64,000 nucleotides of DNA. Source: an uncultured Acidimicrobiaceae bacterium (GTDB taxonomy: Bacteria > Actinomycetota > Acidimicrobiia > Acidimicrobiales > RAAP-2). A program made the translations under genes and the position numbers. Positions 1 through 64,000 of this stretch are shown here, in pieces. Below the pieces are notes generated by a model. That model had not been told where the DNA came from. It did not search any database and was given only the letters and a program-made list of their open reading frames with translations. The DNA is taken from the NCBI GenBank assembly GCA_903894295.1, contig CAITPI010000052.1, forward strand, positions 1 to 64,000, in the 5' to 3' direction. The first letter of the stretch is position 1; each line of letters opens with the position of its first letter.

Positions 1-281
1 GAGGCGAGGGTACGTGCCACGTCCTCGGCGCTCTCGCGCACGTCGAGTCCGACCTCGCCGCCCTGGATGTAGACGGGGTGACCGCCGAGGTCGACGACGG
101 CCATCTCCGAACTGTTCCGGGTCCGATTCGAGGGCTTTTCGAACACGAGGGCCACACCACGTCCGCCGAGGGGTGCACCCAACTCCGACCTGGCCCGTTC
201 CGAGCGTTCCAGGATGTCATTGAGTTCTTCGACCGACAGGTCGTCTACCTCGAGGAAGTGCCGTGTCGGCAGGGAGGTCAT
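1..281 (-). CDS. argF: Ornithine carbamoyltransferase, N-terminal part (cut by window edge)
   Basis: ArgF makes citrulline from ornithine and carbamoyl phosphate. Only the first 93 or so codons are in the window; the gene runs off the left edge. The reverse-strand protein starts MTSLPTRHFLEVDDL and reaches the carbamoyl-phosphate-binding helix region. The start ATG overlaps the argD stop as ATGA, so the two are translationally coupled. The carbamoyl-phosphate loop reads PSNRTRNS where the usual carbamoyltransferase motif is STRTR, so one position is Asn instead of Thr. The adjoining GGHPVYI is typical of ornithine carbamoyltransferases. The gene is missing from the ORF track because it is truncated. 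Confidence 0.93.
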   Translation of the reverse strand, partial: MTSLPTRHFLEVDDLSVEELNDILERSERARSELGAPLGGRGVALVFEKPSNRTRNSSEMAVVDLGGHPVYIQGGEVGLDVRESAEDVARTLA

Positions 282-1528
282 GGTGCTTCTTTCTCGTGTG
301 AGCCGGGTCCAGGGGACCCGGCTGCGGGATCGGTCCGGCCCAGCCCGTAGACGGCGGTCAGCCGGGTCAGGATGCGCCGCAGGATGGCGAGGGCCTGATC
401 GACCTCTTCGGTGGTGACCAGCAACGACGGCGCCAGGCGCAACACATCGGGCCGTGGTGCATTGACCACCAGGCCGTCCCGAAGCGCCTCGGCTGCCAGG
501 GCGGAGGCAAACGGATGGGCCAGGACCGCCGCCCGCAACAGTCCGGCCCCGCGCACCGAAGACACACCGGGCAGACGGGCCAGCCCGGAGGCCAGGTACT
601 CCCCCGTCACCGCGGCCCGGCCTGGTACGTCTTCGCGTTCCATGACCTCCAGGGTGGCCCGCACGGCGGCCATGGCCAGTGGCTGGCCGCCGAACGTGCT
701 CCCGTGGTCTCCGGGCTGGAAGGCCGTCGCCACTTCGGCCCGCGCCCAGCACGCTCCCACCGGCACGCCGTTCCCGAGGGCCTTCGCCATGGTCACGATG
801 TCCGGTTCCACGTTGGCCCCCTGGAAGGCGAACCACGAGCCGGTGCGACCGAGACCGGTCTGGATCTCGTCCACCATGAGCAGGATGTTGCGCTCCTTGC
901 ACCAACGGGCCACCTGAGGGAGGTAGTCCGACGATGGCGTCACCACGCCGGCCTCCCCCTGGATCGGCTCGATCAGCAAACCGACCACCGCAGAGGGGTC
1001 GAGGGCCTGATCCATGGCATCGAGGTCGTCGTAGGGGACGTGGACGAAGCCGTCCAGCATGGGAACGAAGGCCGTCTGCTTTTCCAGTTGCCCGGTGGCC
1101 GCCAGGGCTCCCATTGTCCGCCCGTGGAAGCCGCCCAGGGTGGCCACGATTCCGGTCCGCTCGCCCCCGGACCAACGGCGGGCCAGTTTGATGGCACACT
1201 CGATCGATTCGGCACCCGAGTTGGCGAAGAAGATCTGACCTCCGGCCGGAGTGCCGTTCCCGATGAGCCGGTCAAGGGTGAGCGCGACGCCCGGTGCGAT
1301 CTCGTTGCCGAAGAGGTTCGACACGTGCACCAGTCGCCGGGCCTGTTCGCCGAGGGCCGCCGCCACCTCCGGGTGGGCGTGGCCGAGCGACGTCACGGCC
1401 AGCCCGCAGAGGAAATCGAGATAGGAACGACCCTCGTCGTCCCTAAGGACCGAACCAGATCCGGAGACGAACGTCACCGGCGGCGGGCCGTAGTTGGACA
1501 TGAGGGCCGACCGGTCCCACTGGCCCAT
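278..1528 (-). CDS. argD: Acetylornithine aminotransferase
   Basis: PLP-dependent class-III aminotransferase of arginine synthesis, converting N-acetylglutamate semialdehyde to N-acetylornithine. The protein is 416 aa, normal for the family. The cofactor-contact motif VDEIQTGLGRTG and the PLP-lysine region MAKALGNGVPVGA are both present. I chose the ATG giving MGQWDRSALMSNYG because it overlaps the argB stop (TGATG). The longer ORF-track start (464 aa) lies inside argB and lacks family character. A second possible ATG (MSNYG) lies nine codons downstream. The stop overlaps argF by 4 nt. Confidence 0.96.
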   Translation of the reverse strand: MGQWDRSALMSNYGPPPVTFVSGSGSVLRDDEGRSYLDFLCGLAVTSLGHAHPEVAAALGEQARRLVHVSNLFGNEIAPGVALTLDRLIGNGTPAGGQIFFANSGAESIECAIKLARRWSGGERTGIVATLGGFHGRTMGALAATGQLEKQTAFVPMLDGFVHVPYDDLDAMDQALDPSAVVGLLIEPIQGEAGVVTPSSDYLPQVARWCKERNILLMVDEIQTGLGRTGSWFAFQGANVEPDIVTMAKALGNGVPVGACWARAEVATAFQPGDHGSTFGGQPLAMAAVRATLEVMEREDVPGRAAVTGEYLASGLARLPGVSSVRGAGLLRAAVLAHPFASALAAEALRDGLVVNAPRPDVLRLAPSLLVTTEEVDQALAILRRILTRLTAVYGLGRTDPAAGSPGPGSHEKEAP

Positions 1529-2457
1529 CAGCTCTTCCCTTCCGGGGTATCCGGCCGGGAGACCATGGTCCCGACGCCGGCATCGGTCAGGAGTTCGAGC
1601 AGTACGGCATGAGGCCGACGGCCGTCGAGGATGTGGGCCCGGCGTACGCCGTGACGCACCGCCCAGGCACACGCTTCGACTTTTGGCACCATGCCACCGG
1701 CGGCGACACCGGAGGCCACCAGGGCGTCGAGTTCGTCCGGGGTGGCCTGGGGGATCAAGGTGGCCGGATCGTCGGGCACCGACCGCAGGCCGGCCACGTC
1801 GGTGAGGAACAGCAGCTTCTCGGCCGAGACGGCGGCCGCCAGGGCACCCGCCGCCGTATCGGCGTTGATGTTGAAGGCCTGACCCGCTGCATCCGCTCCG
1901 ATCGTGGCCACCACCGGAATCAGACCCTGGGCCAACAGCTGGTGGACAAGGGTCGGATCGACTTCGACCACTTCGCCCACAAACCCCAGAGCTTCCGAGC
2001 GGGCCACTGCGGTGATCAGGTTGGCATCCTCGCCCGACAGCCCGACGGCGAGGGCCCCGTGCACGTTGATGGCACTGACCAGATCGCGGTTGACCTTGCC
2101 CACGAGAACCATGCGCACGAGATCCAGCGTGTCGGCGTCGGTCACCCGGAACCCGTCCTGGAACTCGGCTTCCTTCCCCACCCGCTTCATCAACTCGCTG
2201 ATCTGGGGTCCGCCGCCATGGACCACAACCGGCCGGATGCCGACCGAGTGCAGGAGCACCATGTCCTCGGCAAACGACGCCAGGGCGGCCGCTTCATCCA
2301 CGGCCGGTTGACCCTCTTTGGCCGACAGCACGTTGCCTCCGTACTTGACGACGATGACCTTGTCGCGGAAGAGCCGAAGATACGGCAGTGCCTCGACAAG
2401 TACCGAGGCCGTCTCGCTGGCCCCGCGACCCGATGCGGGCAAGGTGGTGTCACTCAT
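1528..2457 (-). CDS. argB: Acetylglutamate kinase
   Basis: Phosphorylates N-acetylglutamate, the second step of arginine synthesis and the usual site of arginine feedback. The protein is 309 aa. The amino-acid kinase fold is evident from the nucleotide-binding VVKYGGN near the N-terminus, the substrate glycine loop VVHGGGPQI, and the C-terminal FLTDVAGL and GGMVPKVEA segments. The ATG overlaps the argJ stop as ATGA, which rejects the longer 402-aa ORF-track start. It sits in the order argC-J-B-D-F. Confidence 0.97.
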   Translation of the reverse strand: MSDTTLPASGRGASETASVLVEALPYLRLFRDKVIVVKYGGNVLSAKEGQPAVDEAAALASFAEDMVLLHSVGIRPVVVHGGGPQISELMKRVGKEAEFQDGFRVTDADTLDLVRMVLVGKVNRDLVSAINVHGALAVGLSGEDANLITAVARSEALGFVGEVVEVDPTLVHQLLAQGLIPVVATIGADAAGQAFNINADTAAGALAAAVSAEKLLFLTDVAGLRSVPDDPATLIPQATPDELDALVASGVAAGGMVPKVEACAWAVRHGVRRAHILDGRRPHAVLLELLTDAGVGTMVSRPDTPEGKS

Positions 2458-3623
2458 GACGTTGTCCGGTTCTCGTCGATGTAGCCGTATCCGAGTTCGA
2501 CGCCCATGACCACGCCGGACCCGGCGCCAAGGCCGAGTTGGCAGTGGATGTCGACCAGAGGCGACGAGAAGTGTTTGGCCACCCCCGTCGCATCGAAGTC
2601 GGCCGCAACCCCCCCACGGCAGACGTCGATGCCGCCATAGGAGATCACGAGGCGGTCCATGTCGAACTCCACCCCGGCCGACCCAAGCTCGCTGGCCACC
2701 CGTCCCCAGTAGGGATCGGCACCGTTGATGGAGCACTTCACCAGCAGGGAATCGGCCACCTTCCGGGCCGCCCGGTGGGCTTCGCCGTCACCGGCGGCCC
2801 CGGTGACCCGGACCTGGAAGATCCGCTCGGCTCCTTCGGCATCGGCGGCCATCTGCCGGGCCAGGCCCTGACAGGCCTCGACGAGCGCCTCGGTGAGGAC
2901 TCCGACGTCGACCGGTCCGGAGCGGCCCGATGCCATGACGACCACGGTGTCGTTGGTCGACGTGCAACCATCGATGCTCATGGAGTTGAATGACGCATCG
3001 ACCGCCACCTGGAGCGACTCCTGCAATGCCCCGGGAGACACATCGGCATCGGTGGTGAGGAACGCCAGCATGGTCGCCATGTTGGGCGCCAACATGCCGG
3101 CCCCTTTGGCCATGCCGGCCACCACGAATCCGTCCCGCTCGACCAGCACTTCCTTGCGGCCCGAGTCGGTGGTCAGGATGCCCTGGGCGGCTGCTTCTCC
3201 CGCTTCGGGACCCGACCCCCGGGCGGCCACCAGGTGGACGAGCCCGGGTTCGATCACCTCCATCGGGAGGGGGATGCCGATCAACCCGGTCGAACACACG
3301 AGCAGGGCCGCCGGGTCGACCCCGAGGCCGTCGGCCACAAGCGTCGTCATCCGTTCGGCGTCGTTCCGGCCGCGGGCCCCGGTTGCCGCATTGGCGTTTC
3401 CACTCGAGACCACCACGCCCACCATCCGCCCGGCCGAGGTGGCCAGATGGGACCGGCTGACCTGCACCGGGGCGGCGGCAGCCTTGTTCAGGGTGAAGGT
3501 GGCCGCCGTCGGCACCGGGCGGCCGTCGTCGGTGCACAACAGGGCCAGATCCAGCGCCCCGGAACTCTTGATGCCGGCCGCCCAACCGGCGGCGGCGAAT
3601 CCGGGAGGGGTGGTGATGCTCAT
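2454..3623 (-). CDS. argJ: Glutamate N-acetyltransferase / amino-acid acetyltransferase (ArgJ)
   Basis: ArgJ transfers the acetyl group of N-acetylornithine to glutamate, recycling acetate; many ArgJ enzymes also use acetyl-CoA. The protein is 389 aa. The precursor is expected to cut itself before the nucleophilic Thr in KGAGMLAPNMATML, which is intact here. The SIDGCTSTNDT segment and the C-terminal CSINGADPYWGR are typical. The start ATG overlaps the argC stop (ATGA). Whether it is mono- or bifunctional cannot be read from the sequence, and no argA-like gene lies in the window. Confidence 0.96.
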   Translation of the reverse strand: MSITTPPGFAAAGWAAGIKSSGALDLALLCTDDGRPVPTAATFTLNKAAAAPVQVSRSHLATSAGRMVGVVVSSGNANAATGARGRNDAERMTTLVADGLGVDPAALLVCSTGLIGIPLPMEVIEPGLVHLVAARGSGPEAGEAAAQGILTTDSGRKEVLVERDGFVVAGMAKGAGMLAPNMATMLAFLTTDADVSPGALQESLQVAVDASFNSMSIDGCTSTNDTVVVMASGRSGPVDVGVLTEALVEACQGLARQMAADAEGAERIFQVRVTGAAGDGEAHRAARKVADSLLVKCSINGADPYWGRVASELGSAGVEFDMDRLVISYGGIDVCRGGVAADFDATGVAKHFSSPLVDIHCQLGLGAGSGVVMGVELGYGYIDENRTTS

Positions 3624-4639
3624 GGAAACACTCCTGCGATCGGCAGTCCGGCCCGTTCGTCCAGACCGAGGGCCAGATTGGCGCACTGTATGGCCTGGCC
3701 GGCCGCGCCCTTGACGAGATTGTCCAAGGCCGCCAGAGCGACGACCCAACCGGTGCGTGGATCCACCCGTGCACTCACCCGGGCGACGTTGGTGCCGGCG
3801 GTCGACTTGGTGGACGGTGGTTCGTCCGTCACCAGAACAAACGGCGAGTCGGCGTAGTACTCCCGCAGGATGGTCAGCACCTCGGCCGTGGTCACCTTCC
3901 CGGCCATCCGTCCGTAACAGGTGGCCAGAATGCCCCGGACCATCGGCGCCAGATGAGGCGTAAAGAGCACCGGGGATCCGATGGCCTGCTCCATCTCGGG
4001 GGTATGGCGGTGGTTGAGCAGCCCGTAGGCCGAGAAGTCCTCGTCCACGGCGGCAAAGTGAAGGTGGTCCTTGGCGGCCCGACCGGCCCCCGACGTGCCG
4101 CTGGCCGCGTCGACGACCAACGGCGTCGTCGTCTCGACCACTCCGGCGTCCACCAGTGGACGCAACGCCAAGGTGGCAGCCGTCGGGTAGCACCCGGCCG
4201 CCGCGATCAGGGTGGCGCCGACCAACTGGTCCCGGTTGATCTCGGGCAGGCCGTAGACAAACCGGGCGAGGAGGTCCGGGCTGGCGTGGGGCTCCCCGTA
4301 CCAGGTGGGATAGAGCTCCGCTTTGGCCAGCCGGTAGTCGGCCGCCAGGTCGACGATCGTCCCGACCGAGGAGGTGATGACCGGAACCAGACGTTGGGAC
4401 TCACCGTGGGGCAGCGCCAGGAAGACCAGGTCGCACCCGGCCAGGTCCCCGGGCTCGGTCGGTGAGTACCGAAGGTCGGGATAGGCCGCCGCCAGGGACG
4501 GGGTGTGGTGGCCGACCTGCTCGCCGGCATGACCCCCGGCCATCGCCACCTGCAGCGTCATCGATGGATGGGCGTGAACCAGCCGCAACAGTTCGGCCCC
4601 TCCGTAACCGGAGGCGCCGACAACTCCCACCTTCAACAT
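3620..4639 (-). CDS. argC: N-acetyl-gamma-glutamyl-phosphate reductase
   Basis: NADPH-dependent reduction of N-acetylglutamyl phosphate to the semialdehyde. The protein is 339 aa. The N-terminal dinucleotide-binding motif is VGVVGASGYGGAEL and the catalytic cysteine is in AAGCYPTAA. It is the first gene of the arg operon, about 200 bp from the next gene upstream, and is preceded by an ARG-box-like promoter. The ATG is the only sensible start and lies about 40 nt from the predicted transcription start. Confidence 0.97.
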   Translation of the reverse strand: MLKVGVVGASGYGGAELLRLVHAHPSMTLQVAMAGGHAGEQVGHHTPSLAAAYPDLRYSPTEPGDLAGCDLVFLALPHGESQRLVPVITSSVGTIVDLAADYRLAKAELYPTWYGEPHASPDLLARFVYGLPEINRDQLVGATLIAAAGCYPTAATLALRPLVDAGVVETTTPLVVDAASGTSGAGRAAKDHLHFAAVDEDFSAYGLLNHRHTPEMEQAIGSPVLFTPHLAPMVRGILATCYGRMAGKVTTAEVLTILREYYADSPFVLVTDEPPSTKSTAGTNVARVSARVDPRTGWVVALAALDNLVKGAAGQAIQCANLALGLDERAGLPIAGVFP

Positions 4640-4685
4640 GATGGTTGACCGTCAGGGACGACGGGAACGGAAACCGACATGGCGC

Positions 4686-4717
4686 AAGTATATTCACACC
4701 TTCGTATGATTATGCAA
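4686..4717 (-). promoter_or_regulatory. Arginine operon promoter with candidate ARG boxes
   Basis: Read on the minus strand, an AT-rich island in GC-rich DNA holds TTGCATAATCATACG followed by TGTGAATATACTTG. Both resemble ArgR half-sites (TGnATAATnATnCA type). The same bases hold TTGCAT and TATACT hexamers 19 bp apart, so an ArgR-type repressor here would cover the promoter. The predicted transcript starts roughly 40 nt before argC. The ArgR gene itself is not in the window. Confidence 0.6.
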
Positions 4718-4841
4718 TGACACCAAGCGGTTTCCTCCGGGCCAGCCCCGTGATGGTCGGACTCTTTCCTGCCGTGTTGGAGGGCGACCGGACAGGAAGG
4801 GAGCGTCCGGCGGCGGGTCTGGTCGGTGGGGAACGCCTTGC

Positions 4842-6074
4842 TCAGGAGTTCGTGGACAGCTGGGTCACCACCGAGGGCGCCGGTGCTTCCTGTTCGCTCG
4901 AGGCTGAAGCCTGAGGCGCCGTCGGCGTGGCCGTGACGTCCGTGCAGGACCGGTCTCCTTGCCACGCGGCGATGGCATTGTCCGCCTCGGTTCCCGACAG
5001 CGGCTGAGGCAGGTCGTTCACGATGACGGCCGGTCGCCAGGTGGCCTGGTCGATGTGTCGACCGGTGGCCGTGACGACCAGGGAACCGGACTGGTTCTGG
5101 GGATAGGAGTTGTCGTAGAAGGCAAAGTTGCCCAACCCGTAGTCGACGTAGGCCGTGCCCAGATACCCTGCCCCCAGCAGCACATGGGCGTGGGTGCCGA
5201 TGATGATGTCGGCCCCGGCCGCCACGAGCGCCTTGGCCAGTGGCTCCTGCAAGGGATTCGGACAGGCATCGTTCTGCGTGCCCCAGTGCAGGTAGACAAT
5301 CACGGTATCGGCGGTCTTGCGGGCCGCTTCCACCGTCGCCACGAGGTCGGTGATGTCATAGGCCGAGGCCAATCCCGGTTGGGTGGCGGTGGCGGTCCAG
5401 GCCGTCTGGAGGTTCGTGTCGATCACCTGGGTGGCCGCAATGATGGCGACCTTCTGTCCGTTGATCGTTGTCCGGTAGGGAGCAAACGCCTGGGGCGCAT
5501 TCTGTCCGATCCCGAGCACGGTGTAGTTGGCCGCCGTCCGGGCCGCCAGGGCCATCTGCAGGCCGGCGGCGCCACAGTCTTCCCCGTGGTTGTTGGCTTC
5601 GGTGATCAGGGAGATCTTCGCCCCCATGAACGCCTGCAGGGCGGTGGACGGCGAGTAAAAGACGTACTGCTTGTCCTGGGAGTCCGGACAGGTTCCGTTC
5701 GTCAGGGCGGACTCGAAGTTCACCATCGACAGGTCGGCTCCGGACAGCAACTCGGGAACCGTCGAGCCGAGCGCCGTGGCCGGATTGTCGGCCAACAGGT
5801 TGCCGAGCGTGCTTCCCGACGGAAAGTTCACGTCACCGCCGAACGAGAACGTCACCGGCTTGCCGCTTCCCTCCCACTCCGGATCGAGCCGTGGGTTCTT
5901 GGCCGGAACCGGCGGATGGGTGACCGGGGGGCCGGTGGTGGGCGACGCGGCGTGACCTCCTCCGCCCTGGCTGAGCCCGATCACCAGCGCCACAACGGCC
6001 AATGCGCCGAGGGACCACAGGACACGGTTCCGTCGGACCCGCCGCGAGGTGAGCGTCGGCGAGACCGGCGCCAT
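4842..6074 (-). CDS. CapA/PgsA-like membrane-anchored metallophosphatase-fold protein
   Basis: The 410-aa protein has an N-terminal membrane anchor (about residues 16-36), a Pro-rich linker, then a CapA-type (PGA_cap) domain. Visible motifs are SFGGDVNF, NFESALT, TEANNHGEDCG, the YLHWGT segment and IIGTHAHVLLG. The last two supply the His ligands expected for the calcineurin-like fold. CapA relatives act in poly-gamma-glutamate or cell-surface polymer metabolism, but most family members are uncharacterised and no other capB/capC gene is nearby. An in-frame GTG 26 codons upstream, with a weak CACACT box 7 nt before it, is an alternative start. The gene is divergent from the FAD oxidase gene. 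Confidence 0.82.
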   Translation of the reverse strand: MAPVSPTLTSRRVRRNRVLWSLGALAVVALVIGLSQGGGGHAASPTTGPPVTHPPVPAKNPRLDPEWEGSGKPVTFSFGGDVNFPSGSTLGNLLADNPATALGSTVPELLSGADLSMVNFESALTNGTCPDSQDKQYVFYSPSTALQAFMGAKISLITEANNHGEDCGAAGLQMALAARTAANYTVLGIGQNAPQAFAPYRTTINGQKVAIIAATQVIDTNLQTAWTATATQPGLASAYDITDLVATVEAARKTADTVIVYLHWGTQNDACPNPLQEPLAKALVAAGADIIIGTHAHVLLGAGYLGTAYVDYGLGNFAFYDNSYPQNQSGSLVVTATGRHIDQATWRPAVIVNDLPQPLSGTEADNAIAAWQGDRSCTDVTATPTAPQASASSEQEAPAPSVVTQLSTNS

Positions 6075-6254
6075 GGGTTGCCCATCTTCCAGGCGACCCT
6101 CGGCCGCCTCGGCTTGACCGGGTCGTTCCAGAACTGCACCGTGATTCGCCACGGTCGCCAGTGTGACACAACAGATCGGGGCCCGACGGATGCCCGGCCC
6201 GGAGTGACCCTCGTCCGGGTTTCGGGCCGTTACCGGGAGTGTTTCCTCCCCCGG

Positions 6255-6260
6255 TACGAT
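6255..6260 (+). promoter_or_regulatory. -10 box of a predicted leaderless promoter (FAD oxidase gene)
   Basis: TACGAT ends 6 nt before the ATG at 6267, so transcription would begin at or next to the start codon. No Shine-Dalgarno sequence and no good -35 box are visible. Confidence 0.5.
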
Positions 6261-6266
6261 GGCCCC

Positions 6267-7682
6267 ATGGATGTCGCCACCCGTCTCCGGGATGCCGAAC
6301 GGCACGCATACTGGCTGGACGACGCCAACGCACCCGATCCCTCGCCCCCGCTGCGGTCGCCCCTGGCCGCCGACCTCGTGGTGGTCGGCGGTGGCTTCAC
6401 CGGGTTGTGGGCAGCGCTCCAGGCCAAGGAAGAGCAGCCGGACCTCGACGTTGTCGTTCTGGAAGCGGGCCGGTGCGGACAGGCGGCCTCGGGGCGCAAC
6501 GGGGGGTTTTGCGCGGCCAGTCTGACCCACGGACTCGAGAACGGCGTGAGCCGCTTTCCGGGAGAGATCGACACCCTGGAACGACTGGGGCAGGAGAACC
6601 TGGACGGGATCGAATCCACGGTGGCCCGGTGGAACATGGACTGTCACTTCGAGCGGACCGGTGAACTCAACGTCGCCACCGAGCCCTACCAGGTGGAAGG
6701 CCTGAAGGAAGCTCTGGACCTGGCCCAACTCCACGGAGGCAACCCAAGGTTCCTGGACCGGGAAGAACTCCGCCAGGAAGTGCACTCCCCGACCTACCTC
6801 GCCGGCCTGTGGGACGAGGACGGCTGCGCCCTCGTGCATCCGTCCCGGTTGGCCTCGGAACTCCAGCGGGCCTGTGAAGCCCTCGGGATCCGATTCTTCG
6901 AGCACACCAGGGTGATTGGACTCGAAGACACCAATGGAAGTGGTGGCGCATCCGCCCGGCCGGTCAGGGTCCGTACCGAACATGGCTCGGTTTCGGCCCG
7001 TCGGGTGGTCCTCGCCACCAACGCCGAACCTTCACCCATCCGGCGACTCCGGCGCTACATCGTCCCGGTCTACGACTACGTCCTGATGACCGAGCCGCTC
7101 GGGCCGGCCCAGATGGACGCCATCGGCTGGAAGTCCCGGGCCGGCATCGGGGGCGTGGGCAACCAGTTCCTCTACTACCGCCTGTCCGCCGACAACCGGA
7201 TCCTCTTTGGCGGCTACGACGCCATCTACCACTACGGCAACCGCATCGATCCGGCCCTCGAATACCGGAAGGCCACCTTTGACACCCTGGTCGTCCTCTT
7301 CGATCTCACGTTCCCCCAACTCGAGGGAGTCACGTTCACCCATGCCTGGGCCGGAGCGATTGACACCTGCTCGCGCTTTTGTGCCTTCTTCGACCGGTCC
7401 TTTGACGGTCGGGTGGCTTCGGTGGCCGGCTACACCGGACTCGGGGTTGGGGCCAGTCGGTTCGGCGCCCGGGTGGCCCTCGACCTGGTGTCGGGCCAGG
7501 AGACCGAGTTGACCCGACTCGACTTCGTCTCCTCCAAGCCCATTCCCTTCCCACCCGAGCCGGTCCGTTCGGTGGGGATCCAGATGACCAGATGGTCGAT
7601 GATGCGGGCCGACCGGAACGACGGGAAACGCAACCTGTGGCTGAAGGCCCTGGACCGACTCGGTCTCGGGTTCGATTCCTAG
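6267..7682 (+). CDS. FAD-dependent amine/amino-acid oxidase (DAO family)
   Basis: A 471-aa flavoprotein. The Rossmann FAD motif is ADLVVVGGGFTGLWAA, followed by LEAGRCGQAASGRNGGF, a segment typical of glycine/D-amino-acid oxidase relatives and gamma-glutamylputrescine oxidoreductase (PuuB). The C-terminal GYTGLGVGASRF forms the second flavin-contact region. The substrate cannot be assigned because no polyamine or amino-acid catabolic partner is adjacent. The long upstream extension in the ORF track (907 aa) is antisense to the CapA gene and was discarded. The ATG lies 6 nt after a -10 box. Confidence 0.85.
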   Translation: MDVATRLRDAERHAYWLDDANAPDPSPPLRSPLAADLVVVGGGFTGLWAALQAKEEQPDLDVVVLEAGRCGQAASGRNGGFCAASLTHGLENGVSRFPGEIDTLERLGQENLDGIESTVARWNMDCHFERTGELNVATEPYQVEGLKEALDLAQLHGGNPRFLDREELRQEVHSPTYLAGLWDEDGCALVHPSRLASELQRACEALGIRFFEHTRVIGLEDTNGSGGASARPVRVRTEHGSVSARRVVLATNAEPSPIRRLRRYIVPVYDYVLMTEPLGPAQMDAIGWKSRAGIGGVGNQFLYYRLSADNRILFGGYDAIYHYGNRIDPALEYRKATFDTLVVLFDLTFPQLEGVTFTHAWAGAIDTCSRFCAFFDRSFDGRVASVAGYTGLGVGASRFGARVALDLVSGQETELTRLDFVSSKPIPFPPEPVRSVGIQMTRWSMMRADRNDGKRNLWLKALDRLGLGFDS

Positions 7683-7694
7683 GACGCCGGAGAG

Positions 7695-10217
7695 TTACTG
7701 GCGCAAACGGGCCCCGTGCCGTCGGCCTACCTCGTCGATGCAGACCGTGCGCTGCCCGGCGATCTCTTCATCGGTGAGGGTTCCTTCCTGGCTGCAGAAC
7801 CGCAAGCGGAAGGCAAGGCTCCGCTCCCCTTCTGCCATCGATGCCCCGCGAAACACGTCAAACAGCGTGACGGATTCAAGGAGATCACCACCGAGCGTGC
7901 GCAGGGTGTCCAGAACGTCGCCCGCCGCCACCGATTCAGGAACCACAAAGGCCAGGTCGATGTCGGACGAGGGAAACCGGCTGACCGGGCGGGCTTCGAC
8001 CGTTCGTCGGGCCACCTGGTCATGGTCCAGCAGCACACCGAGGTCAAGATCGAGCCATCCGAGCGACCGGGGCCGGCCGTCGGGTGCAACCACGCCGAAC
8101 GACTGGGCCAGGGCCGGGTGGATCTCTCCAAGCACGCCGACCACCGTCGTGGCGTCCTCGGGCCCGGTCACCACGATGGCCTTGCGATGGGGGTGGAGCA
8201 CCTCGCCTTCGCACGGTCCGTCACCGGCGTTCTGGACCAACCGCACGTCATCGAGGCGGAGGGCGTCCGCCAGGGTCTGCCACGCCCCGACCGCAGCGAA
8301 GGCGTCATCCTCGTCGCCGGCGAGGATCATCGAGACCCGCTCGGTCTCGATGACCCGGTCCACACCTTCGGAGGCCACCGGGTCGCCATCGGCGTCGGGA
8401 ACACCGGGGGCGAACACCTTGCCGACTTCGAAGAACCGGAGGGCGCCCTGGCGTCGTTCGAGGTTGTAGGCCAAGGCCCGGAGCAGACCCGGGGCCATGC
8501 TGGCCCGCAGGTACCGTTCGGCCTCCACCAGTGGATTGGCCACCGCCACATACGGTGGCGCAACTCCGGCCGACATCTGGTCCGCATCGGTCACAAACGC
8601 CGGAGTCCAGGCTTCGCTGGCCCCGAGCCCGGCGAGGACCTCCTTCACGAACCGGCGGTCCCGCTGTCGGGCACTCAGGCGCCCCGGCTGCGGCCACGAC
8701 GGCGACCGTCGGGGCAGCCGGGAGTAGCCATAGGTCCGGGCCACTTCCTCGGCGATGTCGGCCTCACCCATCGGAGCCGGCCGGATGTCCGGCCGGTAGG
8801 TGGGCACCGTGACCTCCAGCGGCACTGTCGGGTCGTCACTGGCGCCGTCGGCCACAATGCCCAGTGGCGCCAGCAGTTCGACCACCTCATCGGAACCGAA
8901 CCCCGTGCCCAGGAGGGCATTGATCTGGCTGGTCCGCACCGGGAGCCGGACCGGTTCGGGCACGTCGCGCCGGTGGTCGACCTTTCCGGTGGCCAGCACA
9001 CACTCTTCGCCGGCGGTGAGTGACAGCAGTTCGAAGAACCTCTCGGCCGCCCGGTCGATGCCGGACGGATCGCAACCCCGTTCGAACCGGGCCGAGGCTT
9101 CGGTGCGCAGGACCAGTCGTTTGGACGTCCGGGCGATGGCCATCGGCACGAAGTAGGCCACCTCAAGGAGAACCCGGGTGGTGGACTCGTCGATCTGGGA
9201 GGACGCTCCACCCATGATCCCGGCGATCCCGACACCGGTGCCCTCGGCATCGGCGATGAGGCAGTCCTGGCCGGTGTCGCCGAGACCCGGCCCGGGCCGA
9301 CCCAGTGTCCGGGTCACACCGTCCAGAGTGGTGATGGTCTCGCCCGCCCCGGCCCGACGAACCAGAAGGCCTCCTCCCGGCAACCGGTCGAGGTCATAGG
9401 GATGGCTGGGCTGGCCCCATTCGAGCATGACGTAGTTCGAGGCGTCGACCACATTGTTGATGGGACGCATGCCGGCCAGCGTGAGTCGGCGCGCCAGCCA
9501 TTCGGGTGAGTCGGTCACCCGCACACCTTCGACCGCCCACGCGGCGAACCGGGGGCAGAGTTCGCTGTCCTCCACCCGGACCGAGATGACCTCGTCCACC
9601 GGCCGGCCGGCTCGAAGCGACGATGCGGGTTCAACCGGGGCCGGCTCGCTGAAGGGCAGACCGAGACGGGCCGCAAGGTCCCGGGCGACACCGGCGATGC
9701 ACCAGGCGTCCGGACGGTTCGCTTCCACGGTCACGTCGAAGACGACGTCCCTGGTGAGTCCGAGCGCCGTCATGAGGGGGGCACCCGGCACCACGGTGGG
9801 ACCTTCCTCGAGAATCAACAGCCCGCCATGGTCGTCCGAAAGCTCCAACTCCCGACCGGAGCAGAGCATGCCGTTCGACACCATGCCCCGCATCTTGCGC
9901 TGGCCAATGGTGAAGCCACCGGGCAGGACCGCCCCCACCGGGGCCAGGGGAACCAGGTCTCCGACCGCGAAGTTGTTGGCACCACAAGCCACCTCGACGG
10001 TTCCGTCCCCGTGGTCGACCAACACCCGACGGATCTTGTCGGCGCCCTCGATGGCCGTGATCTCGAGGACGCGGCTCACCACCACGTCTTCCAGTCCCTC
10101 GCCGATCATCTCGACTGCCTCGACCACCAGTCCGAGATCGTCCAGGGTGGCCGCCAGTTCGGACGGGGTGCCGTCAAAGGGGGCGAAGTCTCGTAGCCAG
10201 GAAAGCGGTACCCGCAC
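7695..10217 (-). CDS. pheT: Phenylalanine-tRNA ligase beta subunit
   Basis: Non-catalytic partner of PheS carrying tRNA-binding and editing functions. The protein is 840 aa, full length. It starts MRVPLSWLRDF, then has an EMAP/tRNA-binding domain (about residues 40-150), B3/4 and B5 domains, and the C-terminal anticodon-binding FDX-ACB domain (SRFPSSDIDLAFVVPE). It lies 42 nt downstream of pheS. Its 3' end faces the FAD oxidase gene across only 12 nt, so transcription termination must be compact or overlap the neighbour. Confidence 0.97.
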   Translation of the reverse strand: MRVPLSWLRDFAPFDGTPSELAATLDDLGLVVEAVEMIGEGLEDVVVSRVLEITAIEGADKIRRVLVDHGDGTVEVACGANNFAVGDLVPLAPVGAVLPGGFTIGQRKMRGMVSNGMLCSGRELELSDDHGGLLILEEGPTVVPGAPLMTALGLTRDVVFDVTVEANRPDAWCIAGVARDLAARLGLPFSEPAPVEPASSLRAGRPVDEVISVRVEDSELCPRFAAWAVEGVRVTDSPEWLARRLTLAGMRPINNVVDASNYVMLEWGQPSHPYDLDRLPGGGLLVRRAGAGETITTLDGVTRTLGRPGPGLGDTGQDCLIADAEGTGVGIAGIMGGASSQIDESTTRVLLEVAYFVPMAIARTSKRLVLRTEASARFERGCDPSGIDRAAERFFELLSLTAGEECVLATGKVDHRRDVPEPVRLPVRTSQINALLGTGFGSDEVVELLAPLGIVADGASDDPTVPLEVTVPTYRPDIRPAPMGEADIAEEVARTYGYSRLPRRSPSWPQPGRLSARQRDRRFVKEVLAGLGASEAWTPAFVTDADQMSAGVAPPYVAVANPLVEAERYLRASMAPGLLRALAYNLERRQGALRFFEVGKVFAPGVPDADGDPVASEGVDRVIETERVSMILAGDEDDAFAAVGAWQTLADALRLDDVRLVQNAGDGPCEGEVLHPHRKAIVVTGPEDATTVVGVLGEIHPALAQSFGVVAPDGRPRSLGWLDLDLGVLLDHDQVARRTVEARPVSRFPSSDIDLAFVVPESVAAGDVLDTLRTLGGDLLESVTLFDVFRGASMAEGERSLAFRLRFCSQEGTLTDEEIAGQRTVCIDEVGRRHGARLRQ

Positions 10218-10259
10218 GGTGGTCCTTTCAGGTCGTCGGGGTCAGAACAGTTGGTTGGG

Positions 10260-11324
10260 TCAGAACTGCCGCAGGAAGCGGACGTCGTTCTCGATCAGGG
10301 CTCGCATGTCCGAGATCTGGTGGCGCATCTGGGCGCACCGGTCGATGCCGAAGCCAAAGGCGAATCCGGTCCACTCATCCGGGTCGATGCCCACGGCGGC
10401 GAAGACCGCCGGGTCCACCATCCCGCATCCTCCGAGCTCGATCCATCCCGTCTGGGAACAGGTTCGACAACCCTGGCCATGACAGATGGTGCAGGTGATC
10501 TCGAACTCGGCCGAGGGTTCGGTGAACGGGAAGTAGGCCGGCCGCAGCCGGGAGTGGATGTCGGGTCCGAAGTAGGCCGCCGTGAAGGCCTCGATGGTTC
10601 CCGCCAGATCGGCGAAGGTGATTCCCCGGTCAACCACCAGTCCTTCGATCTGGTGGAACACCGCAAGATGACGGGCATCGGGCGTGTCACGCCGGTAGCA
10701 GCGGCCGGGCATCACGGCATGGAGCGGCAGCGTCCCGGTGGCGACGGCCACTTCCATCTGGTGGATCTGGACCGGACTGGTGTGGGTCCGCAGCAGGGTT
10801 GACTCGGACTCCCCGACCTCCAGATAGAAGGTGTCCCACATGCCCCGGGCCGGATGGGCCGGAGGAATGTTGAGCGCTCCGAAGTTGTACCAGTCGGTCT
10901 CGACCTCGGGTCCTTCGGCCACCGTGAAGCCCATGGCGACGAAGACGTCCTCGAGTTCATCACGGGTCTGGGTGACAACGTGGAGGTGGCCCCGGCCTTG
11001 CGGGCTGGGCAACATGCCGGGACGGAACTCGGTGAGGTCCAGCTTCCCGCTTTCGAGCTCGGCGGCCAGTTCGGCCTCGGCCAGCACCGTGCGGCGCTCG
11101 TCCAGTTCGGACTCCAGTTCGGTCCGCACGGCGTGGAGCGTTTGGCCCAGCACTTTCCGCTCGGCCTCGCCGAGGGTGCCGAGTTGCCGGGAGAAGAGGG
11201 CGAGGGGCGACCGCTTGCCCATGAGCGCCGTGGCCAGTTCCCGCAAACCTTCGGTCGACGTTGCCGCCGCGATCGACTGCCGGGCCTCGGCCCGGAAACT
11301 CTCGAGGTCCAGGGTCTCGCTCAC
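10260..11324 (-). CDS. pheS: Phenylalanine-tRNA ligase alpha subunit
   Basis: Catalytic subunit of a class-II synthetase. An N-terminal coiled coil (about residues 10-90) is followed by the catalytic core with the motif-2 region GRCYRRDTPDARH and motif 3 in GFGIDRCAQMRH. A CTICHGQGCRTCSQTGW cluster is as seen in other PheS proteins. I place the start at the GTG (VSETLDLESF, 354 aa) because it overlaps the stop of a 12-codon upstream ORF as GTGA. An ATG three codons earlier (MWAVSE) is possible, but neither site has a clear ribosome binding site. Confidence 0.95.
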   Translation of the reverse strand: MSETLDLESFRAEARQSIAAATSTEGLRELATALMGKRSPLALFSRQLGTLGEAERKVLGQTLHAVRTELESELDERRTVLAEAELAAELESGKLDLTEFRPGMLPSPQGRGHLHVVTQTRDELEDVFVAMGFTVAEGPEVETDWYNFGALNIPPAHPARGMWDTFYLEVGESESTLLRTHTSPVQIHQMEVAVATGTLPLHAVMPGRCYRRDTPDARHLAVFHQIEGLVVDRGITFADLAGTIEAFTAAYFGPDIHSRLRPAYFPFTEPSAEFEITCTICHGQGCRTCSQTGWIELGGCGMVDPAVFAAVGIDPDEWTGFAFGFGIDRCAQMRHQISDMRALIENDVRFLRQF

Positions 11325-11359
11325 TGCCCACATCCCGGCTGACGTTGCTCGCTCCGCAT
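11321..11359 (-). CDS. Short upstream ORF coupled to pheS (12 aa)
   Basis: The peptide would be MRSEQRQPGCGQ. Its ATG lies 6 nt after a TACGCT -10 box, so it would be translated from the 5' end of a leaderless mRNA. Its TGA overlaps the pheS GTG (GTGA), which suggests that ribosomes finishing it reinitiate on pheS. It contains no Phe codon, so classical phenylalanine attenuation is not indicated. Translation is inferred from architecture only. Confidence 0.4.
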   Translation of the reverse strand: MRSEQRQPGCGQ

Positions 11360-11365
11360 TTCTCC

Positions 11366-11371
11366 AGCGTA
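11366..11371 (-). promoter_or_regulatory. -10 box before the pheS upstream ORF
   Basis: TACGCT on the minus strand, 6 nt before the ATG of the short ORF. No obvious -35 is present. Confidence 0.45.
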
Positions 11372-11472
11372 GAACGGCCAGCGCCTCAGCGGGTTCACGA
11401 CCCGGCCGGACCGACCGGACGCCCTGACACTTCCCGGCCCGGGAACGACCAAGGGATCTCCACCGGTCACGG

Positions 11473-12204
11473 TCATGCCAACCGTTGCTGACGGGCCGCC
11501 TCGAAACACAACACGGCAGCGGCCGCACTGACGTTCAGCGACTCGGCCCGACCGGCCATGGGAATGGTCACCCGGGCCGACAGCGACCGGGCCAGATCGT
11601 CCGGAAGCCCGGCCGCCTCGTTGCCGAGCACAATGGCGACCGGCCGGTTCCAGTCAAAGGTGCTGTAGTCCTCACCGGAGCGAACCAGGGTACCCACCGT
11701 CGTGAATCCCGCCGACGTGAGGCGGGACAGCACTTCGGACGGATCGCCGCCGAGCACCACGGGAAGATGGAACAACGAGCCGGCCGAAGAACGCACGGTC
11801 TTCGGATTCGTCGGATCGACACTGCCTTGACACAACACCACACCCCCCGCCCCGGCCGCGTCGGCCGTCCGGATGACGGTTCCCACGTTGCCCGGATCCC
11901 GTAGGTCGACGCCGACGACCAGGAGGCGCTCTTCGAGAACCGCGTCAAGGGGACGGGAGGAGTACGCGGCCACGGCAAGGACCGGCTGGGCCGTCACCGT
12001 GTCGGCAATCCGCTCCACGACCCCCTCGGACAGGTCGTAGACCCGGACGCCGGACCCAAAGGCACGGTCCACCACGGCCGAAGCCGCCGGCGACGTGCGC
12101 CCCTTGGGCGACACATACACCGCTTCGATCGACACACCGGCGTCCAGGGCAACGCCCAGGAGCTCGGCTCCTTCCAGAACCACGACGCCCTCGGCGGCCC
12201 GCAA
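11473..12204 (-). CDS. TrmH/SpoU-family RNA 2'-O-methyltransferase (TsnR-like)
   Basis: SPOUT-fold SAM-dependent methyltransferase. Motif 1 is LRDPGNVGTVIRTADAAG, motif 2 IVLGNEAAGL and motif 3 IPMAGRAESLNVSAAAAVLC. The target (rRNA or tRNA) is unknown. The ORF-track start is a TTG preceded by AGGAAG. However, in-frame residues just upstream (QRIRRLRQLLRKRS) look like the usual N-terminal helix of the family, so translation may begin earlier, for example at the CTG overlapping the rplT stop. No in-frame ATG or GTG exists there. Position after infC-rpmI-rplT matches the mycobacterial order. Confidence 0.88.
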   Translation of the reverse strand: MRAAEGVVVLEGAELLGVALDAGVSIEAVYVSPKGRTSPAASAVVDRAFGSGVRVYDLSEGVVERIADTVTAQPVLAVAAYSSRPLDAVLEERLLVVGVDLRDPGNVGTVIRTADAAGAGGVVLCQGSVDPTNPKTVRSSAGSLFHLPVVLGGDPSEVLSRLTSAGFTTVGTLVRSGEDYSTFDWNRPVAIVLGNEAAGLPDDLARSLSARVTIPMAGRAESLNVSAAAAVLCFEAARQQRLA

Positions 12205-12272
12205 ACTCCGCTTCCTGAGAAGCTGCCGCAGGCGCCGGATCCGTTGGTGGGTGAAGGCGAGGCCGGATTCGC

Positions 12273-12647
12273 TCAGGAATCGGCTCCGGTGGATGCCAGC
12301 GCGGCCGAAGCCACGCCAACCAACGAAGCGAACGCTTCGGAATCGGTCACGGCGAGGTCGGCGAGCACCTTGCGGTCGACTTCGACGCCGGCCTGGTGCA
12401 GTCCCGCGATGAAACGGCTGTAGCTCATGCCGTGCAGGCGTGTCGCCGCATTGATGCGCTGGATCCAGAGCTTCCGGAAGTCACCCTTGCGGGCCCGACG
12501 GTCGCGGAAGGCGTACTGCCCCGAGTGCATGACCTGCTCGTTGGCCGACCGGAACGAACGGCTCTTGCTTCCGTAATAACCCTGCGCCTGCTCCAGAATG
12601 GCGCGGTGATGCTTCTTGGCGTGAACGGCACCCTTTACTCGGGCCAT
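12273..12647 (-). CDS. rplT: 50S ribosomal protein L20
   Basis: The 124-aa protein starts [18 protein letters not shown] and contains the canonical [21 protein letters not shown] region. L20 is an early assembly protein that binds 23S rRNA. In several bacteria it represses its own operon by binding leader mRNA. A GGAGAA ribosome binding site lies just before the ATG. The roughly 190-nt gap to rpmI is unusually long and holds a three-copy repeat. The stop is immediately followed by the methyltransferase gene. Confidence 0.98.
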
Positions 12648-12665
12648 GGGAGTTCTCCTTCTCTG

Positions 12666-12755
12666 CTTGGTTCCGGTCGACGACCGGCACTCGCTCTACT
12701 TGGTTCCGGTCGACGACCGGCACTCGCTCTACTTGGTTCCGGTCAACGACCGGCA
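12666..12755. repeat. 33-bp unit repeated almost three times between rpmI and rplT
   Basis: Copies begin at 12666, 12699 and 12732. The first two are identical over 33 bp and the third is partial with one internal change before it diverges. Each copy contains CCGGTCGACGACCGG, a 6-bp inverted repeat around a 3-nt loop, so the transcript can form a row of small hairpins upstream of the rplT ribosome binding site. A reading frame ([11 protein letters not shown] repeated) crosses it but has no start or family support. The copy number is too low, and there are no spacers, for CRISPR. Confidence 0.85.
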
Positions 12756-12838
12756 CTGGTGGTGATCTGCGTTCGGCCTTGGGGGCCGCACTGCGTTGCC
12801 GTCATGGGTGGGCGCTCCGGTGGAGTCCCACCATGGAC

Positions 12839-13033
12839 TCAGCGGCCGAGCATCCTCTTCACTTGCTTCTCCATGCCGGGAGAAAAGTCTGTCTCCCGAC
12901 CCAACCGGCGCTTGCGGGTCGGGGACTTTCCCTCGAGGAGGTGTGCCCGGAACGCCTTGCCGCGACGCAGGCGTCCGGTTCCGGTGATCTTGACCCGCTT
13001 GGCGGCTCCGGTTCGTGTCTTCATCTTGGGCAT
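12839..13033 (-). CDS. rpmI: 50S ribosomal protein L35
   Basis: A 64-aa basic protein, [20 protein letters not shown], ending in the usual QVKRMLGR. It lies 3 nt downstream of the infC stop, so it is co-transcribed in the conserved infC-rpmI-rplT order. Confidence 0.98.
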
Positions 13034-13036
13034 CTC

Positions 13037-13780
13037 TCAGGCCTCTCCTTCACTTGCCGCCGCCACCGGGGTGACGGTCTCGGTCTCGGTCTCGGTCTCG
13101 GTCGCCGGGCTGGTCCCGGGGACTTCGGTCACTGCTTCTTCGCCAGGTGCGGAACCGTCCCCGGAAGGAGCGGCGCCGTTGGAGCCGCCCGCAGCCGGAG
13201 TTGACGCTCCCTGGGCTTCACGTTCATTGCCACTCTTTGCCCCTGAGGACTGCTTGGCCCGCTTGTCGGGGGCCAGCACCATCACCATGTTCCGGCCGTC
13301 GAGTCGCGGGACCGTCTCCGACTTCCCCAAACCATCCATCTGTTCGGCGATCCGATCCAGGATCTTCTTGCCGAGTTCCGGGTGGTAGACCTCACGGCCC
13401 CGGAACATGATGGTGATCTTGACCTTGTGACCCTCTTCGAGGAACTTGGCCACCTGTCGGGTTTTGGTGTCAAAGTCGCCCGGTCCGATCTTGGGCCGGT
13501 ACTTCATCTCCTTGATGCCGACATGAACCGCTTTGCGGCGGGACTCCTTGGCCCGCTGGGCCGCATCGAACTTGAACTTGCCGTAGTCCATGATGCGACA
13601 CACCGGAGGATTGGCGCCGGGCGCCACTTCAACGAGATCGAGATCAAGATCCCGGGCGATCGACAGTGCTTCGGGAAGCGCCTTGATGCCGAGTTGTTCG
13701 CCGTCGGGATCTACCAGACGGACCTCACGGGCCCGGATCCGGTCGTTGATGCGGGGCTCACTGGTGGTGGGCGTTGCTAT
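13037..13780 (-). CDS. infC: Translation initiation factor IF-3, predicted ATA start
   Basis: IF-3 proof-reads initiator tRNA and start codons on the 30S subunit. The N-terminal domain (EPRINDRIRAREVRL), linker and C-terminal domain (PPVCRIMDYGKFKF, EMKYRPKIGPGDFDTK) are complete. The ORF-track start (GTG, 196 aa) would delete the conserved N-terminal domain. Reading upstream in frame for 51 codons there is no ATG, GTG or TTG before a TGA, but there is ATA at 13780, nine nt after an AGGGAG ribosome binding site. That gives 247 aa. A non-canonical AUU/AUC/AUA start is the known autoregulatory device of infC. The C-terminus has a long acidic, low-complexity tail with a TE repeat. Confidence 0.88.
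   Translation of the reverse strand: MATPTTSEPRINDRIRAREVRLVDPDGEQLGIKALPEALSIARDLDLDLVEVAPGANPPVCRIMDYGKFKFDAAQRAKESRRKAVHVGIKEMKYRPKIGPGDFDTKTRQVAKFLEEGHKVKITIMFRGREVYHPELGKKILDRIAEQMDGLGKSETVPRLDGRNMVMVLAPDKRAKQSSGAKSGNEREAQGASTPAAGGSNGAAPSGDGSAPGEEAVTEVPGTSPATETETETETVTPVAAASEGEA
13075..13103. repeat. Hexanucleotide repeat in the infC 3' end
   Basis: cggtct is repeated four times plus a partial copy. On the coding strand it gives alternating Thr-Glu residues in the IF-3 tail. Changes in copy number would stay in frame. Confidence 0.8.
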
Positions 13781-13993
13781 TCGACTTCACTCCCTGTCTT
13801 GGGGCCCCGGATGATCCGTGGCCAGCACAATGAGGGGCGGAGTCTCCACCGGAACGCACGCGTCTGCGCACTCCCGATCCCATGAACCCGTCGCACCGTG
13901 TCACGTCGACTACCCATGATGTTGTGGCCGGGTGGGAGCTTCGCGCTGCGAAACCCCGCTTCCTCGTCTTTCTGTTGCCATAGGCTAGCAGTC
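13781..13993. other. Divergent control region between infC and the DUF1844 gene
   Basis: This 213-bp gap has no gene. On the minus strand it must contain the infC promoter and leader; the AGGGAG ribosome binding site is at 13790-13795 and a small TTCGC/GCGAA hairpin lies further upstream. On the plus strand TAGGCT at 13981-13986 is a good -10 box for the next gene. I could not pick a convincing infC promoter. Confidence 0.5.
13981..13986 (+). promoter_or_regulatory. -10 box of a predicted leaderless promoter (DUF1844 gene)
   Basis: TAGGCT ends 7 nt before the GTG at 13994. There is no Shine-Dalgarno sequence between them. Confidence 0.5.
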
Positions 13994-14443
13994 GTGAGCT
14001 CACTATGGACACCCGATGGAGAACGACCGGTCGCAAGGCACCCCGGGAGCGACACTCCGCCACCCTCCCCGTTCGCCGGAGCCGAAGAACTCTCCGACGC
14101 CGAGATGCCGAGCGCCGAGGAGATCGAGGCGATGCGGGCCGAACTGGCCAATGCGCCGGTCGAGGTGATCGTCGCCAACCACTGCTACGGACTGTTCGAG
14201 TTGGCGGCGGTCTACCTGTCCCAGCAGCCACCGTTGCTTACCCAGGCCCGACTGGCCATCGATGCCCTGTCGTGTCTCGTCAACGGCCTCGCCGGCCGCC
14301 TGGGAGAGACCGAACCGACGCTGAAGGACGGTCTGGCCCAACTCCAGATGGCCTTCATCCAGATCGACGGCGTCCAGCGGGCTGGAACCTCCGGTCTGGA
14401 AGGAGCCGGCGAGGATCCGCCGGCTGAAACCGACGCCGGGTGA
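13994..14443 (+). CDS. DUF1844-family protein
   Basis: A 149-aa protein with a disordered N-terminal third followed by a helical domain (about residues 55-130: PVEVIVANHCYGLFELAAVYL and LKDGLAQLQMAF). It matches the pattern of the small DUF1844 proteins found beside infC in actinobacteria. Function is unknown. The GTG start (VSSLWTPDGE) is supported by the -10 box 7 nt upstream; the longer ORF-track start has no support. Its stop overlaps the start of the MFS gene as GTGA, so the two are coupled. Confidence 0.75.
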   Translation: MSSLWTPDGERPVARHPGSDTPPPSPFAGAEELSDAEMPSAEEIEAMRAELANAPVEVIVANHCYGLFELAAVYLSQQPPLLTQARLAIDALSCLVNGLAGRLGETEPTLKDGLAQLQMAFIQIDGVQRAGTSGLEGAGEDPPAETDAG

Positions 14444-16143
14444 ACCCCGGCCCTGACGAGCAGGCGTTCGGGCCCGACCCCTCACCAGTCCGGGGTGCCG
14501 GCGCCCAGGATCCCAACTCCGACCCGGGCCCGGAACCCGGCGGCAGAATCGACCGGGGTCGACTACGAAGTTTTCTCGGACTCTCCATTGGCCTCGTCGG
14601 CCCCCGGGCCAATCTGGCCGTCTCCGGCGTCCTGATCACCCTGTTCGTCCAGCAGCGGGCCTCGGGGGCACTGGCGGTCACGTTCGCGCTCACCGCCAAC
14701 CGGCTGCTCAGTTGGATGACCTATCCGGTGGCCGGACGGTTGAGCGACCGCACCCGGAGCCGGGTGGGTCGCCGCACGCCCTACATGGCCGGAGCGCTCA
14801 TCATGATGGGTGCCGCCACCTGGATGTTCACGGTCGTGCAGGGCTACTGGCTACTGGTGCTCTTCATCGTCATCGCCCGACAGGCCTCGGCCGTCTTCAC
14901 CCTGACCAACGTGGCCGTGGTGCCCGAGGTCTTCGGTCGCAGCCGTTGGCTGAAAGCACTCATCCTGACCACGGTGCTCGGGTCGATCGCCAGCCTGGGC
15001 ATCAAGGCCATCGTGGTGACGACCTGGAAGCAGGGAGATCCTTCCACCTGGAACCTCCCGTTCCAGGTGGCGTCGGTGATCATGATCTGCGTCGGTCTGG
15101 CCGTCCTGCTTCTGGTGCGGGAAGCACCGGCCGCCCTGGTCGGAGCCCAGGTTGACCGGACCGAAAGGAACCGCCCGGCCCTGTCCGACCTGAAGGAGAT
15201 CCTCGAGGGTCCGAACGCCAAGGTGCTCGTCAGCGGCACGTTGCTCTTCTGGTCCGGCGTTGGCTCCACCGCCTACGTCGCCATCCTCTTCTTCCAGAGG
15301 AACCTGCACGCCGGAGCAAGCGCCCAGACCATCGCCGGTCTCGCCACCGGTCTTCCGGTCTTCGTCATCGGCATCGCCCTCGGGATTCCCCTGGCCCGGT
15401 GGCTGAAGCCCCGCCAGCTCGCCATCGGCGCTCCCCTGTTGGGGGCGCTGTTGGCCGGCGTCCAGTACTTCGACACCCACATCTGGCAGGCCGTCGTGCT
15501 GTCCTACATCGGCGCCCCGTTCATCGGGGCCTACATCATCGTGATGGCTCCCCTGCTGCTGCAGTTGCTTCCCCGGGCCGGTGGTCTCGGGGAGCGACTG
15601 GGTCTGCTGCTCTCGCCGTTCAACCTTTGTGCCGTGATCCTCGCCTACGCCGCGGCCGTCACCGTCCAGGTCACCGGAAACTACCGGCTGATCTGGCTGT
15701 TCCCGGCCGCCACCGGAGTCGGTCACGCCCTGGTCAACTGCTGGCTCCGGTACCCCCAACGCGACGCCACCCGGCCCGACATGGTCAAGCGACTCTGGAC
15801 CTGGGCCATGGTGCAGGCCGAGGCCATGGCCGACACCGGACTGATGGCCGGACTGTTGGCGGCCCCCCTCCTCGGCGTGGTCACGGCCGAAGACGCCGAC
15901 AGCGCCGTGGTGATCGACATGGCCCGGAACATCCTGGGCAACCCGTATGAGCCGTTCGACGCGGACGACGGGGCCAACCCGGTCGAGAACGACGGGACAT
16001 CCGGCGACGCACCCGTCGAGACGACAGCTGCCGGGTCGGCATCGGGCGCCTTCGGTGCGCCCACCCCGGACGGTGATCTCCCCGGACCGGGTGCCCCGGA
16101 CCGGGACGACGATCCGGCCGGTCCGGATCGGGATCTTCCCTGA
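14440..16143 (+). CDS. Major facilitator superfamily transporter
   Basis: A 567-aa membrane protein with about 12 hydrophobic segments between residues 45 and 450. The MFS loop motif is present as GRLSDRTRSRVGRRTPYM after the second segment, which recalls the glycoside/cation-symporter (MFS_2-like) branch. Both tails are hydrophilic, and the C-terminal 90 residues are acidic, Gly/Pro-rich and probably disordered. The GTG start overlaps the DUF1844 stop by 4 nt. The substrate cannot be predicted. Confidence 0.8.
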   Translation: MNPGPDEQAFGPDPSPVRGAGAQDPNSDPGPEPGGRIDRGRLRSFLGLSIGLVGPRANLAVSGVLITLFVQQRASGALAVTFALTANRLLSWMTYPVAGRLSDRTRSRVGRRTPYMAGALIMMGAATWMFTVVQGYWLLVLFIVIARQASAVFTLTNVAVVPEVFGRSRWLKALILTTVLGSIASLGIKAIVVTTWKQGDPSTWNLPFQVASVIMICVGLAVLLLVREAPAALVGAQVDRTERNRPALSDLKEILEGPNAKVLVSGTLLFWSGVGSTAYVAILFFQRNLHAGASAQTIAGLATGLPVFVIGIALGIPLARWLKPRQLAIGAPLLGALLAGVQYFDTHIWQAVVLSYIGAPFIGAYIIVMAPLLLQLLPRAGGLGERLGLLLSPFNLCAVILAYAAAVTVQVTGNYRLIWLFPAATGVGHALVNCWLRYPQRDATRPDMVKRLWTWAMVQAEAMADTGLMAGLLAAPLLGVVTAEDADSAVVIDMARNILGNPYEPFDADDGANPVENDGTSGDAPVETTAAGSASGAFGAPTPDGDLPGPGAPDRDDDPAGPDRDLP

Positions 16144-16162
16144 CATCGGGCGCCCGGCCGGA

Positions 16163-17380
16163 TCAGTTGACCTTCAACGGGATCGTGCCGACGTCCGAGA
16201 TGCTCGTTGACCGCCAGTGACCGTCAACCCGGGTGAACACCTTCTCGGTCACCCGGACCGTGATCGCCGTGAAGATGGGGACATTCACCAGCCGCGGTGT
16301 ACCCGAGACCACACCGGTCGGGGAAAGCCGGAGTCCTGCGGGCAGAGCCAACCCACAGGCCGCATGGTGGCGTCGGTCGCACTTGGGCAGGGTGACCTTG
16401 CCCCAGTGCAGCTGCGTCACCTCCGGGGAGGCGCTCGGGGTCACCAACTGCGCCCGGAGTTGAACCGGCCCATACGCCTGGCCGTTGTTCGCCGGGGGCA
16501 GAGGTGACAGGTCGGCGCCAAAGGTCTCGTTCACGATCCGGCCGCGGCCGAAGTCGGCCACGACCAGTTGGTCCCCCGGACGGGAGGCGACGCCGGTCGG
16601 AAAGTTCCAGCCCGTGCCGATGGCGGTCTCCGTCCCCAACGGGGTGATCTCGACCACCCGGTTGTCGAAGGTGTCGGCCACAAAGACGTCACTCCTTCCG
16701 TCCACGGCGACACCGAACGGCGCCAGAAGGCCGGTCCCAACCGGGGTCTCGGCGCCGGACGGGGAGATCTCGACCACCCGGTTGTTTCCGGTGTCGGCGA
16801 CATAGATGTCACCGGAGTTGTCGACGGCCACCCCGGAAGGCAGGGAAAGGCCCGAACCACGTACCAGTTCGTCGCCGGCCGGCGTGAACTCCACCACCCG
16901 GTTGTTCCCGCTGTCGGCGACATAGATGTCACCGGAGTTGTCGACGGCCACCCCGGCCGGAGCCAGCAGTCCCGAACCGATGGTCTGCCCCGATCCGGAC
17001 GGCGTGATCTCGACCACCTCGTTGTTGCCGGTGTCGGCCACAAACACGTCACCGGAGTTGTCGACGGCCACACCCTTGGGGGTGCCAAAACCGGACCCGA
17101 CGACGGTCGACGTACCCGACGGCGTGATCTCGACCACCCGGTTGTTCCCGCTGTCGGCGACATAGATGTCACCGGAGTTGTCGACGGCCACCCCATAGGG
17201 CTGGCTGAGCCCACCGGCCAACGGGACCTCTGCCGCCACGGCCGTCGATGCCGCCCCGGAGACCGCCACCATGCCCGCTGGCCCGTTGGCCAAAACCAAC
17301 AGGACGATCACCACCGCCGGTCCCCTGTGGCGCATCAAGCCCCGCCGGGCGGCAACGCCGGCCCGGAATCCCGAAATCAC
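16163..17380 (-). CDS. Secreted NHL-repeat beta-propeller protein
   Basis: A 405-aa protein with an N-terminal signal or anchor segment (about residues 20-48), then at least five 40-aa NHL repeats. Each reads roughly PxGVAVDNSGDIYVADxGNNRVVEITPSG, a six-bladed-propeller type of fold used for protein or ligand binding. A putative-Ig/cadherin-like C-terminal stretch (LRLSPTGVVSGTP) follows. No catalytic residues are recognisable. The GTG start overlaps the cold-shock gene stop as GTGA; an ATG 15 codons later would also leave a signal peptide. Four repeats share identical DNA, suggesting recent duplication or gene conversion. Confidence 0.82.
   Translation of the reverse strand: MISGFRAGVAARRGLMRHRGPAVVIVLLVLANGPAGMVAVSGAASTAVAAEVPLAGGLSQPYGVAVDNSGDIYVADSGNNRVVEITPSGTSTVVGSGFGTPKGVAVDNSGDVFVADTGNNEVVEITPSGSGQTIGSGLLAPAGVAVDNSGDIYVADSGNNRVVEFTPAGDELVRGSGLSLPSGVAVDNSGDIYVADTGNNRVVEISPSGAETPVGTGLLAPFGVAVDGRSDVFVADTFDNRVVEITPLGTETAIGTGWNFPTGVASRPGDQLVVADFGRGRIVNETFGADLSPLPPANNGQAYGPVQLRAQLVTPSASPEVTQLHWGKVTLPKCDRRHHAACGLALPAGLRLSPTGVVSGTPRLVNVPIFTAITVRVTEKVFTRVDGHWRSTSISDVGTIPLKVN
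16681..17200. repeat. 120-bp tandem repeats inside the NHL gene
   Basis: The sequence tcaccggagttgtcgacgg recurs exactly every 120 bp (near 16808, 16928, 17048 and 17168), with a diverged fifth copy near 16688. The period equals one 40-aa propeller repeat. Confidence 0.85.
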
Positions 17381-17601
17381 CGGACCGTCAGGGTCACTGC
17401 TTCCATGCGCCCACCATGTCCGGCCACCACCAGGAAGTCCACTTCCGCATCGATCCCGATCGTGCGGGTTCCGTCGGCAATGGCCGTGCAGTGGAAGTCG
17501 AACCGTCGGCCGTCGTCGGTGCCAACCGTGCCGAGGCCGCGCGGTTCGTCAAAGTGGAGGACACGTCCACGGAGGATGCCGGAGGCAGGTATCGATGACA
17601 C
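17377..17601 (-). CDS. Cold-shock-domain-like protein
   Basis: A 74-aa protein with the form GRVLHFDEPRGLGTVGTDDGRRFDFHCTA. This parallels the first strands and RNP1-like motif of cold-shock domains (GxVxxFDxxRGxGxI), but with Leu-Gly-Thr in place of the usual aromatic RNP1 residues. A nucleic-acid-binding role is plausible. The GTG start (VSSIPASG) was chosen because it begins 5 nt after the hisG stop. The ORF track hides the gene inside a larger shadow frame. Its stop overlaps the NHL gene start. Confidence 0.75.
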   Translation of the reverse strand: MSSIPASGILRGRVLHFDEPRGLGTVGTDDGRRFDFHCTAIADGTRTIGIDAEVDFLVVAGHGGRMEAVTLTVR

Positions 17602-17606
17602 GGCGA

Positions 17607-18509
17607 TCAGTGCACGATCTTGGCCAGAGCCAGTTCGATGACGTCGGTCGCCCCCCGGTCCTTCAGGGCGGGGATCAGGATGTTGATCTCGGACTTCGGA
17701 ACCACCGTCTCCACGGCGAAGCCCCCACCACCAAAGAGTTCCGACACGGTGGGCGACCGAAGGGCCGGCAGCACCTCGATCACCGCCGCCAACTGCTCGG
17801 TGGGGACGTTCAGCTTGACCAGCACCTTGCCCCGGGCTTCGAGCACCCCCTGCAGAAGGGTGAGCAACTGGTCCATGGCGTGACGCTTGGCGGGATCTTC
17901 GGCCGCCGCCGGATTCGCGATCAGTTCCGTATGGGAGACAAGCAGGGTGTCCACGATCCGCAGGCCGGCCGCCCGGAGGGCCCGCCCGGTTTCGGTGATC
18001 TCGACCACGCAGTCGGCGATGTCGGGCACCTTCGCCTCGGTGGCTCCATAGGAGAGGCTGACCTCGGCCGAGATTCCGTGCCGGTCCAGAAACCGGCGGG
18101 TGAGCTCGGGGTACTCGGTCGACACCCGCAACACGCCATGGTCGGCGGTCGCCATGGCGGCGAGATCGCCCACGGACTCGACGTTGGACTCGGCCGGGAC
18201 GGCGAGCACCACCCGGATCGGATTGGCGGTCGCCTTGGAGTATTCGAGCGAGCCCAGCGAGGTGACCACACTGCCCCGTTCCTCGATCCAGTCCCGGCCG
18301 GTGATGCCGAGGTCGAAGAGTCCATCGGCGACGTAGACCGGAATCTCCTGGGGACGGAGAATGCGGACATCGAGCACCCGGGGATCGTCGATCGAGGCCC
18401 GATACTCCACATCGGAGGACCGCTTGACCGCAAGGTCGGCTTCGGCGAACAGCGCCAGGGTGGCCTTTTCCAGTGACCCCTTGGGGAGGACGACCCGCAG
18501 CATCGTCAT
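17607..18509 (-). CDS. hisG: ATP phosphoribosyltransferase (long form)
   Basis: First committed step of histidine synthesis, joining ATP and PRPP. The 300-aa length and the extra C-terminal ACT-like domain (residues from about 215, LNVPTEQLAAVIEVLPALRSPTV) mark the long, hexameric, histidine-inhibited form that needs no HisZ. The phosphate-binding region reads PADCVVEITETG-like (IADCVVEITETG). The ATG (MTMLRVVLPKG) overlaps the ribH stop as ATGA. No other his gene is in the window; hisE is not adjacent. Confidence 0.96.
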   Translation of the reverse strand: MTMLRVVLPKGSLEKATLALFAEADLAVKRSSDVEYRASIDDPRVLDVRILRPQEIPVYVADGLFDLGITGRDWIEERGSVVTSLGSLEYSKATANPIRVVLAVPAESNVESVGDLAAMATADHGVLRVSTEYPELTRRFLDRHGISAEVSLSYGATEAKVPDIADCVVEITETGRALRAAGLRIVDTLLVSHTELIANPAAAEDPAKRHAMDQLLTLLQGVLEARGKVLVKLNVPTEQLAAVIEVLPALRSPTVSELFGGGGFAVETVVPKSEINILIPALKDRGATDVIELALAKIVH

Positions 18510-19096
18510 CGACTCCCGGTGGCGAATCCAACCCGGGCCGGTCCGGCCGAGCGGACGATCTGCTCCATGACCGACACCGTGGAGAGTGCCGTCATGACCG
18601 CTTCCCGACCCTTGTTCGTCTCGTCGGGCCGGGACCGCACCAGCGCCTGATCCACCGTGTCCGTGGTCAGTACGCCGAAGATCACCGGAACGCCGGTCGC
18701 CAACTGGACCTGCTGGATGCCGGCGGCGCACTCTCCGGCCACAAAGTCGTAGTGGCTGGTGTCGCCCCGGATGACCGCCCCGAGGCAGACAACCGCATCG
18801 ACCACACCCGAAGTGGCCATGGTCTGGGCCACCATCGGGAACTCGAAGGCACCGGCCGCCCAGGCCACGACAACGTGGGCGAGGTCGACACCCTGTTCCT
18901 CCAGATAGTCGAGCCCTCCGGTCAGCAGTCGGTGGGTGATGCCCCCGTTGAACTCTCCGCAGACGAAACCGATCCGGGTCGTGATCCCTTCGGGCCCGCC
19001 TCCGAGCGAGGCGGAACCGTCGAGGGCGGTTCCCACCCGGCCGGCAATGGTCGCCTTGGCGCCGTTTGGCAGAAGGGTTTCGTCAGAGGACGTCAT
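18506..19096 (-). CDS. ribH: 6,7-dimethyl-8-ribityllumazine synthase
   Basis: Condenses the ribityl-diamine with dihydroxybutanone phosphate. The lumazine synthase core occupies residues 40-175, with FEFPMVAQ and GAVIRGDTSHYDFV (phosphate loop and catalytic His). There is an extra N-terminal extension of about 38 residues compared with compact homologues, so a later start is possible. The gene start overlaps the end of ribBA by 14 nt and its end overlaps hisG. Confidence 0.96.
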   Translation of the reverse strand: MTSSDETLLPNGAKATIAGRVGTALDGSASLGGGPEGITTRIGFVCGEFNGGITHRLLTGGLDYLEEQGVDLAHVVVAWAAGAFEFPMVAQTMATSGVVDAVVCLGAVIRGDTSHYDFVAGECAAGIQQVQLATGVPVIFGVLTTDTVDQALVRSRPDETNKGREAVMTALSTVSVMEQIVRSAGPARVGFATGSR

Positions 19097-20303
19097 CGAG
19101 GCCCTCCAGAAGGTGTCCCATCCGTTCCCGCTTGGTCCGGAGGTACTCGATGTTCTCCGGTGTGGCCTGGGGCTGGATACTGACCCGTTCCACGATGTCC
19201 AGACCGAATCCTTCGAGTCCGCCGTACTTGGTGGGGTTGTTGGTCATCAGGCGCATCCTGGTCACACCGAGGTCGACCAGGATCTGGGCCCCGATCCCGT
19301 ACTCCCGGGAGTCGGCCGGCAGTCCGAGTTCGAGATTGGCGTCCACGGTGTCGAAACCTTCCTCCTGCAGGCCATAGGCCCGGATCTTGTGGCCGAGGCC
19401 GATGCCCCGGCCTTCGTGGCCCCGCAGGTAGACGAGCACGCCGTTGCCGTTCTGCTCGATCTTGGCCATGGCGCCGTGCAACTGCGGTCCACAGTCGCAG
19501 CGGAGCGAGCCGAAGACGTCGCCGGTCAGGCACTCACTGTGAACCCGGACCAGGGTGGGTTGGGTTCCGTCGATCTCACCCTTCACCAGGGCCAGATGCT
19601 GCTCGCCGTCGAGTACCGACTCATAGGCGTAGGCCGTGAACTCCCCGAAGTCGGTGGGAATCCGGGCCTGGGCCATCCTGCGCACCAGCTTGTCCTTCTG
19701 CCGCCGGTAACGGATGAGATCGGCGATGGAGATCAGGTGGAGACCGTGATGCTCGGCGAAGACCTCGAGTTCGGGCAGCCGGGCCATGGTGGCCTTGTCT
19801 TCGCTCACCAGTTCGCACAGCACGCCCGAGGGATGTCGTCCGGCCGCCCGGGCGAGATCGACCGCGGCCTCGGTGTGACCGGCCCGCTTCAGCACGCCAC
19901 CGGGCCGGTAGCGAAGGGGAAAGATGTGGCCTGGCTTGTTGAGATCGGTCGGCCGGGTGGACGGGTCCACGAGGGCCCTGATGGTGGCGGAGCGGTCGTC
20001 GGCCGAGATGCCGGTGGTGGTCCCGTGACGGGCGTCCACGCTCACGGTGAACGCGGTGCGCTGAACTTCGGTGTTGGCCGCCACCATCAGGGGAAGATCA
20101 AGCTCCTCAACCCGTTCCGGCAGGAGGGGCACGCAGATGACCCCAGAGGTGTGGGCCAAGAAGAAGGCGATCTTCTCCGGGGTGACCGCATCGGCCGCCA
20201 TGATGAGGTCTCCCTCGTTCTCGCGGTCCTCGTCATCAACCACCACGACGATCTCGCCGCGGCCCACCGCGGCGATCGCATCTTCAACCTTGGAAAAGGG
20301 CAT
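19083..20303 (-). CDS. ribBA: Bifunctional DHBP synthase / GTP cyclohydrolase II
   Basis: The 406-aa fusion supplies both riboflavin precursors. The N-terminal half (to about residue 200) is dihydroxybutanone phosphate synthase with the acidic DDEDRENEGDL motif and the HxxHTEA segment (RAGHTEAAVDL). The C-terminal half is GTP cyclohydrolase II with the zinc cysteines in CLTGDVFGSLRCDCG and the RGHEGRGIGL loop. It follows ribD after a 129-bp gap that lacks ribE and shows no FMN riboswitch consensus. Confidence 0.97.
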   Translation of the reverse strand: MPFSKVEDAIAAVGRGEIVVVVDDEDRENEGDLIMAADAVTPEKIAFFLAHTSGVICVPLLPERVEELDLPLMVAANTEVQRTAFTVSVDARHGTTTGISADDRSATIRALVDPSTRPTDLNKPGHIFPLRYRPGGVLKRAGHTEAAVDLARAAGRHPSGVLCELVSEDKATMARLPELEVFAEHHGLHLISIADLIRYRRQKDKLVRRMAQARIPTDFGEFTAYAYESVLDGEQHLALVKGEIDGTQPTLVRVHSECLTGDVFGSLRCDCGPQLHGAMAKIEQNGNGVLVYLRGHEGRGIGLGHKIRAYGLQEEGFDTVDANLELGLPADSREYGIGAQILVDLGVTRMRLMTNNPTKYGGLEGFGLDIVERVSIQPQATPENIEYLRTKRERMGHLLEGLDDVL

Positions 20304-20432
20304 GAACCCGTTGTCTCCCTCCGGACCCGTTCCCCGACCTCACGTGGTCGGAAGTCCCGGTCCTCACTGCTCGTGTTTTGGTGAACTGCCTGCGTTGTGC
20401 AACCTGACCTGCGGGAGCCGGGCGACGGCCCT

Positions 20433-21521
20433 TCAGGAACGATCGGCCCCACGATGTGTGGTGGCCGCTCCCGGCAAGGACCGGCCAACTTCCAAACGCA
20501 GATCCGCTCCTAGGCTACTCACCGAGAGCACCTGACCCCGCCACATCGCGTCCAGGGTGGGGGCACCGGGCCCGGAAAAGACCCCGAGGGCGTCGCTTCC
20601 GCCAGCCAGTACCGGAGCCACGTAGAGCACGTAGCGGTTCACGAGACCGGCCGCATGGAAGTCGTGGGCCACACCGGCCCCGCCTTCGACGAGTATCTCG
20701 AGGTGTCCCTCGGACCCGAGGAGGTCCAGCAGTTCTTCCAGCTCACCGGAGAACCCCCGGGCCGGAAGGACCCGGGCTCCATCAGGAATGCCCCCAAGCA
20801 CGATCCGCTGTGGCTGGTTGTCCTGGCCCCGGTGTCTCGGGTCGCCTTCGGGCAGCCGCACGGTCAGGGCCGGATCGTCGCTGCGCACCGTGCCGGCGCC
20901 AACGACGATGGCATCGACCCGGGACCGCAGGCGGTGGGCATCGAGGCGGGCCTCCTCGCCGGTGATCCACTGGCTGGTGCCGTCCGGTGCGGCCGTTCGT
21001 CCATCCAGCGTCATGGCCAGCTTGAGCACCACGCCGGGCCGGGCCGTGCGGCGGTGGTGGAGATAGGGCCAGAGCGACTCCTCCACCTCGGACCGGGGAC
21101 AGTGCCCGACGGCGAGTCCGGCCTGACGCAGCCGGGCCAGGCCCGATCCGGCCACGTGGGGATCCGGGTCCTCGATGCCATAGACGACCCGGGCCACGCC
21201 GGAGGCCACGATGGCCTCGGTGCACGGTGGCGTGCGACCGTGGTGGCTGCAGGGCTCCAACGTCACGTACAACGTGCCACCCCGGGCGGCATCTCCGGCC
21301 GCCCGCAAGGCCCCGACCTCGGCGTGGGGACCACCGGGCGGAGCGGTGGCCCCGACAAAGAACGGGCCATCACCGGTGGTGGCCCCGGCAGGCACCACCA
21401 CCGCCCCCACCCACGGATTCGGCCAGGTCGACCCCCGGACCTCCTCGCCGGCGTCAACGGCGACCGTCATCCATCGGCGGTCGACTTCGGGAGATGGCGT
21501 CGGCTGGTCCGGCTTGGTCAA
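20433..21521 (-). CDS. ribD: Bifunctional pyrimidine deaminase/reductase
   Basis: The 362-aa protein performs deamination and reduction in riboflavin synthesis. The N-terminal cytidine-deaminase-like domain has the zinc site HAEVGAL and PCSHHGRTPPC. The C-terminal reductase domain begins near residue 165 (PGVVLKLAMTLDGRTAA). The start codon is TTG, overlapping the rpe stop as TTGA, so expression depends on coupling to rpe. Confidence 0.96.
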   Translation of the reverse strand: MTKPDQPTPSPEVDRRWMTVAVDAGEEVRGSTWPNPWVGAVVVPAGATTGDGPFFVGATAPPGGPHAEVGALRAAGDAARGGTLYVTLEPCSHHGRTPPCTEAIVASGVARVVYGIEDPDPHVAGSGLARLRQAGLAVGHCPRSEVEESLWPYLHHRRTARPGVVLKLAMTLDGRTAAPDGTSQWITGEEARLDAHRLRSRVDAIVVGAGTVRSDDPALTVRLPEGDPRHRGQDNQPQRIVLGGIPDGARVLPARGFSGELEELLDLLGSEGHLEILVEGGAGVAHDFHAAGLVNRYVLYVAPVLAGGSDALGVFSGPGAPTLDAMWRGQVLSVSSLGADLRLEVGRSLPGAATTHRGADRS

Positions 21522-22192
21522 CGGGCCGCCCCGGTGGCCGCCGCCATCAGGTCCCGGATCGCCTGGTCGGGATCGTCATGGCCGAAGACGGCCGACCCGG
21601 ACACGAAGGTCGAGGCGCCCGCCTCGACACAGGGAACGATGGTGTGGACGTCGATACCGCCGTCCACCTCGACGTCGACGTCAAGCCCCCGCTCGTCCAC
21701 CGCCTGGCGGACCCGACGGACCTTGTCGAGAACTTCGGCCATGAACGACTGGCCACCGAAACCCGGGAAGACGGTCATGCAGAGCACCAGGTCCAACCGG
21801 TCGAGAAACGGCTCCACGGCCTCGAAGGGAGTGTCGGGGTTGAGCGCCACACCGGCCCGCAGGCCGAGATCCTTCATTTGAGCGATCAGGTCGGCTGTCT
21901 CGCCCACCTCCACGTGTACCGTGCAGCCGTTGGACCCGGCTCGGGCAAAGGCCTCGAGATAGCGGGCCGGTTCGGTGATCATGAGGTGGGTGTCGAAGAA
22001 GAGATCGGAGTGCTTCCGCAACGACTCGACCACCGGCGGACCGATCGTGAGATTCGGGACAAAGTGGCCATCCATGACGTCCACATGGAGCCACTCGACC
22101 TCGGGAGCCACCTGGTCGATGGCGGCCGACAAGGCCCCGAAGTCGGCCGAAAGAATGGACGGGGCGACACGCAAGGTGAAGGAAGAGTTCAC
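21518..22192 (-). CDS. rpe: Ribulose-phosphate 3-epimerase
   Basis: Interconverts ribulose 5-phosphate and xylulose 5-phosphate. Ribulose 5-phosphate also feeds the neighbouring ribBA step. This 224-aa TIM barrel has the metal ligands in WLHVDVMDG, DTHLMI and VDGGI. It starts with GTG 6 nt after a TAGGGT box, so it heads the rpe-ribD pair with a predicted leaderless transcript. Confidence 0.96.
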   Translation of the reverse strand: MNSSFTLRVAPSILSADFGALSAAIDQVAPEVEWLHVDVMDGHFVPNLTIGPPVVESLRKHSDLFFDTHLMITEPARYLEAFARAGSNGCTVHVEVGETADLIAQMKDLGLRAGVALNPDTPFEAVEPFLDRLDLVLCMTVFPGFGGQSFMAEVLDKVRRVRQAVDERGLDVDVEVDGGIDVHTIVPCVEAGASTFVSGSAVFGHDDPDQAIRDLMAAATGAAR

Positions 22193-22198
22193 CTTCCC

Positions 22199-22204
22199 AC
22201 CCTA
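22199..22204 (-). promoter_or_regulatory. -10 box of a predicted leaderless promoter (rpe)
   Basis: TAGGGT on the minus strand ends 6 nt before the rpe GTG. The spacer GGGAAG could alternatively be read as a very close ribosome binding site. Confidence 0.45.
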
Positions 22205-22215
22205 CCGGCCCGGGC

Positions 22216-23157
22216 TCATGTGCCCAGGTGTTCGCCGTCGTCCAGGCGGACACCCCGCCGCCACTCGGTGGCCGGCATCGGTCGCTTTCCTTCCGGCTGG
22301 ACGACTTCGAGTTCCAGCCAGGTGCCCCCGCCGGCCCCCACCCGGCACCCGGACAGCACTCCTTCCGACCAGGGCGACCCGTCGGGGATGGACGAAGCAC
22401 CCGCCGGGCCGTCCGTCGTCGGCTCGCCCGCCGCCGATGACGACGCCGGGCCCGGACGGGCCGCCAGAATACGGAGGCGCTGGCCCCTGAAGGTCGTGAA
22501 GGCCCGGCCGAGCCGGACCCGTCGTGCAATCTCCTCGGCGGTCAGGTGCCAGTCAAGTTCCGACTCCCCCGGCTGCAACTTTTCGGCGTAGGTCACCTCC
22601 CCCACCTGGGGTTGGGGTTCGCCGAGGCCCCCCCATCCCTGTTCCAGACCCTCGACCAGCAGGGCCGAACCCAGGTCGACCAGGCGGGAACGGAGTTCCT
22701 CCAGGGTCGCTTCGGGTCCGATGTCGGTCGTCACCTTCCGGTAGACGCCACCGGTATCGAGCCCTTCTTCGACCGCCATCAGGCACACCCCGGTGGTCGT
22801 GTCGCCCGCCAGGATGGCCCGCTCCACGGGAGCCGCGCCCCGCCAACGGGGCAGGAGGGAGAAGTGGAGATTGACCATCGGCACCTGACCCAGCACGTCG
22901 GCCGGAATGATCCGTCCGTAGGCGACCACCACCCCGAAGTCGGCCCCGACGGTGGTGGCTTCGGCCAGATCCGAAGTGACCGGAAGACCGAGGGCACGGG
23001 CGGCCTGTTTCACCGGACTGGCCTCGTTGGCGCCCCGCCTCCGCCGGCGGGCATCCGGTCGGGTCACGACGAGGGCGACGTCATGACCCGCCGCCACCAG
23101 TGCCTCAAGGGGCGGTACGGCCACGTCGGGCGTGCCGAGATAGACGAGTCGGGCCAT
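22216..23157 (-). CDS. fmt: Methionyl-tRNA formyltransferase
   Basis: Formylates initiator Met-tRNA. The 313-aa protein starts MARLVYLGTPDVAVP, and the active-site segment MVNLHFSLLPRWRGAAP is intact. The C-terminal OB-like domain begins near residue 210, and its last part contains a Ser/Ala/Gly-rich insertion. The ORF-track start ten codons earlier precedes a -10-like box and was rejected. Usually rsmB/fmu lies between fmt and rpe in actinobacteria; it is absent here. Confidence 0.96.
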   Translation of the reverse strand: MARLVYLGTPDVAVPPLEALVAAGHDVALVVTRPDARRRRRGANEASPVKQAARALGLPVTSDLAEATTVGADFGVVVAYGRIIPADVLGQVPMVNLHFSLLPRWRGAAPVERAILAGDTTTGVCLMAVEEGLDTGGVYRKVTTDIGPEATLEELRSRLVDLGSALLVEGLEQGWGGLGEPQPQVGEVTYAEKLQPGESELDWHLTAEEIARRVRLGRAFTTFRGQRLRILAARPGPASSSAAGEPTTDGPAGASSIPDGSPWSEGVLSGCRVGAGGGTWLELEVVQPEGKRPMPATEWRRGVRLDDGEHLGT

Positions 23158-23165
23158 GGCCCCGC

Positions 23166-23171
23166 ACCCTA
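23166..23171 (-). promoter_or_regulatory. -10 box of a predicted leaderless promoter (fmt)
   Basis: TAGGGT on the minus strand ends 8 nt before the fmt ATG. Confidence 0.4.
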
Positions 23172-23245
23172 CCGGGCCGATGGGCACCGGAGTCGAATGG
23201 CTCTGCGACGACCGGCCGGGACCGGCCGTTGGTGGCCAGGTAGTC

Positions 23246-23791
23246 CTAGACCGGCCGTTCGTGGCCGGAGATCACCAGGTTGGCTTCCAACTCGGTGGTG
23301 TCGAAGCCCAGTTGGCGGTCCCGGAGGATCCGTAGCGCCTGTTTGCGCATGTCCTCTTCCATCCGCTCCAGCATCAGGATGCCGTCAAGGTGGTCGACCT
23401 CATGCTGGAAGACCCGGCCGAGGAACTCGTCGGCCTCCATGGACACCGACTTTCCGTCCAGGTTCCACCCTTCGATGAGCACCTGCTTGGGCCGGAGAAT
23501 GCCGATGCGGAGACCCGGAATGGAGAGGCAACCCTCGTCATGGAACCACTCGCCGTCCGACTCGGTGATCGTCGGGTTGATGATGACCTGGGGTCCGTCT
23601 CCGACGTCGTAGACGAACAGTCGCTTCTGCACGCCGATCTGGGTCGCCGCCAGGCCCGCCCCGTCCGAGTCGTACATGGTCTCCACCATGTCGTCCACCA
23701 GCTTCACCAAGGCGCCGTCCACGTGATCGACCTCTTGGGCCACCTGCTTCAGGACAGGGTCACCCCAGGTGCGCACGTCAAAGGTAGTCAT
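23246..23791 (-). CDS. def: Peptide deformylase
   Basis: Removes the N-formyl group from new proteins, the counterpart of the adjacent fmt. The 181-aa metalloprotein has all three motifs: GAGLAATQIGV, EGCLSIPG and QHEVDHLDG (metal Cys and two His). A TAGACT box lies 6 nt before the ATG, so the transcript is predicted to be leaderless. Confidence 0.97.
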   Translation of the reverse strand: MTTFDVRTWGDPVLKQVAQEVDHVDGALVKLVDDMVETMYDSDGAGLAATQIGVQKRLFVYDVGDGPQVIINPTITESDGEWFHDEGCLSIPGLRIGILRPKQVLIEGWNLDGKSVSMEADEFLGRVFQHEVDHLDGILMLERMEEDMRKQALRILRDRQLGFDTTELEANLVISGHERPV

Positions 23792-23797
23792 GTTTCC

Positions 23798-23803
23798 AGT
23801 CTA
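23798..23803 (-). promoter_or_regulatory. -10 box of a predicted leaderless promoter (def)
   Basis: TAGACT on the minus strand ends 6 nt before the def ATG. Confidence 0.5.
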
Positions 23804-23869
23804 GGGAGTCGAAGCGACCGCTGACGGCGCCCGGTGTCCGACACCGCCCCTTCACCCTTGACCGGGAGG

Positions 23870-25738
23870 TCAGACGTTCCCCGGATCGACCGCCACCCGC
23901 AACCGGCCCGGCGGTCGTTCCACGGTGGCAAGCGCCCCGCACAACTCCTCATGGGTGGCGGCACGGACCAGCCACGTCTCGCCGTCCAAGGGAGAGCAGC
24001 TCACCCCGGGACAGCCGGCCAGGCCGAGAGAGAACCCCTCGGCCCCGGCACCCTTCACGGTGGCGAGCGCTCCATAGGGCGGGAACGCCAGCGACCGGCG
24101 CACCGCCCGCTCGCCTTCGGCGACAAGACCCGGATCACCGTGGACGGCGGCGGCCAGGGCCACATGATCGGGCCAGCGGGTCTGGACCAGAACCAGGCCA
24201 CCCGCCCGCCTTCCACCTACCAGGCGGCTGGCCCGGGCCAGACTGGCCAGGGTCTCCTCCGCCGCCGCGAACCGTGGCGCCAACAGGTGCTGGTCGACGT
24301 CGAGGAACGCCACGAGGTCGGCCCGGCTCCTCCGGTACAGCGCGGCTTCGGTCCCGACGACCAACCGCTCGTCTCCGGTCGATTCGCCCTCGGCCGGGTG
24401 ATGCCCGGATCCACCGGGGTTCCGGCCGGATCCCGAGACCTCGACGGCCGCCACACCCGTCAGGGCCGAGAGTTCCTCGGTGGCCCGGCTCACCCCGATC
24501 CGCAGCGACTTGAGGCGGCGGGCGTCGCAGGTGGCACAGACGGCCGGGCGGACTTCCCCGCAGCGGCCACAAACCAGTGGCCCGTCCTTCTCCGGTCGCT
24601 CGACGGCGCCCTGACACCGGGTGCACCGGGCCAGATTCCCGCACTCGGCACAGGCCAGCAGACGGACCCGACCGGTTCGGTGGAGGATGCAGATCACCCG
24701 ACCCTCGGGCCGGTCCAATGTCCGGTGGAGGGCCCGCACCAGCGATTCGGAGAAGAGGCCCGAACGTGGATCGTCCCCGGTCCGGTCGACCACCTCGACC
24801 GGGGCCCAGCCGCTCCGCTCCAGCGCCCTCTCGGTCGTCACCAACCGGCTGGTGTCCTCCAGGACGAGGGGCGGGCAGGGCGTCAGCAACAGGACGGGAG
24901 CTCTGTCGCGCCGGGCCCGTTCACGGACCACCTCGATGGCCGACCAGGTTGGTGCCCGCTCTTCCCGGTAGGCCTCTTCGTGGGCATCGAGGACCACCAC
25001 CGCCCGGATCCGGGACAACGGGGCCCACGCCCCGGAACGGGTCCCCACCACCACCGAACCACCGGCCCGGGCCGCCGCCCAGTCGTCCGGCAACTGGGCG
25101 ACCGCAACGCCCAGTCGGCGAAGTCGGCGGGCCACGTGTTGGGCCCGGCCCAACGTGGGCGCCAGGACCAGGAGACTCTCGGCCCCGAGTCGACTCGCCA
25201 ACTCCTGGACGACCAGAAACTGGTCGAGGGCGGGAGCCAACCGGATGACGCTCGAGCGGTCACCACCATCCCCGGATCCGGCCAACGGTCCGGCGAGCGC
25301 CGCCTCCACCAGATCCACGGCCCCACCGCCCGGGGACGGGACCATGGCCAAGGGCGGCACGGACCCCGAGGTGGCGGATGGCGCCGGTGGCGTCAAGGTG
25401 TTGTCGGGCCGTTCGGAGCCGGCGGGAAACGGCACGTTACGCGGCGGTGATGCGGTCCCGAGAAACGAGACCAGCGGACCGGCCCAGCGCCAGGCCGCCC
25501 ACCGGGCCACGGACAACAGCTCGGGAGGAGGCCCCTGGCCGCTGGTGGCAGCCAGGCTGCGGACCACGACGCCGGGCGGGGCGACAACGTCGTCCTCCAC
25601 CACATAGGCACCAACCCTCCGGCCGTGGAGGTCAATGCGCACCCTCGCTCCGAGTCTTACCTGGTCGGCGAACCGGGCCGGAACGGAGTAGTCAAAGAGA
25701 CGGTGGACGGCCGGGATGTCGGGCGCCACCCGGACCAC
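23870..25738 (-). CDS. priA: Primosomal protein N' (PriA-like), helicase motifs degenerate
   Basis: The 622-aa protein is aligned by its N-terminal DNA-binding domain (DIPAVHRLFDYSVP), the eight-cysteine zinc module (CAECGNLARCTRC and CGRCGEVRPAVCATC) and the C-terminal RSLAFPPYG motif. The Walker A expected near residue 170 (GVTGSGKT) is replaced by a stretch without the P-loop, and the DEEH box reads DAHEEAYREE. Loss of ATPase motifs is known for actinobacterial PriA, so a structural restart role without helicase activity is likely. The GTG start is uncertain; the frame stays open upstream into metK. Confidence 0.85.
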   Translation of the reverse strand: MVRVAPDIPAVHRLFDYSVPARFADQVRLGARVRIDLHGRRVGAYVVEDDVVAPPGVVVRSLAATSGQGPPPELLSVARWAAWRWAGPLVSFLGTASPPRNVPFPAGSERPDNTLTPPAPSATSGSVPPLAMVPSPGGGAVDLVEAALAGPLAGSGDGGDRSSVIRLAPALDQFLVVQELASRLGAESLLVLAPTLGRAQHVARRLRRLGVAVAQLPDDWAAARAGGSVVVGTRSGAWAPLSRIRAVVVLDAHEEAYREERAPTWSAIEVVRERARRDRAPVLLLTPCPPLVLEDTSRLVTTERALERSGWAPVEVVDRTGDDPRSGLFSESLVRALHRTLDRPEGRVICILHRTGRVRLLACAECGNLARCTRCQGAVERPEKDGPLVCGRCGEVRPAVCATCDARRLKSLRIGVSRATEELSALTGVAAVEVSGSGRNPGGSGHHPAEGESTGDERLVVGTEAALYRRSRADLVAFLDVDQHLLAPRFAAAEETLASLARASRLVGGRRAGGLVLVQTRWPDHVALAAAVHGDPGLVAEGERAVRRSLAFPPYGALATVKGAGAEGFSLGLAGCPGVSCSPLDGETWLVRAATHEELCGALATVERPPGRLRVAVDPGNV

Positions 25739-25791
25739 CCGTTCGCCCGGGCCGTCCCCGGCGCTTCCGGGCGAATCAGGTGTGGTCGGAC

Positions 25792-26988
25792 TCAGAGTCC
25801 GAGCGCCTGCTTCAGGTCGTCAGCCCGGCCGGTCTCCTCCCAGGTGAACTCCTTGTCGGCCCGGCCGAAGTGTCCATAGGCCGCCGTCTTGCGGTAGATC
25901 GGACGCTTGAGGTCAAGGTCCCGGACGATGGCCGCCGGCCGGAGGTCGAACACCTCGTTCACTGCATCGGCGATCCGGGCCGGATCCACCGTCTCGGTGC
26001 CGAAGGTCTCCACGAGCAACGAGACGGGACGGGCCACGCCGATGGCGTAGGCCACCTGGACCTCGCAGCGCGAGGCGAGACCGGCCGCCACGACGTTCTT
26101 GGCCACCCAACGGGCGGCGTAGGCCGCCGAGCGGTCGACCTTCGACGGGTCCTTGCCGGAGAAGGCGCCACCACCGTGGCGGGCCATTCCGCCGTAGGTG
26201 TCCACGATGATCTTGCGGCCGGTGAGTCCGGTGTCGGCATGGGGTCCGCCCAGCTCGAAGACCCCGGTCGGGTTGGCCAGGATGCGCAGGGAGGAGACGT
26301 CGAGTTCCGGCGGGAGAAGCGGGTTGATGACGTTGTCCCGGAGATCCGGCAGCAACAGGGTCTCGAGGTCCACCCCGGGATCGTGCTGGGTCGAGATCAG
26401 CACCGTCTCGAGGGCCACCGGACGTCCGTTGTCGTAGGTCACGCTGACCTGGGTCTTGCCGTCGGGACGGAGGTAGGGCAGCACGCCGACGCGTCGCACC
26501 TGGGCCAGTCGTTGGGCCAGACGGTGGGCCAGCCAGATGGGCAGCGGCATCAGGTCAGGCGTTTCGTCACAGGCGTAGCCGAACATCATTCCCTGGTCAC
26601 CTGCGCCCTGGGCGTTCAGCTGATCCTCGCCACCGGTCCCGGCCCGGACCTCGAAGGCGTTGTCCACGCCCTGGCCGATGTTGGGCGACTGCTCGTCAAG
26701 GGACACGATCACGCCACAGGTCTTTCCGTCGATGCCGTAGGCGTCGTCGTCGTAGCCGATGTCCAGCACCGTCTCGCGGACGATCTTCGGAATGTCGACG
26801 TAGGTCTTGGTGGTGATCTCCCCCGCCACCAGGACCAGTCCGGTCGTCAGCAGCGTCTCGCACGCCACGCGGCTCTCGGGATCTTCGGCCAGAAGGGCGT
26901 CAAGCACCGAGTCGGAAATCTGGTCCGCCATCTTGTCGGGATGGCCTTCGGTCACCGATTCCGAAGTGAAGGTGTAATGACTGCTCAC
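25792..26988 (-). CDS. metK: S-adenosylmethionine synthetase
   Basis: Makes SAM from methionine and ATP. The 398-aa protein has the signature [12 protein letters not shown] and the phosphate loop [19 protein letters not shown]. The N-terminal ATP/Met-binding motif is [16 protein letters not shown]. It starts with GTG (VSSHYTF). I saw no SAM riboswitch in the 59 bp upstream. It is downstream of coaBC in the conserved order. Confidence 0.97.
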
Positions 26989-27047
26989 AATGGTTCCATT
27001 CTGGTCAGGGGCGTGACGAACTCACATCCCGCGGCATCCGGCCGGTC

Positions 27048-28280
27048 TCAGCGGTCCGGCAACAGTTCCTGAACCTTATCCAAGATGTGCCCGGAAACGA
27101 CAGCCTTGGAGGTCATTTTCACCAATTTCACGGTGCCGTCCGCTCCGTAGATGGTCACAGCGTTGGTGTCGTGGTTGAAGCCGACGCCCTCGGCCGAGAC
27201 GTCGTTCGCCACCATGACCTGAACACCCTTGGCCCGCATCTTGGCCAATGCCCGGGCCTCCATCTCCTCGGTTTCGGCGGCAAAGCCCACGAGCACCTGT
27301 TCGGCGAGGCGGCGCCGGCCCAACTCGGCGAGGATGTCGTTCGTCGGCTCGAGCACCAACTCCGGCAGGCCGTCGGACTTGTGGAGTTTCTGGTCGGCCG
27401 CCACCCTGGGCCGGAAGTCCGCCACCGCGGCCGCCATGATCACACAGTCGGCGGAAGGTGCCGCAGAAAGGACCGCCTCTTCCATCTCGGCGGCGGTGGC
27501 CACCGGGACCACCTCCACGCCCGAAGGCGCCGAGGCCGGAACCGTGGTGATCAAGGTGACGGCTGCCCCCCTCGACCGGGCCGCTTCGGCCAGGGCATGT
27601 CCCTGTTTTCCCGAGGACCGGTTGCTGAGGTAACGGACCGGGTCGATCGGCTCCCTGGTGCCTCCGGCGGTGACCACCACCCGTCGGCCGGCCAGCGGAG
27701 TACCTCGGGTGGACTCCGCGAGGACCGACAGGACAGTCGAGACGATGACGGACGGATCAGCCAGACGACCCGAGCCCACATCCCCGCCGGCCAGACGACC
27801 ATCTTCCGGGTCGACGACGACGACGCCCCGGGACCGCAGGAGGGCCAGGTTGGCCTGGACGGCCGGGTGTTCCCACATCTCGGTGTGCATGGCCGGACAG
27901 ACCACGACCGGTGCGGCTGTGGCCACCAGTGTGGTGGTGACCAGGTCATCCGCCATGCCGGCCGCGTAGCGGGCCAGAAGGTCGGCGGTCGCCGGTGCGA
28001 CGACCACCACATCGGCCGCCTGTCCGAGCCGGGTGTGGGGTATCGGCGAAGCCTCGTCCCACAGGCTCATCTGGGCCGGCTCCGACCCGAGCGCATCAAA
28101 GGTGGTTTTGCCCACAAAGCGCAACGTCCGTTCGGTGAGCACCGGGGCCACGTGCACGCCGGCATCGACCAGCTGGCGACAGACCTCGACCGCTTTGTAG
28201 GCGGCAATCCCGGCCCCCACGGCAAGCACCACAAACGGCGGTGACAAACCCGCCCCGTCGGTATTCCGGTCAGACTCCAC
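27048..28280 (-). CDS. coaBC: Phosphopantothenoylcysteine decarboxylase/synthetase
   Basis: Bifunctional coenzyme A enzyme of 410 aa. The N-terminal flavoprotein decarboxylase (CoaC) domain has VGAGIAAYKA and the PAMHTEMW motif. The C-terminal synthetase (CoaB) domain starts near residue 200 (VVVTAGGTREPIDPVRYLSNRSSGK). The GTG start is preceded by AAGGGAG at good spacing. The 204-bp gap to rpoZ contains no gene and no convincing promoter. Confidence 0.96.
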   Translation of the reverse strand: MESDRNTDGAGLSPPFVVLAVGAGIAAYKAVEVCRQLVDAGVHVAPVLTERTLRFVGKTTFDALGSEPAQMSLWDEASPIPHTRLGQAADVVVVAPATADLLARYAAGMADDLVTTTLVATAAPVVVCPAMHTEMWEHPAVQANLALLRSRGVVVVDPEDGRLAGGDVGSGRLADPSVIVSTVLSVLAESTRGTPLAGRRVVVTAGGTREPIDPVRYLSNRSSGKQGHALAEAARSRGAAVTLITTVPASAPSGVEVVPVATAAEMEEAVLSAAPSADCVIMAAAVADFRPRVAADQKLHKSDGLPELVLEPTNDILAELGRRRLAEQVLVGFAAETEEMEARALAKMRAKGVQVMVANDVSAEGVGFNHDTNAVTIYGADGTVKLVKMTSKAVVSGHILDKVQELLPDR

Positions 28281-28484
28281 GTCGTCTTCTCCCTTGCTTC
28301 CACGGTTCCCACGACCACCAGGTCGACGGCGCCGTCAAGGCAACCCGGGAACGACCACAAGTACAGCCGACCAACGCCCTGGGCCACCCGGCCTCATCGG
28401 GCCACAGCGTCACCGTCTGGCGGCGCTTCTCTCCCCCCATGGATCGATCCCTGGCCGTGGGCCCGAGTCAGGCGACGGCCCGGG

Positions 28485-28841
28485 TCAGGCGATGGGCTCG
28501 GCGTCCGCGTCTTCGGTCAGGATGATCATGCCCTCCACGTCGTCCTCCGCCAGCAGACCGGCTGCCGCTTCGGCCTCGGCCAACAGTTCGGCGGGATCGG
28601 GACGGACGAACGTCGCCTTGCCGGCCGCCACCTCTTCAAAGGCGATCGAGAGCGGCTTTCCGGACGCCGAAGCCACCTGCGGAGGCACCACAACGCCGAG
28701 GCCCTCGCCCAGCGAGTTGTAGTAGCTGTTGACCTGTCGGGCACGACGCGACGCCAGCGCCACCAGGGTGAACTTCGAGTCCACGTGATCCAGGAGTTCT
28801 TCGATCGGGGGATCCATCAAGGTGACGGGGATCTGGGCCAT
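28485..28841 (-). CDS. rpoZ: RNA polymerase omega subunit
   Basis: A 118-aa protein with the omega core DPPIEELLDHVDSKFTLVALASRRARQVNSY in residues 10-45. A longer acidic C-terminal half than in E. coli is common in actinobacteria. It assists folding and assembly of the beta-prime subunit. It lies 54 nt after gmk in the mihF-gmk-rpoZ-coaBC-metK series. Confidence 0.95.
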   Translation of the reverse strand: MAQIPVTLMDPPIEELLDHVDSKFTLVALASRRARQVNSYYNSLGEGLGVVVPPQVASASGKPLSIAFEEVAAGKATFVRPDPAELLAEAEAAAGLLAEDDVEGMIILTEDADAEPIA

Positions 28842-28895
28842 TGTCCAACTTTCTGTCGTTGAGGAAGGAACGCCGTGCGGAGTTTGCCGCCTGCG

Positions 28896-29483
28896 TCAGG
28901 CCGGTCCGGGGTACCGACGACGAACACCCTCCACTATAGAGGCAACCTCGGCTACCGCCACCTCAAGGTCATCATTGACAACTTCCACGCTGGCCAGAGG
29001 CCGACCCAGAGCCAGTTCCGCCTGGCCTTCTTCCACCCGTCGCGCCACATGACCCTCGTCATCGCCCCGCTGGCGCATGCGCTCGGCCTGGACCTCCGGG
29101 GACGGTGGAGCCAGCAGGATCAAGGTGGCATCCGCCCGGAGTTCCTGTACCCGCTCTGCCCCCTGCCGGTCGATCTCGAGCAGGACGTCACAGCCGACCG
29201 GAGGATCGGGAATGGGGGTGCCGTACAGGTTGCCCAGAAACTCGGCCCACTCGAAGAAGCCACCGGCATCCGCATGGGCCATGAACGTCGGACGGTCCAC
29301 GAAGACGTAGGCGTCACCGGGTTCACCCTCCCGGCGCGGACGGGACGTCCAGGACCGACTCAGCCACAGTGTCGGGTCCAGATCGACCAACCGGTCCGCC
29401 ACGGTTCCCTTGCCGGCACCGCCGGGGCCGAACAGGACGAAGATCAGCGGCTCCGTGGGGCCACGGTCTGGCCGAACCGCCAC
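28896..29483 (-). CDS. gmk: Guanylate kinase
   Basis: Phosphorylates GMP to GDP. The 195-aa protein has the P-loop FGPGGAGKGT (Ala-Gly in place of the commoner SGVGKGT), the GMP-binding SWTSRPRREGEPGDAYVFV and the FLGNLYGTP segment. The GTG start (VAVRPDRGP) begins 5 nt after the mihF stop, indicating co-translation. Confidence 0.95.
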   Translation of the reverse strand: MAVRPDRGPTEPLIFVLFGPGGAGKGTVADRLVDLDPTLWLSRSWTSRPRREGEPGDAYVFVDRPTFMAHADAGGFFEWAEFLGNLYGTPIPDPPVGCDVLLEIDRQGAERVQELRADATLILLAPPSPEVQAERMRQRGDDEGHVARRVEEGQAELALGRPLASVEVVNDDLEVAVAEVASIVEGVRRRYPGPA

Positions 29484-29488
29484 CGGGG

Positions 29489-29806
29489 TCAGCGGTCGGT
29501 GGCAGCCAGAAGGGCTTCGCGCTGCTTGATGCCGAGACCCTGCAGCCGACGGCTCTCGGAGATACCCACCGTCTCCATCAGCCGACGGGCCTTGACCTTG
29601 CCCAGACCCGGCAGGGATTCGAGAACCGACAGGACCTTCATCTTGCCGACGGTCTCGCTCTTCTCTGCCTGGGCCAGCACGTCGGACAGCGAAACCAGAC
29701 CGAGCTTCATCTTCTCCTTGACCTCGGCCCGCTCACGACGGACCTGGGCCGCCTTGGCGAGCGCGGCTTGACGCTGTTCTGGGGTAAGGGCAGGTGGCTG
29801 TGGCAT
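29489..29806 (-). CDS. mihF: Mycobacterial-type integration host factor
   Basis: A nucleoid-associated DNA-binding protein peculiar to actinobacteria. The 105-aa protein has a basic helical N-terminal part (AQVRRERAEVKEKMKLG) and the helix-two-turn-helix core VLESLPGLGKVKARRLMETVGI. The ATG giving MPQPPALTPEQ was chosen over the 151-aa ORF-track version because a -10 box lies directly upstream. It heads the mihF-gmk-rpoZ series. Confidence 0.95.
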   Translation of the reverse strand: MPQPPALTPEQRQAALAKAAQVRRERAEVKEKMKLGLVSLSDVLAQAEKSETVGKMKVLSVLESLPGLGKVKARRLMETVGISESRRLQGLGIKQREALLAATDR

Positions 29807-29813
29807 GGCCGAA

Positions 29814-29842
29814 ACGTTAGCGCCTACTTGCGTTGCGGTCAC
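29814..29842 (-). promoter_or_regulatory. Predicted mihF promoter
   Basis: On the minus strand TAACGT lies 7 nt before the mihF ATG, with GTGACC 17 bp upstream as a plausible -35 (one mismatch to TTGACC). It is the best -35/-10 pair among the leaderless set. Confidence 0.55.
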
Positions 29843-29994
29843 TTGCAACTTCACCGAGGTGGCGGAAGCGTCACCCGCGGGTCGCACCGAGGGAGCGGCG
29901 GACGTCGGTCTCCGGTGGCAACGGTGGCCGCTCCGGCGTGGCACGATAGAGAGGGTGCGACGAGTTGCGTCGGCAAAGAAGCGAGGTCATTTCC

Positions 29995-30603
29995 GTGAGC
30001 CAGCAGGACGAGACATCCCCCGACGGACCCGACACCGCCCTTGACGATGGCGGGGAAGTGGTCTCCCGGGACGACGGCCAGCTGCACTTCGAGGCCGGCA
30101 CGGAGGACTGGGTCTTTCCGGTGACGGCTCCGACCGACGTGACGCCGCTGTCCGAAGACGAACCCGAGGCGACCATTCCACCGAGTCCCCTGTGGGCCAT
30201 GAAGGACCGGCGCCACGCCGGAACCTTCCACATCTTCGGACACCCCGAGCGGATCCGCGTCCAGATCGGACAGGGCGACGAGGCGATCTACGCCATCGAC
30301 GACGGCAAGCACCACTGCATGATCGGCCACCGGGTCGGCGCCACCACCGATGGCACCGTCTACTCACTGGTGGCCCGCATCACCAAGGAGTCCTTCGACG
30401 CCCTTCTGGCCGGCGACCTCTCCACCAAGGATGCCTTCCTTGGCTCGAGCGAGGCCGGCCTTTCGGGCACGGTGGAGGCCACCGGCCTCGCCAACGTCTT
30501 CGACGTCGACTGGTATGACACGCCGGCCGACATTCCCGGGCGTTACCTGCCCGGCACGCCGTTCATCAAGTTCCCGGCCGACCTCCCGACCGCGGAACGG
30601 TAA
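29995..30603 (+). CDS. Unrecognised conserved-looking protein
   Basis: A 202-aa soluble protein from the GTG that gives VSQQDETSPDGP, with GAGG-type ribosome binding bases 9 nt upstream. The N-terminal 75 residues are acidic and probably disordered. The remainder (from about WAMKDRRHAGTFHIFG) is compact with alternating strands and helices and ends PGTPFIKFPADLP. I see no signal peptide, membrane segment or catalytic motif, although HHCMIGHR concentrates His and Cys. It is divergent from mihF and convergent with pyrF across a hairpin. Function is not assigned. Confidence 0.6.
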   Translation: MSQQDETSPDGPDTALDDGGEVVSRDDGQLHFEAGTEDWVFPVTAPTDVTPLSEDEPEATIPPSPLWAMKDRRHAGTFHIFGHPERIRVQIGQGDEAIYAIDDGKHHCMIGHRVGATTDGTVYSLVARITKESFDALLAGDLSTKDAFLGSSEAGLSGTVEATGLANVFDVDWYDTPADIPGRYLPGTPFIKFPADLPTAER

Positions 30604-30606
30604 CTG

Positions 30607-30624
30607 CGGCCGGCTCGCCGGCCG
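30607..30624. terminator. Candidate bidirectional terminator
   Basis: CGGCCGG-CTCG-CCGGCCG forms a perfect 7-bp stem with a 4-nt loop in the 22-bp gap between two convergent genes. There is no T-run on either side, as is common in high-GC actinobacteria. Confidence 0.5.
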
Positions 30625-30625
30625 T

Positions 30626-31498
30626 TCAGTCCGACGCCAGCGCCCCGGTCATCTCTTCCTGGGCGACCCGGGCCGCCTCGCGGAGTGAAGCCACGTCGCC
30701 GCCGGCCCCAAGGACCGAGCGGGACACGTTGGCCAACACGGTCCCCTTCGGGCAGCCGGCAAACAGTCGCCGGACCCCCTCGGCCGTCCCCCCCTGGGCT
30801 CCGATACCCGGCGAGAGGATGATGCCGCCCAGGGTCGGCAGCGGGAATCCGGAGGGCTCGAGGGTCGCCCCGATGACGGCGCCGAGCACTCCCGATGTTT
30901 CCGTCTGCGCGTTGAGGGCGGCCATCTCGGACAACAGCAGGTCTTCCACCCCGGGACCTGCTCCGTCCCCGGTGCGGGCCTCCTGCAGGGTGCGACCTTC
31001 GGGGTTGGAGCTACGAACCACGACCACGACCCCCTTGCCTTCCCGGGCGGCGAGGTCGATCGCCGGCTGCAGCGAGCCGAGGCCCAGATAGGGAACCGCC
31101 GTCATGGCATCAGCGGCCAACGGACTGGCCGGATCCAGCCAGGCCGAGGCGTAGGCCTCCATGGTGTTGCCGATGTCGGCCCGTTTGGCATCGGCGATGA
31201 CCAGCAGTCCGGCCGACCGGGCCGCGCTGAGGACCTGCTCCAGTGCCGCCATGCCGGCCGAGCCAAACCGCTCGAAGAACGCCACCTGGGGCTTGACAAC
31301 CGCCACGGTGTCACAGAACGCCTCGACACAGCGAAGGCCGAAGGTCTGAACGCCCGAGGCACTGTCGGCCAGTCCCCACTCGGCCAGCAACGAGCCAGAA
31401 GGGTCGATGCCGGCACACAACGGACCGGTCCGGGCGACCGCAGCCACCACCCGGGACGAAAAGGTGGACGTTTCACCAGTTTGCTTCATCAGGTTCAC
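30626..31498 (-). CDS. pyrF: Orotidine 5'-phosphate decarboxylase (type 2)
   Basis: Last step of UMP synthesis. The protein is 290 aa with the type-2 (mycobacterial-like) catalytic segment LLVIADAKRADIGNTMEAYA. Active-site Lys and Asp are present. The start may be the GTG (VNLMKQ) or the ATG three codons later; neither has a strong ribosome binding site. It lies 76 nt after pyrD and closes the pyr operon. Confidence 0.95.
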   Translation of the reverse strand: MNLMKQTGETSTFSSRVVAAVARTGPLCAGIDPSGSLLAEWGLADSASGVQTFGLRCVEAFCDTVAVVKPQVAFFERFGSAGMAALEQVLSAARSAGLLVIADAKRADIGNTMEAYASAWLDPASPLAADAMTAVPYLGLGSLQPAIDLAAREGKGVVVVVRSSNPEGRTLQEARTGDGAGPGVEDLLLSEMAALNAQTETSGVLGAVIGATLEPSGFPLPTLGGIILSPGIGAQGGTAEGVRRLFAGCPKGTVLANVSRSVLGAGGDVASLREAARVAQEEMTGALASD

Positions 31499-31574
31499 TT
31501 TCTTCGGAGGTTGTCCCCGTCGACGGAGACATCAGGCCTGACCAGCCTGGTGACATTGACGGTGGGCGTGCCGG

Positions 31575-32525
31575 TCATGGCCGGCCGGCACCGATAATCC
31601 CGGAAACATCCGGGACTCCATGGGTGTGGCACCACTCCCCGATCCCGTCCAGGATCCGCCAGGCGGCCCGGGGATCCCGGAAGGTGGCGGTGCCCACCTG
31701 GATGGCATTGGCTCCGGCCATCAGCAGCTCGATGGCGTCCTCGGCGTTCATCACTCCTCCGACGCCGATGATGGCGGCGTCGGGATGGGTGGTGCGCACG
31801 TCATAGACGGCCCGCACCGCAACCGGATGGATGGCGGGTCCGGACAGACCACCACCGGCCCCTTGTGACCCGAGGACCGGACGACGACGCTCCACGTCGA
31901 TCACCATGCCGAGGACCGTGTTGATCAGCACCACGGCCTCGCTTCCGGCGTCGAGGGCGGCCCCGGCCACTTCCACCAGGTCCGCCGACGTGGGACTGAG
32001 CTTGGTCCAGCGCGGCAGACCGGGGCACCCCTCGCCCACCACCTTGACCACTTCGGCGGTGATGGACGCCGAGTGGGAGAACATGTTCCGTCGGTCTTCC
32101 AGGTTGGGGCACGAGACGTTGACTTCCACCGCGGTCAGGCCGTCGACACCGTCGAGCATGGCCGCCGCCTCGGCGTAGTCGTCGATGCGCTGGCCCCAGA
32201 TGCTCACCACCGCCCGGGCCCCCTCGGCCCGCAAACGGGGCAGATCACTCTCGATCCAGGCCGCCAGGCCCGGTCCCTGGAGACCCACGCTGTTGATCAT
32301 GCCGCCCACCGTGGGGTGGAGGCGCAACGGCGGATTGCCCGGCCACGGCTGGACCGACAGCGACTTGACCACCATCGCGCCAAGATCGGACAGGGGGCCA
32401 TAGGCGGCCAGCTCGACTCCGTGACCGGCCGTGCCCGAAGCAGTCATCACGGGATTGGCCAGTTGAACCGATCCCAGCGACGTGGTGAGGTCGACCGACC
32501 TCCGGCCGGTCCGGCGGCGGCTCAC
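31575..32525 (-). CDS. pyrD: Dihydroorotate dehydrogenase, class 1B type
   Basis: Oxidises dihydroorotate to orotate. The 316-aa FMN barrel has NPVMTASGTAGHG and the catalytic cysteine in EVNVSCPN, which places it in class 1 rather than the membrane class 2 (Ser). Overall pattern (VVKSLSVQPWPGNPPLR, GMINSVGLQGPG) is class 1B. Class 1B enzymes normally pair with the iron-sulfur subunit PyrK, whose gene is not between carB and pyrD (58 bp) nor elsewhere in the window. The start codon is GTG. Confidence 0.94.
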   Translation of the reverse strand: MSRRRTGRRSVDLTTSLGSVQLANPVMTASGTAGHGVELAAYGPLSDLGAMVVKSLSVQPWPGNPPLRLHPTVGGMINSVGLQGPGLAAWIESDLPRLRAEGARAVVSIWGQRIDDYAEAAAMLDGVDGLTAVEVNVSCPNLEDRRNMFSHSASITAEVVKVVGEGCPGLPRWTKLSPTSADLVEVAGAALDAGSEAVVLINTVLGMVIDVERRRPVLGSQGAGGGLSGPAIHPVAVRAVYDVRTTHPDAAIIGVGGVMNAEDAIELLMAGANAIQVGTATFRDPRAAWRILDGIGEWCHTHGVPDVSGIIGAGRP

Positions 32526-32583
32526 CGGAGGATCACCGGGCCGGCGACGGTCATCGCCTGGGTTTCCGGCCGGACGGGGACCG

Positions 32584-35897
<3,314 letters not shown>

Positions 35898-35898
<1 letters not shown>

Positions 35899-37016
35899 CA
35901 GTTCCCTTTCCGGGCGGTCTTGTCCATCAGGAGACGGAACTCGTCAAAAAGGTAGCGGGCGTCGTGCGGTCCGGGGCCTGCCTCCGGGTGGTACTGCACG
36001 GAAAACGCCGGCACCTCGGTGCTGGCCAGACCTTCGATGACGCCGTCGTTCAGGTTGATGTGGGTGATCTCGGTGGAGAGAAGCGAACCTTCGGCCACCG
36101 CATAGTTGTGGTTCTGCGACGTGATCTCCACCCGGCCGGTCGAGATCCGGCGGACCGGATGGTTGCCACCGTGATGGCCGAAGGGCAGTTTGTAGGTGGT
36201 GGCCCCGAGCGCCGTGGCCAGCAGCTGGTGGCCGAGACAGATTCCGAAGATCGGTACCGACGCGTTGTCGACCAGGTGTCGGATCTCGGCGACGATGTGG
36301 TCGAGGGCGGCGGGATCGCCCGGTCCGTTCGACAGGAAGATGCCGTCAGGCGCCCGGTCGAGGACCGATTCGGCCGGCGTGGTGGCCGGCACGATGGTCA
36401 CGGTGGCCAGCTCGCCGAGTTGGCGGACCATCGCCTCCTTGATGCCGAAGTCGTACGCCACCACCCGGTAGGGACCGTTGCCCCGGGTCACCTCGACCGG
36501 AGTGGTCACCCGGGACACCAGGTCACAGCCGTCGGTCGATGCCGCCGAGTGCGCAGCCTCCTTTAGTTGTTCAGGGTCGCCCGGCCCGAAGGCACACGGC
36601 ATCGATCCGTGGTCCCGCAGGTGGCGGGTCAGACGTCGGGTGTCCACACCGGTGAGACCCGGAATGCCGTGGCGGACGAGGAAGTCCTCGAGCGACTCCT
36701 CGGAACGCCACGAACTCGGACGATCGGCCAGATCCCGGACGATCACCCCGTCGCAGTGCGGCCGGGGCGCCTCGTCGTCGACGGCGTTGGTCCCGTAGTT
36801 TCCGATGTGGGGGTAGGTGAACGCGATCACCTGGCCGGCGTAGGAGGGGTCGGTGATGACCTCCTGATAGCCGGAGAGCACCGTGTTGAAGACCGCTTCA
36901 CCGGTGGTCACGCCACCGGGCACGTCGGCGCCGATGGCCTCACCTTCGAATACCGAGCCGTCGGCCAGGACCAGATGGGCCTCGGGCCGACGCTGACTTG
37001 TCCGGCGAGCGGTCAT
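35898..37016 (-). CDS. carA: Carbamoyl-phosphate synthase small (glutaminase) subunit
   Basis: Provides ammonia from glutamine to CarB. The 372-aa protein has the N-terminal CPSase small domain ([13 protein letters not shown]) and a class-I glutaminase domain with catalytic Cys in [11 protein letters not shown] and the His/Glu pair in [12 protein letters not shown]. The ATG overlaps the pyrC stop as ATGA. Confidence 0.98.
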
Positions 37017-38341
37017 CGTTGGGCCTCCCCATCCTTCACCACGGGCTCTCCGCGGAACACCGTGTGGCGAACCCGGCCCCGCAGGGTCCGTCCGGCATAC
37101 GGGGTATTTCGACTGAGACTGGCGAGATGGCGGGGCTCCACCACCCAGGTCGCCTGCGGGTCAAAGACACACAGGTTGGCCAAAGATCCGGCCGCCACCG
37201 GAGCGCCCTGGTTGCCACCGGAACCCGGATCCAGACCGGCAATGGCCGCCGGCTGCCAACTCATCAGGGCCAGGATCCGGGCCAACGGCAGGTCGAGTTC
37301 GCTCACGGCCAGGGCCAGCGACGTTTCCAGTCCGAGCATGCCCGGCGGGGCCTCGTCGAAGGGAAGATCCTTGCGCTCCGGAGCATGGGGTGCGTGGTCG
37401 GTGGCGATGGCATCGACCGTGCCGTCCGCCAGGCCCGCCTTTACGGCTTCCACGTCATGGAGGGGCCGCAGCGGGGGGTTGACCTTGAAGACCGGGTCGA
37501 AACCGGCGGCACAGCCGTCGGTCAGGGTGAAGTGGTGAGGCGCCACTTCGGCCGTCACCGGCAAGCCGTCGGCCCGGGCCCGTCGGACCAGATCCAGCGA
37601 CCGAGCCGTTGAAAGGTGGAGGAAGTGGAGGCGCGCTCCGGTGTCCCGGGCCAGGGCGATGTCCCTCGCCACCATGACCTCTTCCGCCGCGGCGGGCTGG
37701 CCGGACAGCCCCAGCCGGCTCGACCAGGCCCCTTCGTGCATCGCGCCGTTGCCCGACAAGGTGGCGTCCTCGCAGTGCTGGGCCAGGGTCACGCCGAGAC
37801 CCCGGGCATATTCGAGCGCCCGACGCATCAGACCGGCCGACTGCACGCCGCTTCCATCGTCGGTGAACAGCCGAACCCCAAGCGCGGCCAACTCGGCCAT
37901 GGGGGCCAGTTTCTCGCCGTGCCGGCCGACGGTGATGGCACCGGCCACCGCCACTTCACACAGGGCGTCGGTGGCCCGGCGCTGGACGTTGCGAACCGCT
38001 TCCGGCGAATCGAGTGGCGGTTCGGTGTTGGGCATGGCCACCACGGCGGTGACCCCTCCGAGGGCGGCCGCCCGGGAACCCGACTCGACGGTCTCTGACT
38101 CCTCGCGGCCCGGCTCCCGAAGGTGCACATGCAGGTCCACGAGGCCCGGTGCCACGACACATCCCTCGGCATCGAGGACCGTCGCCCCGGCCGGCACATG
38201 AAGGCCCTCGGCCACCTCCCGGATGGTTCCGTCCTGGATCAACACGTCGGCCCGCCGCTCACCCATCTGGTCGAGGACCGTGCCACCCCGGACGATCAAC
38301 GTCGAGGGGATCGGTGGCCGTTGGGTTTCCTGACTGCTCAT
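37013..38341 (-). CDS. pyrC: Dihydroorotase
   Basis: Cyclises carbamoyl aspartate. The 442-aa class-I amidohydrolase has the metal motif DLHVHLREPG, further ligand regions (AQHCEDA, EVAPHHFTL) and the catalytic Asp in IATDHAPHAPERK. It overlaps both neighbours by 4 nt (pyrB stop at its start, carA start at its end), so stoichiometric coupling is expected. Confidence 0.97.
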   Translation of the reverse strand: MSSQETQRPPIPSTLIVRGGTVLDQMGERRADVLIQDGTIREVAEGLHVPAGATVLDAEGCVVAPGLVDLHVHLREPGREESETVESGSRAAALGGVTAVVAMPNTEPPLDSPEAVRNVQRRATDALCEVAVAGAITVGRHGEKLAPMAELAALGVRLFTDDGSGVQSAGLMRRALEYARGLGVTLAQHCEDATLSGNGAMHEGAWSSRLGLSGQPAAAEEVMVARDIALARDTGARLHFLHLSTARSLDLVRRARADGLPVTAEVAPHHFTLTDGCAAGFDPVFKVNPPLRPLHDVEAVKAGLADGTVDAIATDHAPHAPERKDLPFDEAPPGMLGLETSLALAVSELDLPLARILALMSWQPAAIAGLDPGSGGNQGAPVAAGSLANLCVFDPQATWVVEPRHLASLSRNTPYAGRTLRGRVRHTVFRGEPVVKDGEAQR

Positions 38342-39429
38342 GCTTCCCCGCCTTGCTGGCCCATGGGTCCTCCGTCCCGGTCGATCGCTCCATCGTCTCC
38401 GGCCGCCGAAACATCCGGCTCGGCCCCTCTCGCGCCATCGTCGCCGTTGGTGCGCCCGGGAGTGTCCGGGCGGACCGGAGGCCGGCTGCCCTGTCCCAGC
38501 ATGAGGAACAGCACGGCCATCCTGACCGCAAGTCCGTTGCGGACCTGGGCCGTGATCAGGGCGCCGGGAAGGTCGGTCACGTCGGAAGCGATCTCCACGC
38601 CCCGCACCATGGGTCCGGGATGGAGGATCAGGGTGCCTTCCTTGAGCCGGGCCGCCCGGGAGGTGGTGAGACCGAAGCCCGAGGTGTACTCCCGCAGTGT
38701 CGGCACGAAGGCCCCGCTCCCCCGCTCGGCCTGCAGCCGGAGGAGCGACACGACGTCGACCCGTTCCAGCACGTCATCGAAGTCGTGGGTCACCTCGACC
38801 GGCCAGCCCTCGAGCGAGGGTGGCAGCAGGGTGGCTGGAGCCACCAGTGTCACCTTGGCGCCGAGCGCCGTGTAGCCGGCGATCTGGGAGCGGGCCACCC
38901 GGCTGTGGCGGATGTCCCCGACGATGGCGACCTTCAGGCCGTCGAAGCGTTCCATGGCCTTGGCGCCCCCGCCGAAGGCCTCGCGCACTGTGTAGAGGTC
39001 CAACAGGGCCTGGGTCGGATGCTGGTGCCAGCCGTCACCGGCGTTGATCACGCTGCAGTGCTCGACCCATTTGGTGATCTGGGCCGGCACGCCGGCGGAG
39101 GCATGGCGGACGATCACGGCATCGATACCGATGGCCTCGATGGTCTCGATGGTGTCCCGCAGGGATTCACCCTTCTTGATGGAAGACGATCCGGCGGCAA
39201 ACGAGAGCACGTCGGCCGACATCCGTTTGGCCGCCGTCTCGAACGACATCCGGGTCCGGGTGGAATCCTCGAGGAAGAGGGTGGCCACCGTGCGGCCCCT
39301 GAGGGAGGGGACCTTGGGGTTGGCCCGGCGTCCGACCTCGACAAAGGAATCGGACACCTCGAGGATCTCGGCGATGTCCGCCGCCGTCAGGTCCTCCATG
39401 CCCAGAAGGTGGGTTGGCCAGGCGCTCAC
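38338..39429 (-). CDS. pyrB: Aspartate carbamoyltransferase, with C-terminal extension
   Basis: Commits carbamoyl phosphate to pyrimidines. The carbamoyl-phosphate loop [13 protein letters not shown], the second-subunit loop KKGESLRDT and HPTQALLDL are intact, and the aspartate-loop region reads [10 protein letters not shown]. The normal chain ends near residue 312. A further 50 or so residues, rich in Gly, Asp and Pro, are probably disordered. No pyrI regulatory subunit is present. The ATG overlaps the pyrR stop. Confidence 0.96.
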
Positions 39430-39995
39430 CGTTCAACCAACTCCCCGAGCGAGACCCCGTCTTCGGAAACGTCCACCATCTCGTCCCGGCTGGTCGGGAG
39501 GTTCTTGCCCACATAGTCGGGTCGGATCGGAAGTTCCCGGTGGCCGCGGTCGACCATCACGGCGAGTTGCACCGCCTGGGCACGCCCGTACTCGCCAAGC
39601 GCGTTGAGGGCGGCCCGGATGGTGCGCCCGGTGAACAGCACGTCATCCACGAGCACCACCGTGGTGCCGGTCAGGTCGAACGAGATGTCGGTCGTGGCTT
39701 CGGGAAGCACCGGTCGCAGTCCGATGTCATCGCGGTAGAACGCCACGTCGAGGGTGCCGACCGGAAGTTCGAGGCCTTCGGACTCGGCGAGGGTCAGGGC
39801 GATCCGTTCCGCCAGTGGGACGCCGCCGGTCTGCAACCCGACGAGGACCACGTCGTGGAGACCACGGTTACGTTCGGCAATCTCGTGGGCCATACGGACG
39901 ACGGCCCGGCGAACATCGTCGGCGGTCATCACCTGAACCCGGGGAACAAACAGGGCACGCCTCGGGCGCGCATGACTCCGTTCGCGTTCAGCCAC
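39426..39995 (-). CDS. pyrR: Bifunctional pyr operon regulator / uracil phosphoribosyltransferase
   Basis: RNA-binding regulator that senses UMP/UTP and retains a PRTase fold. The PRPP motif is [19 protein letters not shown]. The start is the GTG giving [11 protein letters not shown] (189 aa), because AGGAGG sits 4 nt before it; the ORF-track start nine codons upstream has no such site. It is the first gene of the pyr operon and follows a promoter and a PyrR-loop-like hairpin. Confidence 0.95.
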
Positions 39996-40011
39996 AGTTC
40001 CTCCTGTCCGT

Positions 40012-40029
40012 ACGGGCCTCACGGGACCC
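40012..40029 (-). promoter_or_regulatory. Candidate PyrR-binding RNA loop in the pyr leader
   Basis: The leader RNA reads GGGUCCCGUGAGGCCCGU. It contains UCCCGUGAGG, which fits the PyrR loop consensus UCCNGNGAGG, and it can close as a hairpin through flanking GGG/CCC. It lies about 10 nt before the AGGAGG of pyrR, a position suited to translational repression. No rho-independent terminator follows it. Confidence 0.6.
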
Positions 40030-40048
40030 GCTTCACGGTCAGAACCCG

Positions 40049-40076
40049 ACTATAACGCGGTGCCGCTCCCCGGCAA
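40049..40076 (-). promoter_or_regulatory. pyr operon promoter
   Basis: On the minus strand TTGCCG and TATAGT are separated by 16 bp. Transcription would start near 40042, giving a leader of about 45 nt before the pyrR GTG. It sits in the 111-bp gap between nusB and pyrR. Confidence 0.6.
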
Positions 40077-40106
40077 GCCCGAGCCGAGGAACGCTCCGGG
40101 CGTTGG

Positions 40107-40505
40107 TCATTCGGCCCGGATCTGCCGGGCCACGGTGGCCAACAATCCGTTCACAAACCGGCCCGAGTCATCGGTCGAATAGCCCGACGCCAGCTCCACC
40201 GCCTCGTTCAGGATGACCGCCGTCGGTACATCGTCACTCACCAGCAGTTCGGCCACCGCGAGGCGGAGGACGTTCCGGTCGACCACGGCCATCCGGTCGA
40301 GATCCCACCCAATGGCCGCCCCGGAGATCAGAGCGTCGATCTCGTCGTTTCGGTCCTCCACCGCCGCCAGGAGCACGAGGACGTAGGCGTCGGGCTTGAC
40401 CGCCAGGTCGGCGACCACTTCGGTGGGCGAACTGGCCTTGAGCTCCGCTTCATACAGCAGGCCGAGGGCCCGTTCGCGGGCGAAATGACGAGGGGAATCT
40501 TCCAT
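40107..40505 (-). CDS. nusB: Transcription antitermination factor NusB
   Basis: A small helical RNA-binding protein of the rRNA antitermination complex. From MEDSPRHFARERALGLLYEAEL it is 132 aa, normal for the family. The conserved C-terminal PTAVILNEAVELASGYSTDDSGRFVNGLL is complete. A clear ribosome binding site is missing, so one of the upstream GTG/TTG codons in the 149-aa ORF cannot be excluded. It lies 70 nt after efp. Confidence 0.94.
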   Translation of the reverse strand: MEDSPRHFARERALGLLYEAELKASSPTEVVADLAVKPDAYVLVLLAAVEDRNDEIDALISGAAIGWDLDRMAVVDRNVLRLAVAELLVSDDVPTAVILNEAVELASGYSTDDSGRFVNGLLATVARQIRAE

Positions 40506-40575
40506 GGGAGAGGGCGGGTGAACAGGGCCGGAGGGTCGGCGCACACCCGTGCGCAACCCGGCGTGGCCGGCCGGT

Positions 40576-41136
40576 TCAGGCTCGGGTCAGATACTCACCG
40601 GAACGGGTGTCGACCTTGATCTTCTCGCCCGGGCCCACGAAGAGGGGCACCTGGACAACCAGACCGGTCTCGAGCGTGGCGGGCTTGCGGGCCCCCGAGA
40701 CCCGGTCGCCCTGGAGTCCGGGTTCGGTCTCGGTCACCGTGAGCTCCACGGCGGCCGGGAGATCCACGCCGACGATCTCGGTTCCGAAGAACTGCAGGAC
40801 GGCGTCGTCCCCTTCCTTCAGGTAGTTCGGGGCATCGCCCAACTGGTCGGTGGGCACCTGCAACTGGTCGTAGGTGTTGGTGTCCATGAAGACGTAGTCG
40901 CCGGCGTCTCGGTAGAGGAACTGCATCTCCCGCTTGTCGATGATCGCCTGCTCCAGCTTCTCGTCGGCCCGATAGGTCCGCTCGATCACGGCGCCGGTGC
41001 GCTGGTTCTTGAGCTTGGTGCGCACGAAGGCACCACCCTTGCCCGGCTTCACGTGCTGGAACTCGACCACGGCGAACAGGCCTTCGGGCAGGTCGAGCGT
41101 CATGCCGTTGCGCAGGTCATTGGTGGAGACAGCCAT
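40576..41136 (-). CDS. efp: Elongation factor P
   Basis: Relieves ribosome stalling at polyproline. The 186-aa protein has three beta-barrel domains. The domain I loop HVKPGKGGAFV carries the tip Lys that is modified in some bacteria. No modification gene (epmA/B, earP, ymfI-like) is in the window. The ATG overlaps the pepQ stop by one base. Conserved position pepQ-efp-nusB. Confidence 0.97.
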   Translation of the reverse strand: MAVSTNDLRNGMTLDLPEGLFAVVEFQHVKPGKGGAFVRTKLKNQRTGAVIERTYRADEKLEQAIIDKREMQFLYRDAGDYVFMDTNTYDQLQVPTDQLGDAPNYLKEGDDAVLQFFGTEIVGVDLPAAVELTVTETEPGLQGDRVSGARKPATLETGLVVQVPLFVGPGEKIKVDTRSGEYLTRA

Positions 41137-42323
41137 CAGACGGTTACATCCTTCGGGAACTGGGTCAGTGAGCGTTGGCCGGAGTCGGTGACCACCAGGG
41201 TGTCCTCGACGCGGACTCCTCCGAGGCCCGGAAGATAGACGCCTGGCTCCACGGTGACAACGCAGCCGGGCTCCAAGATAGCAGTAGAGCCCGAAGAGAC
41301 CGGAGGGGCCTCATGGATGTCGAGGCCAACGCCGTGGCCGGTGCCGTGCTCGAAGTATCCGGCCCATCCGGCATCGGCAATGATGCTCCGGCACGCCTCG
41401 TCGACCCGGCCGGTCTCCACTCCGGGTGCCACGGTGTCCACCCCGGCCTGTTGGGCCCTCCCCACCACGGAAAAGACGCCGGCCATTTCGCCGTCGGGTT
41501 CCCCGCCGATCGAGAACGTCCTCGTCATGTCGGAGCGGTAACCGTCGTACTGGGCCCCGAAGTCCACCACCACCGAATCGCCCGGCCGGAAGCATCTCGC
41601 TCCCGGTTCGGCGTGCGGCTTGGCCGAGTTCTCTCCGCCGGCCACGATCGTCTCGAAGGCCCGGTCCTCGGCGCCACCCCGGCGCATGGCATGGTCGAGC
41701 TCGGCGGCGAACTCCGCCTCGCTCAGCTGTCGGCCCTTTTGACCCACCGCAGCGAGCAGGGGCAGGACCTCTTCGAGGGCACGGTCGGCAATCCGGGCGG
41801 CCTCGGCCATCCGGGCCAGTTCGGCCTCGTCCTTCACGACCCGCAAGCCCTCGACCAGACCCGACGTGGCCACGAGGGACACGTTCGCAAACAACTCCTG
41901 CCAACTCCGCTGCTCGGCCCACGTCACGACCCCGGCCTCCAGGCCCAACGTGGACACCGAGCCGCCGATGGCCTCCAGCAGGGCACTTCGCTGGTCCACA
42001 TGGCCACCGATGACGACGTCGACTTGGTCGGCCACCCCAGCCGAGGCCAACTGCTCGTTCGCCTGGGTGCGGTAGCGGCCGTCGGTGACCAGGACGCTAC
42101 GGTCGTCGGTGACCAGAAGGGCTGCGGCCGAACCGCTGAAGCCGGTGAGCCATCGGATGTTCACCAACGAGGTGACCAGAAGCGCGCCGAGACCCGCTTC
42201 CCCATCGGGATCGGTGGGCCCGGTGTCCTCGGCGATGGTGGCCGAAGGGAACAACGAACGAAGACGGGCCAGGCGCCCGGTCGCCCGCAGCGGAGGGAGT
42301 TGGGAGATCCCGGGGCTTGTCAC
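41136..42323 (-). CDS. pepQ: Xaa-Pro aminopeptidase/dipeptidase (M24 family)
   Basis: The 395-aa protein has an N-terminal creatinase-like domain (LLVTSLVNIRWLTGFSGS) and a pita-bread catalytic domain. Metal ligands are visible as VVVDFGAQYDGYRSDMTRT (two Asp), GTGHGVGLDIHE (His), VTVEPGVY (Glu) and GGVRVEDT (Glu). It would cleave X-Pro bonds in peptides. The GTG start overlaps the aroQ stop (GTGA). Confidence 0.92.
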   Translation of the reverse strand: MTSPGISQLPPLRATGRLARLRSLFPSATIAEDTGPTDPDGEAGLGALLVTSLVNIRWLTGFSGSAAALLVTDDRSVLVTDGRYRTQANEQLASAGVADQVDVVIGGHVDQRSALLEAIGGSVSTLGLEAGVVTWAEQRSWQELFANVSLVATSGLVEGLRVVKDEAELARMAEAARIADRALEEVLPLLAAVGQKGRQLSEAEFAAELDHAMRRGGAEDRAFETIVAGGENSAKPHAEPGARCFRPGDSVVVDFGAQYDGYRSDMTRTFSIGGEPDGEMAGVFSVVGRAQQAGVDTVAPGVETGRVDEACRSIIADAGWAGYFEHGTGHGVGLDIHEAPPVSSGSTAILEPGCVVTVEPGVYLPGLGGVRVEDTLVVTDSGQRSLTQFPKDVTV

Positions 42324-42784
42324 CGGGATTCCGACATCTTGCGGGCCACGGCCTCGATGGCCAACCCGTAGCCCAGTCCGCCGAAGCCGGCGATGACCCC
42401 GTCGGCGACCGGAGCGATCACCGAAGTATGCCGGAACGGCTCGCGGGCCGCCGGATTGGACAGGTGGATCTCGACCACCACGCCGTCGAAGGCGGCGAGT
42501 GCATCATGGAGCGCCCAGGAGTAGTGGGTCAGCGCTCCGGCGTTGATCACGACGGCCGCCGCATGGTTGCGGGCGGCCTGCACGGCTTCCACGAGCTCGC
42601 CTTCGAAGTTGGACTGGCGGTGCTCGAGGACAAACCCGTGTTCGTCGGCCGCCCGACGGGCCACGGCCACGTGGTCCTCCAGGGTGGCCCGGCCGTAGAT
42701 GTCCGGTTCCCGCTCACCGAGCAGGTTCAGGTTGGGGCCGGAAAGCAGCAACACGACGGGCGGGGTGTGGTTCGCGGAACTCAT
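42320..42784 (-). CDS. aroQ: 3-dehydroquinate dehydratase, type II
   Basis: Third shikimate step. The 154-aa protein has SGPNLNLLGEREPDIYG (catalytic Tyr), HRQSNFEGELVEA, NAGALTHYSWALHDAL and EIHLSNPAAREPFRHTS, all hallmarks of the small dodecameric type II enzyme. The ATG overlaps the aroB stop as ATGA. Confidence 0.97.
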   Translation of the reverse strand: MSSANHTPPVVLLLSGPNLNLLGEREPDIYGRATLEDHVAVARRAADEHGFVLEHRQSNFEGELVEAVQAARNHAAAVVINAGALTHYSWALHDALAAFDGVVVEIHLSNPAAREPFRHTSVIAPVADGVIAGFGGLGYGLAIEAVARKMSESR

Positions 42785-43878
42785 GAGTGTCCTCCCGGAC
42801 TTGCGCCTCCGCCCGGGCGTGAGGCGTCGGCCATGGCGCTCAGGGTAGCCAGCACCGCCATCTCGTCGACGCCTTTGACCACCTCCACGCCCGCCGGGCC
42901 GTCCAGGACAAAGGTCAGGTCGTGGTGCGCCTTCTTGTCGCGGGCCATGAAGCCCAGCAGTTCCCGGTGGTCGAGACCTTCCGGTAGGTCGGCCGAAAGG
43001 TCGAAGCCGCCAACCACCTGCCGGTGGACGTCGACCTGTTCGGAGGTGATCCGGCCGAGGTGTTCCGCCAGCATGGCGGCGTAGACCAGTCCGATGGCGA
43101 CGGCCTCGCCGTGGCGCAGGTCCACCGGATGGTCCGGAGCGAACGACGCCGCTTCGAGGGCGTGGGCCAGGGTGTGTCCGTAGTTGAGCAGCATGCGCCG
43201 GTCGCCTTCACGCTCGTCGGCGGCCACCACCGCGGCCTTGATGGCGACGCAGCTTGCCACCTGTTCCTCGATCGGCAGGTCCAGCAGGGAGACGTTCGGA
43301 GCACCGTTGTCGCCGAGCACCCCACCGAGAAAGGCGTACTTGGCCATCTCGCCCCGACCGCACGACCACTCCCGGGCCGGCAGTGTGGCAAGAACGTCGG
43401 TGTCGCACACCACCGCCGCCGGCTGCCAGAAGGCACCGACCAGGTTCTTGCCCTCGGGGATGTTCACACCGGTCTTGCCACCGATGGCCGCGTCCACCTG
43501 GGCCAACAACGAGGTGGCGACGTTGATGTAGGAGATCCCCCGCTGGTAGGTGGCCGCCGCAAAGCCGGCCAGGTCGGTGACCACGCCACCACCCACGGCC
43601 ACCACCAGGTCGGAACGACTCAGTCCGGCCCGGGCGAAGGCGCGACAGAGTTCTTCGACGGTGCCGAGCGACTTGGCCGACTCGCCGTCGGGCACCAGGT
43701 GCACCGACTGCTCGAGCCCGGTTTCGACGGTGACGGGAATCCCCGGCTGGGTGACGACCGCGACCCGACGGGCGTCCGGCCGACACCGGGCGACAAGGTC
43801 GGCCAACGATTGCCGGGCGCCCGGGCCGACGACGACGTCATAGGAGCGATCACCAAGGGCGACAGGGACGGTTCTCAT
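42781..43878 (-). CDS. aroB: 3-dehydroquinate synthase
   Basis: NAD-dependent second shikimate step. The 365-aa protein has the NAD-contact motif VAVGGGVVTDLAGFAAATYQRG and active-site IGGKTGVNIPEGKNLVGAFWQP. Zinc ligands are at the Glu of GEMAKY, LNYGHTLAHALE and the His of RHGEAVAIG. It starts 16 nt after the aroK stop. Confidence 0.97.
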   Translation of the reverse strand: MRTVPVALGDRSYDVVVGPGARQSLADLVARCRPDARRVAVVTQPGIPVTVETGLEQSVHLVPDGESAKSLGTVEELCRAFARAGLSRSDLVVAVGGGVVTDLAGFAAATYQRGISYINVATSLLAQVDAAIGGKTGVNIPEGKNLVGAFWQPAAVVCDTDVLATLPAREWSCGRGEMAKYAFLGGVLGDNGAPNVSLLDLPIEEQVASCVAIKAAVVAADEREGDRRMLLNYGHTLAHALEAASFAPDHPVDLRHGEAVAIGLVYAAMLAEHLGRITSEQVDVHRQVVGGFDLSADLPEGLDHRELLGFMARDKKAHHDLTFVLDGPAGVEVVKGVDEMAVLATLSAMADASRPGGGASPGGHS

Positions 43879-43894
43879 GGGGCCACCGGCTTCA

Positions 43895-44425
43895 TCATGA
43901 CACCGAACCGGCGGGATTGGACGAGGCCAGGGCGACGAGGCGGTCCACCACCGCGGCCGAGGACAGGTGGTCTACCTCGATGACCGAGGAGGCCACTTCG
44001 CGGTAGAGCGGCTCCCGTTCGGCCATCAGTTTTTCGAGGACACCAACCGGATCGTCGGCGAGGAGGGGGCGACCGCTCCCCTGGCCCACCCGTCGTGCGA
44101 GGGTGGCCAGTCCGGCCTTCAACCAGACGACGCCGGACTCCTTTGCCAGCAGGGAACGGTTGCCGGCATCAACCACCACGCCACCCCCGGTGGCGATGAT
44201 CATGGGCTCCTCCCGGGCCAGGGTGGCCGCCAGGGCGTCGGACTCCCGCCGCCGGAACGAAGTTTCGCCTTCGGTGGCAAAGATCTCCGCCACCCTCAGG
44301 CGGGCGCCCTCTTCCACGACCCGGTCGAGATCGACAAAGGTGTGGCCGGTGACCTTGGCCACCTTGCGCCCGCCGGTGGTCTTGCCCGCCCCCATCAAGC
44401 CGACCAGGATCAGCCGGTCAGCCAC
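43895..44425 (-). CDS. aroK: Shikimate kinase
   Basis: Phosphorylates shikimate. P-loop LVGLMGAGKTTGGRKVA, the shikimate-binding FVDLDRVVEE and the GGGVVVDAGNRSLL segment are present. I place the start at the GTG (VADRLILVGL, 176 aa), overlapping the aroC end by 8 nt, as family length suggests. ATG codons 11 and 27 codons upstream lie inside aroC and are less likely. Confidence 0.93.
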   Translation of the reverse strand: MADRLILVGLMGAGKTTGGRKVAKVTGHTFVDLDRVVEEGARLRVAEIFATEGETSFRRRESDALAATLAREEPMIIATGGGVVVDAGNRSLLAKESGVVWLKAGLATLARRVGQGSGRPLLADDPVGVLEKLMAEREPLYREVASSVIEVDHLSSAAVVDRLVALASSNPAGSVS

Positions 44426-45617
44426 GGCCGGCGGCCGATGGCGTCGAACCGAGGGCATCGAGGTAGCTGCGGTGGTTGCGGGTGAACTCGGCCACCGAGT
44501 CTCCACCGAACTTGCGCAGCGCTTCGTCGGCCAGCACGAGGGAGGTCATGGTCTCGGCCACCACTCCCATGGCCGGAACGGCCGTCACATCGGTCCGCTC
44601 CTTGAAGGACACCGTCGACTCCTTGGTCACGACATCGACCGTACCGAGGCTCGGCCGGTTCAAGGTGGCCAGCGGCTTCATGGACGCCCGGGCCACGATC
44701 GGCGCACCGGTGGACATGCCACCCTCGATACCACCGGCCCGGTGCGTGTCGCGGGCGTATCCTCCGCTGCGTTCCCCTCCCTCGGCCGCATCGGCCAGGC
44801 GGATGGCGTCGTGGGCTTCGGAGCCTCTCAGGCCGGCCACTTGGGACCCTTCGCCGATCTCCACCGCCTTGATGGCCTGGATGCTCATCAGGGCCTGGGC
44901 GAGACGGGCATCAAGCCGCCGGTCCCAGTGCACGTGGCTCCCGAGACCCACCGGGACACCATGGGCCACCACCTCGGCCACTCCGCCCAGCGAATCGCCT
45001 TCCTTGGCCGCCGCCTTGATGGCGGCCACCATGCGCGCTTCGGCCTCGGCATCGGCGCAGCGAACCTGGGAGGCATCGATGCGCTCCAGATCGGCCAGGG
45101 TGGGCACGAAACCCGGTTCGCTCCGTTCGGCCCCGAGCTGGACCACGTGGCTCACCACGTCAACACCGATCTCCCGCAGGAGCGCCTTGGCCAGGGTTCC
45201 GGCCGCCACCCGGGCGGCGGTCTCGCGGGCCGAGGCCCGCTCCAGGACGTCCCGGGCATCTTCGAGTCCGTACTTCAACATGCCGGCCAAATCGGCATGA
45301 CCGGGCCGGGGTTGGGTGAGCACCTTGGACGGAAGGCCCGGGGCCGGAGACATCTCTTCTTCCCACTTGGGCCACTCGGTGTTCAGGATCTCGATGGCCA
45401 CCGGTGAACCCAGGGTCCGACCGTGTCGGACGCCCGCCACCAGGGAGACTTCGTCCACCTCGAAACGCATCCGGGGACCGCGTCCGAAGCCCAGCCGGCG
45501 TCGGGCCAACCCCGCCTGGACGTCTTCGGCCAGGATGGCCAACCCGGCCGGCAGGCCCTCGACGATCACCACCAAGGCCCGTCCGTGGGACTCTCCGGCG
45601 GTCAGATAGCGCAGCAT
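44418..45617 (-). CDS. aroC: Chorismate synthase
   Basis: Last shikimate-pathway enzyme, an FMN-dependent EPSP lyase. Chorismate also feeds the menaquinone genes at the right end of the window. The 399-aa protein has MLRYLTAGESHG, the RRLGFGRGPRM segment, SSIEGG-like GGIEGGMSTG and the terminal FGGDSVAEFTRN. The ATG follows a TAGATT box by 7 nt. Confidence 0.97.
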   Translation of the reverse strand: MLRYLTAGESHGRALVVIVEGLPAGLAILAEDVQAGLARRRLGFGRGPRMRFEVDEVSLVAGVRHGRTLGSPVAIEILNTEWPKWEEEMSPAPGLPSKVLTQPRPGHADLAGMLKYGLEDARDVLERASARETAARVAAGTLAKALLREIGVDVVSHVVQLGAERSEPGFVPTLADLERIDASQVRCADAEAEARMVAAIKAAAKEGDSLGGVAEVVAHGVPVGLGSHVHWDRRLDARLAQALMSIQAIKAVEIGEGSQVAGLRGSEAHDAIRLADAAEGGERSGGYARDTHRAGGIEGGMSTGAPIVARASMKPLATLNRPSLGTVDVVTKESTVSFKERTDVTAVPAMGVVAETMTSLVLADEALRKFGGDSVAEFTRNHRSYLDALGSTPSAAGRG

Positions 45618-45624
45618 GTACCCA

Positions 45625-45630
45625 AATCTA
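45625..45630 (-). promoter_or_regulatory. -10 box of a predicted leaderless promoter (aroC)
   Basis: TAGATT on the minus strand ends 7 nt before the aroC ATG. An AGGGG-CAA-CCCCT hairpin lies in the expected -35/-10 spacer and might be an operator or a weak terminator of the preceding gene. Confidence 0.5.
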
Positions 45631-45770
45631 CTAGAGGGGTTGCCCCTTCTTCCCCACCCCGGAGTTTGCCCCTCGCCAACGGCTTTCTTGCCACCGGGGC
45701 CCGTCCGCGGATTCGGCCATCCGGCCCCGGGTCACCACCGGGCCGACATCGGGTTCCACCCGAGCCGGCG

Positions 45771-46598
45771 TCAGCGGGTCGCCGGGAAGATGGCGTGCAC
45801 CAGTGGTCCACCCCAAAGCACCGCCACGGACGCACCGATCGCCAGGGACGGACCAAAGGGGATTCGGGTCTTCCGTCCCCCACCGGCGACCACCAGCACC
45901 ACGACCGAAACGAGCAGTCCGGCCAACAGGGCCACCACGAAGGCCACGTAGACGTGGAGCAGGCTCAGGTAGCCCACGGCCATGCCGATCAACCCGGCCA
46001 ACCGGACGTCGCCAAAGCCCATGCCCCGGGGAACGAAGTACCAGACGGCAAAGAACACCGCGAAACTGGCCACACCGCCGATGGCGGCCCCGGTCAGCGC
46101 CGAACGGCTTCCGTCGATCAGGGAGTTGGCCACCAACAGCGCGGCGACGACGACCAACGTGGGATAGATGATGGTTCGGGGCAACAGGCGGTGGGAGAGA
46201 TCGGTCAGCGACAACATGACGAGTGCCACGAGGAAGACCAGGTAGGGAACGACCAGCAAATGGCAGCCGAATCGGGCGGCGGCCAGGCCGGCGAGGACTC
46301 CCGAGAGCACACCCGCCAGGGCCGAGCGGCCCGGGGATCGCCCCTGGGGCAGCAGATGGCCGATCTGGACGCCGTCATCGGCCGGTTCCTCGGGTTGGAG
46401 GGCGTCGCCTGTCGCCACACGGTCTCCGGTGGGAGCGGCCGGGGCGGTCTGTCGGGCGTTCATGGCCTCCTGGCGACGGCGTTCGTCGGCCACGAAGCTG
46501 GCGTCGGCGAGGCGCTGGCCCAACGGATCGAGGGCCACACCGGCCACAAGACCCAGGACTGTTGCCAGAAGTACAAACACATGGTTCCTATCGTCCAT
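45771..46598 (-). CDS. Prepilin peptidase (A24 family)
   Basis: A membrane aspartyl protease that processes type IV pilin-like signal peptides. The 275-aa protein has several hydrophobic segments and the two catalytic Asp contexts SLTDLSHRLLPRTI and GMGFGDVRLAG. The N-terminal region carries a 60-residue hydrophilic loop (about residues 30-90) but no zinc-binding CxxC methylase domain. No pilin gene is in the window; aroC next to prepilin peptidase is seen in other actinobacteria. The ATG (MDDRNHVF) is preferred; a TTG four codons upstream is possible. Confidence 0.82.
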   Translation of the reverse strand: MDDRNHVFVLLATVLGLVAGVALDPLGQRLADASFVADERRRQEAMNARQTAPAAPTGDRVATGDALQPEEPADDGVQIGHLLPQGRSPGRSALAGVLSGVLAGLAAARFGCHLLVVPYLVFLVALVMLSLTDLSHRLLPRTIIYPTLVVVAALLVANSLIDGSRSALTGAAIGGVASFAVFFAVWYFVPRGMGFGDVRLAGLIGMAVGYLSLLHVYVAFVVALLAGLLVSVVVLVVAGGGRKTRIPFGPSLAIGASVAVLWGGPLVHAIFPATR

Positions 46599-46646
46599 CC
46601 ACCGGCCCAACCTGAGTCAACCCGGTGTCGCCTTGTCTCCCGGTTC

Positions 46647-46652
46647 TAACAT
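46647..46652 (+). promoter_or_regulatory. -10 box of a predicted leaderless promoter (dienelactone hydrolase gene)
   Basis: TAACAT ends 6 nt before the ATG at 46659. Confidence 0.5.
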
Positions 46653-46658
46653 GACGCC

Positions 46659-47384
46659 ATGGACACCACCACACTGCAGATCACGTCCGGCCCCGGGAGT
46701 TTCCCCTGCTACGAGGCCACACCCGGTGCCGGCGACCCCGCACCCCATGGGGCGGTCATCGTGGTGCAGGAGGCGTTTGGCGTCAACGGCCACATCGAGG
46801 ACGTCACCCGACGCTTTGCCGGCCTGGGCTACCAGGCGGTCGCCCCGCACCTCTTCCATCGCACCGGTGCACCGGCCATGGGCTATGACGACTTCGGCCA
46901 GGTCGTGGAGGACATGATGGCGCTCCGGGATGACCAGATCCTCGACGACATCGACGCCGTCATCGACCACCTGCACCAGAGCGGTTGGAAGGACGACCAG
47001 ATCGCCATCGTCGGTTTCTGCATGGGAGGACGGGTCACCTTTCTCGTGGCCGGCCAACGGAGCCTCGGCGCCGCTGTCGGCTTCTACGGCGGAGGCATCG
47101 TGAACGCCCGATGGGAGTCGATGCCGGCGCTGATCGAACTCGCACCCCGCCTGCAGACCCCCTGGCTCGGCCTCTACGGTGACCAGGACGGAAGCATTCC
47201 GGTGGAGGACGTGGAGCAGTTGCGGACCGCCATCGCCGGATCACCCGTCGAGGCGGAGATCGTCCGATACCCCGAAGCCGAACACGGGTTCCACTGCGAC
47301 GCACGGTCGGCCTACCACCCCGAATCGGCCCGGGACGCCTGGGGGCGCACACTGGACTGGTTCGCCCGGCATCTGTCGGCCTGA
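46659..47384 (+). CDS. Dienelactone hydrolase family protein
   Basis: A 241-aa alpha/beta hydrolase. The catalytic Cys nucleophile is in GFCMGG, the Asp in LYGDQDGSIP and the His in EAEHGFHCD, and VIVVQEAFGVNGHIEDV near the N-terminus is typical of DLH. Natural substrate is unknown; no chlorocatechol genes surround it. It stands alone between the divergent prepilin peptidase and a convergent copper-protein gene. Confidence 0.88.
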   Translation: MDTTTLQITSGPGSFPCYEATPGAGDPAPHGAVIVVQEAFGVNGHIEDVTRRFAGLGYQAVAPHLFHRTGAPAMGYDDFGQVVEDMMALRDDQILDDIDAVIDHLHQSGWKDDQIAIVGFCMGGRVTFLVAGQRSLGAAVGFYGGGIVNARWESMPALIELAPRLQTPWLGLYGDQDGSIPVEDVEQLRTAIAGSPVEAEIVRYPEAEHGFHCDARSAYHPESARDAWGRTLDWFARHLSA

Positions 47385-47410
47385 GGAACCCCTGTGGCCA
47401 ACGTCGGCCC

Positions 47411-48538
47411 CTACGCCGCCGGCGTCACTCCTTTTGGCAGCTTGTGGGCGATGTAGGCCAGGCCGATGCACATCTCGTCGGTCGAGCCATCGCCCCAGGT
47501 CACGAAGTGGGGAGCCACCCGCCGCAGATCCGGCAGTTCCTGCTCCAACTGCGGGTTGTAGGTGCAGGTGACCCGCACCGGCTCTCCCGCCGTCACCGGG
47601 ACCGGATGGGCAAGGTTGTAGGCCCGCTGGTAGTGGAAGTTGTACTCCGGCACGTCAAGGACCGTCCGGGCCCGCGAAGTGCCCGGGTCGAGCACCATCT
47701 TGAAGGAAACACCCAACAGGTGCATGTGGGCCTGGGTCCGGACGATGTATCCCGAGTTGGTGATGACCGAGTCACAACTGGCGGTGTCCGAGGCGGGCGG
47801 GCTGGTCGGGTCGATGTGACACAGCCCGTCGATGCCGGCGGCTTCCTGTTCGGCGGCCGGGCCGAAACGGACGCCCTGGTTCACCAGCGATGCCTCCGGA
47901 CTGCACAGAGGTCCCGAGCTGCCCGTCGGACACGGGATGTTGGGTGCGGCCAGCATGATGTCGAGTTTGAGCGGCTTGATCGGTGCGTTGGCGGGCACGG
48001 TCTTCAGCACCAGACGGTTCCGGACCGGCCGGTGGCCGACCAGAAGGTTGTAGTGGACCTGGATCACCACGAGGCTCCCCTTGGGCAGGGGAATCCCCGT
48101 GCCCAGAGGCAGCACGTCGGCCCCGTGACCCGGAGCCCACTCGCTCAGCATCGGGTTCTTCAGGAACTCGAAGATGGACGTGCCGGGCAGCGCCGCTTCC
48201 CCGAAGCATGTCCACCCATGGCGCAAGACGCCCGAGCGGAGGGCGGCGGTTGCCGCCGCCGGTGGAACGAGGAACAGCGCCGCGTGGTGGTCTTCGACGC
48301 TTCCGGCCGTGAACTTGCTGGAGACGATGTACGAGTCGTGCCGGACGTGGGGGTCGATCAGCGTGCAGTGGTAGTCGTCGGTCGTCCCGGCCTCGGCCCG
48401 GGGCTGATACCAGGGTGTGTGCAGCGAGATGGTGGTCACCGGGGTGCCCGCCGCCCCGGATGTGGCACGCGGGACGACGACGGCCACCACAGCGACCACC
48501 AGGGCAAGGGTCACCACCGCCCAACTCCGCAATTTCAC
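47411..48538 (-). CDS. Secreted copper type-II monooxygenase-like protein (PHM/DBH fold)
   Basis: A 375-aa protein with a Sec-type signal peptide (MKLRSWAVV followed by a long hydrophobic run). It shows the six copper-ligand signatures of the peptidylglycine/dopamine monooxygenase core: adjacent His in EDHHAALF and His in VIQVHYNL for the first site, and HxH in QAHMHLLGVSF plus Met in STDEMCIG for the second. Several Cys could form disulfides. Electron donor and substrate are unknown. The GTG start lies 6 nt after a TAGGCT box. Confidence 0.75.
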   Translation of the reverse strand: MKLRSWAVVTLALVVAVVAVVVPRATSGAAGTPVTTISLHTPWYQPRAEAGTTDDYHCTLIDPHVRHDSYIVSSKFTAGSVEDHHAALFLVPPAAATAALRSGVLRHGWTCFGEAALPGTSIFEFLKNPMLSEWAPGHGADVLPLGTGIPLPKGSLVVIQVHYNLLVGHRPVRNRLVLKTVPANAPIKPLKLDIMLAAPNIPCPTGSSGPLCSPEASLVNQGVRFGPAAEQEAAGIDGLCHIDPTSPPASDTASCDSVITNSGYIVRTQAHMHLLGVSFKMVLDPGTSRARTVLDVPEYNFHYQRAYNLAHPVPVTAGEPVRVTCTYNPQLEQELPDLRRVAPHFVTWGDGSTDEMCIGLAYIAHKLPKGVTPAA

Positions 48539-48544
48539 CTGCGA

Positions 48545-48550
48545 AGCCTA
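48545..48550 (-). promoter_or_regulatory. -10 box of a predicted leaderless promoter (copper monooxygenase-like gene)
   Basis: TAGGCT on the minus strand ends 6 nt before the GTG at 48538. Confidence 0.5.
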
Positions 48551-48648
48551 CATCGGCGTTTCCGCCGGTCCCATTCGCCCTCCCGTCCGGGACGCCTGAT
48601 TCAGCCCGAAGCTCTGGGGCCCGCCCCGGAATCCGGAGGGCAGGCTGC

Positions 48649-48654
48649 TAGTTT
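48649..48654 (+). promoter_or_regulatory. -10 box before the ABC upstream ORF
   Basis: TAGTTT ends 6 nt before the ATG of a 16-codon ORF. Confidence 0.45.
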
Positions 48655-48660
48655 TCTTCC

Positions 48661-48711
48661 ATGCGCTCCCTTGCTGCATGTCTGCCCCGTGCCTGTGAGG
48701 CTGGCGCGTGA
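48661..48711 (+). CDS. Short upstream ORF coupled to the ABC ATPase gene (16 aa)
   Basis: The peptide would be MRSLAACLPRACEAGA. The ATG is 6 nt after a -10 box and the TGA overlaps the GTG of the ATPase gene as GTGA, the same layout as before pheS. Two cysteines are present. No Shine-Dalgarno sequence is visible for the ATPase gene itself, so coupling would explain its translation. Confidence 0.4.
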   Translation: MRSLAACLPRACEAGA

Positions 48712-49631
48712 TCAAGGCCACCAACCTCTCCAAGAGCTACGGCAACAACCGGGCCGTCGACAACCTGGACTTCGAGGTCCGGGACGGCGTGGTGACCGGA
48801 TTCCTCGGCCCGAACGGCTCGGGCAAGTCGACCACCATGCGACTGATCATGGGACTCGACCACCCGACCAGTGGCTCGGTCACCCTTGACGGACGGCGCT
48901 TCCACGACCTCAAGTGGCCGCTCCGTGAAGTCGGTGCGCTGCTCGAAGCCAAAGCGGTGCATCCCGGACGATCGGCCCGGATGCACCTGCTGGCCCTGGC
49001 CCAGACCAACGCCATCTCCAAACATCGGGTGGACGAGGTCCTCGAACTCGTGGGCCTCACCGCCGTGGCCCACCGCCGGGCCGGAAAGTTCTCCCTCGGA
49101 ATGAGCCAACGCCTGGGCATTGCTTCGGCCCTGTTGGGCGACCCCAAGACGTTGCTCTTCGACGAGCCCATCAACGGACTGGACCCGGAAGGGATCCTCT
49201 GGGTGCGGAACCTGCTCCGGAGTCTCGCCGACGAAGGTCGCACCATCTTCGTCTCGAGCCACCTCATGAGCGAGATGGCCCAGACGGCCACCGATCTCGT
49301 GGTCATCGGACGGGGCCACCTGATTGCCGACACCACGGTCGAGCAATTCATCGCCTCCAACACCGAGGCCACGGTGCGGGTGCGTGCGCCCGAGGCCGAC
49401 AAGCTGTCCGGGATCCTCCAGGCCGCCGGTGCCCGGATTCACCCCGAACCCGATGGCGGGCTACTGGTGACCAACCTCGACGCACCGCAGATCGGCGATC
49501 TGGCCTGGGCCAACGGTGTCGCCCTGCACGAACTCAGCCCCCAGATGGCCAGTCTGGAAGAGGTCTTCATGGAACTCACCTCCGACGCCGTCGAGTACCA
49601 CGGTTCAACCACCGCAGGAGCTGCCCAATGA
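48708..49631 (+). CDS. ABC transporter ATP-binding protein
   Basis: A 307-aa ATPase of the DrrA/CcmA-like (ABC-2 type) class. Walker A is GPNGSGKST, the signature FSLGMSQRLGIAS, Walker B KTLLFDEP, and the switch His follows in SSHLM. The C-terminal 80 residues form the usual accessory domain. The GTG start (VIKATNLSKSYG) is supported by overlap with the short upstream ORF. It is coupled to the permease gene (ATGA). The exported substrate is unknown. Confidence 0.92.
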   Translation: MIKATNLSKSYGNNRAVDNLDFEVRDGVVTGFLGPNGSGKSTTMRLIMGLDHPTSGSVTLDGRRFHDLKWPLREVGALLEAKAVHPGRSARMHLLALAQTNAISKHRVDEVLELVGLTAVAHRRAGKFSLGMSQRLGIASALLGDPKTLLFDEPINGLDPEGILWVRNLLRSLADEGRTIFVSSHLMSEMAQTATDLVVIGRGHLIADTTVEQFIASNTEATVRVRAPEADKLSGILQAAGARIHPEPDGGLLVTNLDAPQIGDLAWANGVALHELSPQMASLEEVFMELTSDAVEYHGSTTAGAAQ

Positions 49632-50572
49632 CCGCCGTTGAAACTCCCGTCGCCACGCCCCCGGCTCCCCAGCCGGCCGGCCGGGCCGGATTTCGCCTCG
49701 AGACGGTCTCCGAGTGGACCAAACTCCGCTCGATCCGCTCCACATGGATCTGCCTTGCCATCATCGTGGTGCTCAGCATCGGACTGTCGGCTCTGGTCTG
49801 TTTCGCCCAGGCCAAGCACTGGACGGTGGCCTGTGGTGACCGGCTGACCTTCGACCCGGTGAGCGCGTCCCAGATCGGAGCCCTGCTGTCGCAGTTCGTG
49901 GTGGGGGTGCTCGGTGCGCTCGTAATCACCTCGGAGTACGCCACCGGTCTGATCCGCACCACCTTTGCCACCGTGCCCCGACGGACGACGGTGCTCGGGG
50001 CGAAGGCCCTGGTGGTCAGCGTGGTGATCCTGGTGGTCAGCGAGATCACGATCTTCATCTCGTTCCTGGTCGGCCAGTCCGTACTGACGGCCATGGGCGG
50101 GAAGGTCTACCCGAGCGCAGCGGCCTTCGAGGCCAAGGTGGCACCCTTTGTCGGACGCCATCTGAGCTCGTGCCCGACCATTCCCATGAGTCGTCTTCCG
50201 ATTCCGGTGGCGAACTTCTCGACGCCCGGAGCGCTACGGGCCCTCATCCTTGGCGGTATTTACCTGACCATCCTGACGCTGGTCGCCGTCGGCTTCGGGG
50301 TCATTCTCCGTCACACCGCCGGCACGATCTCGCTGTTTGTCGGCGTGCTCCTGATCCTGCCGCTGTTGATCCAGTTGCTGCCGTCGAACTGGTCCGGGCC
50401 CATCGCCAAGTACCTTCCCAACGGTCTCGGCCAGGCCATGACCTCGCCCAACGGACTGAACTACGACGGAAATCCGCTCATGTCCCCGTGGACCGCCCTG
50501 GTGATACTCGTCATCTACGTCGTGGTGGTGCTCGGCGTCGGAGCAACCCTGTTGAACCGTCGGGACGCCTGA
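49628..50572 (+). CDS. ABC-2 type transporter permease
   Basis: A 314-aa membrane protein with about six hydrophobic segments (first near residues 38-60, last ending at LVILVIYVVVVLGVGATLL). The first cytoplasmic part SEWTKLRSIRSTW is the usual N-terminal motif of these permeases. It overlaps the ATPase gene by 4 nt, giving a complete two-gene exporter. Confidence 0.88.
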   Translation: MTAVETPVATPPAPQPAGRAGFRLETVSEWTKLRSIRSTWICLAIIVVLSIGLSALVCFAQAKHWTVACGDRLTFDPVSASQIGALLSQFVVGVLGALVITSEYATGLIRTTFATVPRRTTVLGAKALVVSVVILVVSEITIFISFLVGQSVLTAMGGKVYPSAAAFEAKVAPFVGRHLSSCPTIPMSRLPIPVANFSTPGALRALILGGIYLTILTLVAVGFGVILRHTAGTISLFVGVLLILPLLIQLLPSNWSGPIAKYLPNGLGQAMTSPNGLNYDGNPLMSPWTALVILVIYVVVVLGVGATLLNRRDA

Positions 50573-50659
50573 GGCCACACCGTCTTCGCCCGGGTCATCA
50601 CCCAGGCGACCACCCGGTCAGGATCCTTCTGGGTGCACCGCAGAGAATCCGGAGCCGGA

Positions 50660-50678
50660 CGGATCACGTCCCGATCCG
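50660..50678. terminator. Candidate terminator hairpin
   Basis: CGGATC-(ACGTCCC)-GATCCG gives a 6-bp stem in the 158-bp gap between the convergent permease and NfuA-like genes. The rest of the gap holds no gene I can support. Confidence 0.3.
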
Positions 50679-50730
50679 GTCCCGTGCCCTGCGGGCCACC
50701 GGATTCCCACCGGCCCCGGGGGCAACGCGC

Positions 50731-51381
50731 TCAGCCCAGGGCCGGCTCGTAGAACGGGTTGGTGCCATCGGCGTGATCGGTCACGTCGAAGATGTCGACG
50801 ATCTCCGGCACCGACTCCCGCAGGATCACCTCGATGCCCTGGCTCAGGGTGGCCTTGGCCATGCCACACCCCTGGCAGCCACCGCTCAGACGGAGGTAGA
50901 CCGAGCCACTCTCCACGGCAACGAGGTCGGCCCGACCGCCATGGGAAGCAATCGACGGGTTCACCTGCTCCTCCAGAACGGCGACGATCCGCTGGGCCAG
51001 CGGATCCGAGAGGTCGAGCGTGGAGTCAAGGCCGGCCAGGGTCGGAGCGGGCGGCGTGTTGGGGTTCACGATCACGAGGCCACCTTCGCCTGCTTCATCA
51101 ACCACGAAGTCGAGTGATGCCCCCTGAAGCCGCGCTACCGACGATCCGGGAATCACCACGGGAATCTGGTCGTCGGCCTGAACCACGTCGTTGGTCGTGG
51201 CATCGGCCAACGCCTGGAAGTACATGTCGTAGGAGTAGGCGTTTGCGTTGGTGCCACTGATCTCGAGCCACAACGCCAGGGTGTCGGCACCGTCCTCGTT
51301 GGCCAACACCTCGAGCACGGTGGCCCGGGCGGCGGGGGTAATCGTCAGTACGGTGGCTGCGTCATCATGGTCGGCACTCAT
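50731..51381 (-). CDS. NfuA-like Fe-S cluster carrier
   Basis: A 216-aa protein with two domains. Residues 1-115 resemble a degenerate A-type (HesB/IscA) domain without its cysteines. Residues 125-205 are a NifU C-terminal domain with the cluster-binding CxxC in SGGCQGCGMAKATL. This matches the NfuA architecture that delivers 4Fe-4S clusters. A TATGAT box is 7 nt before the ATG. It is divergent, at 18 bp, from a Cys-rich protein gene. Confidence 0.85.
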   Translation of the reverse strand: MSADHDDAATVLTITPAARATVLEVLANEDGADTLALWLEISGTNANAYSYDMYFQALADATTNDVVQADDQIPVVIPGSSVARLQGASLDFVVDEAGEGGLVIVNPNTPPAPTLAGLDSTLDLSDPLAQRIVAVLEEQVNPSIASHGGRADLVAVESGSVYLRLSGGCQGCGMAKATLSQGIEVILRESVPEIVDIFDVTDHADGTNPFYEPALG

Positions 51382-51388
51382 GCCTGCC

Positions 51389-51394
51389 ATCATA
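51389..51394 (-). promoter_or_regulatory. -10 box of a predicted leaderless promoter (NfuA-like gene)
   Basis: TATGAT on the minus strand ends 7 nt before the ATG at 51381. The same bases lie just upstream of the divergent gene, so the two promoters must overlap. Confidence 0.5.
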
Positions 51395-51399
51395 CGGGG

Positions 51400-52173
51400 G
51401 TGAGCACCTCCCACAAACAGATTCCGGCCAATGCCCATGAGTGGATCACGTTCGACGATCCCGACGAGGCTCGGACCTGGCGCTTTGACGTCACGTTCCT
51501 GGCCAGCCCCTGGACCTGCATCTTCGGTCAGGGTTGTCAGGGAGTGCTGACCGGCCCGGCCGCCGAGATGGTCCAGGGTTGTTGCTCCTACGGAGCGCAC
51601 TTCACGGGAGCAGAGGATGCCGCCGTGGTGGAGAAGGCGGCCCGCTCGCTGACCCCGGACATCTGGCAGTTCCACAAGAAGGGTCAGAAGGGCGTGGTGA
51701 AGACCTTGCCGGACGGCGACCTTGGCACCCGGCTCGTTGACGGGGCGTGCATCTTTCTCAACCGGCCCGGGTTTCCCGGCGGACCGGGATGTGCCTTGCA
51801 CGTGGCGGCGGAACGCCAGGGCATCAGCCACGTCGCCCTCAAACCGGAAGTCTGTTGGCAGTTGCCACTCCGGCGGGAAGACGAGACGGTTGATGACGGA
51901 ACGGTCATTTCGACCATCATGCAGTGGGACCGCAAACACTGGGGCGGCGGCGGTGAGGAGTTCCACTGGTGGTGCACCGAAGCGCCGGAAGCGTTCGTCG
52001 GACACGAGCCGGTCTACATCTCCATGAAGAACGAACTCGAGGCCATGGCCGGAACCAAGGTCTACCGGCTCCTCGCCGAGTATCTGGACTCCCGGTCCGA
52101 ACCATCCGCCCGGTGGACGTTCCTTCCCCATCCGACACTTCGGAGGGCCCAAGGGAAGGCCACACGCAACTGA
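51400..52173 (+). CDS. Cys-rich putative metal-binding protein (YkgJ/DUF3109-like)
   Basis: A 257-aa protein from GTG (VSTSHKQIPANAHEW). Cysteines cluster in WTCIFGQGCQGV, QGCCSYGAHF, GACIFLNRPGFPGGPGCALH, EVCWQLPL and WWCTE, with nearby His. This resembles the pattern of zinc- or iron-chelating YkgJ-type proteins, but I am not certain of the family. The 18-bp divergence from the NfuA-like gene suggests shared control and possibly a cluster-receiving role. The longer ORF-track start overlaps the neighbour and was rejected. Confidence 0.65.
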   Translation: MSTSHKQIPANAHEWITFDDPDEARTWRFDVTFLASPWTCIFGQGCQGVLTGPAAEMVQGCCSYGAHFTGAEDAAVVEKAARSLTPDIWQFHKKGQKGVVKTLPDGDLGTRLVDGACIFLNRPGFPGGPGCALHVAAERQGISHVALKPEVCWQLPLRREDETVDDGTVISTIMQWDRKHWGGGGEEFHWWCTEAPEAFVGHEPVYISMKNELEAMAGTKVYRLLAEYLDSRSEPSARWTFLPHPTLRRAQGKATRN

Positions 52174-52203
52174 AAACGGCGCCGTCAGATCGACGGTCGA
52201 CAG

Positions 52204-52413
52204 CTACTCGTTCAGCGGGTCGTCCTCGTCGTAGGCCGGAGTCTTCGGTGTCGTACCCAGGATCTCGTCGTACTCATCCTCGGTGGCGAGGCACCAGGAA
52301 GCGTGGGAATCTTCCGGTTCGGCACCACATTCCGGGCAGTTCCGGCTTTCCGTGGCGACCGACCGCTTCAAGCTCCGCGCTTCTTCGAAGCGGCGATGGC
52401 GTCCCTTCTTCAC
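52204..52413 (-). CDS. Small zinc-ribbon-like protein
   Basis: A 69-aa protein from the GTG with AAGGAG 7 nt upstream, one of the clearest ribosome binding sites in the window. The N-terminus is basic (VKKGRHRRFEEARSLKRS). The middle has CPECGAEPEDSHASWC, a short metal-binding-type cluster with only three Cys plus one His. The C-terminus is acidic. Function is unknown. It converges with the Cys-rich gene. Confidence 0.65.
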   Translation of the reverse strand: MKKGRHRRFEEARSLKRSVATESRNCPECGAEPEDSHASWCLATEDEYDEILGTTPKTPAYDEDDPLNE

Positions 52414-52547
52414 GGATTGCTCCTTGCCCGACCCGGGGCGGTCCCGTTCTGCCTCAACAGAATCCAGGCCGCCGTTCGCGAATTTTTCACATTCTACCCA
52501 CCGGGTGAAGCCTGCGGACACATACCCCCCTTGCGTCCCGACGCCGC

Positions 52548-52553
52548 TACGCT
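52548..52553 (+). promoter_or_regulatory. -10 box of a predicted leaderless promoter (small protein gene)
   Basis: TACGCT ends 6 nt before the GTG at 52560. Confidence 0.5.
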
Positions 52554-52559
52554 CGGTCT

Positions 52560-52781
52560 GTGACCGACGAACTTGACCCCAGGGCCATGGTGGAACGATT
52601 CCGGGTCCGAGCCGAAGCGGTTCGGAACCGGGGGATTCCACCCATCGAAGGACCGGATCGGGAGCGGTTCAAGCGCCAGGCCCAGGAAGACTTCATGGAC
52701 TACGCGATGTTGGCCGATGCCACCGCCACCATCGAGGACGGGGTCCTGACCTTCCGGATCGACCTGCGCCCGAAGGCCTGA
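52560..52781 (+). CDS. Small unrecognised protein
   Basis: A 73-aa protein (VTDELDPRAMVERFRVRAEAV) with a charged amphipathic helical N-terminal half and a short beta-like C-terminus (ATIEDGVLTFRIDLRPKA). Support comes from the -10 box 6 nt before the GTG and from the protein-like charge pattern. No domain is recognised. It is divergent from the zinc-ribbon-like gene. Confidence 0.6.
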   Translation: MTDELDPRAMVERFRVRAEAVRNRGIPPIEGPDRERFKRQAQEDFMDYAMLADATATIEDGVLTFRIDLRPKA

Positions 52782-52825
52782 CCGCCACATTCCTCCCGAC
52801 GGAGTTCTCCCGGCCACCGACCGCA

Positions 52826-52848
52826 GAACGCCGGCGGTCAAGGCGTTC
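52826..52848. terminator. Candidate bidirectional terminator
   Basis: GAACGCC-(9 nt)-GGCGTTC gives a 7-bp stem in the 115-bp gap between convergent genes. Confidence 0.4.
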
Positions 52849-52896
52849 GTGACCCGTCTGCCGTCGCTGCCCTTGCCGGATCGGCGCAGCGTTGGA

Positions 52897-53490
52897 CTAC
52901 CCGCCGTAGTTCATCCGGGTATCCCCCATGGAAAGGACGTCAACGTCCTGGCCAAGGCGCCGGTCTTCGACTTCGACCACCTGACCGACCACGAGGGCAT
53001 GACTGGTCGCTTCACTTGCACCTTGACCCGAAGCGGCCAGTGCGGCGAACGCTACTTCCAGGGCATCGGCATCGAGCACCCGGCAGGCCATCCAGGCCAC
53101 CGCGGCATCAAGGACCGGGAGTCCTGTCTGCGTCTCGTGCACCTCCACGCCCTGGATCGACTGCAACGCTCCCGTGGACTGACGGGTCACTTCGGTGGCC
53201 GGCTTCACGAACTTGCGCACGAGCGCCCGGTCGTCCCGGGCCAGCAAACTCACCGAAAAACGACCGGAGCCCCGGATCAGTTGACACGTCAGGGAAGTCG
53301 TCTCAACTGACAGCACCACCAGTCGAGGTGCCGTGGCCACCTGCATGACCCAGTTGGCCGTCATCAGGTTCACCCGGTCGCCCTCGCGGCTGCCGACCAC
53401 CACCAGAGGGGTCGGCAGCGCCCAGAGAACCCGGCGGCCGGTCCGGTCCCACTCCTCGTCGTCCGACAACTCAACCGGCAAAGGGATCAC
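52897..53490 (-). CDS. Flavin reductase-like FMN-binding protein
   Basis: A 197-aa split-barrel flavoprotein. Typical features are the N-terminal strand with LVVVGSREGDRVNLMTANWV, the APRLVVLSVE segment and SGRFSVSLLARDD, as in flavin reductase-like oxidoreductases. No monooxygenase partner is adjacent, so the role is open. The GTG start lies inside the last codons of the upstream lipoprotein gene (20-nt overlap). Confidence 0.8.
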   Translation of the reverse strand: MIPLPVELSDDEEWDRTGRRVLWALPTPLVVVGSREGDRVNLMTANWVMQVATAPRLVVLSVETTSLTCQLIRGSGRFSVSLLARDDRALVRKFVKPATEVTRQSTGALQSIQGVEVHETQTGLPVLDAAVAWMACRVLDADALEVAFAALAASGQGASEATSHALVVGQVVEVEDRRLGQDVDVLSMGDTRMNYGG

Positions 53491-54115
53491 CGGAGCCTTG
53501 GGCCGGGGAGGTCGTCGACGTCGGCGGAGTCTGCCCGGTGATCGAACGGACCCGGGCCACGGCCACGTCCAGCAGGCCGGGCAAGGCGGCCCTCGCCCGG
53601 TCGGAGCGGGCCAACAGGCTGCGGTTGCCCTTGGCTCCGTTGAAACAGTAGGTGCCAGCCGCCGCCCCGTCCTGGTAGGCCGCGTAGAGCTCGTTGGTCA
53701 GTTGTTGGTCCGGCGTGGTGAGGTTTCCCTCCGCCGTCTGGGAGTCCGTGGTCAGCAGGGCACACGCCGTTCGGATCTGGCTTGGGGGGTCATGGCGCTT
53801 GAGGATGGCCGTGACGTTCAGTGCGTCAACCTTGAGGGTCTGCACGGCCGCTCCCATCTGAGTCTGGCTGACCCAGGCGTTCACCCGGTCGGCCAGCGAT
53901 CCGGTCTGCTCGGGCCCGGCACAGGCCGACGCCAGCAGGCCGGCCACCAGGGCGAACCCCACCAGGGTCACGCGCCACCAGGCAGGCCTGGCGCACGACC
54001 CCTTTTGAACCTGGCCCGAGGAGGATTGAACCTGGCCCGAGGAGGACTGAACGTGGCCAGAGGAGGGAATCCGGACGCCTGGAACAGCCCGGGCCCACAC
54101 GAGACGTATCGGCAT
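53471..54115 (-). CDS. Putative lipoprotein
   Basis: Reading from ATG 54115 gives 214 aa. A hydrophobic segment and lipobox (VAGLLASACAG) predict lipid attachment and an extracytoplasmic mature domain of about 160 residues ending in a Thr/Pro/Ser tail. Between the start and the signal are about 40 extra residues with a 7-aa tandem repeat (SSSGQVQ type), so the true start may be later, although no good codon exists. It starts 4 nt after the DUF3151 stop. Function is unknown. Confidence 0.65.
   Translation of the reverse strand: MPIRLVWARAVPGVRIPSSGHVQSSSGQVQSSSGQVQKGSCARPAWWRVTLVGFALVAGLLASACAGPEQTGSLADRVNAWVSQTQMGAAVQTLKVDALNVTAILKRHDPPSQIRTACALLTTDSQTAEGNLTTPDQQLTNELYAAYQDGAAAGTYCFNGAKGNRSLLARSDRARAALPGLLDVAVARVRSITGQTPPTSTTSPAQGSGDPFAG
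54005..54067. repeat. 21-bp tandem repeat, three copies
   Basis: Units of ttgaacctggcccgagga plus 3 nt occur three times, the last with a few changes. They encode Gln-Val-Gln-Ser-Ser-Ser-Gly-like repeats before the signal segment of the lipoprotein gene. Confidence 0.8.
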
Positions 54116-54119
54116 CAGC

Positions 54120-54590
54120 CTAGGAAGGAAAGCCGGTCCAGTCGGGTCGCCAGGCCGGATCAAGCTGCCGGAGGAACTGGGCACAGCGCTCCTCTTCCTC
54201 GTGTTCGCCAATCGCGCCGGCGGACGACCGGAGACCGTCCAGACACCGCAGAAACCCCCGGTTGGAGGGGTACTCCCACCGGACCAGGCCCGATCCCTTC
54301 CAACCGGAACGACGCAGCACGTCGAGTCCGCGGTGGTAGCCGACCCGGAAACAGGCATAAGCCTCCACGTCGTCCCGGGCGAGGCCGCCGAGCGCCGCCC
54401 AGGCATCGAGCGATCCGGGATGGGCCCGAACGACATCGGAGACGCCGTGGCGCCGACGCTCGCCCGGCAACTCGAGGGCAGCGGCCAGTTCCCCCCGACA
54501 CGACGCGGACTCTTCGGGGATCACGGTTTCGGGAAGACCGGTGGTCAGGCGAACGGGCGAGACGTCATGATCCGGGGGCGGAGGGCTCAT
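54120..54590 (-). CDS. DUF3151-family protein
   Basis: A 156-aa actinobacterial protein of unknown function. The family pattern is clear in SLDAWAALGGLARDDVEAYACFRVGYHRGLDVLRRSGWKG-type sequence and the C-terminal NRGFLRCLDGL. The ATG lies 6 nt after a TACACT box. The downstream lipoprotein gene starts 4 nt after its stop. Confidence 0.85.
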   Translation of the reverse strand: MSPPPPDHDVSPVRLTTGLPETVIPEESASCRGELAAALELPGERRRHGVSDVVRAHPGSLDAWAALGGLARDDVEAYACFRVGYHRGLDVLRRSGWKGSGLVRWEYPSNRGFLRCLDGLRSSAGAIGEHEEEERCAQFLRQLDPAWRPDWTGFPS

Positions 54591-54596
54591 CCCGCC

Positions 54597-54602
54597 AGTG
54601 TA
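54597..54602 (-). promoter_or_regulatory. -10 box of a predicted leaderless promoter (DUF3151 gene)
   Basis: TACACT on the minus strand ends 6 nt before the ATG at 54590. Confidence 0.5.
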
Positions 54603-54733
54603 GGACCCGGGCCAAAGCCGGCCGTTCGCCCATTGCCCCGGCCACCGTCGGCACCGCTTCGATCCCCTGCCTCATCGCCCATGCCGAGTCGTGGGGCGGG
54701 AAGGAGGCAACGCATACGCAACGACCGGGACCG

Positions 54734-56017
54734 TCAGGCGAAACGAACCAGGGCGTGATCCTTCTTGCCCCGCCGCAACACGAGGTAGGCGCCCGCCACC
54801 AGATCCGCTTCGGACACCTTCCGGTCCACGTCGGTCACCCGCACGTTGTTCAGGTAGGCGCCACCTTGTTCGATGGTTGTCCGGGCCCGGCCCTTGGATG
54901 GAACCAGACCGGACTCGGCCAGGAGGTCCAGCAGCGCCAGCGAACCGTCACCGAGCCGCAACCGGGGCACCGTCACCGACGGCGCTTCGGCAAATACGTC
55001 CAACAGGAGCGCTTCGTCCAGGCCCGCCACTTCCTCCCCGAACAGGGCCCGGCCCGCCTGTTCGGCCCGCTCGGTTTCGGCGGCACCGTGCACGAGGGTG
55101 CACACTCCCCGGGCCAGCTCCCGTTGGGCCCGACGCTCCTGGGGGGCATCGGCCGTGGCTGCGTCGAGTTCGAGCAACTCTTCGTGGGACAGGAACGAGA
55201 AGTAGCGCAGGTAGGTGCCGACCATCTCGTCTTCGCTGCGGAACAGGAACTGATAGAGCTGGTACGGACTGGTCCGCCGGGCATCGAGCCAGATCGTCCC
55301 CGATTCGGTCTTGCCGAACTTGGTGCCGTCAGCCTTCAGGACCAGCGGTGTGGTCAGTCCATAGACCTGGGCCTGACGCTTCCGGCGGATCAGGTCGATC
55401 CCCACCGTGATGTTGCCCCACTGGTCGCTGGCCCCCATCTGGAGCTGACAGTCGAAGTGGTCGAACAGATGGAGGTAGTCGTAGGCCTGGAGCAGCATGT
55501 AGCTGAACTCGGTGTAGGAAATGCTCTGGTCCGGCCGCTCGAAGCGGGACTTGACCGAGTCCTTGGCCACCATCTGCTTGATGCTGAAGTGCTTGCCCAC
55601 GTCGCGCAGGAAGTCGACCATCGGGAGGGACCGCAGCCAGTCCCCGTTGTTCACGAGCAACGCCTGGTTGGCGCCGGGGGCCTCGAAATCGAGAAACTGC
55701 TGCATCTGGCTGCGGATGCCGGCCAGATTCGCCTCGAGCTGCTCTTCGGTGAGAAGCGATCGCTCCTCGGATTTGCCCCCCGGATCCCCGATGAAACCGG
55801 TTCCGCCTCCCGCCAGAGCGATCGGGCGGTGTCCGGCGAGTTGGAGTCTGCGCAGGTTGCACAACTGCAACAGACTGCCCACGTGGAGACTGTCGGCCGT
55901 CGGATCGAACCCGATGTAGGCGGTCATGGTGTCGCCATCGAGGCGGGCTTCGAGGGCGGGGTCGGTCATCTGGTTGATCAGCCCCCGGAACCGGAGGTCG
56001 GCGGCAAGTTCGGCCAT
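54734..56017 (-). CDS. tyrS: Tyrosyl-tRNA synthetase
   Basis: Class-I synthetase of 427 aa. The HIGH-equivalent is LHVGSLLQL, the KMSKS-equivalent KFGKTESG, and the tyrosine pocket is in YMLLQAYDYLHL and QMGASDQWGNI. A C-terminal S4 RNA-binding domain begins near residue 355 (RLGDGSLALLDLLAESG). I start at MAELAADLRFRGL; the 504-aa ORF-track version runs into the divergent gene. A CAGGCT box 6 nt before the ATG is a weak leaderless candidate. Confidence 0.96.
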   Translation of the reverse strand: MAELAADLRFRGLINQMTDPALEARLDGDTMTAYIGFDPTADSLHVGSLLQLCNLRRLQLAGHRPIALAGGGTGFIGDPGGKSEERSLLTEEQLEANLAGIRSQMQQFLDFEAPGANQALLVNNGDWLRSLPMVDFLRDVGKHFSIKQMVAKDSVKSRFERPDQSISYTEFSYMLLQAYDYLHLFDHFDCQLQMGASDQWGNITVGIDLIRRKRQAQVYGLTTPLVLKADGTKFGKTESGTIWLDARRTSPYQLYQFLFRSEDEMVGTYLRYFSFLSHEELLELDAATADAPQERRAQRELARGVCTLVHGAAETERAEQAGRALFGEEVAGLDEALLLDVFAEAPSVTVPRLRLGDGSLALLDLLAESGLVPSKGRARTTIEQGGAYLNNVRVTDVDRKVSEADLVAGAYLVLRRGKKDHALVRFA

Positions 56018-56102
56018 CTCCCTAGCCTGCCACGCGGACAGAGCGCCACCTGACGCTACGATGCGGCCGGGGGGCAATGGGGCAGTTGACCGAGGAGGAA
56101 TC

Positions 56103-57452
56103 GTGTTGAATCCGTACCTGCAGGGCAACTTCGCCCCCGTGTGGGAAGAGCGCACCGAGACGCACGATCTGGAAGTTACCGGCGCCATCCCGCCGGAACT
56201 CGACGGCCGACTGTTGCGCAACGGACCCAACCCGCCAAAACTTCCCATGAACGACGAGGACTACCACTGGTTCTCCGGGGCCGGCATGATCCACGCCATC
56301 ACCCTGAAGGCCGGACGGGCCACCGGGTACCGGAACCGTTGGGTCCGGACCCGGGCCCTGGCCGCCTTGCTGGACACGCCGGTCCCCAAGGGTCCGAACG
56401 AGCCCATCCACGGTCCGGCGAACACCCACGTCATCCACCACAACGGCCACACCATGGCCCTCGTCGAGTCGGGCCTCCCCCATGTGCTCTCACCGGAACT
56501 CGACCGGGCCCGGACGTTCGACTTCGACGGCGGACTCGGCTCCCCCATGACGGCCCATCCCAAGGTCGATCCCGCCACCGGAGAGCTGGTCTTCTTCGGC
56601 TACGACACCCTCGGACCACCGTTCCTCCGCTACCACGTGGTCGAGGCGTCGGGAGCACTGGTCCACAGCGAGCCGGTCACCCTGCCCCGGGCCGTCATGA
56701 TGCACGACTTCGCCGTGACCGTCAGCCGGGTCGTCTTCATGGACCTGCCCGTGATCTTCGACCTCAACCTGGCCCTTCAGGGTCGGCCCCTGCCCTTCCA
56801 CTGGGATGCCGAAGGAGGGGCCCGCCTCGGGGTCATGCCCCGTCGGGGTCGGGACGCAGAGGTCGTCTGGATCGACATGGATCCGAACTACGTCTTTCAT
56901 GTGATGAACGCCTTCGACGACGGTCACCAGATCGTCATGGACGTCCTCCGCTACGACCGCGCCTTTGACACCGCCCCCGGGGAAGCCATCGCCACCGGGC
57001 TGCCCGCCCTTACCCGGTGGCGGGTCGACCCGGTGGCCCGTCGGGTCCTCGAAGCTCCCCTGGACGACACCCCGGTCGAGTTCCCCCGCATCGCCGACAC
57101 CCACGCCGGTCGGCCCTACCGCTACGGATACGCCACCATTCTGGGTCAGAACCCCGAGGAGCCGTCGTTTCCGGGTCTCGTCCAGTACGACCTCGAACGG
57201 GACCGTTCGGTCCGGTTCGATCCCGGCGAACACCGCAGCGTGTCCGAACCCGTCTTCGTCCCGAGCGCCGAAGGTCGCAACGAGGACGAGGGGTGGGTGC
57301 TCGCCGTGGTGTACGACGCCACCACCCATCTGAGTGACCTTGTCATCCTGGATGCCACCTCCTTTGCCGGTCCACCGGTCGCCACGGTGCACCTGGGTGC
57401 CCGGATTCCCTTCGGATTCCACGGTTCCTGGGTCCCCCGCGGGACACGGTAA
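56103..57452 (+). CDS. Carotenoid cleavage oxygenase family protein
   Basis: A 449-aa non-heme iron dioxygenase of the CCO/RPE65/lignostilbene dioxygenase family. The four iron-ligating His are visible in TAHPKVD, MMHDFAV, YVFHVMNAF and FGFHGSW, and LLRNGPNP is the usual N-terminal motif. The substrate may be an apocarotenoid or a stilbene-like aromatic. The start is the GTG (VLNPYLQGNF) with AGGAGG 4 nt upstream. A TACGAT box at 56057 would give a leader of about 35 nt. Confidence 0.9.
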   Translation: MLNPYLQGNFAPVWEERTETHDLEVTGAIPPELDGRLLRNGPNPPKLPMNDEDYHWFSGAGMIHAITLKAGRATGYRNRWVRTRALAALLDTPVPKGPNEPIHGPANTHVIHHNGHTMALVESGLPHVLSPELDRARTFDFDGGLGSPMTAHPKVDPATGELVFFGYDTLGPPFLRYHVVEASGALVHSEPVTLPRAVMMHDFAVTVSRVVFMDLPVIFDLNLALQGRPLPFHWDAEGGARLGVMPRRGRDAEVVWIDMDPNYVFHVMNAFDDGHQIVMDVLRYDRAFDTAPGEAIATGLPALTRWRVDPVARRVLEAPLDDTPVEFPRIADTHAGRPYRYGYATILGQNPEEPSFPGLVQYDLERDRSVRFDPGEHRSVSEPVFVPSAEGRNEDEGWVLAVVYDATTHLSDLVILDATSFAGPPVATVHLGARIPFGFHGSWVPRGTR

Positions 57453-57666
57453 CCACCGAACTTCGACCGCCCGGAGGCCCGGAGCCATCGGAGCCAGGAA
57501 CCGCTCCTTCCGGGCAGGTCCGACCAGCCGCTGACACTTCACACCAGCCAGGAACCAACTTCCCCAACGGCGTCGATGACCGGATTTGCCCCTACGACCG
57601 TGGGAGCATGGAGATTGCCCGCAAGGACAACCTGGACGATGGCCACGAAGGAAGAACGCCACCCAC

Positions 57667-59052
57667 GTGCCCCGCTACGAAGACTCTCCTGCCCCTGGAC
57701 GATCCGGACGCCGAGATGGCCGGCCTTCGGCCTCTTCGGAGTTCTCGGGCCCGATTCTCTCGGGCCGGATCGAGATCCCGTCCCGGAGCGAACGTCGTCG
57801 GGCCCGCCGCGGCAAGGGACCCGGCCGTCGGCGCCGCAAAGGGTCCGAACGACTGCTGCGCACGATGATCGCGCTGTTGCTCGTGTTGCTCGTTGGCGTC
57901 GGAGGTTCCTATCTCTACCTGCAGTACCGGTGGGGCGAGATCAGTTCTGCCGCCTGCGCTTCCTGTGTCGCACCGGCCAGTGGCAGCCCCTACAACGTCC
58001 TGCTGATCGGATCCGATTCGCGGGCCGGCGAGCCGGCCCGCGATGTGGCTGCTTTCGGCAGTCCCCAGGCCACGACAGGACAGCGCAGCGACACCCTGAA
58101 GATCGTCCACGTCGATCCAGCCACCGGGACAGCCTCGACCTTGTCCATTCCGCGGGACACCTATGTGACCCTGTCCGGCCAGCCCGCCTCCAGCCAACTG
58201 GCGTCGGCCAACAAGATCAACGCGGCGTTCGGAGCCGGGCCCGAAGCCACCGTGGAGACCATCGAGCGGACCTTCGGCATCCCGATCAGCCACTACATCG
58301 TGGTCAACTTCTTCGGACTCCAGGATGCGGTCAACGCCCTCGGCGGCATCTCCATGGACTTTCCGTACCCGGCCCGCGACCGGGACTGTTCGACCGGGGT
58401 CTGTTACGACAACTCCGGGCTCGACATTTCCAACGCCGGATGCCAGGTCCTGGACGGCGCCCAGGCCCTCTCCTTGTCACGGTCCCGCTACTACCAGTAC
58501 TTCGCTGACGGCTACTGGCACAGTGATCCGACCTCGGACATCGGCCGCATCGAGCGTCAGAACCTGGTCATCAGCGCCGTCCTGGACCGGGCCAAGGCCA
58601 CCTACAACCCCCTGAAGCTCAACGGACTTCTCGGGTCGGTCGTCCATGACTTCTCGAAGGACAACGGCCTCACCCCGCAAGGACTCCTCTCGCTGGCCCT
58701 TCGCTACCACGCCCTCTCCGGTTCCCGCCTGGCGGCCTACATCCTGCCCACGTCACCGGCCCAGTCCCCCGTGGCCGGCGACGTCGAGGTGGTGGACACC
58801 CAGGCGGCCCAGACCTTGATCACCCAGTTCCTCGGAACCACCCCGGATCCGGCCAGCACGCCTCCCCTGGACGGAGGAGGAAACCCGATGCCCTGGCCGG
58901 CCCCGGTCCCGACACCGGTTGCCGCCGCGTCGGGTTCCAGCGGATCGTCTCCTTCTTCCGGTGGTGGCGGGACAACGACGGCTACTCCGGCGGGAAGCTC
59001 GGGAGCCGCCCCGGTGTCGTCAATCCCTTCCTACGACCCACACTCCTGCTGA
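57667..59052 (+). CDS. LytR-CpsA-Psr (LCP) family cell-wall glycopolymer transferase
   Basis: A 461-aa protein with a very basic N-terminus, one membrane segment (TMIALLLVLLVGVGGSYLYL) and an extracytoplasmic LCP domain. Motifs are NVLLIGSDSRAG, GQRSDTLKIVHVDP and LSIPRDTYV; the Arg/Asp residues bind the polyprenyl pyrophosphate substrate. The C-terminus is Ser/Gly/Pro-rich. Such enzymes attach glycopolymers to peptidoglycan or galactan. The start is the GTG (VPRYEDSPAPG) with AAGGAAG upstream; the TTG 27 codons earlier is less likely. The 214-bp gap before it holds no gene or clear promoter. Confidence 0.87.
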   Translation: MPRYEDSPAPGRSGRRDGRPSASSEFSGPILSGRIEIPSRSERRRARRGKGPGRRRRKGSERLLRTMIALLLVLLVGVGGSYLYLQYRWGEISSAACASCVAPASGSPYNVLLIGSDSRAGEPARDVAAFGSPQATTGQRSDTLKIVHVDPATGTASTLSIPRDTYVTLSGQPASSQLASANKINAAFGAGPEATVETIERTFGIPISHYIVVNFFGLQDAVNALGGISMDFPYPARDRDCSTGVCYDNSGLDISNAGCQVLDGAQALSLSRSRYYQYFADGYWHSDPTSDIGRIERQNLVISAVLDRAKATYNPLKLNGLLGSVVHDFSKDNGLTPQGLLSLALRYHALSGSRLAAYILPTSPAQSPVAGDVEVVDTQAAQTLITQFLGTTPDPASTPPLDGGGNPMPWPAPVPTPVAAASGSSGSSPSSGGGGTTTATPAGSSGAAPVSSIPSYDPHSC

Positions 59053-59093
59053 ACCGGTCCGGCCGGCGGGCGGTCACGAGGGACGGTTGCCCG

Positions 59094-60872
59094 TCAGCCT
59101 GATCCTTCCGCCAACGCCTCGATGACGGCACCGTGAAGTTCCTGGTGTCGTTCCACATTGCGCCTCCGGTCGGGCAGGCGGACCCGGAGAATGGAGCCTG
59201 GCGGGATCTCACCGTCCCAGTCGACAACCTCGCTGGTCGACCAGCCGAACGCCCGACCCACCTCGGAGACGTCAACGGCCTGGGGGGTGCCGAAGAGATG
59301 CTCGAACGACGTGGATTCCAACGCCTCGGCCGGGGGCAGGAACGAAAAGATGCCTCCGCCCCCGTTGTCGGCCACCACGACGGTCAACCTCGGGTCGTCT
59401 CCCGGGCTCCGGAGCAGGGCGGTCGTGTCATGGAGAAAGGCCAGGTCACCCACGAGGACCACCGTCTCCGCCTCGGTTGTCCACGAGACGCCAAGGGCGG
59501 TCGACACCACACCGTCGATTCCGTTGGCCCCCCGGTTGGCCAACACCCGGAGAGCTCCGCGGCGAACCCCGGAGAACGACTCCACGTCGCGGATGGGCAT
59601 CGACGACGAGACCACCAGGGTCGCCCCCGCCGGCAGACCCTGGAAGAGTCGTCGGGCCAGCGTCGGCTCGTCGATCAACGAAGCGGGCCCGTCCAACTCG
59701 CGGGCCAGGGCCACCCGGGCCAGAGTCTCGGCTTCCAGCCAGGACTCCTCCCACCGACTGGGCGAACCGGTTGCTTCGCCGGTCCCGGCCACCATCGCCG
59801 ACAACCGGCGGGCCAGGACCCCCGGGTCGGCCCGAACCCAGGTCTCGTTGCTCCGTTGGGGGTCGCCCCAGCGACCATGGGGGTCGGCCACCACACCGAA
59901 GGCGCCGTGACCGATGGCCGAGGTGACAAAGCCCATGACGACTTTCGAAGCCCAGGGAGCACCAAGCCGGACAATGACGTCGGGCCGGTGACCGGCTGCG
60001 AACCCGGCCGACCGAAGCAGCGAGTCGGCGCAGGAAACCACTCCTGGTGCGTCGGAGCGGAGGCCGGAGCGGGGATCGGCCAGTACCGGCCACCCGAGGG
60101 CCGAGCCCAACGCCAGCACGTCCTCCGGGTTCCCACAGCCGTCACCGGCCAGCAGCAGACCCCGGGTGGAACCACCGCCCCAGGCTTGGGTCCAGCGGGC
60201 CAGGACTTCCTCGGGTACGTCGGAAGGCGGCGCGACCACCTGGTACCAGGGTGCCTGGTCAGCCCGGCCGTCGGTGATGCCGCCCACCCGGGACGGATCG
60301 CCCAACAACGGTTCGCGGAACGGGAGGTTCAGATGGACCGGACCGGGACCACCTGGTGCGCTGGTCGTCTCGGCGAACGCCCGCGCCGCCAGCGACCTCC
60401 AGGTCGAAGCGTTCTGGCCGTCGGGAACACCCGGGTCGCAGAACCACCGGGTCGAACTCCCATAGATCGAGTGCTGGTCGATCGTCTGGGGTGCCCCAAC
60501 TCCACGCAACTCCGGAGGTCGATCCGCGGTGACCACGAGCAGCGGGACACCGGCGAGGTCGGCCTCGACGACTGCGGCGTGGACTTCGGCGGCTGCCGTG
60601 CCACTCGTGGTCAGGATCACAGCCGGAACACCGGTGGCCAGTCCCACGCCAAGGGCACTGAAACCGGCCGAGCGTTCATCGAGACGGACGTGGACGACCA
60701 CCTCGTTGCGGTCGGCCAGGGCCCGGGCCATGGGCGCGGAGCGCGACCCGGGACAGACCACGGCGTGGCGCAGGCCGCCACGGATCCACTCGTCGACCAA
60801 GGTGGCCGTGTAGGCCGCCTGGAGGTCGCCGTCACCTCCGGCTCCGACCGGGATCACTACGCTGTCGTTCAC
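59094..60872 (-). CDS. menD: SEPHCHC synthase (menaquinone biosynthesis)
   Basis: ThDP enzyme joining isochorismate and 2-oxoglutarate. The 592-aa protein has VCPGSRSAPMARAL with the ThDP-activating Glu in LDERSAGFSALG, PVHLNLPFREPL, and the ThDP-Mg motif GDLAFLHDTTALL...NGGGGIF. The GTG start has GGAAGGAG 4 nt upstream. It is divergent from menH at 38 bp. Confidence 0.96.
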   Translation of the reverse strand: MNDSVVIPVGAGGDGDLQAAYTATLVDEWIRGGLRHAVVCPGSRSAPMARALADRNEVVVHVRLDERSAGFSALGVGLATGVPAVILTTSGTAAAEVHAAVVEADLAGVPLLVVTADRPPELRGVGAPQTIDQHSIYGSSTRWFCDPGVPDGQNASTWRSLAARAFAETTSAPGGPGPVHLNLPFREPLLGDPSRVGGITDGRADQAPWYQVVAPPSDVPEEVLARWTQAWGGGSTRGLLLAGDGCGNPEDVLALGSALGWPVLADPRSGLRSDAPGVVSCADSLLRSAGFAAGHRPDVIVRLGAPWASKVVMGFVTSAIGHGAFGVVADPHGRWGDPQRSNETWVRADPGVLARRLSAMVAGTGEATGSPSRWEESWLEAETLARVALARELDGPASLIDEPTLARRLFQGLPAGATLVVSSSMPIRDVESFSGVRRGALRVLANRGANGIDGVVSTALGVSWTTEAETVVLVGDLAFLHDTTALLRSPGDDPRLTVVVADNGGGGIFSFLPPAEALESTSFEHLFGTPQAVDVSEVGRAFGWSTSEVVDWDGEIPPGSILRVRLPDRRRNVERHQELHGAVIEALAEGSG

Positions 60873-60910
60873 GCCGCTCCTTCCACCGGGACCACGGCCC
60901 TTCCATCACC

Positions 60911-61723
60911 ATGTCGACCACTGTTCCCCCCAGGAAGATCCCGGGCCCACCGGTGACACCGCTTGCTTCGGAGATCTCCGGAGTGGGGCCACCCATCGTG
61001 CTGGCCCACGGGTTCACCCAGACGGCCCGGTGTTGGGGTCCACTCGCCGACCGACTGGCCATCGGGAACGAACTGCACCTCGTCGATCTTCCGGGCCACG
61101 GCAACTCGACGGACGTCACGGTCAGCTTTCCGGATGCCGCCCGGATGTTGGGCGAGACCGGCGGCCACGCCGTCTACGTGGGGTACTCGATGGGGGCCCG
61201 GATCGCCTTGCGGCTGGCGGTGGACCATCCCGAACTGGTGCGCCATCTGGTGCTGGTCTCCGGCACCGCCGGAATCGAAGATGCCAACGAGCGCAACGTC
61301 CGGCGTGAGGCCGACGAGACCCTGGCCGGGCGCCTGGCCGCCATCGAGCGGGACGACCGGGTCTCGCTCGGGCAGTTCCTCGACGAATGGCTGCGCCAGC
61401 CCCTCTTCGCCGGGCTCCCGACGACGGCCTGGCAGCTTGACGAACGACAGCGCAACTCGGGCGGAGGTCTGGCCCGGAGTCTCCGACTCCACGGCACCGG
61501 CGTGATGGAACCGTTGTGGGAGCACCTTGGGAACCTTTCCGTCCCGACCACCATCATCACCGGAGCCGATGACGCCAAGTTCACCGACCTCGGCCGACGC
61601 CTGGCCGGCCGCATCGGTGCCATGGCCGCCCACCACGTCATCCCGAACGCCGGTCACGCCGTGCATCTGCAACGTCCCGACGCCGTGGCCGACCTCATTC
61701 TCGGGGCCATCCGGGCCGGCTGA
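60911..61723 (+). CDS. menH: Alpha/beta hydrolase, probable SHCHC synthase
   Basis: A 270-aa alpha/beta hydrolase with oxyanion region LAHGFTQTARCWGPL, nucleophile elbow GYSMGARIALRLA, Asp in ITGADDAKFT and His in PNAGHAVHLQ. Similarity to MenH and the position next to menD make pyruvate elimination from SEPHCHC the likely role. The 3' end including the stop is duplicated just downstream. Confidence 0.85.
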   Translation: MSTTVPPRKIPGPPVTPLASEISGVGPPIVLAHGFTQTARCWGPLADRLAIGNELHLVDLPGHGNSTDVTVSFPDAARMLGETGGHAVYVGYSMGARIALRLAVDHPELVRHLVLVSGTAGIEDANERNVRREADETLAGRLAAIERDDRVSLGQFLDEWLRQPLFAGLPTTAWQLDERQRNSGGGLARSLRLHGTGVMEPLWEHLGNLSVPTTIITGADDAKFTDLGRRLAGRIGAMAAHHVIPNAGHAVHLQRPDAVADLILGAIRAG

Positions 61724-61755
61724 AGGTTCCCGGGGCCATCCGGGCCGGCTGAAGG
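61702..61755. repeat. 25-bp direct duplication at the menH stop
   Basis: cggggccatccgggccggct plus gaagg occurs at 61702-61726 and again at 61731-61755. The copy repeats the last menH codons and the TGA. It fills the gap between menH and the convergent menA. Confidence 0.9.
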
Positions 61756-61770
61756 CGTGGAGCCGGCCCA

Positions 61771-62751
61771 TCAGCGCACCGCTGGAATCCAGAGGAACAC
61801 CGCCACGGCCAGCAGGGCTCCGAAGGCCATCTGGAGCCGGCCGGTGGCGGCCAGTACCGGCAGGAGGGCCCGGCCTTCGGCCGGAGAGAGAACCAACCGC
61901 ACGGGCGCCACGGCCAGAACCGCCGCCGCCAGAGGCAGTACGGCAACCAGAGGCCAGTGTGACGTCCACTGGCCGGTCAGGGAGCCGATGGCCCACACCG
62001 CCACACCGAGAAAGGGCAACACCACCGACGCCACATAACACCAGCCACCTGCCTTCCGGCCGATCCGGGACGCCAGGGTCTTCTTGCCGGCCTCGCGGTC
62101 GGTGGCGATGTCCCGGAGATTGTTGGCCAGCAACAGGGCGGTGGCCAACAGCCCGATACCGGCCCCGGCCACGACCACCCCGGGTACGGCGATCTTCAGA
62201 CTCTCGACGTAGAAGGTGCCGACCGTGGCCACCAGGCCGAAGAACACAAACACGAACACTTCTCCGAGTCCGACGTAGCCGTACGGCTTCGGACCGCCGG
62301 TATAGAACCAGCCGGCCGCCAGACAGGCCGCTCCGACCAGCAGGACCCACCAGGAGGTAACGGCCGCCAGGACCAGTCCCACCGCGGCCGCCAGTGCGAA
62401 GGCGGCCAGGGCGGCCCGCCTGACGGAAGACGGCGAAGCCAGACCGGACGCCACCAGGCGGAGGGGCCCGACCCGGACCTCATCGGTGCCCCGGATGCCG
62501 TCGGAGTAGTCGTTGGCGTAGTTCGTCCCGACCTGGATGGCCAGCGCCACCACGAGAGCCGCCAGCGCCCGCCAGTACAGCCCGGACGGACATCCAGACC
62601 AGACTCCGGTCCAGGGTCGGGCCGCGGCCGTTCCCACCACGACCGGCACCACGGCGGCCGGCAAGGTCCGGGGCCGGGCCCCGGCCACCCACCGCATCAC
62701 CGGGCCGGGTTCACCGGCCAGCCGGCCGGAGGCAGGGCGGGCCGGCGTCAC
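61771..62751 (-). CDS. menA: 1,4-dihydroxy-2-naphthoate polyprenyltransferase
   Basis: UbiA-type membrane prenyltransferase attaching the isoprenoid tail. The protein is 326 aa from the GTG that overlaps the menB stop (GTGA). An ATG 18 codons later ([13 protein letters not shown]) is an alternative closer to the usual family N-terminus. The two Asp-rich motifs are [14 protein letters not shown] and [17 protein letters not shown], and about eight membrane helices follow the first motif and surround it. Confidence 0.94.
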
Positions 62752-63686
62752 GGACGTCGGGGAAAGCGACTGAAGTCCGGCGACCGGTGTTCCTGGAAGG
62801 CGTTCCGGCCCTCCTGGCCTTCCTCGCTCATGTAGAAGAGCATGGTGGCATCGCCGGCAAACTGTTGGAGTCCGGCCAGTCCGTCGTCGGCAGCATGGAG
62901 GCCACCCTTCAGCATGCGCAGGGCCAACGGCGACAGCGACAGCATCTGACGGCACCACGCCACGGTCTCGGCCTCCAACTCGGCGAGCGGAACCACTTCG
63001 TTGACGAGCCCCCACTCCTTGGCCGTCGCCGCGTCGTACTGCCGGCAGAGGAACCAGACCTCCTTGGCCCGCTTCAAACCGATGGTGCGGGCCAACAGGC
63101 TGGCGCCGTAGCCACCGTCAAAACTTCCCACCTTCGGTCCCGTCTGGCCAAATCGGGCGTTGTCGGCGGCGATGGAGAGGTCGCACACCAGGTGCAGGAT
63201 GTGGCCACCACCGATCGCGTAGCCGGCCACCATGGCCACGACCGGCTTGGGCAGCCGACGGATCTGGATCTGCAGGTCGAGGACGTTGAGTCGGCCGATT
63301 CCCTGGGCGGCCACCGCGTCGTCACCGATGTAGCCGTCGTCGCCCCGGATCTTCTGGTCGCCACCGGAACAGAACGCATCCGGGCCGGCCCCGGTGAGGA
63401 TGATGACGCCAACGCCCGGATCGTCCCGGGCCACCGAGAAGGCGTCGGCGAGTTCGAAGAGGGTCTGGGGCCGGAACGCGTTGCGAACGTCCGGCCGGTT
63501 GATGGTCACCTTGGCGATGCCGTCAGCCACGTCGTAGTGGATGTCCCGATAGTCGCCCCGGCGCTCCCAGGCCGGCATCGGCCAGGCACGAAAGCGGTCG
63601 ACCGGGTCCTCGGGCGGACCCGTGATCACCGTGTTGAGGTTGGCGGCAGGCTCGCCCTGCGGACCGGACGACGTAGGTTCAACCAT
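62748..63686 (-). CDS. menB: 1,4-dihydroxy-2-naphthoyl-CoA synthase
   Basis: Crotonase-fold ring-closing enzyme of 312 aa. Motifs are [29 protein letters not shown] and the C-terminal [14 protein letters not shown] use the ATG (MVEPTSSG) with AGGAG 11 nt upstream; a GTG four codons earlier is possible. It precedes menA on the same transcript and is divergent from menE. Confidence 0.97.
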
Positions 63687-63739
63687 TCGACCATTCACTC
63701 CTAGAGTCGTTACTCGTACAGTCGCTAGGCTACCTGTCC
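63687..63739. promoter_or_regulatory. Divergent menB-menE promoter region
   Basis: On the plus strand TAGGCT (63726-63731) lies 8 nt before the menE ATG, a predicted leaderless promoter. Between the genes GAGTCGTTACTC is a small inverted repeat and AGTCG recurs 15 bp further on, which could bind a shared regulator. Confidence 0.4.
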
Positions 63740-64000
63740 ATGAACGAGTTGGTGGCCATCGACCTCCCACCGGGCGATGCCTTCGTCGTTGCCTTGCGCC
63801 GTATCTGGGACCGGGGCGATGCGGCGTTCCCGATCGACCACCGTCTGCCCGTCCCGGCCCGTCAACGTCTGGTCGACGCCCTGCGTCCGGGTCGGATCCT
63901 GGATCGGAGCGGTGAGACCGAATGGTTGGACGGAGCCCCGGTCGAATCCGGAGACGCCCTCGTGATGGCCACCAGCGGCACCACCGGCGAGCCCAAAGGC
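63740..64000 (+). CDS. menE: o-Succinylbenzoate-CoA ligase, N-terminal part (cut by window edge)
   Basis: The frame from ATG 63740 stays open to the window end (87 codons: [13 protein letters not shown]...). It ends in [14 protein letters not shown], the phosphate-binding motif of acyl-adenylate-forming enzymes. The unusually short distance from start to this motif and the position beside menB, menA, menH and menD make MenE the likely identity. It is missing from the ORF track because it is truncated. Confidence 0.82.

Follow-up and report, generated by a model that had tools for sequence, protein, structure and literature searches.

RESULTS

Layout of the transporter locus

The window, i.e. 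the whole 64-kb stretch of DNA that was analyzed, carries on its forward strand an operon consisting, by Pfam domains, of an ABC ATPase and an ABC-2 membrane protein, with no sulfur gene in it. The first gene (48708–49631) encodes an ABC transporter ATP-binding protein of 307 aa (PF00005, E-value 1.3e-28), for which none of the 25 NCBIfam models listed reached its cut-off. The second (49628–50572) encodes an ABC-2 family membrane protein of 314 aa (PF12730, E-value 1.5e-6; PF12679, E-value 1.9e-6). No match to an Rfam family was found anywhere in the window.

Upstream of the ATPase gene we observed an extended −10 promoter element, TGC-TAGTTT (48646–48654, with TAGTTT at 48649–48654), a spacer TCTTCC (48655–48660) and an ATG at 48661 that opens a leaderless-type mini-ORF of 16 codons, MRSLAACLPRACEAGA (48661–48711). 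Its stop codon TGA (48709–48711) overlaps the GTG of the ATPase gene (48708–48710), forming the stop/start junction GTGA (48708–48711). The layout described in the original prediction (TAGTTT, 6 nt, ATG, 16 codons and a TGA overlapping the GTG) is thus present exactly in the sequence. The ATPase cannot start further upstream, since GTG 48708 is the first start codon after an in-frame stop, TGA 48696–48698. A 4-nt overlap is repeated at the next junction of the operon, where the ATG of the permease overlaps the TGA of the ATPase as ATGA. Given the distance from the −10 element to the ATG, the mRNA is predicted to start at or adjoining A48661.

Inside the mini-ORF, 7 nt 5′ of the ATPase GTG, there is an SD-like GAGG (48697–48700). 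Its pairing with the anti-SD sequence (−5.6 kcal/mol) is about average in this genome, a little stronger than the median of −5.0 for non-leaderless genes.

Leaderless starts in the source genome

The assembly of the source genome comprises 2.68 Mb in 137 contigs; in the named collection it is closest to assemblies from metagenomes that carry the label Acidimicrobiaceae or Acidimicrobiales. In 822 kb of the source genome, with 714 starts called by a home-made gene caller, we counted TANNNT boxes by their distance to the start codon. The box was situated 6 bases before the start in 51 of the 714 genes and 7, 8 and 9 bases before it in 15, 13 and 9 genes, while at most other distances there were 0–3 cases. 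Leaderless-type starts are therefore common in this genome, with N6 as the modal spacing, and the TAGTTT-N6-ATG at 48649–48661 has the spacing usual for them. At the start of the divergent gene 47411–48538 (Cu2_monoox_C domain) there is a TAGGCT-N6-GTG (48536–48550, reverse strand); thus, both genes flanking the intergenic region look leaderless.

Conservation of the mini-ORF within the genus

We collected the ATPase/permease pair from 10 genomes, the source genome included, of one uncultured Acidimicrobiales genus; the orthologous ATPases are 74–78% identical to that of the window. As these loci share ancestry, they do not represent ten independent events. At all ten loci a TANNNT box is followed after 6–7 nt by an ATG, which opens a short ORF whose end lies on the ATPase start; no locus has a second leaderless-type start within 135 nt. 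When upstream regions were shuffled, TANNNT-N6/7-ATG in the coupled frame with no more than 20 codons appeared in ∼0.1% of them (about 0.001 per species).

The mini-ORFs have 16, 8, 8, 8, 8, 7, 8, 8, 18 and 8 codons, i.e. 16 in the source genome, 8 in seven genomes, 7 in one and 18 in one, and the frame is kept in both longer versions. An alignment of orthologous loci had been suggested with the original prediction as a check; in it the short ORF was kept in ten of ten genomes with no loss of frame, and the junction was RTGA in nine. The remaining orthologue (7 codons) has TGATG, with the stop 3 nt earlier.

In the 10-species alignment, TANNNT and the G at −14 are found in all ten sequences and the T at −15 in eight. 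The columns of the ATG are identical in all ten, but over the 21 columns that follow the average drops to 5.6/10; codons 2–7 of the versions with 7–8 codons have a mean identity of 43%. The encoded peptides (MRPCGAPG, MTPVRARR, MPDRRESR, MHAADDGAGGRAPREVRP and others) have nothing in common but the Met. By this comparison, selection keeps the start codon together with its frame and the stop/start overlap, and not the peptide. Outside the genus, versions of the mini-ORF were seen in two further genera, one of 12 codons with a GTG start and one of 28 codons.

The same layout at other genes

On the reverse strand of the window, the pheS gene (10263–11324; TIGR00468) is preceded by a leaderless-type mini-ORF, MRSEQRQPGCGQ (11321–11371), with TACGCT-N6-ATG upstream and a GTGA overlap with pheS. 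We observed this arrangement in 14 of 14 genomes of the genus: a TANNNT box (TACGAT, TACCAT or TACGCT), a spacer of 6–7 nt, an ATG and a mini-ORF. Across these genomes the mini-ORFs have 9–21 codons in eight distinct lengths, and all end as RTGA on the start of the pheS frame; their peptides contain no Phe among 229 residues. In other families of the order, a coupled leaderless-type ORF was found at four of the 29 pheS loci viewed (L278, L279, L299 and L305, the first of them ending on TTG) and was absent from the remaining ones.

A gene for a 333-aa protein with no Pfam match, located on another contig of the source genome (G000:C8:34060), has a coupled leaderless-type mini-ORF starting with GTG at eight of ten loci; of the two exceptions, one reads through in frame and one has no mini-ORF. 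The version in the source genome has 18 codons. Seven loci (L229–L234 and L236) have ORFs of just four codons, encoding VRAR, VRDR, VTAT, VIAS, VKAG and VTPR, and ending as ATGA on the start of the orthologous gene.

Two other sites in the source genome were set aside after inspection of relatives by eye. At a class-V aminotransferase gene (C134:63346; L162:3300–3350), the coupled mini-ORF exists in the source genome only, while the starts in relatives appear to be leaderless and directly in frame; a recent frameshift, or an error in the assembly, may thus account for this mini-ORF. The layout at the coupled-looking site C113:4759 was not seen in relatives.

Genome-scale excess of coupled ORFs

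To assess coupled ORFs genome-wide, we used the source genome together with stretches of other genomes of the genus, family and order (∼2.4 Mb, 2,036 called genes). Upstream RTG codons were classified by the outcome of the ORF that they open, and the number of −10 boxes at spacings 6–9 was compared with the expectation derived from spacings 12–41. For in-frame starts there were 355 boxes versus 40 expected. RTGA-coupled short ORFs of leaderless type were also in excess (32 versus 8.9 expected, Poisson P = 1.9e-9), whereas other, uncoupled short ORFs were not (23 versus 19 expected, P = 0.21). With the transporter family and one double count removed, 26 coupled ORFs remained versus 8.9 (P = 2.6e-6); within the genus alone the numbers were 22 and 6.0.

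In the source genome alone the excess was modest (11 versus 4.5 expected), so that ∼4 of the 11 sites listed there may be due to chance. An earlier proportion test, confined to this genome, compared upstream out-of-frame starts that have a −10 box with those that lack one, by the fraction ending as RTGA; P was 0.02 with one set of gene calls and 0.15 with a second. As the outcome depended on the gene calls, we turned instead to the spacing test, which covers several genomes.

DISCUSSION

Probable delivery of ribosomes to the transporter gene

Based on these comparisons, we consider it likely, with a probability of roughly three in four, that 48661–48711 is a leaderless, translationally coupled mini-ORF whose disposable peptide is made on the way to termination and re-initiation on the transporter gene. 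Transcription from the extended −10 promoter would begin at A48661 or a neighbouring base, and ribosomes would initiate in the leaderless mode on the 5′-terminal AUG. They would then synthesize a throw-away peptide of 16 residues, halt at the UGA (48709–48711) and re-initiate on the GUG of the ATPase, which the stop codon visibly overlaps; in the source genome this last step may be aided by the internal GAGG. A conserved start, frame and overlap along with a freely changing peptide is what ribosome delivery predicts, and delivery is favoured for this reason. The original prediction had offered delivery of terminating ribosomes alongside sensing by the peptide. The first part is supported by the conservation at all ten loci and by the wider excess of RTGA-coupled ORFs; sensing finds no such support, as five of the ten mini-ORFs lack Cys and the peptide is not conserved.

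Could the mini-ORF be incidental? The −10 box would then simply give a short 5′ leader, with initiation of the ATPase on its own GAGG Shine–Dalgarno sequence. A ribosome binding site had originally been thought to be missing from the ATPase gene; this fails in the source genome, where the GAGG 7 nt from the GTG is of average strength, although the claim fits seven of the ten species if GGAG, GAGG or AGGA is taken as the criterion. Among 27 homologues that are more distant and lack the mini-ORF, 19 have one of these 4-mers before the ATPase, which speaks for this explanation; among the ten genus orthologues only three do (Fisher P = 0.056), and yet the ATG and the frame are kept in all ten. Neither is an invariant ATG beside such variable columns expected of neutral sequence. 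We regard this explanation as unlikely.

Explanations that give the peptide or the leader RNA a role of its own fare worse. It had been suggested that the two Cys codons make the ORF sensitive to charging of Cys-tRNA: ribosomes slowed at these codons when charged Cys-tRNA is scarce would alter expression of the transporter. Leaderless polycysteine ORFs are cited as attenuators of mycobacterial operons (Canestrari 2020, as cited in PMC9031893), and the ten peptides contain 7 Cys in 87 residues versus 2.9 expected (binomial P = 0.027, uncorrected and for related sequences). Cys is, however, neither conserved nor contiguous: adjacent Cys codons occur in none of the ten, the two in the source genome are separated, and the operon has no sulfur gene. 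In eight of the ten species the ORF is just 7–8 codons long and its stop lies on the gene start, so that an attenuator would not fit in between; we consider Cys-responsive attenuation very improbable. A nascent peptide that arrests the ribosome upon sensing the transported compound or another ligand, as was also suggested, would suit a short leader ORF in front of a transporter gene; still, the orthologous peptides share no motif beyond the Met, and 7–8 residues in eight of ten species would be short for arrest in the exit tunnel, so that we find this reading even harder to credit. Classical attenuation by a terminator hairpin was rejected: in each of the ten orthologues the gene start is overlapped by the stop of the leader ORF, and nine of the leaders fold in an unremarkable way (z-scores from −0.9 to 1.4, and −2.4 in the tenth). 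An RNA leader or riboswitch was rejected on the same folds and on the lack of Rfam matches in the window. Cys sensing, ligand sensing and terminator attenuation all fit poorly, because most versions have 7–8 codons and end on the gene start. As the layout is kept in related soil bacteria while the peptide changes, its role is probably the loading of ribosomes.

Relation to known systems

In mycobacteria, leaderless small ORFs with a 5′-terminal RTG and 5–50 codons have been described, and those joined to the next gene by an RTGA junction were defined as ‘coupled’ (Shell 2015, PMC4633059); of 220 such ORFs in Mycobacterium tuberculosis, 23 were coupled (P < 0.0003), and an example was given in which the linkage is kept while the peptide is not conserved. 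The transporter mini-ORF is probably of this type: it lies directly upstream of the gene, its length (16 codons, 7–18 in orthologues) is within the 5–50 aa range, its opal stop overlaps the next start as RTGA in nine of ten orthologues, and coupling is kept between relatives while the peptide diverges, at both the transporter and the pheS loci. Unlike the mycobacterial cases, the present ones belong to Acidimicrobiales, and their 5′ ends and ribosome occupancy are predicted from sequence; at two loci the layout is conserved across 10 to 14 genomes of one genus, ORFs can be as short as four codons, and uncoupled short ORFs of leaderless type are not in excess.

Expression of M. tuberculosis ppe2 needs translation of the uORF uPPE2, and re-initiation at their overlap was shown with reporters (PMC11260477). 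The resemblance, shared with termination–reinitiation at NTGA (Huber 2019, PMC6728339), lies in a uORF that is out of frame and ends in a stop overlapping the following start; uPPE2 is SD-led and situated behind a B12 riboswitch, while 48661–48711 is of leaderless type and in a window without an Rfam match. With the polycysteine attenuators, as they are described in PMC9031893, it has in common that an operon is headed by a short leaderless ORF, but it has no contiguous or conserved Cys codons and the operon has no sulfur gene. In the literature searched, two papers mention both leaderless and Acidimicrob-; judged by title and abstract, neither deals with such mini-ORFs. The class as such is already known from mycobacteria; the putative transporter mini-ORF is a new and unusually widely conserved case of it.

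Significance

Many leaderless short ORFs of mycobacteria look like by-products of pervasive translation, and the number of those that matter is debatable. Here a test that uses nothing but sequence parts function from by-product: coupled ORFs are above background and keep their frame through changes in length, whereas uncoupled ones are not above background. This contrast is in favour of ribosome delivery as the function under selection, whatever peptide is made. It also provides defined loci for direct tests, namely the transporter, pheS and the gene with four-codon ORFs. One may tentatively go further, to a proposal that we would hold as possible rather than probable: mini-ORFs of 4 to ∼20 codons could be a dedicated, selected ribosome-loading device in this genus, used even at the essential pheS, with RTGA-coupled ones kept whatever they encode, and with the length or stop context of the mini-ORF tuning re-initiation and so the level of expression.
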